A DNA stretch of 64,000 nt from Dermacentor variabilis (Eukaryota > Arthropoda > Arachnida > Ixodida > Ixodidae): assembly GCF_050947875.1 (NCBI RefSeq), contig NC_134571.1, positions 226,186,024 to 226,250,023 of the forward strand, in the 5' to 3' direction. Numbering within the stretch: the stretch's first letter is position 1; each line of letters begins with the position of its first letter. Below are positions 1 through 64,000 of the stretch, piece by piece. The position numbers and the translations under genes are program-made. Below the pieces are notes generated by a model that worked only from the letters and a program-made list of their open reading frames with translations, made no database searches and was not told the origin of the DNA.

Positions 1-597
1 GTCCAATCAATCAAATGTCTCGGTGTTCACTTTGATCATGATATGACATGGCGCTCTTATGTAGATTTTCTCATAGGCAAACTGTCACAGGTTTTGGGTG
101 TTGTCTATTCCTTTAGATACCTCCCGCAATCCGTTAAATTGCTGATTTACAACTCACTTTTTTTCAGTCATCTAAATTACGGCTGCCACGTATGGGGGAC
201 AACTTCAGCCACAAATATTCAAAACCTGTTTGTTATCCAGAAGAAATTTCTTCGTCTCATTTGTAATAAGCCTCGTGATTTTCATTCCGCTCCTCTTTTC
301 AGCGCGCTTAAAACCCTTAAATTGCCCGCCCTAATAAACCTGCGCTTGTTGACAACTTACAGAAGATATGAGAAAAATATTGGTGCCCTCAGCTCTCTCG
401 CTAATCTCACAAAACGAGAAACCCCCTACACAACTCGAGCTCCTGAGACTTGGTGTGTTCCTCAACTTCGGACTAATTATGGCCAGCAAATGTTATGCTA
501 CTGGCTGCCCAGTCTACTCAATGATCTTACCAGATGCAATATCGATGTGTTGACTTGTTCCGCGAAAAATCTGCGTGATATGTTCCTCCAATCTTGA
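1..597 (+). CDS. CR1-like LINE reverse transcriptase, C-terminal part
   Basis: The frame is open from the first base of the window, so the protein begins outside it; the first Met at 43 is internal. It opens with the RT thumb block IKCLGVHFD, then HLNYGCHVWG and QKKFLRLIC, which are the usual post-catalytic blocks of CR1-like and related non-LTR retrotransposons. The catalytic palm lies off the left edge. The frame ends at a normal stop and is followed by an untranslated tail, so this is the true 3' end of the ORF. No frameshift is visible in the 198 codons shown. In life the protein would copy its own RNA at a nicked chromosomal target. Clade assignment is by eye; other L2/CR1/Rex-type LINEs are possible. 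Confidence 0.75.
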   Translation, partial: VQSIKCLGVHFDHDMTWRSYVDFLIGKLSQVLGVVYSFRYLPQSVKLLIYNSLFFSHLNYGCHVWGTTSATNIQNLFVIQKKFLRLICNKPRDFHSAPLFSALKTLKLPALINLRLLTTYRRYEKNIGALSSLANLTKRETPYTTRAPETWCVPQLRTNYGQQMLCYWLPSLLNDLTRCNIDVLTCSAKNLRDMFLQS

Positions 598-827
598 CTG
601 TGTACCGTTGTACTTAGTGATCTTTTGCCCTTAGTGCTTTTGCTCTTCTCTCTCTTCTTTCCTTCTTTTCTTCTCTTTTTTTTCCCTTACCGTTTCCCAC
701 CTGCCCTGCTGCTGCCATTGTAACCGGAACCTGGGGCCAGTCAAGCTGCTTCTCCGCAGCATTTTTCCCCTTGTTTTTCCGCCACAACCATGTACCTCCT
801 TGCTTGTGGAAACAAATAAATAATAAT
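1..827 (+). mobile_element. 3' end of a CR1-like LINE
   Basis: This is the RT C-terminus plus about 230 bp of pyrimidine-rich 3' UTR, ending in an A/T-rich tail of short AATAA-type units at 811-827. The sequence beyond the tail at once becomes an antisense RTE coding frame that has lost its own 3' half. The simplest reading is that this LINE inserted into the RTE copy, the rest of which lies to the left of the window. Confidence 0.65.
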
Positions 828-2050
828 GTTGATTAACTTGGAAAGTTCTGCCAGGTCTATTCTAGCTGTAGGGTTAGAGGCTTTCGTACATTGGCGTTTC
901 TCAATCAGACCTTCCGTCTCCTGCGATAACTTACGGGTATCCTGTCTAACGAAGTTACCACTGCCTTCTATTGCACACTCTTTAATGATGTCCACAATAT
1001 TGTCGTTCATTGCTTCAACACTAAGGTTCTCTTCCCGAGTTAAAGCTGAATATCTGTTATCGAGCTTGATCTGGAATTAGTCTATTTTCTTCGTACTGTT
1101 AGCTCATTCATCGGCTTTGTATGTACCAGTTTCTTCCGTTCCCTCCTCAGGTCTAGTCTAATTCGAGTTCTTGCCTTCCTATGGTCGCTGCAGCGCACCT
1201 TGCCGAGCACATCCACATCTTTTATGATGCCAGGCTTAGCGCAGAGTATGAGGTCTAATTCATTTCTAGTCTCGCCATTCGGGCTCCTCCACGTCCACTT
1301 TCGTTTATCCCGCTTGCGAAAGAAGGTATTCATTATCCTCAAATTATTCCGTTCTGCAAATTCAACTAATAAATCTCGCCTGCTATTTCCGTAAGCTATG
1401 GCATATTCTCCCACTGACTTGTCTCCAGCTTGCTTCTTGCCTATGCTGGAATTGATGTCGCCCGTCAGTACAGTGTATTTTGTTTTTACTTTGCCCATCG
1501 CCGATTCCACGTCTTCATAGAAGCTTTCGACTTCCTGGTTATCATGACTGGATGTAGGGGCGTTGACCTGTAAGACCTTCAATTAGTACCTCCTATTAAG
1601 TTTCACAACAAGTGCCACCCTCTCGTTAATGCTATAGAGTTCCTGTATGTTACTAGCTATATCCTTATTAAGCAGGAATCAGACTACTATTTCTCGTCTC
1701 TCCGCTAAGCCCCTCTAGCACAGGACGTGCCCGCTTTTTAGCACTGTATATGGTTGTTTTGTCCTGCTAACTATAGTGAGCCCTAGTATATCCCATTTAC
1801 TGCCCTCTAATTCCTCCAATAGCACTGCTAGACTCGCCTCACTTGATAACGTTCTAGGGTTAAACGTTGCCAGGTTCAGATTCCAATGGCGGCCTGTCCG
1901 GTACCAGGGATTCTTAGCACCCTCTGCTGCATCACAGGTGTGACGGCCGCCGTGGTCAGTTGCTTCGCAGCTGCTGGGGACTGAGAGCTGGGGTTCGACT
2001 GTTGTATTCATATACGAGGTTGTGGCCAAATACTGCACCAGGGTAGCCAA
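828..2050 (-). pseudogene. RTE-like endonuclease/RT ORF, broken
   Basis: The N-terminal part (2050-1715) contains LNLATFNPRTLS and WDILGL, matching the start of RTE endonucleases. The same frame continues after in-frame stops near 1715, 1690 and 1585 into 1582-1082, which has APTSSHDNQEVESFYEDVE, the metal-site block VLTGDINSSIG, ELDLIL and a CSDHR catalytic motif. A further piece at 1010-828 (LIEKRQ...) is in another frame and is the linker leading to the RT domain, which is missing. The role would be nicking target DNA to prime reverse transcription. At least three stops and one frameshift make it non-functional. Host genes annotated as craniofacial development protein 2-like are usually this same TE domain. 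Confidence 0.75.
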
Positions 2051-2165
2051 TCCTGCTCTGGTGAGGGAGTCCGTTACCGGTTCTGGTCACTGTGATCAGG
2101 CCGCACTCAAGGCCTTTTTGTGTAATTTTGTCAATAGGCGGATTTTTTAAAATCCGGTGGAGAAT

Positions 2166-2236
2166 TGCGCCGCACCGGGATTCACACCCCAGTCCTCTTC
2201 CACGCGAGGCGGATGCTCTACCTCTACGCCACCGCT
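2166..2236 (-). promoter_or_regulatory. tRNA-like head with Pol III A and B boxes
   Basis: The minus strand reads TGGCGTAGAGGTAGAGCATC (A-box-like) and then, about 35 nt later, GGTGTGAATCCC (B-box-like; consensus GGTTCGANTCC), ending GCGGCGC. It is not a tRNA gene: there is no proper acceptor pairing or anticodon arm, and it runs straight into an A-rich linker and the RTE leader. It could be the head of a SINE fused to the RTE or a Pol III-type promoter belonging to the RTE itself. Confidence 0.55.
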
Positions 2237-2255
2237 GTAATCTTAGAACTCAGGA

Positions 2256-2739
2256 TACTGGATCGCAATTGTATAGGAAACCATTTATCTAGCGGTCCTT
2301 CCAAAATGACTGAGCTTAGAACAGGCTTGAACGTCTGCAAAAGCTTTGCGCCGGTTACAGACAGGATAATATATGACATGATCAAGAACACGCACACGGA
2401 CACGAATTACATTTTTCGCACTTTTTACTACCAGTTCGGCAGCCGGAAACCTTCCAGCTGCATGGAAAGAAGCTATCGTTGTTACAGTTTTGAAACTGGG
2501 TAAACGCGCATCCTTGGTAACAATGTACCGTCTCATAGCGCTTACAAGCTTCCTTTGTAAGCTTTCCGAGAAAAAAGTGAATCGCCATCTTTTGCATATC
2601 CTAGAATCAAACAACATTCTTGATCCCTACCAATGTGCTGTTGAGAAAATCGGTACACAACCGACATATTGTGGGAATTGAGGCAAATAAACAATATGTC
2701 TTGTCAGTTGTTCTAGCTATGGAAACGGCCTATGAGACC
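2256..2739 (+). pseudogene. LINE-B reverse transcriptase, first half
   Basis: Translation shows MTELRTGLNVCKS and DRIIYDMIKNTHTDT, then in another frame YRLIALTSFLCKL, LESNNILDPYQC and VLSVVLAMETAYET, which are RT fingers/palm blocks up to motif A. The family resembles RNase H-bearing LINEs of the I/Jockey-R1 group that are abundant in ticks. The copy breaks off after YET at 2739, and the missing continuation (TWRYGIIRDL) starts at 8011 beyond a 5.3-kb insertion. Motif A is already damaged (AMETAYE in place of a FLDxxxAYD-type block), and several frame changes are present, so it is dead. Confidence 0.7.
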
Positions 2740-3022
2740 TCATTTGGAGTATGGGGGAGAAAAATAAATTGGAAGCATTAATCAGAAAAGCCGTCAAGGC
2801 TGCGCTTGGTATGCCTGTGACTAGGTCAAACGATATGTTGTTACGACTGGGTTTGCGTAATACTTTAGATGAAATTGCAGAGTCTCAACGTACGGCACAG
2901 AAGGAGCAGTTGTTAGGTGCACCAGCTTGTAGGTGTATTTTAGAGTCAACTGAAGAATCGGTGGCTGTTTCGCACGATAGGGGGCCCCTACAGGAGTTGA
3001 ACATGAACCTTAGGGCAAATAT
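2740..3022 (+). pseudogene. LINE-A, post-RT segment before the Gypsy insertion
   Basis: The frame reads KLEALIRKAVKAALGMP, LRLGLRNTLDEIAESQRTAQ and then LQELNMNLRA, the segment between the RT and RNase H domains of an I-like LINE. It starts abruptly inside the coding region (5' truncated). The frame is cut at 3022 by the Gypsy-1 LTR and resumes at 7055 with MVRPFPWNVHP. The four bases ATAT at 3019-3022 are repeated at 7051-7054. Confidence 0.75.
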
Positions 3023-3343
3023 TGACACGTGTACTTATCTTTATCGGGCGACCACGTTTCGCCGCTTAACAAATGTAATCGCACAGCGAGGGACGCGCCT
3101 GCATGTATCCGACGTTTCTGGAAAGTTATCGATTCTTCTACCCGGCTGTCTGTTGTCGCCGAACCTTGTGTTATCTGATTCCATCGCGTAACGCGAATGG
3201 TGTAGAACATTGTGGAAGGCACGCGGGTCCGAACGATTAGTCTGGAACGTTCGACGACTGCTCTATAAAAGCCGACATGCTTGACCCGCTGATCAGATTT
3301 TCCGACGATCGCCTACTCTGTTCGCCGCTTTCGTTGTGCTATA
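3023..3343 (+). repeat. Gypsy-1 left LTR, 3' end deleted
   Basis: This matches 6632-6952 without gaps, with six substitutions. It then departs at 3344, where the right LTR continues for another 98 bp. The lost part contains the poly(A) signal and the LTR terminus. Confidence 0.9.
3264..3270 (+). promoter_or_regulatory. TATA box of Gypsy-1 left LTR
   Basis: TATAAAA sits in the LTR about 240 bp from its start; the right LTR has the same motif at 6873-6879. This is the expected Pol II core promoter of the element. The start site is not determined. Confidence 0.6.
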
Positions 3344-3674
3344 CCCTGCCACCTTCGTTATCCTCCAACAGTGTTCACGAGACGTCATTCTCGGCATGGA
3401 CTTCCTGAATCAACATGGCGCAGTCATCGACCTGAAGTCGAAATCGATAACGCTGTCACAAGATCAAGCGATACTGCCGGAGAGCTGTCGTAGTCACCAC
3501 GCCTTGAGTGTGCTCGAAGATCAAGTGAGCATCCCGCCGCGTTCCAGCATTATTATTTCCGTCGGCACTGAAACACCCGCTGACGTAGAAGGCGTCATCG
3601 AGGGCGACCAACATCTACTGCTCGACCGTGAAATTTGCGTCGACTCCACGGAGGGCAAGTGGAAGTTATGCTAA
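3344..3674 (+). pseudogene. Gypsy-1 protease C-terminus and linker
   Basis: The translation contains RDVILGMDFLNQHGAVIDL, the conserved C-terminal block (ILGxDFL) of retropepsins. The catalytic D-T/S-G motif would lie upstream and is absent because the LTR is fused directly to this point. The frame ends at 3674 after LLLDREICV. The continuing linker (LHGGQVEVMLTNFS) is in the frame of the next entry, so there is an indel near 3645. Processing of a polyprotein by this remnant is not possible. Confidence 0.75.
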
Positions 3675-5620
3675 CCAACTTCAGCCAAGAGTTCAAGCAC
3701 ATCAACAAGGACACGACAACCGCATACATCGAGGAAAGTGTGGAGACCAGCAATGCCTTTGTCCTCTCGGATTCAGCCGCATCTACCCCGATGAGCATTA
3801 TCCCCGAACCAGACTTCGACGTGAATCCAAGTCTTCCTAAGAGTAAGCAGCAACAGATCAGAAGTCTTCTCAGACGATACAAAGAGTGCTTTTCGACGTC
3901 ATCGAGGATTCGACAAACACCAGTTGCAAAGTATCGCATAATAACCGAAGAGTGCGCTCGACCACTCCGCCAGAGCCCTTACCGAGTTTCGACGGGAGAA
4001 CGCGAAGCTATAAGACAACAAGTCGACGAAATGCTGCGCGACGACATCATCCAGCCGTCTAAAAGCCCGTGGGCCTCTCCTGTAGTCCTGGTAAAGAAAA
4101 AGGACGGAACCCTACGCTTCTGCGTCGATTATCGTCGACTGAACAAGATCACGAAAAAGGATGTGTACCCCCTTCCACGGATAGACGACGCATTGGATCG
4201 GCTCTGCAACGCTAAATACTTCTCGTCGATGGACCTCAAGTCTGGCTACTGGCAAATAGAAGTCGACGAGAGAGATCACGAAAAAACTGCCTTCATCACG
4301 CCAGACGGCCTCTACGAGTTCAAGGTCATGCCATTCGGACTGTGCTCGGCGCCTGCAACGTTTCAGCGCGTCATGGACACGGTGTTAGCCGGACTGAAGT
4401 GGCAGACGTGCCTTGTTTACCTGGATGACGTCGTTGTCTTCGCCCGAAATTTCGACGATCACTTTAGGCGGCTTGCGACAGTGTTAGAAGCCATCAAGTC
4501 ATCAGGGCTCACTCTGAAGCCGGAAAAGTGCCGTTTCGCTTACGATGAGCTTTTGTTCCTAGGCCACGTGATCAGCAAATCAGGAGTACGCCCCGACCCA
4601 CAGAAGACAGCTGCCATCGCAAAGTTCCCGCAGCCAATTGACAAGAAGGCAGTGCGCAGATTCCTTGGCATGTGTGCCTACTATAGGCGCTTTGTCAAGG
4701 AATTTTCACGCATCGCGGAGCCGCTAACACATCTAACCAAATGTGATGTCGCGTTCAAGTGGGAAACGCCTCAGGCCAAGGCATTTCAAGAACTCAATCG
4801 ACGCATGCAGTCGCCGCCGGTACTTGCACACTTCGACGAGGACGCCGATACCGAAATCCACACTGACGCCAGTAGCCTAGGCCTCGGTGCCGTCCTAGTC
4901 CAGAGGAAAGAAGGACTTGAAAGGGTGATATCGCATGCTAGCCGGTCGCTGTCAAAAGCGGAAAGCAACTATTCTACGACTGAAAAGGAATGCCTCGCCA
5001 TCATTTGGGCTACAGTTAAATTCCGCCCTTACCTCTATGGCAGGCCATTCAAAGTCGTCAGTGACCATCACGCACGGTGTTGGCTAGCTAACTTAAAGGA
5101 CCCTTCAGGACGGCTGGCGCGGTGGAGCCTCAGACTACAAGAATATGACGTCACGGTAATATACAAATCCGGAAGAAAACACTCCGACGCCGACTGCTTA
5201 TCGCGCACCCCCATCGATCCCCCGCCGCAAGACGACGAGGACGACGACGCCTTCCTTGGGATAATAAGCGCGGAAGACTTCACTAAACAGCAACCAGCCG
5301 ACCCGGAGCTAAAAGGCCTCGTCGAGTATTTGGAAGGGAACACCGACGTTGTCCCTAGGGCATTTAAGCGCGCGTTGTCTTCGTTCACGCTACAAAACAA
5401 CCTGCTCGTGAAGAACTTCTCACCAGTCCGCGCCAGCTACCTTCTTGTTGTACCGTCAGCGCTGCGTCCAGAAATACTGCACGCCCTACACGACGATCCA
5501 ACCGCTGGGCACCTCGGATTCTCCCGGACGCTGTCGAGAATACAGGAAAGGTATTACTGGCCGCGTCTGACCGCCGACGTCACCCGTTACGTCAAGACAT
5601 GCCGAGACTCAACGACGTAA
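3635..5620 (+). CDS. pol: Gypsy-1 pol: reverse transcriptase and RNase H
   Basis: This 661-codon open frame starts at the first Met after an indel, not at a natural start. RT blocks appear in order: SPWASPVVLVKKKDG (about residue 150), motif A FSSMDLKSGYWQI with Asp200, PFGLCSAPATFQRVMD, and catalytic YLDD at 262-265. RNase H follows with HTDAS (Asp411), STTEKECLAIIWA and SDHHARCW. The tail carries the start of the integrase zinc finger (HALHDDPTAGHLG, YYWPRL, VKTC). The last zinc ligand is lost at a frameshift near 5605-5612 that also ends the frame; the integrase continues in the next frame. All RT and RNase H catalytic acids I looked for are intact. The order RT-RH-IN and the GPY/F module downstream are typical of Ty3/Gypsy. 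Confidence 0.9.
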   Translation: MRRLHGGQVEVMLTNFSQEFKHINKDTTTAYIEESVETSNAFVLSDSAASTPMSIIPEPDFDVNPSLPKSKQQQIRSLLRRYKECFSTSSRIRQTPVAKYRIITEECARPLRQSPYRVSTGEREAIRQQVDEMLRDDIIQPSKSPWASPVVLVKKKDGTLRFCVDYRRLNKITKKDVYPLPRIDDALDRLCNAKYFSSMDLKSGYWQIEVDERDHEKTAFITPDGLYEFKVMPFGLCSAPATFQRVMDTVLAGLKWQTCLVYLDDVVVFARNFDDHFRRLATVLEAIKSSGLTLKPEKCRFAYDELLFLGHVISKSGVRPDPQKTAAIAKFPQPIDKKAVRRFLGMCAYYRRFVKEFSRIAEPLTHLTKCDVAFKWETPQAKAFQELNRRMQSPPVLAHFDEDADTEIHTDASSLGLGAVLVQRKEGLERVISHASRSLSKAESNYSTTEKECLAIIWATVKFRPYLYGRPFKVVSDHHARCWLANLKDPSGRLARWSLRLQEYDVTVIYKSGRKHSDADCLSRTPIDPPPQDDEDDDAFLGIISAEDFTKQQPADPELKGLVEYLEGNTDVVPRAFKRALSSFTLQNNLLVKNFSPVRASYLLVVPSALRPEILHALHDDPTAGHLGFSRTLSRIQERYYWPRLTADVTRYVKTCRDSTT

Positions 5621-5693
5621 GACACCACCGACAAGGCCAGCAGCATTACTACAGCCTATCGAACCTCCTCCCCGACCATTCCAGCAGATTGGG

Positions 5694-6530
5694 ATGGATT
5701 TGTTAGGGCCGTTTCCGATATCAACATCCGGGAATAAGTGGATCATCGTGGCGACGGACTATCTCACCCGTTTTGCTGAAACTAAAGCTCTACGAAAAGG
5801 CAGCGCAGCCGAAGTGGCGAACTTTTTCGTCGAGAACATCCTGCTACGACATGGTGCCCTAGAAGTCCTCATCACCGACAGAGGAAGGGCTTTTACAGCA
5901 GAGCTCACCCAAGCCATTCTGCAGTACAGCCAGGCAAGCCATAGGAGGACAACTGCCTACCATGCGCAGACGAATGGTCTCACGGAGCGCCTGAACAAGA
6001 CCCTCGCCGACATCCTAGCAATGTACGTCGACGTCGAGCACAAGACGTGGGACGCGGTCCTGCCGTATGTAACCTTGGCTTACAACACGGCGGTGCAAGA
6101 AACAACACAGATCACGCCGTTTAAGCTGGTTTACGGCAGGAAACCGACGACGACGCTCCACGCCATGCTGCCCCACGTCACTGACGAAGAGAATCTTGAC
6201 GTCGCTAGCTATCTCCAGCGCGCCGAAGAAGCCCGACAGCTCGCCCGCCTACTGATCAAGGACCAACAGAGGACCGACAGCCGACACTACAACCTTCGAC
6301 GACGCTTCGTCGAGTACCAACCTGGCGACCGTGTTTGGGTCTGGACCCCGATACGCCGACGACTCAGTGAGAAACTACTCCGACGCTATTTCGGACCCTA
6401 CAAGGTCATCCGACGTATTGGCGCACTGGACTATGAGGTCGTGCGAGACGGCATTTCGCATTCACAGCGGTGCCGCGCACGATCGGAAGTGGTCCACGTG
6501 GTGCGCCTTAAACCCTTTTACGGACGCTGA
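5694..6530 (+). CDS. Gypsy-1 integrase core and C-terminal GPY/F module
   Basis: The frame is open from about 5613, directly after the pol frameshift; 5694 is only its first Met. The DDE core is complete: Asp2 (MDLLGPF), Asp62 (LITDRGRAF) and Glu98 (NGLTERLNKTL), giving the D-59-D-35-E spacing of retroviral-type integrases. LPYVTLAYNTA and FKLVYGRKP follow. Near the end RRYFGPYKVIRRIGALDYEV is the GPY/F module, and VVHVVRLKPF is the usual terminus. The protein inserts the cDNA into chromosomes. It stops about 100 bp before the right LTR. The domain looks functional, but it is no longer in frame with RT. Confidence 0.9.
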   Translation: MDLLGPFPISTSGNKWIIVATDYLTRFAETKALRKGSAAEVANFFVENILLRHGALEVLITDRGRAFTAELTQAILQYSQASHRRTTAYHAQTNGLTERLNKTLADILAMYVDVEHKTWDAVLPYVTLAYNTAVQETTQITPFKLVYGRKPTTTLHAMLPHVTDEENLDVASYLQRAEEARQLARLLIKDQQRTDSRHYNLRRRFVEYQPGDRVWVWTPIRRRLSEKLLRRYFGPYKVIRRIGALDYEVVRDGISHSQRCRARSEVVHVVRLKPFYGR

Positions 6531-6631
6531 CAAACTTCGCCATTTTTATTATTTTCTTTGCTACGAGTGCTTTTGTTTGTTACCTTCGTTTGTTTGCAGC
6601 ATCGGGTCGATGCTTTTTAAGAGGGGGGTAT

Positions 6632-7050
6632 TGACACGTGTACTTATCTTTATCGGGCGACCACGTTTCGCCGCTTAACAAATGTAATCGCACAGCGAGG
6701 GACGCGCCTGCATGTATCCGACGTTTCTGGAAAGTTATCGATGCTTCTACCCGGCTGTCTGTTGTCGCCGAACCTTGTGTTATCTGATTCCATCGCGTAA
6801 CGCGAATGTTGTAGAACATTGTGGAAGGCACGCGGGTCCGAACGATTAGTCTGGAACATTCGACGACTGCTCTATAAAAGCCGACGTGCTTGACCCGCTG
6901 ATCAGATTTTCCGACGATCGCCGACTCTGTTCACCGCTTTCGTTGTGCTATAAGTGTAGCCTGTTTTGTGGGCACAGGTTCGCCCAATAAAATCTAGTTT
7001 TGCCTTTCACAGTATTGCTACTGTGTTCTTAATGTCACCACGACGTGACA
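6632..7050 (+). repeat. Gypsy-1 right LTR, complete
   Basis: 419 bp from TGACACGTG to GTGACA, preceded by the purine tract AAGAGGGGGG at 6619-6628 that primes plus-strand DNA synthesis. It includes TATAAAA at 6873-6879 and AATAAA at 6986-6991. The last 98 bp have no counterpart in the truncated left LTR. Confidence 0.9.
6986..6991 (+). terminator. Poly(A) signal of Gypsy-1
   Basis: AATAAA lies in the right LTR about 107 bp after the TATA box, the expected R-region position. Confidence 0.6.
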
Positions 7051-7156
7051 ATATCATGGTTCGTCCGTTTCCGTGGAATGTGCACCCCTTGCGCAATGTA
7101 GGGAGGCAGGGCGCGACAGCTAGGGCTTCGTTGCGAGAGGCATCGGATCAGGAGGA

Positions 7157-7200
7157 TTATTCCTTGCGGCGTCTGCGTTTGTTGACGCCGCAAGGAATAA
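7157..7200. repeat. Perfect 17-bp inverted repeat, 10-bp loop
   Basis: TTATTCCTTGCGGCGTC at 7157-7173 is the exact complement of GACGCCGCAAGGAATAA at 7184-7200. It lies inside the LINE-A RNase H frame, where the right arm fits the normal coding sequence and the left arm looks like an inverted copy. Confidence 0.9.
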
Positions 7201-7770
7201 TGGGAAAAATGCTTATTCGGTGGTGGTGGTAGATGCCAAAGGGAGCGTTATAAATGCCGCTTGCATTTATACCAAAGATCCGGGGGTCGCCGAACAGGTG
7301 GCTATTGCTCCAGCGCTAATTGATTCAAGAAGAGTTTTGGTGTTTAGTGACTCGCGATCTGCGATTAAAGCCTTCTCGAGAGGACTTGTTGCGGAACCGG
7401 CTAACAGACTGCTGCAGGGTAGGGATATCACTTCGCATACAGTTACTTGGTTCCCGGCGCACATGGGGACAGTGGAGGGAGCCCCGCGTAACCTCAACCA
7501 GATGGCGCATAGGGAGGCACGAGGATTAGTGTGCCGTGTACTCCCTGAAGGGGCTGGATCTCCCGCTGCTGAGTACAGGGACCAACTGTTAAAATACCAC
7601 GAAATCACCAAGCACTATTACTTAGGGCGCAGGGCATTCCCCCTGCCACATTCTAAGTTAAATAGGCCACAGGCGGTTACATTAAGGCTTCTGGAGACAC
7701 GAACGTACCCTAACCCGCTCATCATGAACAAAATTAGTCCGGACGGCGGAGTTTCAGTGTATTGTAGTAA

Positions 7771-7783
7771 GGGGGGGGGGGGG
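7771..7783 (+). repeat. G13 homopolymer
   Basis: Thirteen consecutive G followed by A and five G, inside the LINE-A tail. It breaks the coding frame and could be a length-variable or mis-assembled tract. Confidence 0.8.
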
Positions 7784-8007
7784 AGGGGGTTGCTCGATTT
7801 AGAACACATGCTTTGGCGCTGCTTGGCGTTGGCCGGTGATGGTTCTTGAGGTGAACAGTAGTGGCAGCGGATGCTGCACAGTGAAGTGCTGGCGGACCAA
7901 CTCAGGGCTGTCCAGAGGGCCCGTGTGACCGCCGAGGGACTCGGCCTCTCTGTCCCGATGTGGGAGTGGCCCGCATCACCTAAATAAAGTTCTCCATACC
8001 ATAACAT

Positions 8008-8935
8008 ACCACATGGCGCTACGGCATTATCAGAGACCTATCGGAAATGGGTATCCGTGGCGACATGCGTCGCATAATTAAAAGCTGTCTCTCACACCTT
8101 ACTTTACGTCTTAGAATTGGTAATTCTCTGTCTACGTCATTTACGCGGGCAGCTGGTGTATCTCAGAGTGGCGTACTTGGAAAACATTTTTGACTGCACA
8201 AATAAAAGATCACAGAGAGAGCGCACAAGGACACAAAGACTTAGCTGTACCCGTTTTGTTGTTAAAATGAACTCTTTATGTCCCTGTATTCCACAAAGTA
8301 TATCTTATTCATCATATGTCCATGATGTACACATTGGAGTTAGATCGTGTAACATCGCAGTCTGCGAGCGACGCGTTCAGTTTGGGCTGAACAAAGTATC
8401 GGCATGGGCAAGTCAGAACGACTTCAAGCTGAGTCCGCAGACAAGCGCCTGTGTCCTCCTTAGAAAGAACAGAGTACTTGCCGCAGAGCTTAGTATCCAG
8501 CTCCATGGTCAACGCTTACCTTAGGACAAACAGCGTAAATTTCTTGGTGTCATATTTGACATTAAACTTACGTTAATTCCAGATATAAAGTATCTGAAAG
8601 TCAAATGTTTAATAACAATGAGGGTAATTAAAATTCGGACACACACGACATAGGGCAGTGACAGGGATTGTTCGATGCACCCGTGCAGAAGCCTCATATG
8701 ATCACGTCTGGATTGTGGTTCCATGGTATATCACTCTGCCACTCCACGTGCATTGAAGATTTTAGACCCCGTTCACCATTTTAGTATTCGCCTGGCCACA
8801 GCGGCCTCCAGAACAAGTTCTACACAGAGTTTATACGTGGAATCCAATGCGTGATTGCACATGCAATGAACACATATAAGCTTCACAGATTTTCTGAAAG
8901 TGCAGTCAAATCTAACTATAGCTTACATACATTTG
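8008..8935 (+). pseudogene. LINE-B reverse transcriptase, second half
   Basis: It begins TWRYGIIRDLSEMGIRGDM, which continues in frame from YET at 2739. RT blocks follow (LRIGNSLSTSFTRAAGVSQ), then an insertion of about 65 bp near 8180-8247. Next comes the catalytic box, which reads SYVHDVHIG where a YxDD centre is expected, so the first Asp is His. After that come GLNKVSAWASQNDFKLSPQ, KFLGVIFDIKLT and LKVKCL of the thumb. The thumb decays further through 8935. The RNase H domain expected for this family is not found downstream in this orientation. It is not functional. Confidence 0.75.
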
Positions 8936-9149
8936 GAAGCTGTTTTACAAACATTTGTAAGCTGTAATTTGTTTTATCGCTGTCTGGGACTATATAATTC
9001 CGTTGGACTCCATTGGCTGGCTAATATTAGGCAAGTGGGCAGTGCTTACATGTTTCAGTGTTTAGATAATGCCGTGATTTTCACTTCTCTCATCATTGTA
9101 TTAAAATAGGCTCACTCAAAATGCAAACGGCATCGTTCCTCTCGGCAAC

Positions 9150-9830
9150 GAAGGTTTCGCCTCCGTTACTGTCATTTCATGAACCTTCTCTCACCTGAGG
9201 GCATTCAGTTAGATTCTATAAAATAAATGCCTGCAGTGGACGAATTGTCTCTACTATCGAGTCGCGGAATAAAGGCACCAATAAACGAAAGAACAACAGG
9301 TTCTCTTAAGTCTAGACCAAGTCTTCCAAGAGGCATTTCCGATATAATAGTTCTTGCCGCATAAAAGGAGACATCAGGAACCAATCATTTGTCTTTTCCT
9401 CTGTACAAAAAGAGCAAACCGGAGAAGCTATCCAACGGGACCCGTGCAAAGGAAGTTTCAGGGAAGGAATGCCCGAGAGTTATTTTATGAGGGACACCTC
9501 AGGCATCCTTGGGTTGTAGAATTCGTAACGCCAGCAAAATTACCAGATGCTTATATTCTGAAGAAGCAGTGAATACTGGCTCTGATAACGCTTTCACGAT
9601 TCAACGCATCCGAAATCAGGCCGCCGCGATTTGTGCTTTCGCTGGCTTAACAAGAAGGACTTTGGCAGTGATTGTGCAATTTCCTTAAAGGACAAACCTA
9701 CATGACTGGGCATCCAAATAAAAACAATGCATTGCTGATGGGCAGGAACTAGCAAGTGAAAGAGCCTTAGCATGGGCGAATCACGAGACGCGCTAAGGGA
9801 AGAGCACACAGAGAGTGAGTAAGTGAGAAT
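9150..9830 (-). pseudogene. LINE RNase H and C-terminal zinc-knuckle remnant
   Basis: The minus strand shows CIVFIWMPSHVGLSFKE, matching the last RNase H block (WxPSHVGxxGNE), and LPKSFLLS. About 250 bp further on, SPVCSFCTEE followed by a broken histidine/cysteine segment and LLEDLV resembles the CCHC region that closes I-like LINE ORF2 proteins. Several stops and frame changes separate the pieces. It is oriented opposite to LINE-B and probably belongs to an independent insertion. Confidence 0.5.
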
Positions 9831-9896
9831 AGCGGCTCCTGTAGGGGTTTAGTCCAATTTACGTACAGCTAAAATTACTTCTGTAAACTAAAAGGT

Positions 9897-10086
9897 AGCC
9901 AACGGTACCTGTAAACGCAAAGGTAGAGCATCGCGCGCGTAATGCGAAGACGTGAGATCATTCACCACCTGCGGCAACTTGGCTTTTCAATTGACTTTCA
10001 TTTCCATTTATACATCATTTCTTTAATTCAATATGTAAGTACGAGCAATTTCCACTGAGTGTCTTTGTAGGCTTCGGTGCTCCTAT
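9897..10086 (+). mobile_element. tRNA-derived SINE (family with GCGGCAA linker)
   Basis: The decayed tRNA-like head includes AGGTAGAGCATCGC (A-box end) and CGTGAGATCATTCACCACCTGCGGCAA (degraded B box and acceptor end). It is followed by the tail CTTTCATTTCCATTTATACATC...AATATGTAAGTACGAGCAATTTCC. Head and tail match the better copies at 27376-27565 and 27322-27151. Confidence 0.6.
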
Positions 10087-10768
10087 CTAAATACATATAA
10101 AAGATGTATTTGTTTTTCTGGGCAACGACTGCAACAAATTTGGCGAGGTTTGTTGCATTTGAAAGAAAAATTAAGGTCTAGTGACTGTTGGTTTCAAATT
10201 TCTGACTGAGGTAGTCAATTCTGTACAAAAATTGACAAAAATTGAAACTGTTCCGAAAACGAAACTATCACGTTTATAACGCTATGACTCAGCAATGAAA
10301 ACTGGTACCGCAATTATGTGAATTGCATATCATAGTACATCTAAAGCGGGCAAAATTGATATGTTACACATGAAACGAAAAAAAAAATTATTCAAATGGA
10401 ATTATAGCTTTTACGCAACCCTTGTACACACGGTAACAAATTCAGGTAAGATATCAAATTTGTTTACTTTCAAAGATATAGTGGATGCCGTCCAGAGAAC
10501 CGCGATATCTGTTCTAGATGCAGCGTTATTAATTTCTAAAGTCCGTGCTCCTATTGCAAACTTATGAATTTTTGAAAATATCTTTAGGCCAAATTCACCC
10601 CATAAATCGAAATTCCGCTTCCAACAGTCACTAGAATTCACCTTTCTCTCTCAAATGCTACAAATTTCTTTAAAATTGGTGCAGGGCTAATCTCAGAATA
10701 AGTATGTTTGCAGTTTACATGTAATTGAATACGTAGCGACGCTGGTGGGCACGAGGTAAAGCTTCCTC
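10087..10768. other. No recognisable feature
   Basis: AT-rich unassigned sequence. Short ORFs on both strands (such as 10361-10567) have no recognisable motif. Confidence 0.5.
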
Positions 10769-11704
10769 TTAAAGGGCCGTTCATCAGATCTGGCCATCTT
10801 GAGCTGACAAGCGCACAGCATTAATTGCGTGATAACGATCGTGTCTGCAAACTATTACATCGCTACGCGCTGCGGAAGGATCTGAAATTTCAAACAGAAC
10901 GACATTTTTTTTTCCTCGCGGCCGCCGCACTCCTAACCGGAGGATGACGTACTCGTGTGCCTGCGCCTACGTTCTGGTGTCCGCAGTGCGACGTCGCTTG
11001 TGGTGACACCTGACTTGGAGAATTATTCAAGAAAACATCTGTTATCTGTGCGATCGGTTGCTTGAATTGACGAATTGAAGTTTAGATAAACAATAAAACA
11101 GACAAACGGAATGTCTGCGTTTTTTTTATTTCTCACAGAAACAAGAGACGTACCTCCGCTTCGCCTGCTTGTTCCCGCGGTCGTGCGGTCACGTGCTCAG
11201 GTGCCGAAACTACGCCATCTTCTACCGTGTTGCAGCGCTTGATTATGCTCTGCGATTCGCTTGTTGTGCCTTAGTCTTCGTGCAGCACTGAATTATGCTG
11301 CTACTCATGTTTCCTTGTGCACAGTGCGCAAAATCGTGCGCTGCTAGAGACGAGAAAACACGTCGCGCTCGACGCCGTCAGCGGAAGGGCGGAAGTGCCG
11401 AAAAAAAAGCGAGAAGATAAAAAAAGAATGAATGCAGGGCCTGTGACGCGAACCTCGAGGTCTGGTACGGCAGAACGCAGGGAAGAAATTTTGCACGCGG
11501 AGGCTAGACGAGGCGAGTGGAGAGATGCTTGGCAGTGGAGCCCGCCTGCTGAAATCTTGGGTTTGCGGCACTGAAATATTTCTATCTCGGCTGTTATTGA
11601 GCCGATCTGAAAATTTTTTACGGCAGAACGCTCACTAGAAGACAGGTTACAACTTCCAGCGTAAAAGCAAAATTTGCTACGGGGAATAGTGAGGGGCCCT
11701 TTAA
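10769..11704. mobile_element. MITE-like element with TTAA duplication
   Basis: A 928-bp body (10773-11700) starts AGGGCC and ends GGCCCT, flanked on both sides by TTAA (10769-10772 and 11701-11704). With the flanks the inverted ends agree for ten bases (TTAAAGGGCC), with a further TCA match. There is no transposase frame; the open frames near 11301-11789 are overlapping, compositional ORFs. TTAA duplications are typical of piggyBac-type transposases, so a non-autonomous piggyBac-like element is the best guess. Its length is large for a MITE. Confidence 0.6.
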
Positions 11705-12500
11705 GGCCCCGAGCGATGATGACGTGTACGTACGGACGACAAAGATGCACACTAGAATGTACTAGAACACCGTTGAGTGGGACGAGCATCTGGGGTGGCG
11801 CAGGCTTTCCAGTGAGGCGCGCAACGACGACAAATGCTGTGGCGGAGCTGCGATCGAAGCGGATCGGGCCGCGTCAAAGTGGCGCCATTGGGGACTGCTG
11901 GCGGTAGTTCTCGTCATTCGTACTACTTAGCGCGCTGGTATAACCGTTGAGGACCCTCAAACGGTGTTTACAATTGAATATGACATGCATTTATGCCTGG
12001 GGACGCCTTTTTTTCTCTTCTTTCGTTCATTTTATTTTCGAATGCCGCTCGGTCATTGCGCGTGCACTGCGGCCGCAGTGTCGGCGTCCATTCTGCTACG
12101 TTCTTGCGCGGCTTCCTTTAGAGATGTTTTTCTTGTCCTTCAAGCAGCATGTATCGCTCGTGTGTATTTTTACACATATAGTTTTCCATCACTTGGTCTT
12201 GCGAAATGCAGACGGAAAAATCATATGAAAACGTCCTGCTTGCTGCTTCAAACGAATGAAACATATCTGCCCCATCCGGCGCCGTGTACTCAGATTTACG
12301 GAAAGTATTCTTATAAAAGAAGAAAAAGAAAACTGCAGTGCAGAATTCCGTTCATGTTTCCGTCTTCCTAGATTATTTTATTGGGGTCAGACCTCTGGCA
12401 CCGAAAAGCGCTTTAGGTGGCCATTACATATGCCAATCGTTGGCCGTAAGCCGTGTAAATTTCTTTGTCTAGTCGCTCCTTCGCAAAAAAATAAAGAAGA
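11705..12500. other. No recognisable feature
   Basis: GC-rich to 11940, then mixed sequence with overlapping short ORFs. No domain, splice structure or repeat that I recognise. Confidence 0.45.
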
Positions 12501-12727
12501 GCGGCGTGGTAGCCTAATTAGTGGCTTCATAATGTATATTGCGTTGCGCTGCTAAACTCGATATCACGGGATCAAACCAAGTCGCGGAATTCGGTGGGAA
12601 CGAAATGGAAAAAACTCGTGTAGTTCTATTTAGGTGCACGTTAAAGAACCCTGGGTGGTGAGAACTGAACAGGATGCCTCATAACCATATCGCCAGACGT
12701 AAAACGCCAGAATTTCTTTAATAAAAC
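12501..12727 (+). mobile_element. Ruka-like tRNA-derived SINE, diverged full length
   Basis: The degraded tRNA-like head (GCGGCGTGGTAGCC..., ATCACGGGATCAAACC B box) runs into the diagnostic body TTTAGGTGCACGTTAAAGAACC, GATGCCTCATAACCATATCG and an AT-rich end. The same body occurs in reverse at 18633-18860. It resembles the ixodid SINE described as Ruka; the family name is from memory and not checked. Confidence 0.7.
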
Positions 12728-13439
12728 AAAAGAAAAGGAGGTAGCCGCGTTCTTCGTCTTATTTCTAGGGGGTGTGAAAGAAAGAAATTAATTTCGAGCC
12801 TGATTTTCGACAAAAACGTAATAAGCTGATGTCATATTTGATGCCTAAACGGAATTCCCAACTGTACGTTCGTTCTAGTAAGCGCAGCTTCTCTATTACT
12901 TGAACGGCTGCCTTCAGTTATCCGCTGCACACAATAATCAAGCAATGCAAGGAGAGGCACGGCTCACATACACGTAGAGATATGTGTACATCTGCTATGT
13001 TCGTTAAATAATATATTTGCAATAGCACATTGTGCACACCGATTTAATGGGTTGTAAACGTGATAAGACTGTCCACAAATATGCTTTCCTTGTCTGAATC
13101 AAGCGTGCAGATTTACAGACTGCCCTAAAACGGGGCTTTTATATTGAATGACAGCTAGGAACGTGTTTGGCAGAACCGATTGGCACCCGTAGAGCGCCTC
13201 TATAATTTTGTTCCCATCACGCGCATACATGAAGCTGGCGGCCTACAGGAAAAGCTGTCGTAATGGCTGCTTGGCAAAGCCCCTAACTGACAATTTCACG
13301 TAGCACTCAGCAAGTCACACAACATTTAACATGGAAATCCACAGGATGGAAATGTCTGCGTACAAAAAGAAAAAGAATGCATCAATCTTTAGGGCCTCGC
13401 CTTACAATGTCCGGAAGTCAAACACCATATATTCTAATG
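12728..13439. other. No recognisable feature
   Basis: Unassigned AT-rich sequence with no ORF above 60 codons that carries a motif. Confidence 0.5.
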
Positions 13440-13567
13440 TCAAGACATAATACATCTAACAAACTTTTAAATTCACAATCATCTAACAGAAGTTACTGAA
13501 TATGTTCAAATTTCAAGCCAAAGTACATTTAACAAAGTTTAAATGCGCAATCACTTGTTTCTTTTAT

Positions 13568-13672
13568 GGGGATCTACGTGCCAAAACCACGATTTGATTA
13601 TGAGGCACGCCGTAGTGGGGGACTCCAGAATAATTTGGACCACCAGGGGTTATTTAGCGCGCAGCTAACTCT
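13568..13672 (-). mobile_element. Partial Ruka-like SINE (3' body)
   Basis: GATCTACGTGCCAAAACCACGAT, GAGGCACGCCGTAGTGGGGGACTCC and AATAATTTGGACCACCAGGGG are the reversed body of the SINE; the tRNA head is absent. Confidence 0.75.
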
Positions 13673-13877
13673 AACAAATTCACAACCAACAAACAGAAGT
13701 TACTGCATTAACAAAGAGGAATCCACACAAAGGCTTGGCTCAAAAGAGAGAGCATGATTCCACAAATGGATTAGCCCCGGAAACATGTACAAGAACGCTG
13801 TAATGAAATGAAAGCAAACGAAGATTAGCGAAATGATTTCATGTGCTTTTCAATAGTTAAAGTAAAAAATAAATTAA

Positions 13878-13982
13878 CGGGTTTACGTGCCAAAGCCACG
13901 ATCTGATTATAAGGCATGCCGTAGTGGGCGACTCCGGAATAATTTTGACACCACCGGGGTTCTTTAAGGTACACCTGACTCT
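13878..13982 (-). mobile_element. Partial Ruka-like SINE (duplicate)
   Basis: This is the same reversed SINE body as at 13568-13672, in the second copy of the local duplication. It ends at the same internal point. Confidence 0.75.
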
Positions 13983-14182
13983 AAGAAATTCACAACCAAA
14001 AAATGAAATTATTGCATTAACGAAGACAAATCCACACAGAGGCTTGACTCAAAAGACAGCATGATTCCGACAATGAATAACGGCCGGAAATATGTACAAA
14101 AGCACTGTAATGAAATTAAAACAAATGAATATTACAGAGACAATTTTGCGTGTTTTATTTTTCAGGCAATAAAATAACAAAG

Positions 14183-14191
14183 AAAATAAAT

Positions 14192-14226
<35 letters not shown>

Positions 14227-14230
14227 TTTT
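14183..14230 (-). repeat. (TAAA)n 3' tail of the LINE
   Basis: About eleven tandem ATTT units on the plus strand. They directly follow the 3' UTR on the minus strand, so this is the element's own tail and not an independent microsatellite. Confidence 0.85.
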
Positions 14231-14618
14231 CAATACTGCTGCTCTCCTTCGAGAGCGTGGCAGTTGGGCAGTACAATAATTCAGCTGTGCAATGCAAGGA
14301 AATCAAAGTATAGATTATAGAAAAAGTAAGAAAACGACAAAAGCAGTGCAAGTTATACATAGTACTATACAAGTACACTATGTTAAGATTAAACGGAATA
14401 GTAAATAATAAAAAGATGTAAAAGAGCAAGATGCTTTATAACAATAGCACAGATATTACTAAGGGCAAGTAATAAAACAGAAATAACTAAAATAAGCTAC
14501 GAGGGTTAGGGAAACATTATGGCAAGCGAATAAGCTATCGAAAATTAGAGTGTTTATTAAAATTTCCTAACGAATAAAGCAATCTGTGCCGGTGTCCCTG
14601 CATGCATAATAGGTACTG

Positions 14619-16565
14619 TTATTCACACACAGTTTTTTCTATTTGTGAGATAAATTCGGATAATGATTCAATGTTGGTGATAATAGGATCAAGTTGGTTC
14701 CATTCTGCTATCGCGAGCGGGAAAAAAGAATACTTAAATGTGTCATTTTTGCATGTGTATTCTGTCAATGTGTGCACATGGTTGTTACGTGTAGGTCGAG
14801 CCTCGGAGAATGAAATGTATCGGGAGGTATCTATTCTGTAGTTATATTTTAGTAGTTGAAACAAGAATTTTAAGCGAGCGTGTTTCGCTCTTGTGGATAG
14901 CGTTCGCAAACCGGACTGGGTTAAAAGATGTGTTGGCGAGTCTGTACGTCTATATTTGTTATGGATGAACCTCACAGCTTTCCTTTGTATTGATTCCAGC
15001 TTACTTATGTTAGTCTGTGTATGCGGAAACCAGACTGTGTTAGCGCATTCGAGAACAGGCCTTACAAATGATGTGTAGGCTAGCAACTTTGTTGACTTGG
15101 TTGCGAGCGCCAGGCTTCTCTTTAAGAAAAATAGTTTACGCAGCGCCTTTGAGATTGTATTACTGATATGTTTGTCCCATTTGAGCTCCGAGGTTAATGT
15201 AACGCCTAAATATTTGTGGTCTTCAACTTTGTTAAGTGGAGTGCAGTTAATTGTGTAAACAAAAATTGATGATACCGTTTTCCTGGTTACAGACATGATC
15301 GCGGACTTTTGTATGTTTATTTGCATCTGCCATTTGGAGCACCAACCAGCTATGTCAGCTAGAGAAACATTTAATTTAATGTGATCATTGTAATTGTTAA
15401 TTTCTCTGTATATGACGCAGTCGTCTGCGAATAGTTTTATATTGCAATTGATGTTAGCTGTGATATCGTTAATATAGAGTAAGAAAAGCAATGCTCCAAG
15501 CACAGACCGTTGGGGGACTCCGGATGTTACTGCGACTGTGTTAGAAAGCGTTTTTTCGTAAACCACAAATTGCGAGCGGTTACTTAAGAAACCTTTTATC
15601 CAAGCAGAAAGTTCTCCTATACCAAAAACCTTTTCAACTTTATCTATTAATTTGCTGTGACATACGCAGTCGAAAGCCTTGGACAAATCGAGTAGAATCA
15701 AGTCAGTTTGACCGCGGTTATTAACTGTAACAGCAAGATCGTGGACTAGTTCCGTTAGTTGGGTTACTGTCGATAGACCACTGCGAATACCGTGTTGCTT
15801 GGGTGAGAAAAAATTAATGCGCTCTAGGAATACGGTCATGTGCTTCAAGATTATGTGTTCTAGAAGTTTACATGACGTGCTAGTTAATGAAAGGGGTCTG
15901 AAATTTGAAGGTAATATTGTGTCACCTCCCTTGTGGATCGGGATTACCTTTGCAATTTTCCAATCATGAGGTAGATGTGAAGTTTTAAGTGATTTCCGGA
16001 AGACTAGGCCAAGATATTTACTGCACCACTCTGCATATCTTTTGAGGAAAGTATTAGGTACGTCGTCGGGGCCACTACCTTTCTTGGGGTCAAGTTTAAG
16101 CAGTAGATTGAAAATACCGGCAACCGTAATGTCTAGTTTAATGATTTTCGCGTGATGTTGCGTTGCAAATGGGGGAATAATGTTATCATCTATTGTAAAC
16201 ACTGACTGAAAAAAATGGTTATATGCATTAGCCTTAGCAGTTTTTTCTTCGGGAAGAGAATGTGATGTAGCATTTTTATTAGTACTAAAGTAATTCCAGA
16301 ACCTCTGAGGGTTATTAACAAGAAAATTAGGTAGTGTTACATCAAAGTAGTGCTGTTTAGCACGTTTAGCTTTAAGCTTGAATTCCGCGATGGCATCCGG
16401 TAATTTCTGAATTCTGGATTCTCCATCACCTTTTGTTTTTATTGCCCAACGTAACCTTTTCAAAGGTCGCTTTGCTTGAATAACTTCTCGTGTGATCCAT
16501 GGATTATTTTTTTGGAGGACGCTTTGTTTTCGTAGGTACGTAGTTAGTGATGCAGTAAAGTACAA
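14619..16565 (-). CDS. CR1/L2-like LINE ORF2, reverse transcriptase part
   Basis: This is a 648-codon uninterrupted frame. NNPWITREVI is the linker after the endonuclease. The RT follows with PDDVPNTFLKRY, NFRPLSLTSTSCKLLE, motif A LILLDLSKAFDCV, GVPQRSVLGALLFLLYIND and catalytic FADD at residues 379-382, then HKYLGVTLTSELKW and ECANTVWFPH of the thumb, and a long C-terminal region. Motif B has PQRSVLGA in place of the usual PQGSVLGP, two substitutions that may weaken it. The first Met is not the real start: the frame joins the endonuclease frame through a shift at a run of A residues at 16504-16515. It performs target-primed reverse transcription. Confidence 0.85.
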   Translation of the reverse strand: MYFTASLTTYLRKQSVLQKNNPWITREVIQAKRPLKRLRWAIKTKGDGESRIQKLPDAIAEFKLKAKRAKQHYFDVTLPNFLVNNPQRFWNYFSTNKNATSHSLPEEKTAKANAYNHFFQSVFTIDDNIIPPFATQHHAKIIKLDITVAGIFNLLLKLDPKKGSGPDDVPNTFLKRYAEWCSKYLGLVFRKSLKTSHLPHDWKIAKVIPIHKGGDTILPSNFRPLSLTSTSCKLLEHIILKHMTVFLERINFFSPKQHGIRSGLSTVTQLTELVHDLAVTVNNRGQTDLILLDLSKAFDCVCHSKLIDKVEKVFGIGELSAWIKGFLSNRSQFVVYEKTLSNTVAVTSGVPQRSVLGALLFLLYINDITANINCNIKLFADDCVIYREINNYNDHIKLNVSLADIAGWCSKWQMQINIQKSAIMSVTRKTVSSIFVYTINCTPLNKVEDHKYLGVTLTSELKWDKHISNTISKALRKLFFLKRSLALATKSTKLLAYTSFVRPVLECANTVWFPHTQTNISKLESIQRKAVRFIHNKYRRTDSPTHLLTQSGLRTLSTRAKHARLKFLFQLLKYNYRIDTSRYISFSEARPTRNNHVHTLTEYTCKNDTFKYSFFPLAIAEWNQLDPIITNIESLSEFISQIEKTVCE

Positions 16566-17375
16566 CCGATTTGAAGTGAAACCAAAGGGAATTTACATCT
16601 ACTGAAGCATCGGAGCCAATTTCTGAAAAATGCTGGAATTCATGAGCGAGGTGCATTAGTATGCTGTTATCGTGAGCGTTTTCGAAGTCTGTTACTACAG
16701 ATACAGAAGAATGAGTGGCTATGCTGCCACCAAGAGGCACGATGCACACTGGTACGTTGTTGTCTGATATACCATGAATTACATCAGTTTTTATGCGATT
16801 TATGTCGAAGTGGTTACTAAAAAAGATTAGATCTAGTATGTTCCGAGTATTTCCCTGAGAGCGGGTGGGGCATGAAACGATCTGATGAAGATTGAAGGTT
16901 AGCATGAGGTCAAACAATGCATCCGAAGCTGATGATGAGTAGCACATACTATTGCAGTTAATGTCTGGCAGATTAAAGTCACCCAAGAGGACAACGCGGG
17001 AACCAAACAAGTGGCGTTCTATGTAATCATGAATGACACTGATAGAGGCATCATCAGAGTTTGGGCTCCCATAAGCACAACCTATGAATATGCTTGTGCC
17101 GTCACAAAGTAGTTTACAAAAAATGGCCTCTGCGCCTTGTACCTCTGGGAGGGCTATAATGGAAAGGCCCTTTTTTATCAATAACGCCACTCCTCCACCA
17201 CGTGTGGGGCGGTCCTTCCGGGCCACAGAATAGTTGGGCGGTGCGAACTCGTGATCAAAAATATCAGTGTGAGCCGTGTTTCTGTTATGGCTGCTATGTC
17301 AGGTTCATGATCAATTATCAGATTTTCAAGTGATTCAGTCTTGTTGATGACGCTTCTTGCGTTCACCGTGAGGAG
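16504..17375 (-). pseudogene. CR1/L2-like LINE ORF2, APE endonuclease part
   Basis: The N-terminus (17375-17178) reads LLTVNARSVINKTESLENL and DIAAITETRL (catalytic Glu). Near 17260 the frame shifts to IFDHEFAPPNYSVARKDRP and RGGGVALLIKKGLS. It then has VVLLGDFNLPDINC (metal site), NILDLIFFSN and GISDNNVPV; the last motif is normally SDH, so the catalytic His appears to be Asn. The frame runs to the poly-A stretch where RT takes over in another frame. No ATG precedes the domain: the ORF2 frame is open across the ORF1 stop codon, which would suit reinitiation. Confidence 0.8.
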
Positions 17376-17377
17376 TG

Positions 17378-18145
17378 TTAGTTCGCTAATTTTGCAGTGC
17401 GACGAGTAGTAGCTCCCTTTTTTGTTTGGTCGCTGGACGCAGTCACCGCCTTTGCTGTACCTGCAGTAGCTACTTCTACGCGTTTTTCATTAAGTGGTAC
17501 CTTGTCCTTTTTCTTATCGCTCCAAACATATCCTCGTTTATTTATATATAACTTATCAAACACAAGGGAAACTTTCTCATTTCTTTGTCGGTTTGTTTTC
17601 GCACTGTTCCAAAGTTTCCTTCGAATATCGCGTACGCGTTTCGAAAAGTCTTCTCCAATGAATAGGCCTGTATCTTTAAGTTTGTATCCCCGTTTTATTA
17701 TTGAAGATTTGTCTCTTGAGTCAAGTAGCTTAAGAATTACAGGCCTAACCTTGTTCGGCGCTCCTCTACCAATTCGGTGTATACGTTCGATTGCTACTGG
17801 TTTTAATTCTAGAGTATCTACAATTATGTTTTTGTTCACCGCACTTTCAAGTACCAAGGGTGTCTCTCCCTCTTCCTCCGGTAAGCCATATATTAACAGG
17901 TTATTTCGCCTGCTACGATTCTCTAGATCGTCGATTTTTTCTTGCATGTCTTTGATAAGAATATTCATGTTTGATATTTGTTCTTGACAAGAGTCGACCT
18001 TTTCTTCTAGTTTTGTTAGTAGGTCTAATTTCTTGTCCATTTTAGCCAGGCGACTTTCCTTAATCTCTTTTATATCCGCAGCTATTTCCTTTAATTGTTG
18101 GCTGATTTCAGGGCCTGGATTCGTCTCAATGTCTCCGCCAAGAGT
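17378..18145 (-). CDS. LINE ORF1: coiled coil and RRM-like RNA-binding protein
   Basis: The frame is open for 255 codons from just after a TGA at 18148-18146; the first ATG (18040) would remove the first 35. After the 2A-like motif there is a heptad-rich coiled coil (KLDLLTKLEEKVDSC..., IKDMQEKIDDLENRSR). RRNNLLIYGLPEEEGE, ERIHRIGR and IGEDFSKRVRDIRRKLW follow; these are blocks of the L1-type ORF1 RRM/C-terminal domain (Transposase_22-like). The C-terminus is basic. Such proteins trimerise and coat LINE RNA. The true start is probably an in-frame ATG at 18184, but TGA codons at 18169-18167 and 18148-18146 now block it. Confidence 0.75.
   Translation of the reverse strand, partial: TLGGDIETNPGPEISQQLKEIAADIKEIKESRLAKMDKKLDLLTKLEEKVDSCQEQISNMNILIKDMQEKIDDLENRSRRNNLLIYGLPEEEGETPLVLESAVNKNIIVDTLELKPVAIERIHRIGRGAPNKVRPVILKLLDSRDKSSIIKRGYKLKDTGLFIGEDFSKRVRDIRRKLWNSAKTNRQRNEKVSLVFDKLYINKRGYVWSDKKKDKVPLNEKRVEVATAGTAKAVTASSDQTKKGATTRRTAKLAN
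18110..18133 (-). other. 2A-like ribosome-skipping motif DIETNPGP in LINE ORF1
   Basis: In frame with ORF1 the minus strand encodes G-G-D-I-E-T-N-P-G-P, a full match to the D(V/I)ExNPG|P signature at which ribosomes skip a peptide bond. It lies 24 codons after an upstream in-frame ATG (18184), with a Cys-rich leader and two TGA codons between. 2A-like sequences at the ORF1 N-terminus are established for some CR1/L2/Crack/Rex1-type LINEs, so position and context fit. Activity here is inferred. Confidence 0.75.
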
Positions 18146-18260
18146 TCATGTACATTCATCGCATGCTCAATCACAACAGCACATAGCCGTGGGCACGGCA
18201 GCACAAGCAAAAAGGGGTCATTTCAGCGGATACACTTTCCATATCGCCTCCTCACCTGTA

Positions 18261-18622
18261 GGATGAAGATAAGCGGATTGTTAGCTGACCGCATTCTGTG
18301 AGTGCCGCCGTGGCTCGGCCTTGCTTGAGGTGGTCTTTTATAGCTGGGTTGAGTGGTGGCGCTGGGCACAGGTCGTGCGCACAGCCCATGCTCCCAGCGT
18401 CCGCGCAGGTGGATGACGAGTGATGCAGCACGGGGTCCCATGACTTCAGCGGCACGGAAACTCGTTGTAGGTTGATAGCGGCGGCATTCACGACGCATGT
18501 TGTTCCGGCTTGTCCTGGTGGCTCGAAACTCGGACCGGCATGCAGCAGCAGTCCGGGCACGAGCTGTCGGATGAAGATAAGCGGATTGTTAGCTGACCAC
18601 ATTCTGTGAGTGCCGCCGTGCC
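18261..18622 (-). repeat. LINE 5' UTR with 308-bp monomer and a partial second copy
   Basis: GATGAAGATAAGCGGATTGT and about 30 following bases (to GTGCCGCCGTG) occur at 18262-18312 and again at 18570-18620, 308 bp apart. On the minus strand the element thus begins with a partial monomer followed by one full one. 5' UTR monomers of this kind carry promoters in other LINEs. Confidence 0.65.
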
Positions 18623-18632
18623 CAAATTAATT

Positions 18633-18860
18633 ATATCGTCGGATCTACGTGCCAAAACAACGATCTGATTACAAGGCACGCTGTAGTAGGGGACACGGGA
18701 ATAATTTTGACCACAGGTTTGTTTAACGTGCACCTAAATTTAACTGCACAGGTGTTCTTGCACTTCGCCCCCATCGAAACTTGCCGCCAGGACCGGGATT
18801 TGATCGCGCAACCTCTTGCTTAACAGCGCCACACGAAAGCTACTAAGCAACCACGGCGGG
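18633..18860 (-). mobile_element. Ruka-like tRNA-derived SINE, near full length
   Basis: On the minus strand: CCGCCGTGGTTGCTTAGTAGC (A-box region), GTTGCGCGATCAAATCCCGG (B box), CAAGTTTCGATGGGGGCGAAGTG, then TTTAGGTGCACGTTAAAC and the TGCCTTGTAATCAGATCG body. It abuts the 5' end of the LINE within about 15 bp. Confidence 0.8.
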
Positions 18861-19140
18861 TTTACTGAAGTGTTCACGAAGTTTCTTGCAAGTAATGTTC
18901 TGAGGTTCAATGTTTTTCTTATCCAATCTATTTAACAATGGCTGTTGCCGGTTCTTTAACATTTGTAAACCATATGTTGTTCTACATCTGTCAACTTCTA
19001 GTCTCTGAAATCTTTGCTATATGGGGTGAGTGTATCTTTTTAGTTTTACAAACTTGCGTTAGAAACAAATATTATTGTTTATCTATTGTTTATGTCTTTT
19101 GCACAGCCGATAACAATAAATCTTTGTAACAGGTAATACA

Positions 19141-19741
19141 CTATACGTGAGAATTAAAGATTGAGATGGATAGTACATAGGGACATTTGCAACAGCACGT
19201 AGAAACCTTTTTTTGTGGAACGTGAATATTATGTAGATTTTTTTCCGTGGATGCCCAATCTAAATAGCAGTAATTAAGTATCAGACAAAATAATGCACAA
19301 TAGTGTAGCATCATTTCCTTATGCGGCAGTAAATTAGCGTTTCGGCATGCGAGCCCAACTACTTGCGATAGCGTTTTTGTTCTTGTTCTATATGTGCATC
19401 CCAAGGCACGTTCTCGTGGAAGAAAACACCTAATACACGTGACAATTTCGTTCAGCAGGACATTCTCACTTTCATTTTTATGTTTGTATTTCTAGCATGC
19501 AATAAAACTGTCTTTGTTATTTGTATATTTATTTTAGATAGGCGTCTGTCCATTTTTTTTTTGCTCAGCTATAATTTCATTGGAATGTTGAATAACGTGG
19601 TTGATTTCTTTCGCTGACCAAAACACACTTGTGCCATCTGCATAAATGATAAATTTTATTGCTGGAGTTAAACGGATGATATCATTTATGTAAAGATTAA
19701 AAAGAAAAGGCCCCAAAATAATGTCTTATGGCGATGCTTAC
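19141..19741 (-). pseudogene. CR1-like LINE RT fragment
   Basis: The minus strand reads GPFLFNLYINDI and then IIYADGTSVFWSA, where the YADD catalytic box has Gly for its second Asp. Later it has KTLSQVVGLACRNANLLP and LILNYCYLDWAST of the thumb. Multiple stops separate the pieces, and both ends of the ORF are missing. It has the same general family appearance as the LINE at 1-597. Confidence 0.7.
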
Positions 19742-19829
19742 GTTTGTGAGCACAGGTGCACCGAATAAAAATTTAGCATCGTGATTTACCGTTTTGCTAC
19801 TGTGACTACCGTCATTACAACGTAACGAT
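19742..19829 (+). repeat. Gypsy LTR 3'-end remnant
   Basis: TTTGTGAGCACAGGTGCACCGAATAAAA...TTTTGCTACTGTGAC aligns with the end of the Gypsy-1 right LTR (TTTGTGGGCACAGGTTCGCCCAATAAAA...TATTGCTACTGTG) including the poly(A) signal. No coding part is attached, so it is probably a truncated solo LTR of a related family. Confidence 0.55.
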
Positions 19830-20127
19830 ATGTCGAAAGTGATGTCATCCTGGAGTTTGATTTGAAGCGGATAGGTCTTGCAAGCTCACCGGCTACAATT
19901 CGTAAAATACAATGGGCCGTAAAATAGTTATCGTTGTTTGCACGATTCTGCCATCGTAACGCGCAGTTATATTACCGGCCAAATATAAAACAAATAACTT
20001 GGTGCCGATTCCACTGCGCACGTCTAGTAACAAAACCCGAGTCGACACGTACCCTGTTCAAGCAACCTTATGGAACATACAAGGGCACACAATAAGATGG
20101 CGAGCTGGGCTTGTTGGGTGAGGCTCA

Positions 20128-20249
20128 TGTTTGAAATTTGATTGAAGCGCACACAAAAATGGGGAGCTCGACAGGACAGGCAAGCGCCGTCCTGTCCACC
20201 TCCCCATTTGCGTGCCCGTATTATGTGTGCTTCAATCAAATTTTAAACA
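20128..20249. repeat. Fold-back inverted repeat, about 120 bp
   Basis: TGTTTGAAATTTGATTGAAGC and its near-complement GCTTCAATCAAATTTTAAACA form the ends. Inside, AAATGGGGAG pairs with CTCCCCATTT and GACAGGAC with GTCCTGTC around a loop of about ten bases. Confidence 0.8.
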
Positions 20250-20878
20250 TCAAAGGCACATAGACACGCATACAGCTGAATTTTAGCAGCTAGTCGCTAT
20301 CGGAGACTGATGACACCGATGCTTTTTGTTGTCTGCCGAATGCGGAAAGCCATCCTCAATTCCATGTAATGCATTAGAAATGCCACACGTACAGCAAACT
20401 CGAATATGGTGACCATTAACGAAGCCTTAAAATAACATCCATTCGATGACAGTGTATCTAGCTACATTGCATTGGGCTTTTTTTTTTGTAGTAAGAATCT
20501 GTTTCGTTTTTGATTTTGAGTAGAATTACTTAAGATCGTAACGCCTTTGCAAATTTTAACACACGTTCTATTAAAAAACAAGGGGCGCGTTAGGAGCATG
20601 CAAACGCGGTGATTATGAAGTTATTTGTGATCCTATGTTGATAAGTTGAGCATGCGTTTCTATTTCTTGTGCTAGTAATGTCGGCCGCTTCGAATAATCC
20701 AGCTGAAGGACAGAAATTCTGCTCTCTGCCTCAGGCGATGCCTAACGATGCTCATACAACTTGAGGATGATCACCCCGTGCATGCGTGTGTCTAAATACA
20801 CAATATTCAGCAGCGTCGCCAGAATCCCAACAGTTTCGATGAGCCGTGAGCCGGCTTTCGCGACAAAGCCCGAACACG
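20250..20878. other. No recognisable feature
   Basis: Unassigned sequence without a coding frame of note. Confidence 0.5.
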
Positions 20879-20952
20879 ATCGAATTTCTCGATTTTCATT
20901 AGCTCATTTGCGCTAACTTCGAAAGCTAATCACTGTCGAGAAACTCGATCAT
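20879..20952. repeat. Imperfect inverted repeat
   Basis: GATCGAATTTCTCGATTTTC...TTAGCT and AGCTAATCACTGTCGAGAAACTCGATC pair at about 22 of 27 positions around a short loop. Confidence 0.65.
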
Positions 20953-21542
20953 AGCCGTATTCGAGCGCGATCGAAAATGCACCTTGTTACTCCTGCTTAA
21001 GCACCAAAAACAGAGAAACCGAGATGAACGGCACAGAAGTGAGCGAACGAAATCGGAGCTGGTAAACACGCCACGTTGTGTGGAAGGCTGCTGCAAGCTG
21101 TTATCGCGAACGCAGCCGCAGCGTGCGTCTGCCCATGTAGACGATGTGTGGGAACCACGCTACAGCAACCAAATGCACAGTTGCCACGCATTCTTACGTG
21201 CTTACGGTACAGCTAGTCCTACCGTCTAACCTCGCAATCCTACCTGCAGAGGACCACACGTCATGCCAACGAATGAGTCAGGCAGCACAACGGATTCAGT
21301 GCGTTCGTGAAGCAAGACTGATACCGGACTGCGGATGCAGTTCCAGTGACCAGTGTGGTCAGCAGTCTTCCATACTGCAGCGCGAATGGCGCTTCAGGAC
21401 CTGATGAAATTAGGTCTTCTGAGAAACTTCCTTATTCTCGAAGATTCCGCGCTACGACAACAAAGAAATCGCGGCTTTGATGATGATATGCACAGATGAG
21501 GAAAATGAGGTGCAAATAGTTTGCTCACGCTAATTTCCTACC
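20953..21542. other. No recognisable feature
   Basis: Overlapping ORFs on both strands (20984-21229, 21144-21404) show no motif. The stretch lies just beyond the 3' end of the Gypsy-2 integrase and may contain its decayed 3' end, but I see no LTR. Confidence 0.45.
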
Positions 21543-21559
21543 CTAGCGGAAGTGGCCAG

Positions 21560-22830
21560 CTTGGCCGCAGAAGTGTGCTACGAAACGCGCCGTACATAAG
21601 GTTTCAAACAAGACACGTGCATAATCTCGGTCCCGCGACACAACAACGGTCAAAGGAACTACAAAAAGGTGAAATGCGGTAATTAACAGGCTAAGTTCGT
21701 TACAGAATCCAGTAGGGTCCAAGAAAACCACTGTGAAATGTGTCACATAATCTGGGGACACGTGCAGGTGCCCGGCGTAGTAATTCGTCGCCAGGGCAGA
21801 AAAACGCACTTTGGCGAGTGGACTCGTAGTCGTGCTTGCGTGCATCTTGGGAGATGTCGGTGTTAATGCGAGCGAGGTAGGGGCAGTGGGTGAGGCGAGA
21901 AACGAATTCTTCGGAAAAAGCATTGCTGGTGAGGCAAGGGCCGAGCAGAAAGATGTATAGAGGGCGAAAGTTGCTGAGCGGCAGTAGGCAAGAAAGAATG
22001 GGGAAAAACTGTTGGTGCGTTGAGGTGCAGTGCTACAGGCAAAAGTAACAGACGGCAGGATTGCATCCCATTTTGTGTGGCCCGGGCGGATGCGTACATT
22101 GAGATCATGTCGGAGAGTGTACGATGAAAACGCTCGGTAAAGCCATTGGCCTGTGGGTGGAAATTGTCTTATGAACAGTGCTGGTTGCTCGTAGAACTTG
22201 GGCAAGAATGGAAGAGAGGAACACCTTGCCGCAGTCGCTGAGGAGAACGCGTGGTGCTTCATGGCGTAAAAAGATGCTTCGCAGGAAAAAGTCCGGAACT
22301 TCAGAAGCTGTATCAGAATGTATAGAAGCTTTCTCAGCATAACGAGTGAGATGATCAACAGCTTTCACGATCCAGCGATTACCGTTGGTGGACAGGGGAG
22401 GAGGCCCGTACAAGACTATTCCGACAACCTCTAAGGGAGAACAAGGGAGGGGTTGGATTGGCCCAGTGGTTGCAGGGCGTTTGTGGCGTTGACAAGGCTC
22501 GCAAGAGACGATATACTTGGCCACGGCGGAGGAGAGGCCAGGCCTAGAGAATCGGCTTCGGATCCAGTCGTACGTCTTGTGACATCCATGGTGCCCTGCC
22601 CTTGGATCGTCGTGAAAAGCTTGTAGAACGTCGCTTTGCAGAGAACTGCGAATGACGAACACCCACTTGTTGCCATCTGGGTAATAAATGTAGCGGCATA
22701 GGGTGCCGTTGCGCAACGGAAATTGGTCAAGTTGTCGACGGGAGTTTTCAGGCGAGGAGGAACCGCTAAGGCAGGCAAGAATTAACTGACAGTGCGGGTC
22801 TGCATGCTGGTGCGAAATAAGAACGCGATG
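21560..22830 (-). pseudogene. Gypsy-2 integrase
   Basis: The HHCC zinc finger is visible (AFHDDPRAGHHGCHKTYDWI, CEPCQRHK). In the core, VVGIVLYGPPPLSTNGNRW has Val where the first catalytic Asp should be. VLLSDCGKVF keeps the second Asp, and the Glu motif (NGFTER) is present only in another frame near 22130. TKWDAILPSVTFACSTA and SPFFLAYCRSATF follow. Further on, the remnant FLGPYWIL of the GPY/F module and a degraded terminus extend to about 21580. At least four frame changes are present. The protein is non-functional. Confidence 0.75.
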
Positions 22831-23427
22831 ACAGTCAGCGCCTTGATAGTCCAGTGTTGCTATTTGTAAAGGAGATGACGATGGCTCGCGAGACGGGCTA
22901 TATTGAGGAAGCTTGGGTGGCTGATGCGAGAGCAGAAGCGGGCGACGGGAGAGAGCGTCGGCGTCTTTTTTCCAGACCGGTGCTTTATGTCCAAGTGTTT
23001 CTCTTGTAAGCGAATCACCCAGCTCCCAAGACGACCAGATAAGTTCTTCAGCGAGGAGAGCCAGCACAACGCGTAATGGTCCTTAAGTACCGTGAAACCG
23101 CGGCTGTGTAAATACGGACGGCATTTTAGAACAGCCCAAACACCAGCGAGGCATTCCTCTTCAGTAGTCGTATATTTTTTCTTTACTGTGGACAGGAAAC
23201 GACTGGCATAGGCAATGACTCGCTCCCGAGAGTAATGGTCACGTTGTAATAAAACAGTGCCTAAGCCATGACCACTAGCTTCGGTTTGGACGATGGCAAG
23301 TGCAGCCGTGTCGAAATTGCATAATACTGGCTCGGACTCGAGCGCTCGCTTTAGAGCCTGCGCAAGCCTTTTTGACGATTTGGCCGTAGAAAGTTGAGGA
23401 CTGCGACAATCTTCTCCGGGTCCGGTC
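22831..23427 (-). pseudogene. Gypsy-2 RNase H
   Basis: The frame reads SKRLAQALKRALESEPVLC, ALAIVQTEASGHGLGTVLLQ (Asp of TDAS replaced by Glu), RVIAYASRFLSTVKKKYTTTEEECLAGVWAV and CRPYLHSRGFTVLKDHYALCWLSSL, all RNase H blocks of Gypsy pol. A frame change then leads to ADALSRRPL. The upstream connection to RT is interrupted by the inserted fragment. Confidence 0.75.
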
Positions 23428-23445
23428 AAATCCCTTTTTTACTAA
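23428..23445. repeat. 18-bp direct repeat, copy 1
   Basis: AAATCCCTTTTTTACTAA is identical to 24155-24172. It derives from the Gypsy-2 pol sequence and flanks the inserted Gypsy-1-type fragment like a target-site duplication. Confidence 0.85.
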
Positions 23446-24154
23446 CTGCTGATCATGTGGCCAAGGAACAGAAGCTCATTGTAAGCTAAGCGGCACTTTT
23501 CTGGCTTCAGAGTGAGCCCTGATGACTTGATGGCCTCTAGTACTGTCGCAAGCCGCCTAAGGTGATCGTAGAAATTTCCGGCGATGACGACGACGTCATC
23601 CAAGTAAACAAGACAGGTCTACCACTTCAATCCTGCTAACACCGTGTCCATGACGCACTGGAACATTGCAGGCGCCGAGCAAAGTCCGAATGGCATGACC
23701 TTGAACTCGTAGAGGCTGTCGGGCGTGATGAAGGCGGTCTTATCGCGATCTCTCTCGTTGACTTCTGTTGTCCGCTGTCTGTTGTCGTCGAGGCCACTTG
23801 AGGCTGCGTAGTTACTGCATAGTTGGTGTAGTTGGTATACTGCATAGTTGGTAACTCCTGCATAGTTGGTAGAGGTTGTGCGGTGGTTGAATTGTCAGTT
23901 CCGCATTTCGAGTGTCTTCTCGATACTGGTGGCCTCACGAAGGAGCTCTTCTACGGTTGTTAGTGGGCTTCGTATCATGGCGCCGAAAAGTTCTTCCTTC
24001 ACACCACGCATAAGTAGGTGGACTTTCTTCTCGGGCATATACGGGTCGGCGGGGCGGGACAGACGGTTCATTTCTTCCGTAAAGATGGCAACGTTCTTGT
24101 TAGGTAGCTGCACTCGGGTATCCAGCATAGCTTCCCCTTTTAAGTAAAGGCAGT
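23446..24154 (-). mobile_element. Gypsy-1-type gag-RT chimera inserted in Gypsy-2
   Basis: The minus strand begins with gag sequence (YLKGEAMLDTRVQLPNKNVA, LLMRGVKEELFGAMIRS, LLREATSIEKTLEMRN). After GQQKSTRE it switches directly into RT: DRDKTAFITPDSLYEF, PFGLCSAPAMFQCVMD and YLDDVVVIAGNF, ending at GHMIS. The RT portion is clearly the Gypsy-1 family (compare 4262-4580). Protease and the RT N-terminus are missing, and there are no LTRs. The 18-bp flanking repeat is far longer than the 4-6 bp made by Gypsy integrases. Confidence 0.75.
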
Positions 24155-24172
24155 AAATCCCTTTTTTACTAA
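24155..24172. repeat. 18-bp direct repeat, copy 2
   Basis: Identical to 23428-23445; see that entry. Confidence 0.85.
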
Positions 24173-25155
24173 GTGGCCTTGCTCGCGAAATGACGTTTCT
24201 TTGTGTTCCGTTGCAGCCCAGCCTTGGCAAGACAGGTTAAAATTTCATCAAGGCGCTCGAGATGTTGTAATAATGTTGAAGAAAAGACAACTATTTTGTC
24301 AAAATAGCATAAGCAGGTCTTCCATTTGAGACCACGTAAGACACTGTCTATCATGCGCTCCAACGTATGAGGCACGTTGCAGAGTCCGAATGGCGTCACG
24401 TTGAATTCATAGAGTCCGTCTGGAGTGGCAAATGCTGTTTTGTTCTTGTCAGGCTCGTACATTGGTATTTGCCAGTAGCGAGATCGAAGATCAAGACTGC
24501 AAAACTACTCAGCGCGATACAGCTAGCCCTACGCGTCATCAATTCGTGGCAGGGGATAAACGTCCTTGCGTGTGAGTTTGTTGAGGACGCGGTAGTCGAC
24601 GCAAGTGCGTACTGAGCCGTCCTTTTTGTGTACAAGGACCACTGCAGAAGACGAGGGACTTCAGGAAGGGCGTATCATATTCCGGTCAAGCATATCGCGC
24701 ACATTTTTTTTTCAGTGACCTTGCGCTCGGTAAGAGACACTTTATGGACGTCGGTGAACGATGCGGGAACCATCGGCCTGAATGCGATGAGTGGCGACGG
24801 GCGTTTTGCCGAGGACGGGTGTATGGACGTCGAACAAGGCACCGTGTTTTTTTAACAAATTGAGCAGATCTCGAGTCTGAGTAGGTGAAAGATGTGGGCA
24901 GATGAAACTTGTCAGAAGACAGCAAGAAGAGTCGAGAGGAGGTAAAGTTGATTCCGTCGTTACAACAGTCAAAAGAACGAGGACATCGGGCTTAGTATCA
25001 ACAGCGCATGCAATAGTTGATCCACAGGACAAAAATTGGGGATCGCGAGTAGTGTTCAATGCAGTAACCATCGCACACCCATCAGTGAAACGAAGAAGGC
25101 TGGGAGTGATCACGATTCCTAGAGATGAAATGCAGCCATACGGATGAATGAACAC
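24173..25155 (-). pseudogene. Gypsy-2 reverse transcriptase and N-terminal linker
   Basis: The frame opens with the pre-RT linker SPTQTRDLLNLLKKHGALFDV and GKTPVATHRIQADGSRIVHRRP. After frame changes come [10 protein letters not shown], the YWQI block, PDKNKTAFATPDGLYEFNV and GLKWKTCLCYFDKIVVFSS. The YLDD centre reads YFDK, so catalysis is lost. HLERLDEILTCLAKAGLQ and RHFASKA lead up to the insertion point, where the frame hits a stop created by the inserted repeat. Confidence 0.8.
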
Positions 25156-25199
25156 GTCGCAATGTGCAATCTCGGCGATGATTTATGAGGCCGAAGCAG

Positions 25200-25460
25200 T
25201 TAATCTGCGGCTGTTATGAAACCGCTGTGTGCGTGATCTGTATAATGACATTGCTGACTGCTGTCGGTCAGGGAAAGGAGGCGCTGGCGACAGCTGATAT
25301 ACGCGGAGGCCGATGGCAAGAAATCCCAGCCCAAAATAAGTTTCTGAGTGCACTCAGGTAGCACGGCAAATACTATGTGAGGACGCATGCACGGTGCGCG
25401 CACGCACGTTGACAACAGGGGAGACGCGCAATTCCGAAGGACTGAATATTGGCAAGTCAG
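25200..25460 (-). pseudogene. Gypsy-2 protease C-terminal remnant
   Basis: FAVLPECTQKLILGWDFL followed by YISCRQRLLSLTD is the C-terminal ILGxDFL block of a retropepsin. The DTG active site would lie at higher coordinates and is not seen. Confidence 0.7.
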
Positions 25461-27150
25461 TTAGGCCAGATTTTTTAAGTTTACCAAGATTAATTCAATT
25501 CAGCCTTATTCAACATATGCCAGATCTTTGAAGCACGGACAAAAAGCCTGAAAGGTTTCAAGTGTCGTGAGCCAATTATTGCCATTGCTATCCATATCGT
25601 TATAATTATTATTCTATTTATCATTATTATTATTAACCTTATTATGAGCATATGACTGTGAAAATGAGGACATCGGCCACAATTTTCTGTGGTTTACATC
25701 AAACTGTCAACTACTTACCATGCTTTCTCCCGACCAGGCGGGTTTCTGTCAACCCCTTGACTTCATCGTGATTTTCAGTTAAGTTACACATGTATGTGTG
25801 AAAAATTCCCGTCTTAACCGTTTCCGGGAATGTTTGACGAACCGGCAGTCGCTGTACCGTCCTATGGAAGAAACCCTTGACTAGAGGCAACCGCGCGCCT
25901 ACACCCGGGCACTGAAAGCATTCCATGCAAGCAAAGAGGAGGCGCAGTTGGCACTGCTGTCTACCGCTTTAAGCGAGCGGTAAACTACAAATAACAATGC
26001 CACTGACATGGAAAAAAGGAAATGAGTAAGCTAAAATGCAGTTTATTGATGGTGCTGACACGTCACAAGAGGAATACGGAAGTTTTAAGTGGGATCCTTC
26101 AGAAACTGAAGCTTTTCTTTTTCTCTTCGGTCTGTCACTTAGAATCTTCCGTTTCCGTTTCTTTTTTTGCGCTACAATACCATGTCGTTCAACAAACAAC
26201 ACAGGGAATAAACGACAATTTTGTTCATTCTTGGTGTTCACTGGATCGACAAGAGCTAAACAGAACGAGACCTGTACTGTTCTTGCAGAGGCGTATTATT
26301 TGGGCATTTCCTTGTGGATACCTGTAAAGCGTACCGATCGGGAGAAGGCGCGCCCCGCCCAGGGAACTCGGCGTAAGTACAGTCATCGCAGGGCTCCGAC
26401 GCAAGGTTACAATCACCTACCGCGGAACCGGCCAAACCACGCCCGCCGGAAATTTTACTGCCCGGCTTGATCGCTTACCTGGCCGTTTACTGCTCCTCAA
26501 TCCCGAGAAATCACGAGGGTAACGTAAATTTTCTGAAAACCCATGATAGAGAAACGAGGCAAGATCTGATAGCTGTGCCTCCCTGTAGATAATTTGCTAG
26601 GAACATAGATAAATTATGAAGTAGGAGCCCATCTATTTATGTTGTCTAATCAAGCTTCTAAATCGAGGGGACATTTCTTAGGTTTCTGGTATTCTTTAAG
26701 TCTCCTGTTTTAACGACTTTAGATATCTTTGTTGAAAATCTTGTAGACGCGATACTCCGCACATAAAAGACTCGTTTATGGCGCTTTGTTTGTGGCCGCG
26801 AATAGCTCATGCTGGGACTTGCCGTATCACGGTTGTTGTGTGCTCCCAAGCTCATTCCAACGAGAGTGGAGCACGAAAATTCATGCGCGCTTAACACACG
26901 ACGCTTGCTCAACACATTAGTGAGATGCGTCCCTTGTTTGCCGCTGTTCAGAACGCCACCCACCATTCATATACTTACAGTCCACACTTGACATATACAA
27001 AACCTGTACACTAAGGATCATAAAGGACGTCACTACTTGTATGAGTGCGACAAAACAACGTCAGCATGTCGTTATCAAGTGCGGGAATCTAAAAATTTCG
27101 TGTGGGGATATTGATAATTTAGCACCCTCCGCTAATTGCCTATATAGTAA
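25461..27150. other. No recognisable feature
   Basis: Unassigned sequence with short, overlapping ORFs on both strands (25711-25926, 25969-26241, 26036-26470, 26658-26966). None shows a known motif, signal or splice pattern. Confidence 0.45.
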
Positions 27151-27322
27151 CATCATAAGAAGCCAACAAACACTGATACCAATACAGGAACTTACCTGTG
27201 CTTTAGAAGTGAAATAAAGAAACGATAAGTTAATGGAAATAAAAATGAATGAAAAAACAACTAGCCGCAGGTGGGGAACGATCGCACAACCTTCGCATTT
27301 CGCGTGCGACGCTCTTCCCCCG
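27151..27322 (-). mobile_element. tRNA-derived SINE, head-to-head copy 1
   Basis: On the minus strand AAGAGCGTCGCACGCGAAATGCGAAGG and GTGCGATCGTTCCCCACCTGCGGC are the tRNA-like head. It is followed by TTTCATTC...TTCCATTAACTTATCGTTTCTTTATTTCACTTC and a TTTGTTGGCTTCTTATGATG end. Confidence 0.75.
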
Positions 27323-27375
27323 GGGTTCTACTAGGAAGCATAAATACCCAAGAAACTTGATGGGGAAACGGCATC

Positions 27376-27565
27376 GCGGTAGCTCAAGTGGTAGAGCATT
27401 GCACGCGAAATGCGATGGTTGTGGGATCGTTTCCCACCTGCGGCAAGTTGTTCTTTCATCCACGCTCATTTCCATCAATTTATTGTTTCTTTATTTCATT
27501 TATTAAGCACAATTTCCACCATGTTGCCCTTAGTGTCAGTGTTTGTTGGCTTCTGATTATATGAC
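27376..27565 (+). mobile_element. tRNA-derived SINE, head-to-head copy 2
   Basis: GCGGTAGCTCAAGTGGTAGAGCA is a good A box and GTGGGATCGTTTCCCACC a B-box-like end; CTGCGGCAAG and the same tail as copy 1 follow. The two tRNA heads face each other across about 50 bp. Confidence 0.8.
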
Positions 27566-27779
27566 TAATAAAAATAGGGCTCCTCGGTTAACCCCCTTTC
27601 TGCTCTTTTAACGAAAAAATGAGATGCGATAGATCGTTACTCCATGTGCCATTTTTGTTTTGTGTTCGCGTTCTCGATGCGAAATGCAATGTAGTTACAG
27701 CAACCATAGGCGGAAGGTTTTCATCATTCCGAGGGGGGGGATTGAGGCCCGACCAGGCTTCTGAACCCCGTCACATGCG

Positions 27780-27893
<114 letters not shown>

Positions 27894-28115
27894 TTCGGCT
27901 TTGGCACGGCCTTCGTCAGAATACACACAGATACAAGTGCGCACCCGCTTTTATGGGAGTGCGCACGTGGGCATAATGAGCAGCGCATGCACGTGTACAC
28001 TTGCAAATAATAACAGAAAAACTGCAGCACTAAGTATAACTTAAGCACGATAAATTATATGTATGAAATTTCATTATGGTATCACGATGATTGTACATTA
28101 AGTTACAGAATGATA

Positions 28116-28655
28116 TCAATTGAGACATGGCAAAACTAGGAGCAAATTGATTTGGCAAGGTTTGTCAATTCTGTACAAGAACATACACATCAAGATATGG
28201 CAGAAAGGCACGATATTTTTCCTACGCTCTCGCTGATACCAGATGACAGTATTAAATTTATGAATGAGAAAGGATTCTCGTACTTCTCCATCATGGTGCG
28301 ATTTGAAACCTGATTGTATTACTGTTACTTTGATGTTGTGAAACGTATGACCTGGCAGTCGAACATGTTTAGATAATGGAAGGTGTCGCAAGCTGTTAAC
28401 GTGTGCTTTGTGGTTGTTCAACCTGATGCGAAATGGCGTTTCGGTCTGACCCATACACTGCATATGACACACTGAACATTCAAGCAGATCGATGATGTCA
28501 GTACTGTCGCAAGTGAAGTCTCCGTTGATTTTAACAGAAAAATTGAATTCTGTGCTTCTAGCATTCTTTGATGCGGTCATATATGTACAAACTTTACAAC
28601 GGGGCTTATTGCAGGGATGACAACCAGCACGAGCAATTGCTTTAGTCTTGAACAT
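28116..28655 (-). pseudogene. PLE-1 GIY-YIG endonuclease
   Basis: The frame starts MFKTKAIARAGCHPCNKPRCKVC, the Cys motif that precedes the nuclease in PLEs. DIIDLLECSVCHMQCMGQTETPFRIRLNNH follows in the position of the GIY-YIG core: the first motif is degraded (IDLLEC), and YIGQ-type text reads CMGQ, so Tyr is Cys. LPLSKHVRLPGH, HDGEVRESFLIHKF (catalytic Glu region) and the end of the domain come next. The reading frame then runs past the normal end. The domain would nick target DNA. The Tyr substitution suggests it is inactive. Confidence 0.75.
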
Positions 28656-29326
28656 CTTACTAGGTCACGCAGATTCCTAGAGCGACGGTAGACCACTCTT
28701 CGTAATTCCGTAAACAATGTCTTTAAGACGGTCGCTCTGCGTCAGTAACTTATAGTGCTTCCTGAGAATGGTGCGACACATTGAGACTAGATGCAGAGTG
28801 TATCAGGATAAGGTTAGTTCGCGAAATGGGCGCCGATCGCGCTTATCCGTGCAGATCAGTTCTTTCCGGTCGAGACAGTCGGCCCGTTTAAGGGCATCGT
28901 CAATTATTTGTGAAGGGCATTTTTGTACGGTTAGTGCGTACGAACCTGGTTACAGTTGCGAGTGAATTCACTGTGGTCCGAACAAATTTTTTTGAACCGC
29001 ATAGCTTGGCTGTAGGGAATGCTCGTTTTGCTATGTTTGACATGGCTGTTTTTGAGATGCAGATATCGCTGTCGGTCAGTGGGCTTTCTGTAAAGATTTG
29101 TAGTTAACTTACCATTGCACAGAGATACTGAAACGTCAAGGAAGTTTATGCTGAGTGATGAATAGGAAAAGGAAATTGACGGTGCGGCGTTGTTAAAGTC
29201 AGTAATGAATGAAAGTAACGCAGCTTCACCACGGTGCCAAATTAGGAAAATGTCATTGATGAAGCTCTTGTAATAGAATGGTTTGAGGTCACGGGTAGCG
29301 AGGAAATTTTTTTCTAACATGCCCAT
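28656..29326 (-). pseudogene. PLE-1 reverse transcriptase C-terminal half
   Basis: SFINDIFLIWHRGEAALLSF contains motif C with Asn for the first Asp of FIDD. INFLDVSVSLCNGKLTTNLYRKPTDRQRYLH, HVKHSKTSIPYSQAMR and CSDHSEFTRNC are the conserved PLE RT thumb blocks. The frame changes near 28930, and the linker to the nuclease is recognisable only in pieces. Without motifs A and B it cannot be active. Confidence 0.8.
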
Positions 29327-29404
29327 AAGATGTTAGCATTAGCATATGCTAACAAATACGACGCACTAGAGTCTTTACAGAGTGCGATTATTTTTCTAGT
29401 CATG

Positions 29405-29552
29405 ATCTTAGATCCCGCTACTTCCAAATACCGGTGTCAGAGTCCGACGAGGAGAAAACGTCTTTAGCCACCCGAGATGGGCTATAGGACCATTGGTCTC
29501 TGCAATGCGCCAGCCACCTTCGAACGCATGATAGATAATGTCTTGCGCGGTT
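29405..29552 (+). pseudogene. Gypsy-3 RT, fragment left of the LINE insertion
   Basis: DLRSRYFQIPVSESDEEKTSLATRDG, then in another frame TIGLCNAPATFERMIDNVLRG, are Gypsy RT palm blocks just before the catalytic box. A short stretch (YEFxVMPF) is deleted. The frame is cut at 29552 by a LINE and continues at 32584 with LNWKTGLCYLDD. Confidence 0.75.
29540..29552. repeat. 13-bp target-site duplication, left copy
   Basis: GTCTTGCGCGGTT is identical to 32571-32583 and bounds the LINE-3 insertion within Gypsy-3. Confidence 0.85.
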
Positions 29553-32500
29553 GCGAATCTCGAGTCACCAACCCAAATAGAAGACTTGGTCACGTCCGCC
29601 CTCGGTGAGGCCGTGCGGACCATATGTGCACCTACACCGGGGTCTCCTATCGACGTGGAATTCGAGAGGTTGCGCGCAGTCCGACGGCGCGCTGAAAGGA
29701 AATATAGAAGGACGAAATCCACGTACGATCTCGCCCTTTGTCGCCGAGCTCAACGACAAATAAAGTGCCATCTCGAGAAATTAGGAAGCAAGCGCTGAAA
29801 AAAGTTCTGCTCATCACTGGATCCTCGCAAGCCGCTGTCACGGATTTGGCATGTAGTCAGGAGCCTACGTTTTCCCCCACAAGAAAGGTACCCTTTCAGA
29901 GCTCTGGCCCTTTTCCAACGCCGCAATGATGTAGAGGTAGCGGACGACTTCTGCAAAATGATTGTGGGCACAACTCAACCAGCCTCAATCCAATTCGAAG
30001 TTTGTGCGCCACCTTCCTCAAGTGACCACTACGACTTGCTCTTTACGATGCCCGAATTAGAGGCTGCTCTTGCGTCGTGTCGGCATTCATCTGCTCCTGG
30101 CCCTGACGGGATCTCGTACTCTTCTCTATTCACCTTGGCAGGGCTGGTCGCACTGCGCTGCTCAATTATTACATGGGTCTCCGTTATTGTTCCGCAGCAG
30201 TGGAAGATCAGCCGCCTGGTTGCTCTCTTGAAGCCTGGAAAGACTCCTTATGAGCTTACCTCATACCGCCCAGTTGCATTAGCCAGCTGTGTTGGAAAAG
30301 TTATGGAACGAATGGTCCTGGCGAGGCTCGAATGGTTTCTGGAAAGAAATGATCTTTATCCGAACATGATGACCGGTTTTCGGCGGGGTCGTTCTTCAAT
30401 TGACAGCGTCATTGACCTCGTTACGACAGTGGAACATGAAAAACGTCAACGCCGACTCGTCGCCGCTGTTTTCTTAGATATCAAAGTGGCCTACGACAAC
30501 AAACTTCATGAAGCCAGTCTCGATGCCCTAGATGACTTGGATATTGGCGGCCGGCTCTACCTGTGGATTGTGAGCTACCTCAGCGGCCGTTTCATTTACA
30601 TGTCCACGCCTGACGGAGAGACTAACCGTCATGAGGTATGCCGTGGAGTTCCTCAGGGAGGAGTTATCAGCCCAACATTATTTAATGTGGCACTGATTGG
30701 CCTGGTGAGCGAACTTCCACCTCACATCCACATCAGTGCATATGCAGAGGACATCTGCATCTGGGTTTCTGGTACAAGACGCCCACAACTACGTGCGAAA
30801 TTACAACGGGCTGTGTCATCTACTTCACGATACATACGGCATCAGGGTTTGCGCTTAGCTGCCGAAAAATGTGCTGTGGTTGCATTCACGCGCAAATCCG
30901 TCTGCCGCTACCCGATCTCCATTAACGGTGTCATAATACCTTATGTCGCCCACCACGGATTCTTGGGCATTATCATCGACCGCGATTTGTCATGGACGAG
31001 GCATGTTAATATGTTGAAGCAAAAACTTAATCTGTTTTGCCATGTTCTTCGCTTCGCAACAGGCATCAAATGGGGCCCCACGGAAGGCTCATTACTAAGA
31101 CTTTATCAGTCTCTTTTCGTAGGCTACATTCGATACAGCCTTCCGATACTCTCAAACTTGAGCATTTCCTGCTTACGGACATTAGAGAGCGTCCAACCGC
31201 AGGCACTCAAAATATGCCTCGGGTTGCCACGGCGTGCCTCCAACAAACGCACAATTGAAGCCCACGTACGCCCATTATCGATATACCTGTCCCACAAACC
31301 ACTTCGTGTGTATTTACGCTTACTGACACGACACCATTGCCATCCATTGACGTCGGTTCTACATGAGCGGCCGGACAGCAGTTTCACAAGTGCACTCCGC
31401 TGCCTTCTACCCCACATAACATCAGGCTATGCCCTTCCATATCACCCCGTAAAACCACCATGTGTGATGGTTCAACCTTCCGTATGTGTACATGTCTCCG
31501 GCATACTAAAGAAATCATTGGTTCCCGTCAGTGGACTACAACAACTTCCTCTCGCGTACATCTGGTCAGAATACCAGACATATGTTCATGTTTACACAGA
31601 CGGCTCCGCGTCACCAAAGGCATCAACAGGAGCTGTGGTGATACCAGCCCAACAGATGACTCGAGGTTTCATACTAGACCATAATTCTACATCAACCGCT
31701 GCAGAGCTTGTGGCTATTCGGGTAGCGATTCGCCACATCTGCGGGGAAAGACCTCAAGAGTGGTGCATTTTCACGGACTCAAAACCCGCGCTGCAAATTT
31801 TGGGATGCTTCCTGCGAAACACCGCATATCAGGTTCTGGCACTGCAGATCACCGAGCTACTTTCATGCGCTCAAGAAAAACACCACCGCATAGTGTTCCA
31901 ATGGATCCCGGGACACTGTGGGCTCAACGGTAATGAGATGACCGATGCTGCAGCAAGACGCGCCCTCAGCAATGGCCTGCGAACTGTAGTGCCATTCCCC
32001 AGACCGGACATCACATGAATCCTGTCGGAATTAATGAGGAGTGCGACGAGAAGATACTGGGCCCAGCCAGACGCTCGTCACGTCCGCCTTAAAAGGCTGG
32101 ATCCCGATATGAAATTTCCTATTCTGCGTGCAATTCCACGCCCTCATGCATGCCTGATACACAGACTGCGATTAGGCGTCGCCTTCACGCGCAAATATTT
32201 GCATATTATTGGACGGACAGACTCCCCGGACTGTTCAGTGTGTGGTACTGTAGAGACTATACAACATGTGCTCGTGGTATGCCCTGAGTATGCGCGCGAA
32301 AAAATGACAATGGCAGATACATTGAGACATTTACAAAATGGACCACTGTCGGAGGACCTCTTGCTAGGCGCATGGCCACAGAGTTGGCAGACGACAGAGA
32401 CAATGCGTGCATTTTCACGTTTCTCATTCGTTCCTCCCATTATCATCCCCCATTGCGAACCTTTTTCTTCCCCTCTTCCCCTTTCCTTACGTAGAGTAGC

Positions 32501-32570
32501 AGGCCAGATGCTCCAATATCCGGCCGACCTCTCTACATTTTTCAATCATTAAAATACTCCTTCCTCCTTC
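29553..32570 (+). mobile_element. LINE-3, 5'-truncated I/R1-like LINE in Gypsy-3
   Basis: A 3.0-kb insertion with a 13-bp duplication. It starts within the linker between endonuclease and RT (IEDLVTSALGEAVRTICAPT) and runs through RT, RNase H and a CCHC motif to a short 3' UTR. No long poly(A) is present; the end is ATTAAAATACTCCTTCCTCCTTC. 5' truncation and a 13-bp duplication are the hallmarks of target-primed reverse transcription. Confidence 0.85.
29958..32552 (+). pseudogene. LINE-3 ORF2: RT, RNase H and CCHC
   Basis: One frame spans 864 codons with a single in-frame TGA at 32016-32018. RT: SAPGPDGISYSSLF, YRPVALASCVGKVMER, motif A AVFLDIKVAYDN, GVPQGGVISPTLFNV and the catalytic box YAED at residues 262-265 (second-last Asp replaced by Glu). 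RNase H: HVYTDGSASPKASTGA, STAAELVAIRVAI, CIFTDSKPALQI and FQWIPGHCGLNGNEMTDAAA, all catalytic acids present. The C-terminus has CSVCGTVETIQHVLVVC (CX2CX7HX4C). Upstream, 29553-29957 carries the same protein in other frames with a stop at 29796. RNase H after RT fits the I/R1 group. Confidence 0.85.
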
Positions 32571-32583
32571 GTCTTGCGCGGTT
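32571..32583. repeat. 13-bp target-site duplication, right copy
   Basis: GTCTTGCGCGGTT matches 29540-29552; it closes the LINE-3 insertion. Confidence 0.85.
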
Positions 32584-33258
32584 TAAACTGGAAGACCGGT
32601 CTTTGCTATCTCGACGACATCGTAGTGTTTTCAACCACGCTTTGAGAACATCTTCCGCGTCTTGAACAAGTGCTAACCTGCCTCGCAAACGGTTGCCTAC
32701 AGCTCAACATGAAAAAATGTACCTTCGCAGGAAAGACTATCAAATTTTTGGGGCACTTAGTCATCAGTGATGGCATTCGGCAGGATCCTGAGAAACATTC
32801 CGCCGTCTTTGAGCTTCCTCGTCCTTTCAGCCCAAAAGACCTACGCACTTTTGTCGGACTGGCTTCGTACTTCAGGCGCTTCATACGCAACTTCGCTGCG
32901 CTTGCGTCTCAGCTTCATCAACTCCTCTCAAATAGCGCGCCCTTCGTTTGGTCTGCCGATTGTGAAAGTGCCTTTTTGACGCTCAAGCAGGCCCTGACGT
33001 CCGACCCGGTACTGTGCCACTTTGACCAAACTGCAGCTGCTGTCATTCCCACAGACGCCAGCAGTCATGGTTCCAATGCTGTTCTCCTACAACGTGACAC
33101 CACCTTGCGTGAACGAGTCGCTCCTTATGCCATTCGGACGCTGTCTGCTGCCGAGAAAAATTACACCATCACCGATCAAGAGTGCGTTGCTGCTGTTCGA
33201 ACAGTGCAGAAGTTTCGGCCATACCTCCACGGCCGTCACTTTACAGTCGTCACAGTCA
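32584..33258 (+). pseudogene. Gypsy-3 RT/RNase H, fragment right of the LINE insertion
   Basis: It resumes with LNWKTGLCYLDDIVVFSTT (catalytic YLDD intact), then a stop, then LTCLANGCLQLNMKKCTFAG, FLGHLV, LRTFVGLASYFRRFI and FVWSADCESAFLTLKQAL of RT. RNase H follows with VIPTDASSHGSNAVLLQRD and NYTITDQECVAAVRT, stopping at HGRHFTVVT, where DHHALCW should come. The right end is lost next to a microsatellite and a Penelope-like 3' end. The protein style is close to Gypsy-2. Confidence 0.8.
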
Positions 33259-33300
33259 TCATAATTATCATCGTCAGGCGCGCAGTTCGTTCTTTTTTGT

Positions 33301-33698
<398 letters not shown>

Positions 33699-33784
<86 letters not shown>
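33699..33784. repeat. (CA)n(TA)n microsatellite
   Basis: About 29 CA units and then about 14 TA units; the mirror complement of the repeat at 33304-33440. Confidence 0.9.
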
Positions 33785-33787
<3 letters not shown>

Positions 33788-34828
33788 CAGTTGCACTTTA
33801 GGAAACTTCGTCGGACCTCGAAGAATTGTTCACTGATGCGACGGCTTTATATGAGTGTTTACAAGACCTCATAGTAGGAGACAGTTCAGTTTCACAGCCT
33901 GAGTCTTATCGCAACAATAAGCATGTGGCGTCTATCGGTGGTGCAATCTTCCATCGTGTAATTGCCGTAAACTTCGCTATCACTAATACTGCTTCGCCTT
34001 TCCGGAGAAACAGCAGCCCCCCTCTCTTTTTTTTCTCTTTTCTTTTTACTGTGAGTCTGAGTTTAAGCGCTGCTGCGGATGACTGCTGTTGATTGTGACT
34101 TCGAATGAATCCGGCTTGCCTCATTTCGATTATTAAGCGGAGTCACGTGGAATAGCTATGAAATGCGCTATGAAAAGCTATGAATAGCTGTGAAATTTTC
34201 ACGTGCTATGAATAGCAAGTGAACAAAAAATAAAATAATATAGGGAATTGTAGTTTCCCAACGACCATGCAGCATGTCTTTAAAGAAGAGCAATTGCGTT
34301 ACTCATATGGTTGATTGAAAGCAACTTTGCCTGTCTCAAACCCGAAGAGAGAGGCAGCGCATCACCTGGATAATGACACAGAAGGAGCACGAACAGCCGG
34401 CTTCGCGGCTTCGCAGCTATTCCTTCCTCTCATTTCTATGTCACACTTATTATCCGTCTCTCAAGGCCGTTGATCACATTGATAACAAAAAGCACTCGAT
34501 AACGCGGCAGAAGCGCCGCTGCGACCACGCATAAAACACAAGAAACAATGGAGTAGAATGTTTCAAAATCCCGGCTGTGCTCGCACTGCATCGAAAGAAT
34601 GCGCGCTCAGCTATATTTCGCGCCAGAAACTTGTTTCGGACAAAAACCAAATTAAAGTGACGGTTTCACTTTTCATGAGAGTGTATACGGGCTGCAAAAA
34701 CAGCTTCAAATGGCAAAAAATAAAAGCGAAATTAAGGGACAAGGACGCGACCAACGTGTAGAGAAATGGCGAAACCGTTGCGCTCATGTAATTAAATGTA
34801 CCGATTCTAAATTAGCCGAATTGAGAAT
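33785..34828. other. No recognisable feature
   Basis: Unassigned. A small cluster of GCTATGAA repeats occurs at 34150-34220. Confidence 0.45.
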
Positions 34829-36659
34829 CAGGACGTCTGCACAAAAAACAACAGGAAAAAAACACGTCAGATTTAGGTGGTCCTTCATATCTGTGAATTC
34901 GTAAACGCCGCTGAACACCAGTTGCTGCCTAGAGGGCATTTTCGAATAGGTGTCCTTTCTACAGCTACCGCAGCACTTTATCACAACTTCAGTGCCGTTC
35001 TTGATGACCGACGCTGGAATTCTACGGCAGACATCCGTTATCCTTGCCCTTCAGCTCATCTCAAGTCATCGTCTCAGTCATGTAAAGACGATCTTTCGCA
35101 TAAGCCCATAGAAAGAATTCGAGAGGAGAGAGGTAAGGTGACCTAGCCGGCCGATTTACAGGGCCGTGCCTTCCAATCTGTTGCGCCTCAAAGTCGCATC
35201 CAGCCAGTTTCGTGCTCGGCTGCTGCTAGGTGCTGTGGTATCTTGCTGATACCACAGATGTGGAAGGCGTTACAGTGATATTTCGCTGAGAAACTCATCC
35301 ACGACTCCCCCAGTGCAGGGTAGCCAAAAGGTTAACATCCCTGCCTTCCTTTTAGCTCTCTCATCCACCACTCTTCAAGGATTTCGTCCAGGTGACGCTG
35401 TCCACCCAGTGTGTCGTCACAAAAGATGGGACCGATTATAGCAACGTCGTAAATTCCGCGCCACACAGTGAACGACCACTGGTTCTGGCGCCGAGTGTGA
35501 TTTACCCAGTGTGGATTGGAGTCACTCCAAATAGTGTGCATAATGCAACTTCACCTGGACGTTTCTGCAAAAATTGGCTCCATCTGTGGAGATGATGTTG
35601 CTCAAAAAGCACGGTGACCCATCGGCTTTTGTTAGGGCCCAGTTCAAGAAATCTAGATGATTTTGCAGGTCCCTATCTTCAAGCCATCGATGCTGGCTAA
35701 GGTGGTACGAGGGCAAAGCCGAGTGATTTTGAACCCTTCAAACTGATAAGTTGCAAATTGGTACCTGGACGGCCACGTCCCGCACGCTAGCATGAGGATT
35801 TGAAGCCATAAATGCTAGAAAATCCGTGCGTATGCTAGGACTGAAAGATGGAGTCCTCCGTCGCTGTTTCTTGAAGCTGCCGGTTCGTCTCAGGCTTTCA
35901 TCATTGCCGAGGATCGTCAATGCGTTTAGTCTACCGCCCCACTTCCCTCAGTGATATGTCCGTGCGGCCTTCTTCTTGCGGCCATTTGCAGCTCCCAGGG
36001 CAAGGATCATGGTTACCTTCTGCTCATCAGAGAAAGACGTAGAGACTGGGGCGAAACAAAGCGCACCTTAAACGTTCGCGCTGACATCGTAAGTGCAAAC
36101 GTTTTTCTGGCGATAGATATTGTTGAAAAAAAAAAGAACCACCCGTGCACTTTCTTTACGCTAAGACAACATCTATCACAGCTTGTTTCATACTAACACC
36201 AAAAGCGACGTGCTGCTTCGGCCGGGGCACGGCCGAAACACCAGTTTGACCACAATGTTTTTTCTTTATTTCCTTTATTTCGTACTTGCTATCCCAGAGG
36301 GAGCCTGTTCGAGGGCACTGCGTTATGATGCGGGCGGGAGCGCAGTCACGTGGTATGTTTTTATATTTCGCGGAGTTTATTTCTCAGTCACAAAAATTTG
36401 TACTCAATTAGTACATCGCTGAATATGCCGCAGTTACCCTTGGCTGTGCCTACAAATCCCTCATTAGCACTATTATAATTAGGATAGTACCTCTCGTGTT
36501 AGATAATTATTTACAATTACCTAAGTAAATCTCAGTAACGAAAAAACTACTGGCGGCTACTAGACTGTACTGGAAACAATATTCACTAGGTTTTCTTCGA
36601 CTAATGCATTTGCAATTTCTTTTAAATCTTGGTGCATCATGGTTAATTAGGACGTCCTG
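34829..36659 (-). mobile_element. Mariner-type DNA transposon copy
   Basis: The outer ends are CAGGACGTC (34829-34837) and its complement GACGTCCTG (36651-36659), resembling the CAGGGTGTCC ends of arthropod mariner families. The right end runs into TATATA, consistent with TA target choice. Between them is a degraded transposase on the minus strand with a long 5' untranslated part. I recognise no intact partner in the window. Confidence 0.6.
34910..36110 (-). pseudogene. Mariner/IS630-type transposase
   Basis: The helix-turn-helix region reads SFKKQRRRTPSFSPSIRTD and NPHASVRDVAVQV, then YHLSQHRWLEDRDLQN. The catalytic domain has FLSNIISTDGANFCRN (first Asp, from FTDEANF), SDSNPHWVNHTRRQNQWSF, VWRGIYDVAIIGPIF and LGGQRHLDEILEE. 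In later frames come WLDAT, QQIGRHGPVNRPARSPYLSPLEFFLW and KDRLYMTET, where the SPDL catalytic Asp is Tyr. This layout is that of the mariner group with a DUF4817-like N-terminus. At least three frame changes and several stops make it a pseudogene. Intact proteins cut and paste the element at TA sites. Confidence 0.8.
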
Positions 36660-38960
36660 TATATATTGGGAACCCCTGCGTATAGGTAACCACGTTTCCA
36701 TCCCTAATATATGTTGTAACTTATTGGAAGATTTTCTCCTTTTTTTTTCATGTGGCGCTAGCAATATTGTTTACTGGAAAGAGAACCAATACTGAAACAC
36801 ATATCGTTAGCGTGCATTTCACACGTCATTGATAATTGATTCTGCTGAAGGGGTTACTGAAGTCTGCAGGTCTTCTTTTCAGGGTCAAAAAAGCACGCAA
36901 AGCAATTTCAAACAAAGTGAACAAGGCACTTACCCAGGATTATTTCTGGCGGGGGGGGGGGGGGGGGGAGGTGGCAACCAAAAGTAACATTTCTATGCAA
37001 ATGAAGGGGAGTACATTTACTAGTACAAATGTGAATAACGCCCACCATTCTCCATAAAACGCGCAAACCCAAAAAATAGACATGAAATACGGTGCATTTT
37101 ACAGGCACGCCTGTGCGATACACCACTCTTTTACTTGGCAAACAAAGAACTACGTCAATTGGACTCACGCTGGAAAGAAGTGCAGGAAGAACACTGCCAA
37201 GAACAAGTAAAGTAGTGAAATATTACTTTAGTAGAATAGAACTTAATAAAAACAGCAGTTGGAAACAGAAGCACGCGAACCGCTCGGAGTTGTGTTACTC
37301 CGCCAGCCAATAACAGAAGCAAACAAAATCGTGGTCATGCAGCCTTTTCAAAATGGTGTCGTACTTGATACCTCCGGAGCGTGTGCTGCTCTTGAAGAGT
37401 CTTTTCATCTGCGCAAGCAATGTGGTGTGCAACAGACATGGACAAAATGTACGCAGTCTGGGGATTTCGCTTTTCAAAAGTCTGCGGTGCAGTTCATTTC
37501 ACTGCTGAAGCCGTTTTAGTTATGAAACTGCACTGCCAACTGAAGTGAAACTCCACGACAAATACTTGCAGCGAAGCAAGCATGTTACTTCAATTCAAGA
37601 AAGAATTAGGTATTCGCCATTCCACTACAATAGGCGAGGAAAAGGCATACATTTACGCGCTAATAATTTTATTTTTGTAGTTACCGCCATCTTTGGGTAA
37701 CAGAAAAGGTTTGAAGTACCAATTATTTGCAGCCTCGTGGATGAACGGTGGTTGGCAGTTATGTGGGCGTGGGCGGGGCTTCATTGCCGACTTAAGTTCT
37801 ATCCGACTATAGTAGCGCTTTTTGAAGTAGCTCTGGTAGCCAACCGGAACTACCTCTGGTTAACCTCCCTGCCTTTCTCTGCATTATTTTCTCTCTCTCT
37901 CTCTTCTCTGGAAGAATTATATATATTTTTGCAGAACAATCACAGTTCTTTCGGATCCCTCGTTTACTGCTCTACCAAGTGCCACAACAGACTCGTATTG
38001 CTATTTGGGAAGTTACGTAACGATGCGTGGCCGCCAGTCGCGTGCAACTGCGTATGGCGCAGGAAGCTGCGATTCTACACGTACTGCGCCCACCGCCGGA
38101 AGGTTAGAAAAACGCCTAGATAAGCACAGCAAACAAGTGGCTACGTTAGGCGGCTCGAATGATAACTGTAGAAACATCATTCAGAACACACAGAATTGTC
38201 CTTCACTTCCGGCGGCGTTTTCTCTACTTCCTTTTTAAATAAAAAGATGTTGATCCATAAATATTTTAATAAAGAACAGTTAAATTTATTAATTTTTGCT
38301 TTTCCTTCCTGTTTGGCTGTTGCCTTGGCTCTGTCCCTTAGTTGACTGCTTAATTTCTCAAATACTTGGGACTATTGTTTCCAGTTGGCAATTTTGCAAG
38401 AGCTGTGCAATTGGGGAAAAACCAAACGAGTTAACGCGTGATAGTCATATTGCTTATGAGTTTAAGGGTTATTGCAGGGCTTGATGATGGACCCTGTCTC
38501 GCATTATTTTATTTTCCCCTTTACCTAACCCATATCACGGGTATATGGTTCCGATGATCTGTCAGCGTCGCGGCGAGCCGTCACTCGAGGAAATAATGAA
38601 ACAAAAAGAAAAGTTAAACGCAATTGGCATTTTCTCTGGCCGCAACACGTTCCACGTAGATACAGACCAGCTGACCACGAACTGAATACCTTTCCTGGCC
38701 CCTGGATGAGTCTAAACGAAGAAGGTTGAACTAACGAAGCAACAAAGATGCGCGTGACCGTTGAATAGACGGTGGCAACTGAATGTATCTGGAGTTAATC
38801 GCGCGGGCACTGAATTGATGAGGAAACTGGCCTTCATATCCCAGGAGACGCCGATAACTACCGCCATCCAAAAGGAGTGAAAAAGCCAGCAAAATGTTGA
38901 CCGCTGTATAGCCGTCAAGTCTCAACATCGATTTGGCGGTGCTTTAGGAATGTGTGTGAG
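36660..38960. other. No recognisable feature except a G18 run
   Basis: Unassigned, AT-rich, with only short motif-free ORFs. An 18-base G homopolymer lies at 36951-36968. Confidence 0.45.
36951..36968 (+). repeat. G18 homopolymer
   Basis: Eighteen consecutive G followed by AGG. Possible quadruplex-forming or assembly-sensitive tract. Confidence 0.85.
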
Positions 38961-38964
38961 AAGT

Positions 38965-39056
38965 GGTGGGGTGGGCGGGAAGGGGGAGGGGGGGGGGGGG
39001 GTATGCGTCTTAATTTCGGGGGGGGGGGCGCCCCCGGGCCCCCCCTTGGGTACGTG
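38965..39056 (+). repeat. G/C-homopolymer cluster
   Basis: Short G3 runs, a G14 run (38988-39001), then another G run and C runs around GGGCGCCCCCGGGCCCCCCC. The G and C runs are self-complementary. Confidence 0.8.
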
Positions 39057-40438
39057 CCGGAGGGGAACATACAGAAACACATTCATTCTCTAGGCTTAGA
39101 CGATCTATACCTTTATATATAATTGTTAATTGGCAGCTTCATCTCTCCAAAATATAATAAACTTTGTCCTCTGTATAGATTTAAATATATTGTGTATGTG
39201 CATGGTGTTCACATTCAAAATTTAAAAGAATGTGGAAATGAGAAAATACGGATGAGCCAGCCGACGCTTATACTTCCAATGTGCTTGTCATCCTATTGTC
39301 AGGATTTGAGTAAATAAAGCGAAATTATGAATTAAGAGCCGTGCGCGTCCGCGCCAACAATGATGCAGTAAGCTATTAGCCCCAACAAAATTTTACGTGA
39401 GAAGGTAGAGGACAGTCAAAAGAAACCTCAAATGATGTGGTTGACAAAACTCTGGTAATGACACTTTAGGTGGGAAGGAGTGGGGGGGGGGGGAGCGCGT
39501 AGGCTTTGGAATCGCCGGTGGGGGCTGCTCTACCCCCAACCTGAAAAAAACTTCGGAGGGGGCTCTGGTCCCGGAGAGCCCCGTAGTCGGCCCCTATGCC
39601 AGCAGGCGCACTGTTTTTCCGGCGGTACAACAGGGCTTCTCGTCGGCATGCAATGCATGCAGCGCAGCAGAATCTTGCTGACCAGCAGCAGATTGTTTTA
39701 CTTTCTCACCTCAAAAGGAGAATCCTCGCGCAGCCACACCGAGGCACGTTTGTTTCCGAGTGCTGTGGTGTCAGGCATTCTTAAAGTGTGCTTGGCTGCG
39801 AGCATGCGCGTCTGGAACGACTCCAGAACCGGAAATTTGTTCCCTGCAGAACAGCGCCGGCGCAGGATTGTCGACGGAATGAAGGCGAAAACGTACGGGC
39901 ACCGCTGGAAACGCGAAGCGCACCTGCTTTCGGAAGTCGGAGAAACGGGTCACGGCGCGGCACCTTCCGTTTCAATAAGCAGTACACGTGAACGGGCACC
40001 ATATCCTGCTGCCAAGCAGGGAACAGCTAGGCGCGTGCTCTGGTTGCGCCTTTGGTAGACCTGCGTTACTGCAACTACAAATAAAACAGTTGCATTGGCC
40101 ACAAAGGGCGCTGTCGTGAGTTACGTGACCGAATTAAAGGTTGCTAATGTATATATCTGTTTTGGGAGCAGTGGCTCCTTTCCAAAGCAAAAGTCGATAC
40201 GCGCGCCGTTGAGCACCGGGAGTAGCACTTGTGCAAGAGCGGAAACCAATCACAACTGCATGGGAGCATTCAATCATGGCCCCTCGTCAGATAACATCCG
40301 AACAATATACAATACATGTACATGTACAATACACGTATTGTGTATACACGTACACATGTATGTTTTCTAATTATGGTTTAATCTTTGAGTGTGCTCTCCC
40401 CCCTTACAAAAGGCCTCTATGGGCCTGTAAGGTATCTT
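39057..40438. other. No recognisable feature
   Basis: Unassigned. It contains a G12 run at 39482-39493 followed by GC-rich text (GGGGGCTGCTCTACCCCCAACC), and a palindromic ACATGTAC/ACACGTATTGTGT cluster at 40309-40361. The ORF at 39480-40058 overlaps antisense ORFs and has no motif. Confidence 0.4.
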
Positions 40439-40449
40439 TAAATAATAAC

Positions 40450-40482
<33 letters not shown>

Positions 40483-40494
40483 CATAATAATAAA
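40439..40494 (+). repeat. (TAA)n microsatellite
   Basis: About 18 AAT/TAA units with two interruptions. Confidence 0.9.
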
Positions 40495-40930
40495 TTAAGC
40501 ACGAAGGTTTGTCGAAAGCTGGCTTGGACCAGTGCTGCTGTTGCAACTACTCCTAAACTAGAAAAGGCCCTTGTTTTCATTAATGCGTCTGTGCTGCGTG
40601 ATTGATCGACCAACTTTTGGATTACCATGTTGAAGATTTAGGCACGCCTATTTCCTTAATCAACAAAATCAAGGAAAATCAGGCAGCCGCCGGCGCCGAT
40701 GCACACGGTGATTAATGGCCACACGAACAAGTGGCCTTGCCTCGGTATGAAACACCTGTTAAGAACGAAAGCTTTATTACCTCGCTAACACCTGGCGAGA
40801 AAACCTGTTGCAGCTGGCAGTACAGACATGGGAGTTCAAAGAACGATCGCGCGTCGCATGAAGGATCATTAGCGCAGCACCCTTGAAAGCGTGCAGTTCC
40901 TATTGCACGAGTAACAACCTTCCCTCGGCG
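40495..40930. other. No recognisable feature
   Basis: Unassigned. 40760-40802 and 40940-40985 share a loose CGAAGCTTTATT..TCTCGCT motif, which may be part of an LTR. Confidence 0.4.
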
Positions 40931-41046
40931 TGAGCACAACGCGAAGCTTTATTTTCTCGCTGGCATTAGGTAAGCGAAAAACTGCGTCATAGCTTAGTCT
41001 TCAAGGAGTTGTTAGAACTGGTCGCACTAAAGACATCTTCAGGAGG

Positions 41047-41053
41047 TATAAAT
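41047..41053 (+). promoter_or_regulatory. TATA box of a presumed Gypsy-4 left LTR
   Basis: TATAAAT about 150 bp before the first gag-like sequence. LTR borders are not resolved; TGGAGGTTCC at 41200 could be the primer-binding site because it starts with TGG, the complement of a tRNA CCA end. Confidence 0.4.
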
Positions 41054-41199
41054 ACCGTAGCGAAGACAGGCGTGTGCCTCTGGCGCGTGGTCAAAGCCTC
41101 GCTTGAGAACAAAGCTCGGTGCCCGATGCTCGATCAACGGACCTGCCAGTGTATCGTCTAGCTTTCTGGCTTGTTAATTAAATCGCCTTACATATTTAA

Positions 41200-41485
41200 T
41201 GGAGGTTCCTACGTTTTCCCCAAACCTGGAACTTCTCAGTCGGAAGTTGCTGCCTATCATGCCTGAGTACGACGCATGTACTCACCACCGCCGGCCTCAC
41301 CCACATTCTGTGTTCAGGAGGGCTCCGTGAACGGGATCCAGAAATCTTCAGCGGCTTCGACAAAAGCGACATTGAAGACTCGATTTCATCCTACGAACGC
41401 CCACGAGAAATGGAACTATGCTCATAAGTTGAACAAGGCGGGTCTTGTACCTCACGGGCGTCGCCAACGTGTAGCTGCGTGACCA
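41200..41485 (+). pseudogene. Gypsy-4 gag N-terminal piece
   Basis: RDPEIFSGFDKSDIEDSISSYERP in one frame and HEKWNYAHKLNKAG in another match the start of the capsid-like domain of Gypsy gag (xxxGxxxxDIxxWLxxYERV...KWxxxxKL). The frame breaks twice. The domain is cut at about 41485 and resumes at 42338. Confidence 0.6.
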
Positions 41486-42337
41486 CGGGCCCTATAACAT
41501 GAAGCTATTCCAATATGGTTTTATTCCAATCGCCTGACGTCAAATTTGCGTAACTGCCGACGCAAGCATCGGGCGGTAACTCTGCGAATCAGCGCCCGAT
41601 GTCTGAACTGGCCAATCAAACGCTCTCCTCATTTATGGCAGGTCACTTTTGTTTGCTTTATAAACGAACAACATTGCCTACACTGAGCGGTTTGTCTTAT
41701 CTAATTGGCTCACAAGAGGCGAAGAGCAGGCTCAAGTGGAGAGGTATTCCATGGGGCCGAGCCAGTGCACTGAAAATCGATAACCGGATGAAGAGGGTGG
41801 TGCCGGCCTCTGCCATTGGTCCGCTTTGCCTTACTTAGTTTGCGGTGGCTGGTGGAAAATCGTGGTGGCATGTAACAGAAAGTTAAGAATGCCGCTAAAA
41901 CGGAACCTCAGCAAAGAAAAGTTGGCAGAGCGAGGTCGTAAACGTGCTGAAAGTCCTCGAAAACGTTATACGGCCACGCAAAAAGGTTTATTGTAGCCAA
42001 ATAAACCCATGCTCTCCGGCAGGTGCGAGTAGCCACTGCCTGAGCAATCGGCGACAGCCATCTTTTATTCCCTTCGGAACGGTGCAGCCTGCGGCTATAC
42101 AGAAAATACAGAATTCAATTTTGTTGGGCATATTAATGCATCTTTAACGCGTACACGTCACTTTGACGAGGTGAGTTTTCGCGGTTTTGAGACGTCGTGT
42201 GACAGGCAGGCGAAGTGGGTGCAGCCCTGGAACTTTTCACCAATAGCCGAGGTGTAATAGCGAAAAGGCGTTTAGTCAGAAATAACTATTTTTCTTTTGC
42301 TCGGTCCAATCATGCATAATCAGTGTGTACACGTCAT
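41486..42337. mobile_element. Unclassified insertion within Gypsy-4 gag
   Basis: Between two parts of the same gag domain lies about 850 bp with no coding motif, starting CTATAACATGAAGCTATTCCAATATGG. It resembles a high-copy, non-autonomous tick repeat by eye. I could not find convincing terminal inverted repeats or a duplication, and some gag sequence is missing at the junction. Confidence 0.4.
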
Positions 42338-43130
42338 ACCACCAACTACATAGAAGACGTAGTCGTCCTCTGCAAGCGCGCTAGTAAATCAATGAGCTAA
42401 TCTGAGAAGATCCTTCGTATGTTGAAGGACATCGAAGATGGTGTCTTTCAAATGCTTCTATCGAAAAACCTGCTCACCCGTCCCCGAAGACGCTGATCTT
42501 TGTGAGAGTTAAGATTAACTCCGCAGACAACGTTTCTTGACCCGGCGTTCTTCCACGTGGTATGCCTGTGTCACAAGCTTAACCGCAGTTTCCAAACACG
42601 GCTCCCTGCTCTGTGAGATCAGAGTTCACTCACGCCGAAGTCACACAGCAGCTGTCTTTACTCGCTGCCGTTCCATACTCTACGCCATATTTGTATACAG
42701 ACTTGCGAGAAATGACACAAGAGAGAGTATCTGAGGCTATTCCGTCACCGCCTGCGCCGTCGCCGGCGCCTGCACCTATATATGCCATACGCTGAAGTTG
42801 TAGCGCGGATCATGCCGCCGACGTTCTCGGCACAACAGCCCGCTGTACCATCACGTCCGTCGGCGTTTCCCATCAGGATATCAGCCAACGCTGGGCCATG
42901 GTGCACGCCCGACAACCACCCAATATGCTCGGGCATCACTGGTAATGTGGCACGGTTCTGTCGACGTCGCTCATGGCTTCCCCGAGCTGACCAACTTGCA
43001 CACGTCCCTCCAGTTCCATTCTCGTCAAGGCGTGAATCCCATCCGACTTGTCTACGCACCGCCAACTCTGCGCAGGATTGCCGCTCGCCATTTTCCGGAC
43101 ATCGTTCTCTTTCCCTAATGCGTCCTCGTC
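42338..43130 (+). pseudogene. Gypsy-4 gag C-terminal part with degraded zinc knuckle
   Basis: NYIEDVVVLCKRASKSMS and MLKDIEDGVFQMLLSKN are capsid C-terminal blocks. A proline-rich stretch (SPPAPSPAPAP) follows, then YAEVVARIMPP, and WCTPDNHPICSGITGNVARFC, where a CCHC knuckle has lost one Cys and its His. Such proteins form the particle and package RNA. Stops and frame changes are present. Confidence 0.65.
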
Positions 43131-43465
43131 CGATCCCTACCGAACAGGAAAATTAGTCGCCGCAGATCCCGACGCAAGAACTGCGTCTGTGTCGAACAGC
43201 ACAAGGCCTCGCTCTTCCTTGACGAACGTTATCCAAGTTTGTGTAGGTGGAGTTGTTGCACTTTCCCTAGTTGACACAGGAGCCGCCGTTTCTGTAATTA
43301 CCGAACAACTTTGGTGCTCGCTCAGAAGAGTGATGACACCCTTGTCTGCCCTGTCGTTCCGTACAGCAAGCGCGCAGCACATTACCCCTTTTGCAGCGTG
43401 CACTACACGCATCACCATTCAAGGACTCAGGTACGCAGTCAAGGACTCACGACACAGCGCCAGTC
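43131..43465 (+). pseudogene. Gypsy-4 protease N-terminal part
   Basis: LTNVIQVCVGGVVALSLVDTGAAVSVI holds an intact retropepsin active site (DTGA). LRRVMTPLSALSFRTASAQHI and FAACTTRITIQG are the flap and following strands. It breaks off before ILGxDFL where a LINE tail is inserted. This is the only retropepsin active site I found in the window. Confidence 0.75.
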
Positions 43466-43713
43466 TCGTGTTTTTCTTCGTCATTGTCTCTTTCCCGCTG
43501 TCAATTTCTGAAACATTATTTACCACCAACTCCCCCAATTTTCTCTTATAGCGCAGTCCATTTCTTCTACATCGGGCTCTGTCTTCTATCCAAACTACTT
43601 CTCGAAAAAGAGTTGGAGCTATGCTGTATTGATTGAATGTACCCTTCCCACCCTGTAACTGCCAGAAGGGGCTAACAGTATTTAAAATAAATAAACAAGT
43701 AAATAAATAAACA
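43466..43713 (+). mobile_element. CR1-like LINE 3'-tail insertion
   Basis: A pyrimidine-rich piece ends GGGGCTAACAGTATTTAAAATAAATAAACAAGTAAATAAATAAA, like the CAGTATTGAAAATAAATAAA end of the LINE at 14185-18622. It is a heavily 5'-truncated copy lying where the protease C-terminus should be. Confidence 0.6.
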
Positions 43714-44395
43714 ATGTTACCAGCTGCTCAACCTGCTTCGCAAGTACTCTACATTCGATTGTTAGCAGGCGACTGTGGGCCGCACATCGACGGTATATCA
43801 CGATATCGATCCGGACGCCCACGCTCTCCTGCACCTGCGACCTTGTTCCGTATCACCCACATAGAGCCGTGTTATTGAAGACCAAGTCAGCGATATGTTA
43901 CAGCGCTGAGTTATTCAACCTCCAATAGTCCCTGGCGGCCCCCTTTAGTCCTTCTAAAGAAAAAGGAAGGATCCGGCCATCCGGTTTTGCGGGGCTATCC
44001 CCGCCGTAACAAGATAACGCATAGAGACGTACATCCTTCGCCGCGCATTGACGACGCTTTCCATTCTTTGCAAGGACGGAGTAATTTTCCTCACTCGACT
44101 TATGTTCCGGCTATTGACAAGTGCCCGTGGCTCCGGCTGATCGCCCAAACACACCTTTTCTAACACCATGCTGCCTTTATGAAGTTAAGGTTATGCTGTT
44201 TGGACTCTTCAATGCAACTGCTACTTTTAAACTGATGATAGACACATTTCTCTGTAGCTTAAAATGGAAGACTTGCTTATGTTATCTTGATGACGCGGTC
44301 CTCTTTTCTCCTGACTTCGCCTGTCATCTGTCACATGTTTGCTCCGTTAACGCAACTGCAGCGAGGCGAAACCGGCCTCTCTACCTGGTCCCCAG
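43714..44395 (+). pseudogene. Gypsy-4 reverse transcriptase
   Basis: LLNLLRKYSTFD-type linker, GRTSTVYHDIDPDAHALL, VIEDQVSDMLQR and PRIDDA are scattered over frames. CCLYEVKVMLFGLFNATATFKLMID and LKWKTCLCYLDDAVLFSPDF then form the palm with YLDD kept. The following connection segment is deleted and runs straight into RNase H. Stops occur throughout the first half. Confidence 0.75.
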
Positions 44396-44830
44396 CTTGT
44401 GACGACGCCAACATTGTGCCGTCTGCTCACGCCGTCGTTCGTGCTGCGCAATTTCAACCCCATGGCTCCTCCTACCGAAGTCCACACGCACGCCAGCGGT
44501 GAAGGTCTCGGTGTTGCGCTCGCTCAGCGCAAATGTAGATACAGTAAATACGTAGTAGCCTACGGCAGCAGGACACTGACCAAGGCCTAATATAATCACT
44601 CCGTCACTGAAAAAGAGCGCTAAACTTGGTGCTTGCTAAATTTTGAGCATACCTGCACGGCCTTCCCTTCGATGCCGTTATCGACCATCACGCCCTATGT
44701 TGGCTGTCGACATTGAAAGATCCGTAAGGCCACCTCACCCGCTGTGACCTCCGGTTACAAGACGTGCGCGTTGTCTATCAGTCTGGCCGCAAACCCACTG
44801 ACGCGGACTTTCTCTCTCTTGCTCCCCCAC
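44396..44830 (+). pseudogene. Gypsy-4 RNase H
   Basis: [21 protein letters not shown] has His for the catalytic Asp of [27 protein letters not shown], the DHHALCWLS block (in another frame) and YQSGRKPTDADFLS follow. Stops and frameshifts make it inactive. Confidence 0.7.
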
Positions 44831-44879
44831 GTCAAGTGACCCGACTGACTTTTCTGTCATCCACTCGGTATTTCCGTCA

Positions 44880-45900
44880 CCAACACTCATCGATATGGCT
44901 ACGGAGCATCGCAAACATCGGTGGATTGCTGCTCTTTTGAACTGCCTATTTGGCTACCCGGCAACTCACTGTTCCCATGCTCTCCGCCACCAAGCGTTTC
45001 CATTTGTGGCACGGGAAGGACTGTTGTATCGCCGCAACTACCCTTCCAAAGGTCGCAAGTCGTCCCTCGTCATCCCTCGCCACCTCCGTGCAGATGTGTG
45101 CTACGCTTTCCCTGCAGCCCCCGAATGAGCTGGCCTCTTCAAAACGTACACCATACTCCGCTAGCGCTTTTAATGACGTAGCGACGCTTTCTCCAGAAGT
45201 ACATCAGCTCATGTTCAGAACGCCGACGCCTCGAGTCCCCTGCTCGCCGTCCTTGTGGTTCCCTGCAGCCAAATCCGTGAGCTGCTCGACCATTCGAACG
45301 CGTTGGCATCGACCTTTACGGTCTTCTAGTCAGTACACCTGCTGGGTATCACTGTATTGTTGTTGTCGTAGGTCACTTGACGCCCTATGCAGAAACAGCT
45401 GCCCTACCAACCGCCACAGCCCGCGACGTTGCGTCCTTCCTCTTGCAACACTTCGTACTTCGCCATGGTGCGCCCCAGGAACTTCTGATTGACAAAGGAC
45501 GTGTCTTCCTTTCCGAGGTAGTTAACGCACTCCTTATTGCATGCCGTACTGTCCACCACACCTCTACTGCGTATCACCCGTAGGCTAACGGCATGACTCA
45601 ACAATTCAATCGCACTTTAGGCGATATGCTATTCATGCACATTGGGTCCGATCACACCAACTGGGACCTTGTTTTGCCATATGTGACTTACGCATACAAC
45701 ACCGCCTCACAGGCCACGACTGGATTTTCCCCTTTCTACCTCGTATATGGGCGTGGACCTTCCTGCACCTTCGACACGATTCTCCCCTGCCGACCTGACC
45801 CATCGGAGTGTGCACAACTGTCTGAAACTTCCCGATACGCCGAGGAATGCCGCCAGCTCGCCCGCTCATTTACGACTGACGATCGATGCAGCAAAAGTTC
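44880..45900 (+). pseudogene. Gypsy-4 integrase
   Basis: FVAREGLLYRRNYPSKGRKS and VIPRHLRADV precede the zinc finger, which is mostly lost. The core is better: MTPYAETAALPTATARDVAS, LLIDKGRVFLSEV (second Asp kept), TSTAYHP, a stop, then NGMTQQFNRTLGDML. There the catalytic Glu of TERF is Gln. WDLVLPYVTYAYNTASQATT and SPFYLVYGRGP complete the core. The GPY/F module is not recognisable. Confidence 0.75.
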
Positions 45901-46063
45901 CGTCGGGATGATGACCGACCGACCAGTGCTCCTGGTCCTCCTGGTGACGGTCGCAAGGAAAGCAGAACTAGAGGACCATGAGCGGTGCCTCCTCGATGGG
46001 GTGGATTACCTTCGTAGGACCGACACCAGGAGCCCGCCACCTTCGACAGCTGTGACCAAAAGA

Positions 46064-46610
46064 ACAGTATCTTTCTCTAGAGACAATGAACTTCGGCTGT
46101 TACTGAGTACAAAGAGGCGGTTTTGTGATAGCTCCGTCTGCGGTCTTCAACAAAAAAGCCATTCAGGGTGGCAACAAGAACTTCATTCTGGCAAATGCGA
46201 AAGCTCAGAAGGTAAAACGCAAAGCCATTTCTTTGTTGGAAAATATAGGCCTCGCTAAGATTGTGAAAGATGTAAAACAATGTAAGGTACTTGCTCTAGA
46301 GGTTTTTTTCACTACAAAAACGCACAAACCGGATGTGCCTTTCCGTAGAATAGCCAGTGAAAACAACTGTTGGCACGTTTTGGTTAGCCGCTAGCCGCTT
46401 TTTGCAAAATCAGTTGAAGCATTCAACTATTGACGATCCTTATGGCATAAAGGATTCTTTCGTTGTTGTTTCCTTTCTGGAAGACAACCATTCAGTAGCC
46501 GACATTTTTTTCTGTTGACGTCGAAGATCTTTACTATTCAATACCGCAAGATCAGCTATTTCACAGTGTGATGACATGCATCGAAGAAAGTGGCCAGGTA
46601 GATTTTCGCA
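46064..46610 (+). pseudogene. PLE-2 reverse transcriptase N-terminal half
   Basis: Across frames the sequence gives NFILANAKAQKVKRKAISLL, LALEVFFTTKTHKPDVPFR, VEDLYYSIPQDQLFHSV (motif A region) and CIEESGQVDFRNATG, which are N-terminal PLE RT blocks. Several stops and shifts interrupt it before the open frame at 46611. Confidence 0.7.
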
Positions 46611-47774
46611 ATGCGACCGGGTTGTCCTCCGACAGTTTCATGTCCCTTCTTGAATTTTTATTTAAGTGCAACTTCTATCCGGTTCAAATATAACCTTTCT
46701 ATCCAGAAAAGTGGTGTGTGTATTGGTTCATGTGTGGCGCCTGCTCTTTGTAATATATTTTTACCGTTTGTCGACCGCGCTCTTAAGAGTGCCTTAAACA
46801 ATGACTCGGTTCAAATTTTTAGATATGTTGACGATTCTCTTGTGATAAAACAGACTAACAACGAATGCTTCGTTACGGTAGCTGACATTTTAACTCTGTT
46901 CAATGACAATGGCAAAGGTTTAACTTTCACACATGAGCAATCTAGGGACGGTAAACTCCAGGTTTTAGATTTGCAGCTATCCTTACAAACAGGCCACGCC
47001 TGTTGGGTGTACTCGCCACGTGCACGTAACGAACTTTTACCTTGCGCGTCTGCGCACTCGAATACTGTGATACGCGCCATTGCTTTGATGTGTCTAGAAT
47101 CTTCGTTAATGAAATCTTGTCATCACTCTGCGAACCTGAGTTTCATTGCACAGTTAAAGAGGCTGCAGGTTGCTGGTTACCCAAGTGTGGTGGTGACGTC
47201 AGTCTCGGAGGTATTGCTTCAGAAACTGAAAAGGAAGCGGCACAAAAGTAACTGCATTACACAAAAGAAGAGGCCTGTAGTTGTGCCGTATTGCCACAGA
47301 GTGGCTCACGATCTAAAGACTGTCACCACTAGATACCAAATTCCGCTAGTGTTTTCCGCTCCTCAGAAACTGTCAATGTTGTGCAGCCGTATTTTTAAAA
47401 CAAGTAAAAAACCAGATTGTGAAAAGAACCACGCAAAGTTTGTAGATTGCAGAGTCGGTGTGGTTTATAAGATTCCCTTGTCATGTGGCAAAGTGTATGT
47501 AGGGCAGTCAGGCCGCTGTTTTAACGAGCGGCTTAGAGAACATGAACGATCCATACCAACAGGCGCAGGTTCCCATTTGGCCCAGCATTGTAAAACATGC
47601 AAGTGCAAACCCAGGTTTCGTGATACCACGATTTTGAAAAAGAGCCGTGACACCACCGCCCGAGAGTTATCGGAAGCATTCTTCGTTCAGTCATTGGGGT
47701 CACAGCGCATTAGTGTGCCTTCTTTAATCTTGTACAGCGCTGAATTTGGTTTTTTGGGGGATTCTCTCGCATGA
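46611..47774 (+). CDS. PLE-2 RT C-terminal half and GIY-YIG endonuclease
   Basis: This is a 387-codon open frame; its Met is internal to RT. SIQKSGVCIGSCVAPALCNIF is motif B, FRYVDDSLVI holds the catalytic YVDD (residues 72-75), and FTHEQSRDGKLQVLDLQL is the thumb. A Cys-rich linker (CSRIFKTSKKPDCEKNH) precedes the nuclease. GVVYKI starts at residue 283 and YVGQSG at 296, the paired GIY and YIG motifs; RCFNERLREH has the Arg, and ARELSEAFFV carries the Glu expected for catalysis. All key residues are present, so this half could encode a folded product. The upstream RT half is broken. Confidence 0.85.
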   Translation: MRPGCPPTVSCPFLNFYLSATSIRFKYNLSIQKSGVCIGSCVAPALCNIFLPFVDRALKSALNNDSVQIFRYVDDSLVIKQTNNECFVTVADILTLFNDNGKGLTFTHEQSRDGKLQVLDLQLSLQTGHACWVYSPRARNELLPCASAHSNTVIRAIALMCLESSLMKSCHHSANLSFIAQLKRLQVAGYPSVVVTSVSEVLLQKLKRKRHKSNCITQKKRPVVVPYCHRVAHDLKTVTTRYQIPLVFSAPQKLSMLCSRIFKTSKKPDCEKNHAKFVDCRVGVVYKIPLSCGKVYVGQSGRCFNERLREHERSIPTGAGSHLAQHCKTCKCKPRFRDTTILKKSRDTTARELSEAFFVQSLGSQRISVPSLILYSAEFGFLGDSLA

Positions 47775-47866
47775 GTGCGTTCTTGGTATCGGATGTTGGT
47801 GGCTCCACCGCATGGTGCTCACTGCGCATGTCCCTCTGGTTTCAGCTGTCTATAAAGGAGTAGCGC

Positions 47867-47872
47867 AATAAA
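47867..47872 (+). terminator. Poly(A) signal after PLE-2
   Basis: AATAAA lies about 90 bp after the PLE-2 stop codon. Confidence 0.5.
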
Positions 47873-47900
47873 ATGATGTCAGTTGAGAGTAGCCCCTTGT

Positions 47901-49012
47901 CCTGGTCGTCTTTCTTGTGTCTTTTGTTTTGCGCTAAACAAATTATCCATAGAGGAAGACGTCGTGATTCTGTGCCAATATGGCAGAGTGCAGCGTACAT
48001 GATTTCGCCTTGTCCTGGCGCCGAGGAGCGTCGAGAAACCGAAATCGCAGCGTGAAGCTCATACTCATACTCATACTCCCGCACTGATACTCCTGTAAGC
48101 AAGTAAAAAAATGCAATGCCTCATACCCCCGTAAGGCAGAGGCTATAAGCACATAGCAAAGTGAAGCGAACAGTGCATATATTCTTTGGAATCGCGCATA
48201 CAACATGTAGTACAGCAAACGTTTCAATAAAGACCAAGCTCAAAACGAGCATCCCATCCACGTAATTCATGATAAGGGGCGCGCGACAGGAGTGCGAAAC
48301 ACGTAGCCCTCCCCGCATACGTTTCCCGGTAAAGACTACTGTTGCGCAACTGCCGCGGCTACGCCGGCTTGCGACGTGGGGAGTGACGTACATAAGATAA
48401 CTAGCTTAGCAGCTGATTTCAACGTTGTTGCAGCGCTGCTACGAGGGGGCGACGTGGTGTCAAGGTGCTCCCATCCCTACCATTGTTCTAACATAGCACT
48501 GTAATCATTACTCTAAAGTCATGAAGTATTGCATGCCCCCCCTCAGCCGTTGTAGTGGTAGTTTTGAACATCTTCGCTGGACACTCACTTTCGCGGGGCA
48601 GGGATGGCGAGCTTTTTTATTTCTTTTCATGTTTCACAGGCCTCTTTCGGAACCCGAAAAGAAAAGTCACGTAAAAATGACGTCACGGGAACAACATCAA
48701 TAGGTGTTTCTAATATTACGCATCTCTGAAGAATGCTTTTAACTCTGCATATTTAACGTGACTAATTAGGTAACTAATCGCACTAAAAATTCAATGAGCA
48801 ACTCTACGCGACAAAGAAACAAGCTGTCACGAGAGCGGCAAAGAAGACGATTACTAAGACGAAAGAGAAGACGCAGTGGGGCTAGCCTCACGTACCGCCT
48901 TACTGGTTGTAGCGGCCATATCTTCTGACTAGTAAACATGGTCCTATTTAACCTGATATGCATATCATACTGACCGCAAATGAAGACAGTGCTCGAGGCG
49001 CAAGCTCCGCAC
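47901..49012. other. No recognisable feature
   Basis: Unassigned, with a tiny CATACT repeat at 48060-48077. It may include the undetected left part of the LTR ending at 49136. Confidence 0.4.
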
Positions 49013-49136
49013 ACACAGTGTCGTTCTGGAAGCTGGCCACGCTGGTCGCTGCTCGGCTCGGAGCCTTCCCCCTTCTGCCGAAAATAAATGTAAAGACGAC
49101 CGCACAACTCTTGGGCCGCCATCACGCGCCCCTACA
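49013..49136 (+). repeat. LTR-3'-end-like repeat A
   Basis: CAGTGTCGTTCTGG...GGCCACGC...GCTCGGCTC...CCTTCTGCCGAAAATAAATGTAAAGACGACCGCAC...CCTACA aligns, with gaps, to 51012-51121. It has an AATAAA motif and ends in CA. It is followed about 100 bp later by gag-like sequence, as a left LTR would be. Confidence 0.55.
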
Positions 49137-49199
49137 GCGGTGAGCCGGTAGAACGCACCTCTCACCGGGCGACACACTGCCTTGGCTAACTGGCCGGAA

Positions 49200-49520
49200 C
49201 CACAGCCCAGCACTGCCGCCGTTCCGGTCCAGCTACGTCGGTGCATGGTTCGCGCAGTTTGAGGCCGCTTTGGAGTTGAATAACATATGGATCGAAAAGT
49301 TCCAGGCGCTCCACGACGACATCCTGCCGCTTGATCTCCAGCTCTGCCTCAGCGTTCCATCACCTGGTCCGCGCCCCTACGACAAGCTGCGGTAGTCAGT
49401 CTTGAACTTCTGCAGCGCGGCTTCCAGCTTTCTTACAGAGCTTCACCGCACGGTGCGCGACTCATCTCTGCTCACGGCCAGCACCAGGCACATCTGTTCC
49501 TGTGCCCGTGGGTCACCATC
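49200..49520 (+). pseudogene. Gag-like fragment (Gypsy-5)
   Basis: AWFAQFEAALELNNIWIEKFQALHDDILPLDLQL followed by PYDKLR and VLNFCSAASSFLTEL resembles the N-terminal capsid-like domain of Gypsy gag (WFxQxEAxLELNNI...LPxDLQ). It has a stop after PYDKLR and no clear continuation. Confidence 0.55.
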
Positions 49521-51011
49521 AGCAGGTCGGCGTTCTTCCCTCGACCTGCCACGATGACGGCCGACAGATGCGCTACCGTGCGTTCCCCAGTCTCATCGCC
49601 TTTATCGCCACAAACGACGGCACGTGGCATCGCCTACCCAACAACGTGTGCCGCACGTCATTGGGTATGTCTCTAACGACATAGCTCCTGCCACTGGGCC
49701 CCCGACATGCCCTCTACGCGATCCGCAGCGCCGTCTGCTCAGACGGCCTTCGAGTCGCCGCGTGATCTCTGCTCCTTGCCAACTCCGCTGCCTCCGACCC
49801 TGCCAACTGTCGTGCATCGAGGTACCTCCAAGCCAGCGAGAGCGACGCAGCTGTAGCAACGATCTCCATCCCTTTCGTACGCTGGCCGTCCTCTCCTTAG
49901 GCCAACTTGCCGTAGGGCCCCTTTGGCGACAGCTCTGACAGGTCAGACATTGGAGGCTGTGAACGATCGTCTCGCGACGCGACGCGGATAGAGCAGAGCG
50001 ACTGTCACCACTAGACAGTTTTAGCAGAGCGTTTGCTTGCCCTCCGCTCCGCACACGTTTCACGCGCACCGGTGGCTGCATAGAATGCATTGATTTCGCT
50101 TATCTAAGAAGCGGGTCTCCCAGGGATGCCACCGACGTGCTCTCAGCTTGGCGGTAAAACGATTACCAAAGCAACTACACGCTCACTGACGCACCGCTAA
50201 ATCAGGTTCCTAGCAGAACGTGGTCAGCGTCCCACGTTCCGCTGCCTCTATGTGTGCTGTGCGCACGCGCGTCAGTGTTCCCGGTAGCGTTTTGCTGAGC
50301 GGCTGCGCGCCAATTGTTGTGATATTCCGGTCTGAGCGGAGCGGACCGTAAACGCTCTGCTAAAGCTCTCTACTGTCCCTCACCGCGAGCCCTGATGGTG
50401 TCTCATCTTCATTACCTTCTCTATGCTTTGCTTCGTGCCCGCATTGCAGCTCACGAAAGCGCAGGAATGGGCTGCTGCTCCGGCTCTCACAGTCTTTCGC
50501 CAAGCCAAGCCGGTTCAGTCATCGTCCGACGACGCCTTCCTCGCAGTCTCGAGCGCCAGTCGCTCCTACGGACACTAACAGCGGTCAGACCTCAGCTCCG
50601 GCTGGTGCCTGCCGGAACCTGTGCTCGTGACACGGGCGGTGTTCTCCGCAGAGGTCTGCAGCTTGCGACAGAATCCGTTCGTTTCGCATGGCCTGCCGTC
50701 TCCGGCTGCTCTCACACTCTCCGTGCGGGTGTCCTGTGTACCGTTTGTGCGCAGCGCCACTCACAGCCTCGTCTGCCGAGGGACGTGCTAGTCCCCTTCG
50801 CTGCCAACAGACTCGTACTACTTGTATTGCCCATCGACCTTTTGAAAACGCGCTTTCACTGGCTCCCGTTCCGCCTCGGCTTGGGGCCCTGTATTGCACG
50901 GCGACGCAGCAACACACGGAAGCTGCTGCCAGCGCTGTCAGCCGGCGCCTTGGTGCCGCCTGCGAAGGAAGATGAGAATAAAGTAGGCAGACGAATGGGG
51001 GCTCGGCATGC
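49521..51011. other. GC-rich region, possibly decayed gag/protease sequence
   Basis: Long ORFs occur on both strands (for example 50395-51159 + and 50585-50917 -), as expected from high GC content. No RT, protease or gag motif is convincing. A retroelement origin is suggested only by the flanking pieces. Confidence 0.3.
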
Positions 51012-51121
51012 GCAGTGTCGTTCTGGCCACGCCGCAGCTCGGCTCACGGCCTTCGTCCTTCTACCAAAAAAAAAAAAAAGACGACGGCACGGCTCTTATG
51101 CCGCCGTCGCGTCCTCCTACA
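51012..51121 (+). repeat. LTR-3'-end-like repeat B
   Basis: The counterpart of repeat A; its A-rich stretch AAAAAAAAAAAAAAGACGACGGCAC replaces the AATAAA segment. It ends CCTACA and runs without a gap into an RNase H coding segment. Confidence 0.55.
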
Positions 51122-51660
51122 ACTCTATCACGGAACGCGAACACCTCGCACTCATATAAGCATCGAGTACATTGAGGCCGTACCTTCACTGTAACCTTTC
51201 ACTGTAACCACGCACCACCACGCTCTCTTTGGCTGTCAACACTTCCAACGTGTCACCTAGGTTGCTAGACACTAGGTCTTCAATAATTCATTTACTCCAG
51301 TGGTGCACAAGTGGGGTAGGCTCCCCGAGGATGCCGATTGCTTGTCTCAAGACTCGTATGATGGAGTATTCACGCTCCCCGCCTTCCACCACATTGGCGA
51401 GGAGCAAGAACGCGATATGTCCTTGCGCGACCTCTTCAGCCGCCTGCGTGCCGACCTGTGAGACCACGTTTCGCATGTTTCCCATTCTGGACGGCATGTT
51501 ACGCCACCTAAATGCGCGACGAGAAGGACGCGAACTGCTGACAGTCGTTTCCTCTCATCTCCGGGCGACTGTACTCGCGCAACTCCATAATATCCCCACT
51601 GCTGACCACCTGTATGTTTCCAGGAGGTACGACCGTGTTAGGCGACTATTTTTCTAACCT
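51105..51660 (+). pseudogene. Gypsy-5 RNase H to integrase zinc-finger fragment
   Basis: YNSITEREHLALI is the RNase H YSxTExEcLA block. Later frames give LPEDADCLSQDSYDGVF, then GREGRELLTVVSSHLRATVLAQLHNIPTADHLYVSRRYDRVRRLFF, covering the VPxxLRxxxLxxxHDxPxxGHLGxxRT segment of the integrase zinc finger, with His residues altered. It stops at about 51660. The integrase core is absent. Confidence 0.65.
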
Positions 51661-51873
51661 AGACTCTCATAGTCATGATGCCTGGATCTGGAGCATCCGC
51701 CCAACATGGCTGGAAGTGCTATCTACTAAGCGACATCACTGAACATCTTTTTTTTGCTTTTGGCAAAAATGGATGTTTCACATGCGACGAACATAGCTCC
51801 GAGTGCCGCTGGCTAACACTCCTAGGACTAGGTCTAGTAAACATAAATACCGAATGTATTGGACGAATTGATA

Positions 51874-52066
51874 GCCGTCGCTGTAGCACAAGTGGCAGTG
51901 CACGCGGAATCCAGAAGTAGTGGTGTCGGCTCCCACCGGCGGCAAATTACCTTTGGTCCAATTTCATTTCCGTTTTCTTCATTATTTTTTACATTCCAAT
52001 TTTAGCAACACGCAAATTGCCTGATGGTTTCCCTCGCCTCAATGTCTCTGGGCTTTATGCGGTCAT
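51874..52066 (+). mobile_element. tRNA-derived SINE, third type
   Basis: GCCGTCGCTGTAGCACAAGTGGCAGTGCACGCGGAATCC (A-box end) and GTGTCGGCTCCCACCGGCGGCAA (B-box-like) form a tRNA-like head. It is followed by TTTCATTTCCGTTTTCTTCATTATTTTTTACATTCCAATT, a tail related to the SINEs at 9897 and 27376. Confidence 0.65.
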
Positions 52067-54754
52067 GTTTATATACGTATTATATATTGCATGTAAGTAC
52101 TTGTATATAATGTTCAACCTGTCTATAATTCACCACAAAAAAAAATCTCTTCGTACAACATGCTGCTCTTAATACAAAGCTTTATGCCCAGAAAACCTCA
52201 CTTTATATACGCACGAGTGGTTCATGAGCAAGTCACACCTATACTGCTTAGATTTACGTGGACGTCACCGTGAGTTGTGTCTGCGCGCTCTTATTTTTAA
52301 TTCTGGGGCACCGAAAGTCCCCCGTACCGTTATATGTTGGGGTCGCGTTATTTACGTGCAAATGCGACGCCTTTTTAAAGTCTGTTAGTGACATTTCTTT
52401 CACTCTTAGTATATTCCAACACTTATATAACATCCCCCTTTTTAGCGGGTCTTTAAATGGAATTCAAATGAAATGAACTACCCTCGTGGCCTTCCTGCCC
52501 AATGGAAAACTGACATTCTTCCAGCGGTACCTTTGCGGTCGGATGTCGTGAAGAGCCACTCGCAGGGAACTGGGCTGACGATAAAACGGCCGCTCTAGTG
52601 AAATAACTCCATAAAGAATAAAATAGCATCAAACATGAGGGAGTCAGAGACATGACCGGGTCACGTGAACGCTCATTTCATTCGTGTCGCGCTATTAGAA
52701 CCAGTCGACGCTGTACCAGCCGGCGTCTGTCTATCCTGCGATAATTTATTTTCCTGGGCTCACTTTCAGAGGCGCTAAGATCCATCGTGCAACTGAGAGT
52801 GCCCTCTAAGGAACCGCCCCACAACGACGTCTGGCGACACCATCGGCGGGCGTCGCCGGTTGAGCAACACGACGTGGCCCGATCGATGGCACCGGCTGCG
52901 TTGACGAGCTCAGACAGCTTTGCATGCGCTGGCGGAGGACCACGTGTTCATTCTGAACACGCGTCGGCTGCTGTCGGCGTGTGCCGGCTGCCTGGCCGCA
53001 CATCCGCGGTGCACCGTGCGAGCGCGCCCACGTGTCGTCTGTGCGCTCCCAGACGACAGCATGCTCGGCAATCGCGACGGGCGTTCCTGCGTTTTGAATC
53101 AACTGCGACGCGTAGCTGAGCACAACCCTTGGTGATTCAACAAGGCCCACATTACAGCGAGCCTAGCTGCAATTATCCTGTGCTTCGGCATTCATATTTT
53201 ACTCCTCCATCAACTGTGCACTGTTCCGATGTCTCTCTTTTGAGTTTATATGACGCCTATCTTTTGTCAATATTGGTCCTTTGATCTCTTCGCAAAGGCG
53301 CACTTTCACTGTACTACACTGAAAGTACAACCCATTTACGCATGTTATTGCAAGGACGAGAAATGCATCCGTTACATTGCCACCGCTGGTGCCGAACGCA
53401 GCTATGTTGCGTGGTATCGCATGTTTATCTTGTTTCAAAACAGCTTGTGAAGGGATGAAGTACGCATCTGCGACGCCTGCAAGAGTGCAAGTTCTGTCCG
53501 CAGTGAGTGGGCCATGGCCTTTTTTTACAAACCCTCACCCTGCTTCAACCTCGCTAATCATCGTTTGGGAAATATTTATATGAAGGGGAGCGGAGGCGGC
53601 TGATGGTGATCCAACCAACTCTCTCCCTCCTCATTCATTTTTCTTTCCACTCTTCCCTCCCCCGGGGCACTTTGCCACCTCTGCTGAGACCTGCTGTAAA
53701 TGCCGAGATATGATGCGAATGTTTTTTCCCAATTATTAGCCTCCAAAATTTCCGTCACCAATATTTCATCTAAAAACTGGTGCTAAAAGTTTTGATTTTG
53801 TTGTGCTCTTAACTCTACATTCCCAGCGGTTATATCACACAGCGGTTTCAAGGTAATCCTTTTGACGTGAGCTATGAATAAAGGCCGACAACAAATCCTC
53901 TAGAGTAACGCCAAAGAGGGCGCAGGATTCTGTAAAAGAAGCTGCTGCACCACAAGATTGAGCGGCAAAGATGTTTCGGCATCTCTCTCGCCTTTATCCC
54001 TTCAGGTCGCATTGTCGTCATACCCTCGGCCTCGATTTCGTGCTCGTCCAATGTCGACAAACTACTCTTAGTAAGGCTCTCTCCTGGGGATTCACTTACT
54101 CACTCGAAACCAATGAAATGTTCTTGAATTATTATTTTTTTCATCAATTGTGTCCAAGAAGCGGACGGTAATGGACATCTTTGCGGCTGATGTCAGATGT
54201 GCAGTAGATAATGAGGTACTTCGCAGTATCCAACTTTTCTAGGAAGTGTTTGAGCACGTTCATGGCCATCATTTCGATGATTTCATTTCGAATATTTCTT
54301 CTGCACTAGTGAACGGCCACGGTTTGGTTAACCACATATCGCAGATGCTCCTTCACACCACAGTCAAATTCCCCAAGAAGTTCGACTATTCCCAACCAAA
54401 GTCCGCTGTTTTTCTGTGGAGAACCGGTCAGAAAAGCCGCTAAAGATGGCATCACAGATATTGCATGGTTTGTGTTGGACCTATAAGACTTTACCGCGAC
54501 TTAACAGGATAATTGTCGCATTTGACGCGACGTACTATTGTTCGACTAGCGCCTTTTGCGAATTTTTTATATGCACAGCGTCATTAAAACCACCTGTAAC
54601 ATGTCTACAGCAAACACAGGCTTGTTGTCTATGCTACGTCTTCGTACCTATTATAAGTAAAGTTGCCCGCGTCGGAGCTCTCCGTTTTCTTTGAAGCGTA
54701 ATTCTGAACATCTATGAAATAGTGGTTACATTGTGCATACCTAATTCGAATAGA
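52067..54754. other. No recognisable feature
   Basis: A GC-rich island at 52780-53120 has long overlapping ORFs on both strands but no motif. The rest is AT-rich and unassigned. Confidence 0.4.
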
Positions 54755-57700
54755 GCACATCATAACAGCAAGAACACAGCTCGAACGTCGCGGAAATCTC
54801 GGCGCATCGTAGCTGGCAAAACGGCTCACACGCAGTTTACAACACACTTCGTAACAGCAAGAAAGCTCGAACGTCGCGGTCACCTCGGCGTATCGTAGCC
54901 GGTAAAACGGCTCACACGCAGTATAGAACACACCTCATAACAGCAAGAACACAGCTCCAACGTCGCGGTCACCTCGGCGTATCGCAGCCGGCAAAACGGC
55001 TCACACGCAGTATTTAACACACTTCATAACAGCAAGGAAGCTCGAACGTCGCGATCACCTCGGCGCATCGTAGACGGCAAAACGGCTCACACGCAGTATA
55101 GAACACACCTCATAACAGCAAGAACACAGCTCGAACGTCGCGGTCACCTCGCCGCATCGTAGCCGGCAAAACGGCTCACACGCAGTATAGAACACACTTC
55201 ATAACAGCAAGGAAGCTCGAACGTCGCGGTCCCCTCGGCGTATCGCAGCCGGCAAAACGGCTCACACGCAGTGTCCAACACACTTCATAACAGCAAGAAC
55301 ATAGCTCGAACGTCGCAGTCACCTCGGCGTATCGTAGCCGGCAAAGCGGCTCACACGCAGTTTACAACACTTCATAACAGCAAGGAAGCTCGAACGTCGC
55401 GGTCACCTCGGTGCATCATAGCCGGCAAAACGGCTCACACGCAGAACACACTTTATAACAGCAAGGAAGCTCGAACGTCGCGGTCACCTCGGCGTATCGA
55501 AGCCGGCAAAACGGCTCACACGCAGTTTAAAACACACTTCATAACAGCAAGGAAGCTCGAACGTCGCGGTCACCTCGGTGCATCATAGCCGGCAAAACGG
55601 CTCACACGCAGAACACACTTTATAACAGCAAGGAAGCTCGAACGTCGCGGTCACCTCGGCGTATCGAAGCCGGCAAAACGGCTCACACGCAGTTTACAAC
55701 ACTTCATAACAGCAAGGAAGCTCGAACGTCGCGGTCACCTCGGTGCATCATAGCCGGCAAAACGGCTCACACGCAGAACACACTTTATAACAGCAAGGAA
55801 GCTCGAACGTCGCGGTCACCTCGGCGTATCGAAGCCGGCAAAACGGCTCACACGCAGTTTAAAACACACTTCATAACAGCAAGGAAGCTCGAACGTCGCG
55901 GTCACCTCGGCGTATCGCAGCCGGCAAAACGGCTCACACGCAGTGTCCAACACACTTCATAACAGCAAGAACATAGCTCGAACGTCGCGGTCACCTCGGC
56001 GCATCGTAGCCGGTAAAACGGCTCACACGCAGTATAGAACACACCTCATAACAGCAAGAACACAGCTCCAACGTCGCGGTCACCTCGGCGTATCGCAGCC
56101 GGCAAAACGGCTCACACGCAGTATTTAACACACTTCATAACAGCAAGGAAGCTCGAACGTCGCGGTCACCTCGGCGTATCGTAGCCGGCAAAACGGCTCA
56201 CACGCAGTATCCAACACACTTCATAACAGCAAGAACACAGCTCGAACGTCGCGGTCACCTCGACGTATCGCAGCCGGCAAAACGGCTCACACGCAGTATC
56301 CAACACACTTCATAACAGCAAGAACACAGCTCGAACGTCGCAGTCATCTCGCGTATCGCAGCCCGCAAAACGGCTCACACGCAGTTAACACACTTCATAA
56401 CAGCAAGAAAGCTCGAACGTCGCGGTCACCTCGGCGCATCGTAGCCGGCAAAACAGCTCACACGCAGTATAGAACACACTTCATAACAGCAAGAACACAG
56501 CTCGAACGTCGCGGTCACCTCGACGTATCGCAGCCGGCAAAACGGCTCACACGCAGTTAACACACTTCATAACAGCAAGAAAGCTCGAACGTCGCGGTCA
56601 CCTCGGCGCATCGTAGCCGGCAAAACGGCTCACACGCAGTATAGAACACACCTCATAACAGCAAGAACACAGCTCCAACGTCGCGGTCACCTCGGCGTAT
56701 CGCAGCCGGCAAAACGGCTCACACGCAGTGTCCAACACACTTCATAACAGCAAGGAAGCTCGAACGTCGCGGTCACCTCGGCGCATCGTAGCCGGCAAAA
56801 CAGCTCACACGCAGTGTCCAACACACTTCATAACAGCAAGGAAGCTCGAACGTCGCGGTCCCCTCGGCGTATCGCTGCCGGCAAAACTGCTCACACGCAG
56901 TGTCCAACACACTTCATAACAGCAAGAACACAGCTCGAACGTCGCAGTCACCTCGGCGTATCGTAGCCGGCAAAGTGGCTCACACGCAGTTTACAACACT
57001 TCATAACAGCAAGGAAGCTCGAACGTCGCGGTCACCTCGGTGCATCATAGCCGGCAAAACGGCTCACACGCAGAACACACTTTATAACAGCAAGGAAGCT
57101 CGAACGTCGCGGTCACCTCGGCTGGTCGTAGCCGGCAAAACGGCTCACACGCAGTATAGAACACACCTCATAACAGCAAGAACACAGCTCGAAGGTCGCG
57201 GTCACCTCGGCGTATCGCAGCCGGCAAAACGGCTCACACGCAGTTTACAACCCACTTCATAACAGCAAGGAAGCTCGAACGTCGCGGTCACCTCGGCGCA
57301 TCGTAGCAGGCATAACGGCTCACACGCAGTAAACAACACACTTCATAATAGCTAGAACACAGCTGGAACGTCGCGGTCACCTCGGCTGGTCGTAGCCGGC
57401 AAAACGGCTCACACGCAGTATAGAACACACCTCATAACAACAAGAACACAGCTCGAACGTCGTGGTCACCTCGGGGTATCGCAGCCGGCAAAACTGCTCA
57501 CACGCAGTATTTAACACACTTCATAACAGCAAGGAAGCGCGAACGTCGCTGTCACCTCGGCGCATCGTAGCAGGCATAACGGCTCACACGCAGTAAACAA
57601 CACACTTCATAATAGCTAGTACACAGCTCGAACGTCGCGGTCACCTCGGCTGGTCGTAGCCGGCAAAACGGCTCACACGCAGTATACAACACACATCATA

Positions 57701-58130
57701 ACAGCAGGAACACAGCTCGAACGTCGCGGTCATCTCGGCGTATCGCAGCCGGCAAAACGGCTCACATGCAGTATTTAACACACTTCATAACAGCAAGGAA
57801 GCTCGAACGTCGCGATCACCTCGGCGCATCGTAGCCGGCAAAACGGCTCACACGCAGTATAGAACACACTTCATAATAGCAAGAACGCAGCTCGAACGTC
57901 GCGGTCACCTCGGCGTATCGCAGCCGGCAAAACGGCTCACACGCAGTATACAACACACATCATAATAGGAAGAACACAGCTCGAAGATCGCGGTCACCTC
58001 TGCGCATCGCAGCCGGCAACATGGCTCACACGCAGTATACAACACACTTCATAACAGCAAGGAAGCTCGAACGTCGCGGTCACCTCGGCGCATCGTAGCC
58101 GGCAAAACGGGTCACGCGCTGTATAGCACA
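54755..58130 (+). repeat. Tandem satellite, 39 monomers of about 80-89 bp
   Basis: Each unit reads roughly CACTTCATAACAGCAAGGAAGCTCGAACGTCGCGGTCACCTCGGCGTATCGTAGCCGGCAAAACGGCTCACACGCAGT. I located 39 copies of the CTCGAACGTCG core, from 54780 to 58066. Two main lengths alternate: 86 bp (AGCAAGGAAGCTCG) and 89 bp (AGCAAGAACACAGCTCG); a shorter 80-bp form ends CGCAGAACACACTTTATAAC. Around 55.4-55.9 kb a dimer (TGCATCATAG unit plus CGTATCGAAG unit) repeats about every 166 bp. Every unit keeps AGCCG-GCAAAA-CGGCT, a 5-bp hairpin. Open frames through it are chance. Confidence 0.95.
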
Positions 58131-61100
58131 CGCGGAATGGCAGCGATAACGAGTCAATAAAAACTTATCGCTAGTGATCGTATCATTACTTCTTAAAGTT
58201 GCGAAGGACTGGAGTTCACCACTTCGCGGCAACGAACCGCATACGCAAACAGATACCAATCGCGTACGCTAGGTGCGCCGATCGGACACTATTTATTTCG
58301 CCACCGCCCTGAATATGTGTCCTGCTCAGAATGCACGTGCGTGTGATGAACGCGAATGCCAAGCGCAAGGCGTGGCACAAAGAATCACGAAGTCGATGGC
58401 TTCAAATATTTCTTCCGACGCTCTCGTAAACACAACACACACTTCCTGCGCTCCGTCTGTTTGTGTCGGCGATCGCAAGCACTGAGGAGGCGTGGAAGGG
58501 TGCACCGGCTTGCTTCCTTCGTTGACTATCTCCGTGGTTGCCAGATAACTCTATTAAAAATCACTATAAGCAGGAAAAAAAATTGGAGGACGCTTAAGCT
58601 TCGCCTTCAAGAGTGGAACGCCTTCAAGAGCGTTCCCGTGGACCCGCCAAGGGGTGTAAGACAATGGGCTACGGCGCAGCGATCACTTACGAGGCGCCCC
58701 GCATCGGACGCGGTGAGCGTCGAGCAACACAGCGTTCGGCTCGGCAACGAAACGTGCGCCTGAGCAAGCGGAACGAACCAAAGAACTCGGTGTCTCGGAG
58801 GGGGAAACGATGCACGCCTGCCAAACGTCGTCGGCACGGGCAGTGAGATAGATAGCGATCTAAAGAAAGGAGGACGCTTGATTCTGCAACCCGTGAGGGA
58901 GAAAGGCAAAACGTCGTCAGGGGAGAGGGAGTCCGGGCCACGACGCGCCTCGCACCGGTCCCCGCACAGCCCCAATGCGCGCGTGGCGCGCCATCTGTCG
59001 GGGCAGCGCCGTACATTGAGAGGAGGGGGTCTTCTGTGTTTGCCGCAAGATGGCTCTGCGTGTGCGGAAAGCGCAGAAGAAATGTCGCGCAAACGCACTT
59101 CGCTACTCGTGTAACTGCGACTTCTGTAAGTTACATGTTCATAATTACCGATATACACCGCAGTATAACTTTCTACAGCTCGTTTCTAAGGCGAGCGGTA
59201 GAAAGATTCTTGAGGCATTTGAGATATGTAAAACAGGAGCGCAATGTGTAAGCACACCGTCAGTCGCCTTGACAAGAAAGGAAGTCACCGTTTTGAGACA
59301 GCCTCAGATAGATAAGAGAAGAGGTATGGTGACAAAATAAATAATAGTGGGAAACTCAATAAATAAATCAGTTAACAGTGCAGCTGCGTACTCGTCTAGT
59401 CGTTCCTTCTGTGTTCACCTTCCTTAAGTTCTGCTGCTACAATCCTCAAAGAATGAACGAACTAGCTCCGTTAAACACCCTTTTGTCAATATATGATGTT
59501 CTGTGGGCTGCTGGAGCATGTAGTGTTTATGTAAGTGTCGAAACCATTATTTGAAGCTGTTGGTATTCCATAGGGATCTGCGAATATTTGCAACTTTGTA
59601 GTTATGCACCTATTCGATTTGGTGGTCACTTTTTCTAATTGTGCATATTTTTTCATACCTTTCGGACATTTCAAAATGCCAACCCCACTCACATAAACAT
59701 TAAATTTGAGAAAAGTATGGTAAACTGTCACCACGACAGGCATACTATAGCCATAAATCATGAGAACTTGCATAGTGGAGCAGGCTAGGTCACTCAGGTA
59801 GCCACACTTTACAGGGTCTACAGTGGTCACTTGCATCCTCTGAAGAACCCTGTGCATGCGAATAAAGTACTTGTTTGCTCGTAATGCTCAATTTGTGTTT
59901 TTCAAATACAATACTCACTAAGGTACTATATGATAGAAACTTTCTAACTTCAAAAATACTGGAATGTAAACATCAGTTTGTATTAATTATTGTAATGGCT
60001 ATTGGCTTTTAGAAAAGTATTCGATTCAATTTGCTTCTGGCACTATTCTATTCGGTCCCAAAATCTTTATTTGCTCACCTCTAATATTGCATCTTTTTTT
60101 GTGCTGTCTTTCACATGTGCATTGCAAACAAGACACATAAATGTGCACACAGGGCATATTACATATAATTAAAGGAAATTTCCCAGTGGGCTAGTTGGTT
60201 CGACGTAACACTGTTGCGCAAAGTTACGTAGGGACAGGACATAAAAAAAACAATGCACTGCGCCCGAGTACAAATTAACAACTGTTTTATTTTTTGGAAA
60301 ATGAGGCCTTCATATAGCCTACTCGCATGTGCAGGGATCCTCTTCCCAGTCGAGCCATGCCATCTATTGTCAGTCATTAAGCTAATCTCCTTGCTGGGTG
60401 ATGTAGATGGCACATGGGGTCATCTTGATGTTGTAGGCTTCCATGACTTCTTTTTATTTAGTTACTACGTTTCAGCAAGATCAGATCCCCATCCTCTGTA
60501 AGATGTGGCATGAAGCGCAATATATGGCAAGGTCTCTGGGTACTTGTATCAGAATGCAGTTGTGTCGATGGTCGCACAGTCAATCATTTACGCACCTGTC
60601 TGTTGGACCCGCATAATCAGCCCCATGTGTCAAAGGTATCTTGTAGACCACATCCATCATGCATTCAATCAATCCTTTAACGTGGTTTCTAGTGCATGCA
60701 TTCAGGGTATTCCTATCGCTGGTTTCCCTTTAGCTGTTGTCGTGCTGTGAGGACCACGCGTTCGCTCATTTAACCGAGCGAACGAGTTCAGCAAATGATG
60801 AGAGCGAACACAGCATGCAGTGGCAGATAAAAAAAAGCGGGAAGTCAGAAGAGGCACGAGGAGGAAAGCGGAGAGGAAGGTCCAGCAGAACCATGAGGCA
60901 GTAAGCAGAGGAGTGCATGTCGAAAGCGTACGAATAAAAGCGAAGTGCAGTGACGGTAGCTACGAGATGGCGCCAGAGTAGCACGCAATGTCTGGGAGGT
61001 GTGTTGGCGGCGGCTTTTGTCAATCGCGCCGACGCGTCACACATGCGCTGGCTCACGCGATCTCCAGATTAGCAAGGCAGTGGCGCCACACTTCGCTCCG

Positions 61101-61408
61101 TTTGCAACATGCCACACGAGGCTGATTGTCCACACCAGCGAAATGACAACACGTGTAGAGCTGCACTCAAATTTTGTATTAGGGAGTATCGTAATCATCT
61201 GTGAATGTTTTCTGTCAGTTGCATGTGCTCTGAAGCAATAAGCATTGCAGAAGCATCGCTGGTCGCTTTTGCTCTTATGCATCTCAGTATAGGTATTGTA
61301 TCAAAGCAGATTCCTTGCTTTGTACACGTTTGTTTCCAGAGCTGTCTCTGCACATTTTACACTTTATGAAGAGGGGAGGCTAGGGAACAGCTTAGAAGTT
61401 GTATCACT
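58131..61408. other. Unassigned; includes a CpG-rich island at 58600-59130
   Basis: The island carries overlapping ORFs on both strands, including a plus-strand ATG at 59050 in the context GCAAGATGGC and a GTAAGTT 77 bases later that could be a splice donor. I cannot tell an exon from a repeat here. A perfect 8-bp hairpin (GTTCGCTC/GAGCGAAC) lies at about 60763-60787. ORFs 59486-59857 (-) and 60159-60413 (-) show no motif. Confidence 0.35.
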
Positions 61409-61546
61409 GCAGACACTAGCAGACTGCACAGCGCGATGAACACATATTGAGGGGCATTCAGCCTTCCTATTAGCTAAGGAGCCCAGCAGCTTCTCCAGTG
61501 CTGCAAGGAACTGCTGAGATGGAGTACAGCTCACAGAACACATTGT
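61409..61546. repeat. Long inverted repeat, left arm
   Basis: 138 bp, complementary to 61927-62065 with about 10 mismatches and one short indel (GAACACAT.TTGAGGGGCATTCAGCCTTCCT and so on). Confidence 0.85.
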
Positions 61547-61926
61547 ATTGCAATTATTTATTTTGTGCTAGGTGTCATCTGCTGTAATGTAAGCTATGCC
61601 AATGCTTCTTATGCAATTTTTTGCGCGTGTGACGACACAGCAAAGCACCTTCTCTGCCACTGCCCAACTGTCGCATATCTGTACACGTGTACATGTGTGA
61701 TAGCGTTTCCCTTTCTGTCACGCAGGTCATATTGCAATCGCATCACCGTTGCCCACTATGTGTATATAATCACTGGCCGCCAAGCTGTGGTGTGCTTTTT
61801 GTTTTTATATTTCTTGGCTGTCATTCTGTCACATTAAGTTGCTGCCACGCAATAAAACATGTTTCAAGTTCAGTCTGCTTCTTCGTTCGCGGAAGCCCTG
61901 GAACACGACACCAATCTTTTGCGCTA
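61547..61926 (+). other. Loop of the inverted repeat, with possible LINE C-terminal trace
   Basis: The plus strand at 61620-61680 reads CDDTAKHLLCHCPTV, similar to the CxxC...HxxxxC knuckle that ends many LINE ORF2 proteins. AATAAA lies at 61852. The match is short, so it is weak. Confidence 0.3.
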
Positions 61927-62065
61927 ACAATGTGTTCTGCGAGCTTTACTCCATCTCAGTAGTTCCTGGCAGCACTGAAGAAGCTGCTGGGTTCCTTAGC
62001 TAACAGGAAGGCTGAATGCCCCTCAAGATGTGTTCATCGCGCTGCGCCGTCTGCTCGGTGTCTGC
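61927..62065. repeat. Long inverted repeat, right arm
   Basis: Reverse complement of the left arm at about 92% identity by eye. A third, partial copy in this orientation lies at 62217-62325. Confidence 0.85.
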
Positions 62066-62216
62066 TTTCCATCCTGTCAGTACATGCTTCATGGTTGGAG
62101 GATTGACGCAAAAAATGTTTCTATGCCATGACCATAAGCATTGTTTACGTGCATGCGTCAGCGGAGCTTTGCTTCACCTGTACACTTTGCCTCAGCCACC
62201 TTAAAACCTTTACCTT

Positions 62217-62325
62217 CAGCCACATTAATAAACAGCTAGGATGAATGCCCTCATAAATGTTCACTTGTGGCACAGCGTCTGCTCGGCGTCTACTTGCTTC
62301 AATGAAAGCAGTTTAAGAAATAATC
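62217..62325. repeat. Partial third copy of the inverted-repeat unit
   Basis: AACAGCTAGGATGAATGCCCTCATAAATGTTCACTTGTGGCACAGCGTCTGCTCGGCGTCTAC follows the right-arm order (AACAGGAAGGCTGAATGCCCCTCAAGATGTGTTCATCGCGCTGCGCCGTCTGCTCGGTGTCTGC). Confidence 0.65.
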
Positions 62326-64000
62326 TAAAGCTCCATTTTCCTGACTGCAGTACTTATCGTGGGTGCGAAGAGGGTGTTGCGACATAAAGCCTGTGTGCAA
62401 ATACAAGGAAATGTACTAGGATGCTGATCAAAAGTTTTATAGGTGTGTTGTGTAAAACCACAATTACATACAGGAATGACATGACACTCGTCATAACTTA
62501 AAGCAACTGTTCATGGGATACACATATACGGGCACATAAACATGATGCTCAATGCAACTTTGACTTGAAATGATAGTCACTTTTCAGATAGAAGTGACAT
62601 GATGACATACTGGTAATCAATGCCTGTTATTTCTTTATTCCCAGAATGATCAGTTGTATAATACTTGTACCCAGATACAATAACGCATCTCCGAATCACA
62701 GATGTCATATCCCATCTGCCCTATGCAACTTTGCCACATGAAATGGGAAACTCATTGACATAATCAGTTACGGATTATGCCAGTGTTATGCTGTTTCTTG
62801 CAGTTTTGTCTTTCATGAGTATTTGTGTAATGTTAAAAATACTACCCTGATGTTATAAATGTCACGTATACTATATGACCATTCTATTGTTCTTCCGTGA
62901 TCAGAGGAGGCTTTTGTGTCAATATAAAAATTGGAAGTTTTTTAACAACGAATATGTGACAACCCTCCCAAAGGCTAGCAGGCTGGCATGGTGACGAAAG
63001 TATCTTTTAGCCATATTGGCGCAAAACTTTCCCATAGGCTTTTTTTTTTCATAAAAGCCAACCTCACATCTCTAGATCTAGCAGATTTATCTTTTATGCG
63101 ACAAGTCTGTGTTGTCTTCCTTGCAAAAAGTCCTTTTACATGTGTCCGCAAAACATTGGTACTTCATTAAGTTTATTTTTTCTACAAATTTCATGTTTTT
63201 GGTAGCAATTTATTGTGCATTTTTGGAAGCTCTTCATACAGCAGCCATTATTTCTTGGAAAGCTTCTTTGCAACGAGGCTCTAAAGTTGTTGATAGACTA
63301 TTCAAGTAGTTTTTTTAATATAACAATTAATAGCCTTGCATTTAAAACTTATCCTTTGTCCCCAATAGTTAGCTCTCTTTGACACTAGTTGGTTAAGATG
63401 TAGTACCTAAATCTATGGAAATAAATACTGCTACTACAAGTACTAACATCGTCGTGTCACTATTCTATATTTGATGCTTACTATTTTTCTTCAAGTTGTG
63501 TTTGAAAAAAATTTACATTCGCCCACCTCTACTTCTTATACAATGTACAAAGATACACCCAAGCCAAATTTGTGCTTTCTGAAGTCTTACTTTGCTGCAT
63601 TTAATAGTGGCAAAAAGCAACTTTTCAGAGAGAACTTGATTTTGTTGTTTTGTGTATTCTGTTCTTCTGCCATAAGTGTAGTGTATCTATAACTATATCG
63701 CACACAAGTACACAGCCTCTCAATGGAACAGACATTTATTTGATACACATGAATTCGCACCCTGTTCATCTAGATTTCAAAATTGTGCTGATTGTGGCCA
63801 GCCTCTAGTACCTATATTAGCATGTCTACGATGTGGTCTGAGGGTACATGTGCAGTGCTACTGTAAAGCTAGTTACAGTTCTCACAGCAATGCACCAAGT
63901 AAGGTGGTTGCTTAATTGTCATAAAGAAAGACAGCATCAGCTAGGCTGTAAGGGCGACAAAAATGATTTGTGTAATTCACCAAACATACAAACAGAATAT
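62326..64000. other. No recognisable feature
   Basis: AT-rich sequence with short ORFs only. It could be intron or intergenic; nothing supports a gene. Confidence 0.5.

What the first reader, a model, noticed from the sequence alone, without database searches (positions are those of the whole stretch)
18110..18184. 2A-like ribosome-skipping motif at the head of a LINE ORF1
In frame with the coiled-coil/RRM ORF1 of the 14.2-18.6 kb LINE the minus strand encodes DIETNPGP, a perfect 2A signature, 24 codons after an in-frame ATG. 2A-like motifs are established in some CR1/L2/Crack-type LINEs of other animals. The short Cys-rich leader would be released from the RNA-binding protein or act as a signal. 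In this copy two TGA codons separate the ATG from the motif, so the active family member must be elsewhere in the genome.
Basis: partly seen in the sequence, partly recalled or inferred. Interest (0 to 1): 0.75.

Follow-up and report, generated by a model that had tools for sequence, protein, structure and literature searches.

The report
2A peptide ending a repeated LINE leader
The motif looks like a real, conserved ribosome-skipping (2A) signal of a tick LINE retrotransposon, and in intact copies it ends a leader read in frame with repeated promoter-like units, so it probably cuts a variable leader off the element's ORF1 protein.

Summary
DIETNPGP is real (18133-18110, minus strand), the only such octamer in the window; 8.8e-5 expected. 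In relatives the leader starts at the equivalent of ATG 18294, is 64 residues long including the octamer, shows omega 0.11 like ORF1, and ends LLLLGG-D(V/I)ExNPGP. Of 50 loci, 49 could be read at the motif and 45 keep the core.

Upstream lie tandem units of about 300 nt, each with an ATG; in 12 of 16 multi-unit loci the insertion begins within 4 nt of the GGG before that ATG, and a TATA-like box lies 32-34 nt upstream in 21 loci. Units are in frame with ORF1: 48 of 51 spacings are multiples of 3. Gene models with the same layout come from five hard-tick genera. Best explanation: promoter units are translated and StopGo removes the copy-dependent extension, so ORF1p always starts at one proline. 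2A in LINEs is known; this setting looks like a new variant. Skipping, transcription start and leader translation are untested.

The parts
14203..18623 (-). The whole LINE copy (broken), from the GGG at its 5' end to the (AAAT)n tail
   Evidence: blastn to relatives of the same family, 95-96% over about 4.4 kb in L009-L014; tail seen; 5' end
18313..18623 (-). Upstream unit (monomer): R (18623-18564, ATG 18602-18600) plus body; out of frame with the last unit here because of a 7-nt deletion at 18313/18312
18335..18342 (-). TATAAAAG box near the end of the body
   Evidence: read; same box 34 nt before the next unit's GGG in relatives
18256..18312 (-). Last R unit (short of its first bases): ATG 18294-18292, MRSANNPLIFILQ, ending in CAG
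18250..18258 (-). CAG|GTGAGG junction, 5' splice-site-like
18134..18255 (-). Leader after R; TGA at 18225-18223 and 7-nt deletion at about 18143/18142 in this copy
18110..18133 (-). 2A/StopGo core octamer DIETNPGP; expected break between Gly 18115-18113 and Pro 18112-18110
17378..18112 (-). ORF1 downstream of the break (Pro 18112 to stop 17380-17378)
17417..17423 (-). A AAA AAG heptamer in the ORF1 frame inside the ORF1/ORF2 overlap (possible -1 frameshift site)
   Evidence: read; in relatives
14619..17486 (-). ORF2 (endonuclease and reverse transcriptase), broken into three frames here
   Evidence: domains in the homologous ORF2 of L010

Best explanation
The motif is a StopGo/2A signal of a tick CR1-like LINE family. 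In intact copies RNA probably starts at the GGG 21 nt before the ATG of a 5' unit, set by the TATA-like box at the end of the unit before it. Translation starts at that ATG and runs without a stop through any further units, the last R and a conserved leader. At LLLLGGD(V/I)ExNPG|P the ribosome lets this N-terminal piece go and carries on, so ORF1p begins at the same proline however many units the copy carries. The units can thus be promoter and coding sequence at once, because 2A discards what they encode. Shown: motif, conservation, frame, spacing, insertion start points, protein-level constraint. Inferred: RNA start, translation of the leader, skipping, and the purpose. The window copy cannot do this: it is broken.
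For: 45 of 49 readable motifs in 50 loci keep D(V/I)ExNPGP with x = T, S, A, M, R, E. Of 93 homologs, 47 have a near-match to the motif (loose pattern required) and 44 of these 47 keep it, x taking nine residues. Synonymous changes in the motif between families. Leader omega 0.11 (0.01-0.30), ORF1 0.11 (0.04-0.19). Hexamer before the core resembles the Leu-rich class of viral StopGo sequences (PMC12846837 section 10). Frame: 39 of 43 loci open from last R to motif, 25 of 43 with two or more units in one open frame, 48 of 51 spacings multiples of 3 with ten different lengths. Monomer body omega 0.44 (0.24-0.74). 12 of 16 multi-unit loci begin within 4 nt of GGG; TATA-like box at -32 to -34 in 21 loci. 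27 of 61 proteins with a resolved last R have further in-frame R units, from five tick genera.
Against: No RNA, ribosome or translation data. dS is near saturation for leader and ORF1 (1.5 and 1.4). For two close monomer pairs (few changes) the true frame does not have the lowest omega (A2/A body 0.78 against 0.21 in frame 1; L023/L024 body 0.66 against 0.57), and the body's interval overlaps that of shifted frame 1. Spacings within a family are not independent (27 of 51 are 300). L020, not among the 51, has one spacing of 290 beside six of 291. Four of 49 motifs are broken and four of 43 leaders closed. The gene models are chosen for open frames. The nine loci were picked partly for long open frames.
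Confidence: 0.6

Rival explanations
1. Dual targeting: a product started in a monomer begins with a signal-peptide-like stretch, and skipping is partial, so part of ORF1p (or the released leader) enters the secretory path and the rest stays in the cytosol, as described for sea-urchin NLR 2A leaders.
For: Monomer starts are hydrophobic (maximum 15-residue Kyte-Doolittle mean 1.87-2.67 in eight families) while last-unit starts are not (0.53-0.87 in four families). Precedent PMC4981915 (abstract, section 2 and passages seen). Body omega below 1.
Against: No signal-peptide predictor was run; no role of a secreted ORF1p is known to me; the body is less constrained than the leader.
Confidence: 0.15
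2. The units are an ordinary untranslated promoter array, ORF1 starts at the last R or further in, and the open frames upstream are incidental.
For: Each single monomer has a 1-5% chance of being open by shuffling, and unit length is inherited within a family; mouse L1 has noncoding promoter monomers (PMC6454616, abstract seen).
Against: 48 of 51 spacings are multiples of 3 over ten lengths; body omega 0.44; in-frame units in five tick genera.
Confidence: 0.17
3. The octapeptide is conserved for another reason (a fold or junction in ORF1p) and does not cause skipping.
For: No activity test was possible.
Against: What varies (x, V/I) and what does not is what the published 2A core allows, and the upstream Leu-rich stretch fits as well.
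Confidence: 0.07
4. Chance motif in a decayed repeat.
For: The window copy is broken.
Against: 8.8e-5 expected; kept in 45 of 49 readable motifs.
Confidence: 0.01

Closest known systems
[quoted passage not shown] 2013; not held; seen only as a reference and recalled)
   Same: Endonuclease/RT LINE with D(V/I)ExNPGP
   Different: In-frame tandem promoter-like units ahead of the 2A; whether that paper has such a case could not be checked
L1Tc of Trypanosoma cruzi (Heras et al. 2006; not held; seen as a reference and recalled)
   Same: LINE with 2A near its 5' end; from recall, close to an internal promoter sequence
   Different: Other clade and host, no tandem units recalled
Mouse L1Md promoter monomers (PMC6454616, abstract seen)
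   Same: Variable number of tandem 5' promoter units
   Different: There untranslated (recalled); here open and in frame with ORF1; no kinship claimed
Sea-urchin NLR 2A signal sequences (PMC4981915, section 2 and passages seen)
   Same: N-terminal leader ending in 2A that may act as a signal sequence
   Different: Cellular immune genes, no tandem units described in what I read
Viral StopGo sequences with Leu-rich upstream motif (PMC12846837, section 10 and passages seen)
   Same: Core octamer and (L)n-x-G hexamer
   Different: Viral polyproteins; retrotransposons appear there only in the reference list passages that I found

Membership tests
StopGo/2A peptides | core (D/G/C/N)(V/I)ExNPGP | tested here: met
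   45 of 49 readable motifs
StopGo/2A peptides | suitable upstream context | tested here: met
   Leu-rich hexamer ending in G before D, by eye against PMC12846837 section 10; lost in the window copy by the 7-nt deletion
StopGo/2A peptides | skipping activity | not testable with these tools
   needs translation assay
APE-type non-LTR retrotransposon | apurinic-type endonuclease and reverse transcriptase in ORF2 | tested here: met
   PF03372, PF14529 and PF00078 above cut-off in the ORF2 of L010
CR1 clade | position in an RT tree | not tested
   no tree built; named relatives further down the ORF2 list are bird proteins, which I take as CR1 from recall
Promoter-monomer LINEs (as mouse L1Md) | variable number of tandem 5' units, each with a promoter | tested here: inconclusive
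   1-5 units and at least eight in L020, TATA-like box and insertion starts fit; promoter activity not measured

The most novel reading that the evidence does not exclude
The R at the head of every unit is at once start codon, signal-peptide-like head, 3' splice site (pyrimidine-rich ...CAG|) and, in its last copy only, 5' splice site (CAG|GTRAG). Splicing of the last-R donor of one copy to the R-end acceptor of a downstream copy would rebuild exactly 'R|body' in phase, giving an RNA with a fresh promoter unit. Promoter units would be renewed by splicing, kept translatable by frame, and their protein removed by 2A.
Probability: 0.1. Interest if true: 0.85.

Novelty: new variant of a known kind. 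Interest (0 to 1): 0.6.

Why it matters
The purpose of 2A in LINEs is, to my knowledge, open. Promoter units that are also coding give one: 2A makes ORF1p independent of how many units a copy carries. Hard ticks hold several such families with natural variation in unit number, so the idea can be tested directly. The element would also be a natural single-start design: discarded leader, 2A, ORF1, probable -1 frameshift, ORF2. Such frames already appear in public databases as 'uncharacterized' tick genes.

Tried and rejected
Rejected: the ATG 18184 leader. Rejected: R spliced to ORF2 to give it an AUG; none of the 120 listed ORF2 homologs (of 299 found) matched an R-like N-terminus pattern, and an A AAA AAC or A AAA AAG heptamer lies in the overlap in 23 of 31 loci. 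Spliced retrocopies as proof of splicing: of 53 exact R ends of family B, 21 go on with GTGAGA and 29 with CTGTCC; the other 3 were not examined. A blastn search for diverged monomers stopped on an empty result and was redone with tblastn. Structure prediction and fold search were not used. Ten answered searches of the open-licence library showed no title or abstract on 2A with coding promoter units or on 2A in a tick LINE; one search was a rejected query. Two key papers are not held, so absence from print is not established.

Full report
WHAT WAS CHECKED. The minus strand at 18133-18110 reads DIETNPGP, in frame with a 255-codon frame. It is the only D(V/I)ExNPGP in six frames of the window; 8.8e-5 expected. 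The window lies in a genome of 2.48 Gb. The organism is very probably the tick Dermacentor variabilis: contig C6 has exactly the length given for the contig of a D. variabilis protein, P0268, and two pieces of another D. variabilis model, P0220, match at 100%. Against this, the contig length listed for P0220 (154748651) differs slightly from that of C9 (154739526), so it may be another assembly of the species.

THE LEADER WAS MISREAD. Aligned to the intact copy L010, the window copy lacks 7 nt in the Leu run before the motif, lacks 7 nt at the junction between its two units, and has a TGA at 18225-18223. The first loss is private among the copies compared: 18 of 18 other full-cover matches span 218 nt against 211. 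The second shows as a spacing of 308 (window) against 315 in eight of ten other family-A loci measured, the other two having 291 and 318. The TGA codon is a stop in L019 too. In intact copies the leader reads MRSANNPLIFILQ-VRRRYGKCIRSNDPFLLVLPCPRLCAVVIEHAMHVHELLLLGGDIETNPGP, 64 residues.

CONSERVATION. One search scored 149 ORF1 matches (of 15,197 candidates, a lower bound); DNA was read for 49 besides the window. The motif could be read in 49 of 50 loci (not L018); 45 keep D(V/I)ExNPGP; L020, L021, L024 and L027 do not. Of 93 homologs, 47 show a near-match under a loose pattern, and 44 of these are intact; the other 46 were not classified. Family codons of the motif differ synonymously. In an alignment of 12 tick proteins (35-53% identical to the first) the Gln-Val after R, LPxP, and G-D-x-E-x-NPGP columns are invariant. 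Omega of the leader (window family against L037, 43 codons) is 0.11 (0.01-0.30), of ORF1 (against L023, 192 codons) 0.11 (0.04-0.19), dS near saturation in both.

TANDEM CODING UNITS. Upstream of the last unit lie tandem units: R (GHGGT..MR..NPFxFxxQ) plus a body. In 43 of 50 loci the last R could be placed; 39 are open from R to the motif; 25 hold two or more units in one open frame; 48 of 51 spacings are multiples of 3, in ten lengths from 285 to 321; the exceptions are the window (308), L035 (305) and L037 (295). L020 could not be placed there; its eight R units have six spacings of 291 and one of 290. Of 13 monomers tested, 11 have no stop in frame 0 and two have one; the shuffled chance per monomer is 1-5%. 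Body omega between families A and K is 0.44 (0.24-0.74), against 0.68 (0.36-1.26) and 1.26 (0.69-2.3) in shifted frames. Of the six pairs the four A-against-K pairs, which are not independent, have the lowest value in frame 0; the two close pairs do not. Of 175 homologous proteins scanned, 103 have the motif, 61 a resolved last R, and 27 of these further in-frame R units; the 25 to which the script attached a species come from Ixodes, Haemaphysalis, Amblyomma, Rhipicephalus and Dermacentor. Most are gene models and so biased to open frames; genomic spacings are not chosen that way, except as told.

PROMOTER EVIDENCE. One search found 16 loci with two or more units. In 12 the likeness of the first unit to the last stops 0-4 nt upstream of GGGCAC; L012, L013 and L050 run on into a body, and in L053 the fetched DNA ends. 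A TATA-like box begins 32-34 nt before the last unit's GGG in 21 loci; the simple pattern did not find one in L019, L023, L033, L037, L039 or L043. This is what a TATA-set start at GGG would give, with 21 nt before the ATG. There are no RNA data.

MECHANISM. Shown: motif, leader and units share one frame and are constrained as protein. Inferred: RNA starts at a unit, translation starts at its ATG and passes through the remaining units; StopGo releases the extension; ORF1p starts at Pro. Without 2A, ORF1p would carry an extension that differs between copies. Whether the extension has a task of its own is open; monomer starts are hydrophobic like signal peptides.

THE CAG|GTRAG JUNCTION. Body and leader differ from just after the Gln of R. 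In the 40 last units found by CAGGT, base +3 is a purine and +5 is G in all 40 (not required by the search), and +4/+5 is AG in 39. In 61 proteins chosen for Gln-Val, the next residue is S 25, R 25, G 7, C 3, K 1, a set united by the codon rather than by chemistry. This looks like a constraint on nucleotides, as in a 5' splice site. The R end also serves as 3' splice site in the D. variabilis model P0220: a host exon ending CCACG|GTGAGA at C9:4538270 is joined to ...CTTGTCTTCTTTATGCAG|ACTATC of a unit 3.9 kb downstream. P0225 and P0268 appear joined at the same point, by sequence comparison only. Whether the models rest on RNA reads was not checked. What the element gains is unknown.

ORF2. 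In L009, L010 and L013 the ORF2 frame is 955 codons, in the -1 frame of ORF1, with no Met before codon 180. An A AAA AAC or A AAA AAG heptamer lies in the ORF1 frame in the overlap in 23 of 31 loci; two have AAAAAAA and six none. A -1 frameshift is likely, untested.

WHAT IS KNOWN. 2A in non-LTR elements is established (PMC4981915 section 2; Odon 2013 and Heras 2006 not held). Promoter monomers are known in mouse L1 (PMC6454616 abstract). Recent CR1, I and L2 activity is reported for Ixodes (PMC4748124, passages). Nothing joining 2A and coding units appeared in ten answered searches (listed under Tried and rejected). Verdict: a known kind of motif in an unusual, testable setting.

Noticed in passing
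window 17423-17417; relatives L009-L048: A AAA AAC/G slippery heptamer in the ORF1 frame inside the ORF1/ORF2 overlap, ORF2 in the -1 frame and without an early AUG; 23 of 31 loci.
   Followed up: partly
L058, L059 (C9:4538097-4542443): A D. variabilis gene model (P0220) splices a host exon onto the end of an R unit of a related LINE 3.9 kb downstream.
   Followed up: partly
P0121-P0213: 13 of the 120 listed ORF2 homologs, none with a species name in the listing, carry their own 2A-like motif in the first 120 residues, ahead of the endonuclease, so 2A is widespread in related LINEs.
   Followed up: no
window 18627-18861; also L015, L018, L021: A dispersed repeat of about 230 nt (77-78% between copies) flanks the LINE's 5' end and lies inside or beside other LINE copies; it looks like a tRNA-derived SINE by eye.
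   Followed up: no
window 27373-27445 (+): Rfam tRNA match, 41.7 bits; gene or tRNA-derived repeat not decided.
   Followed up: no
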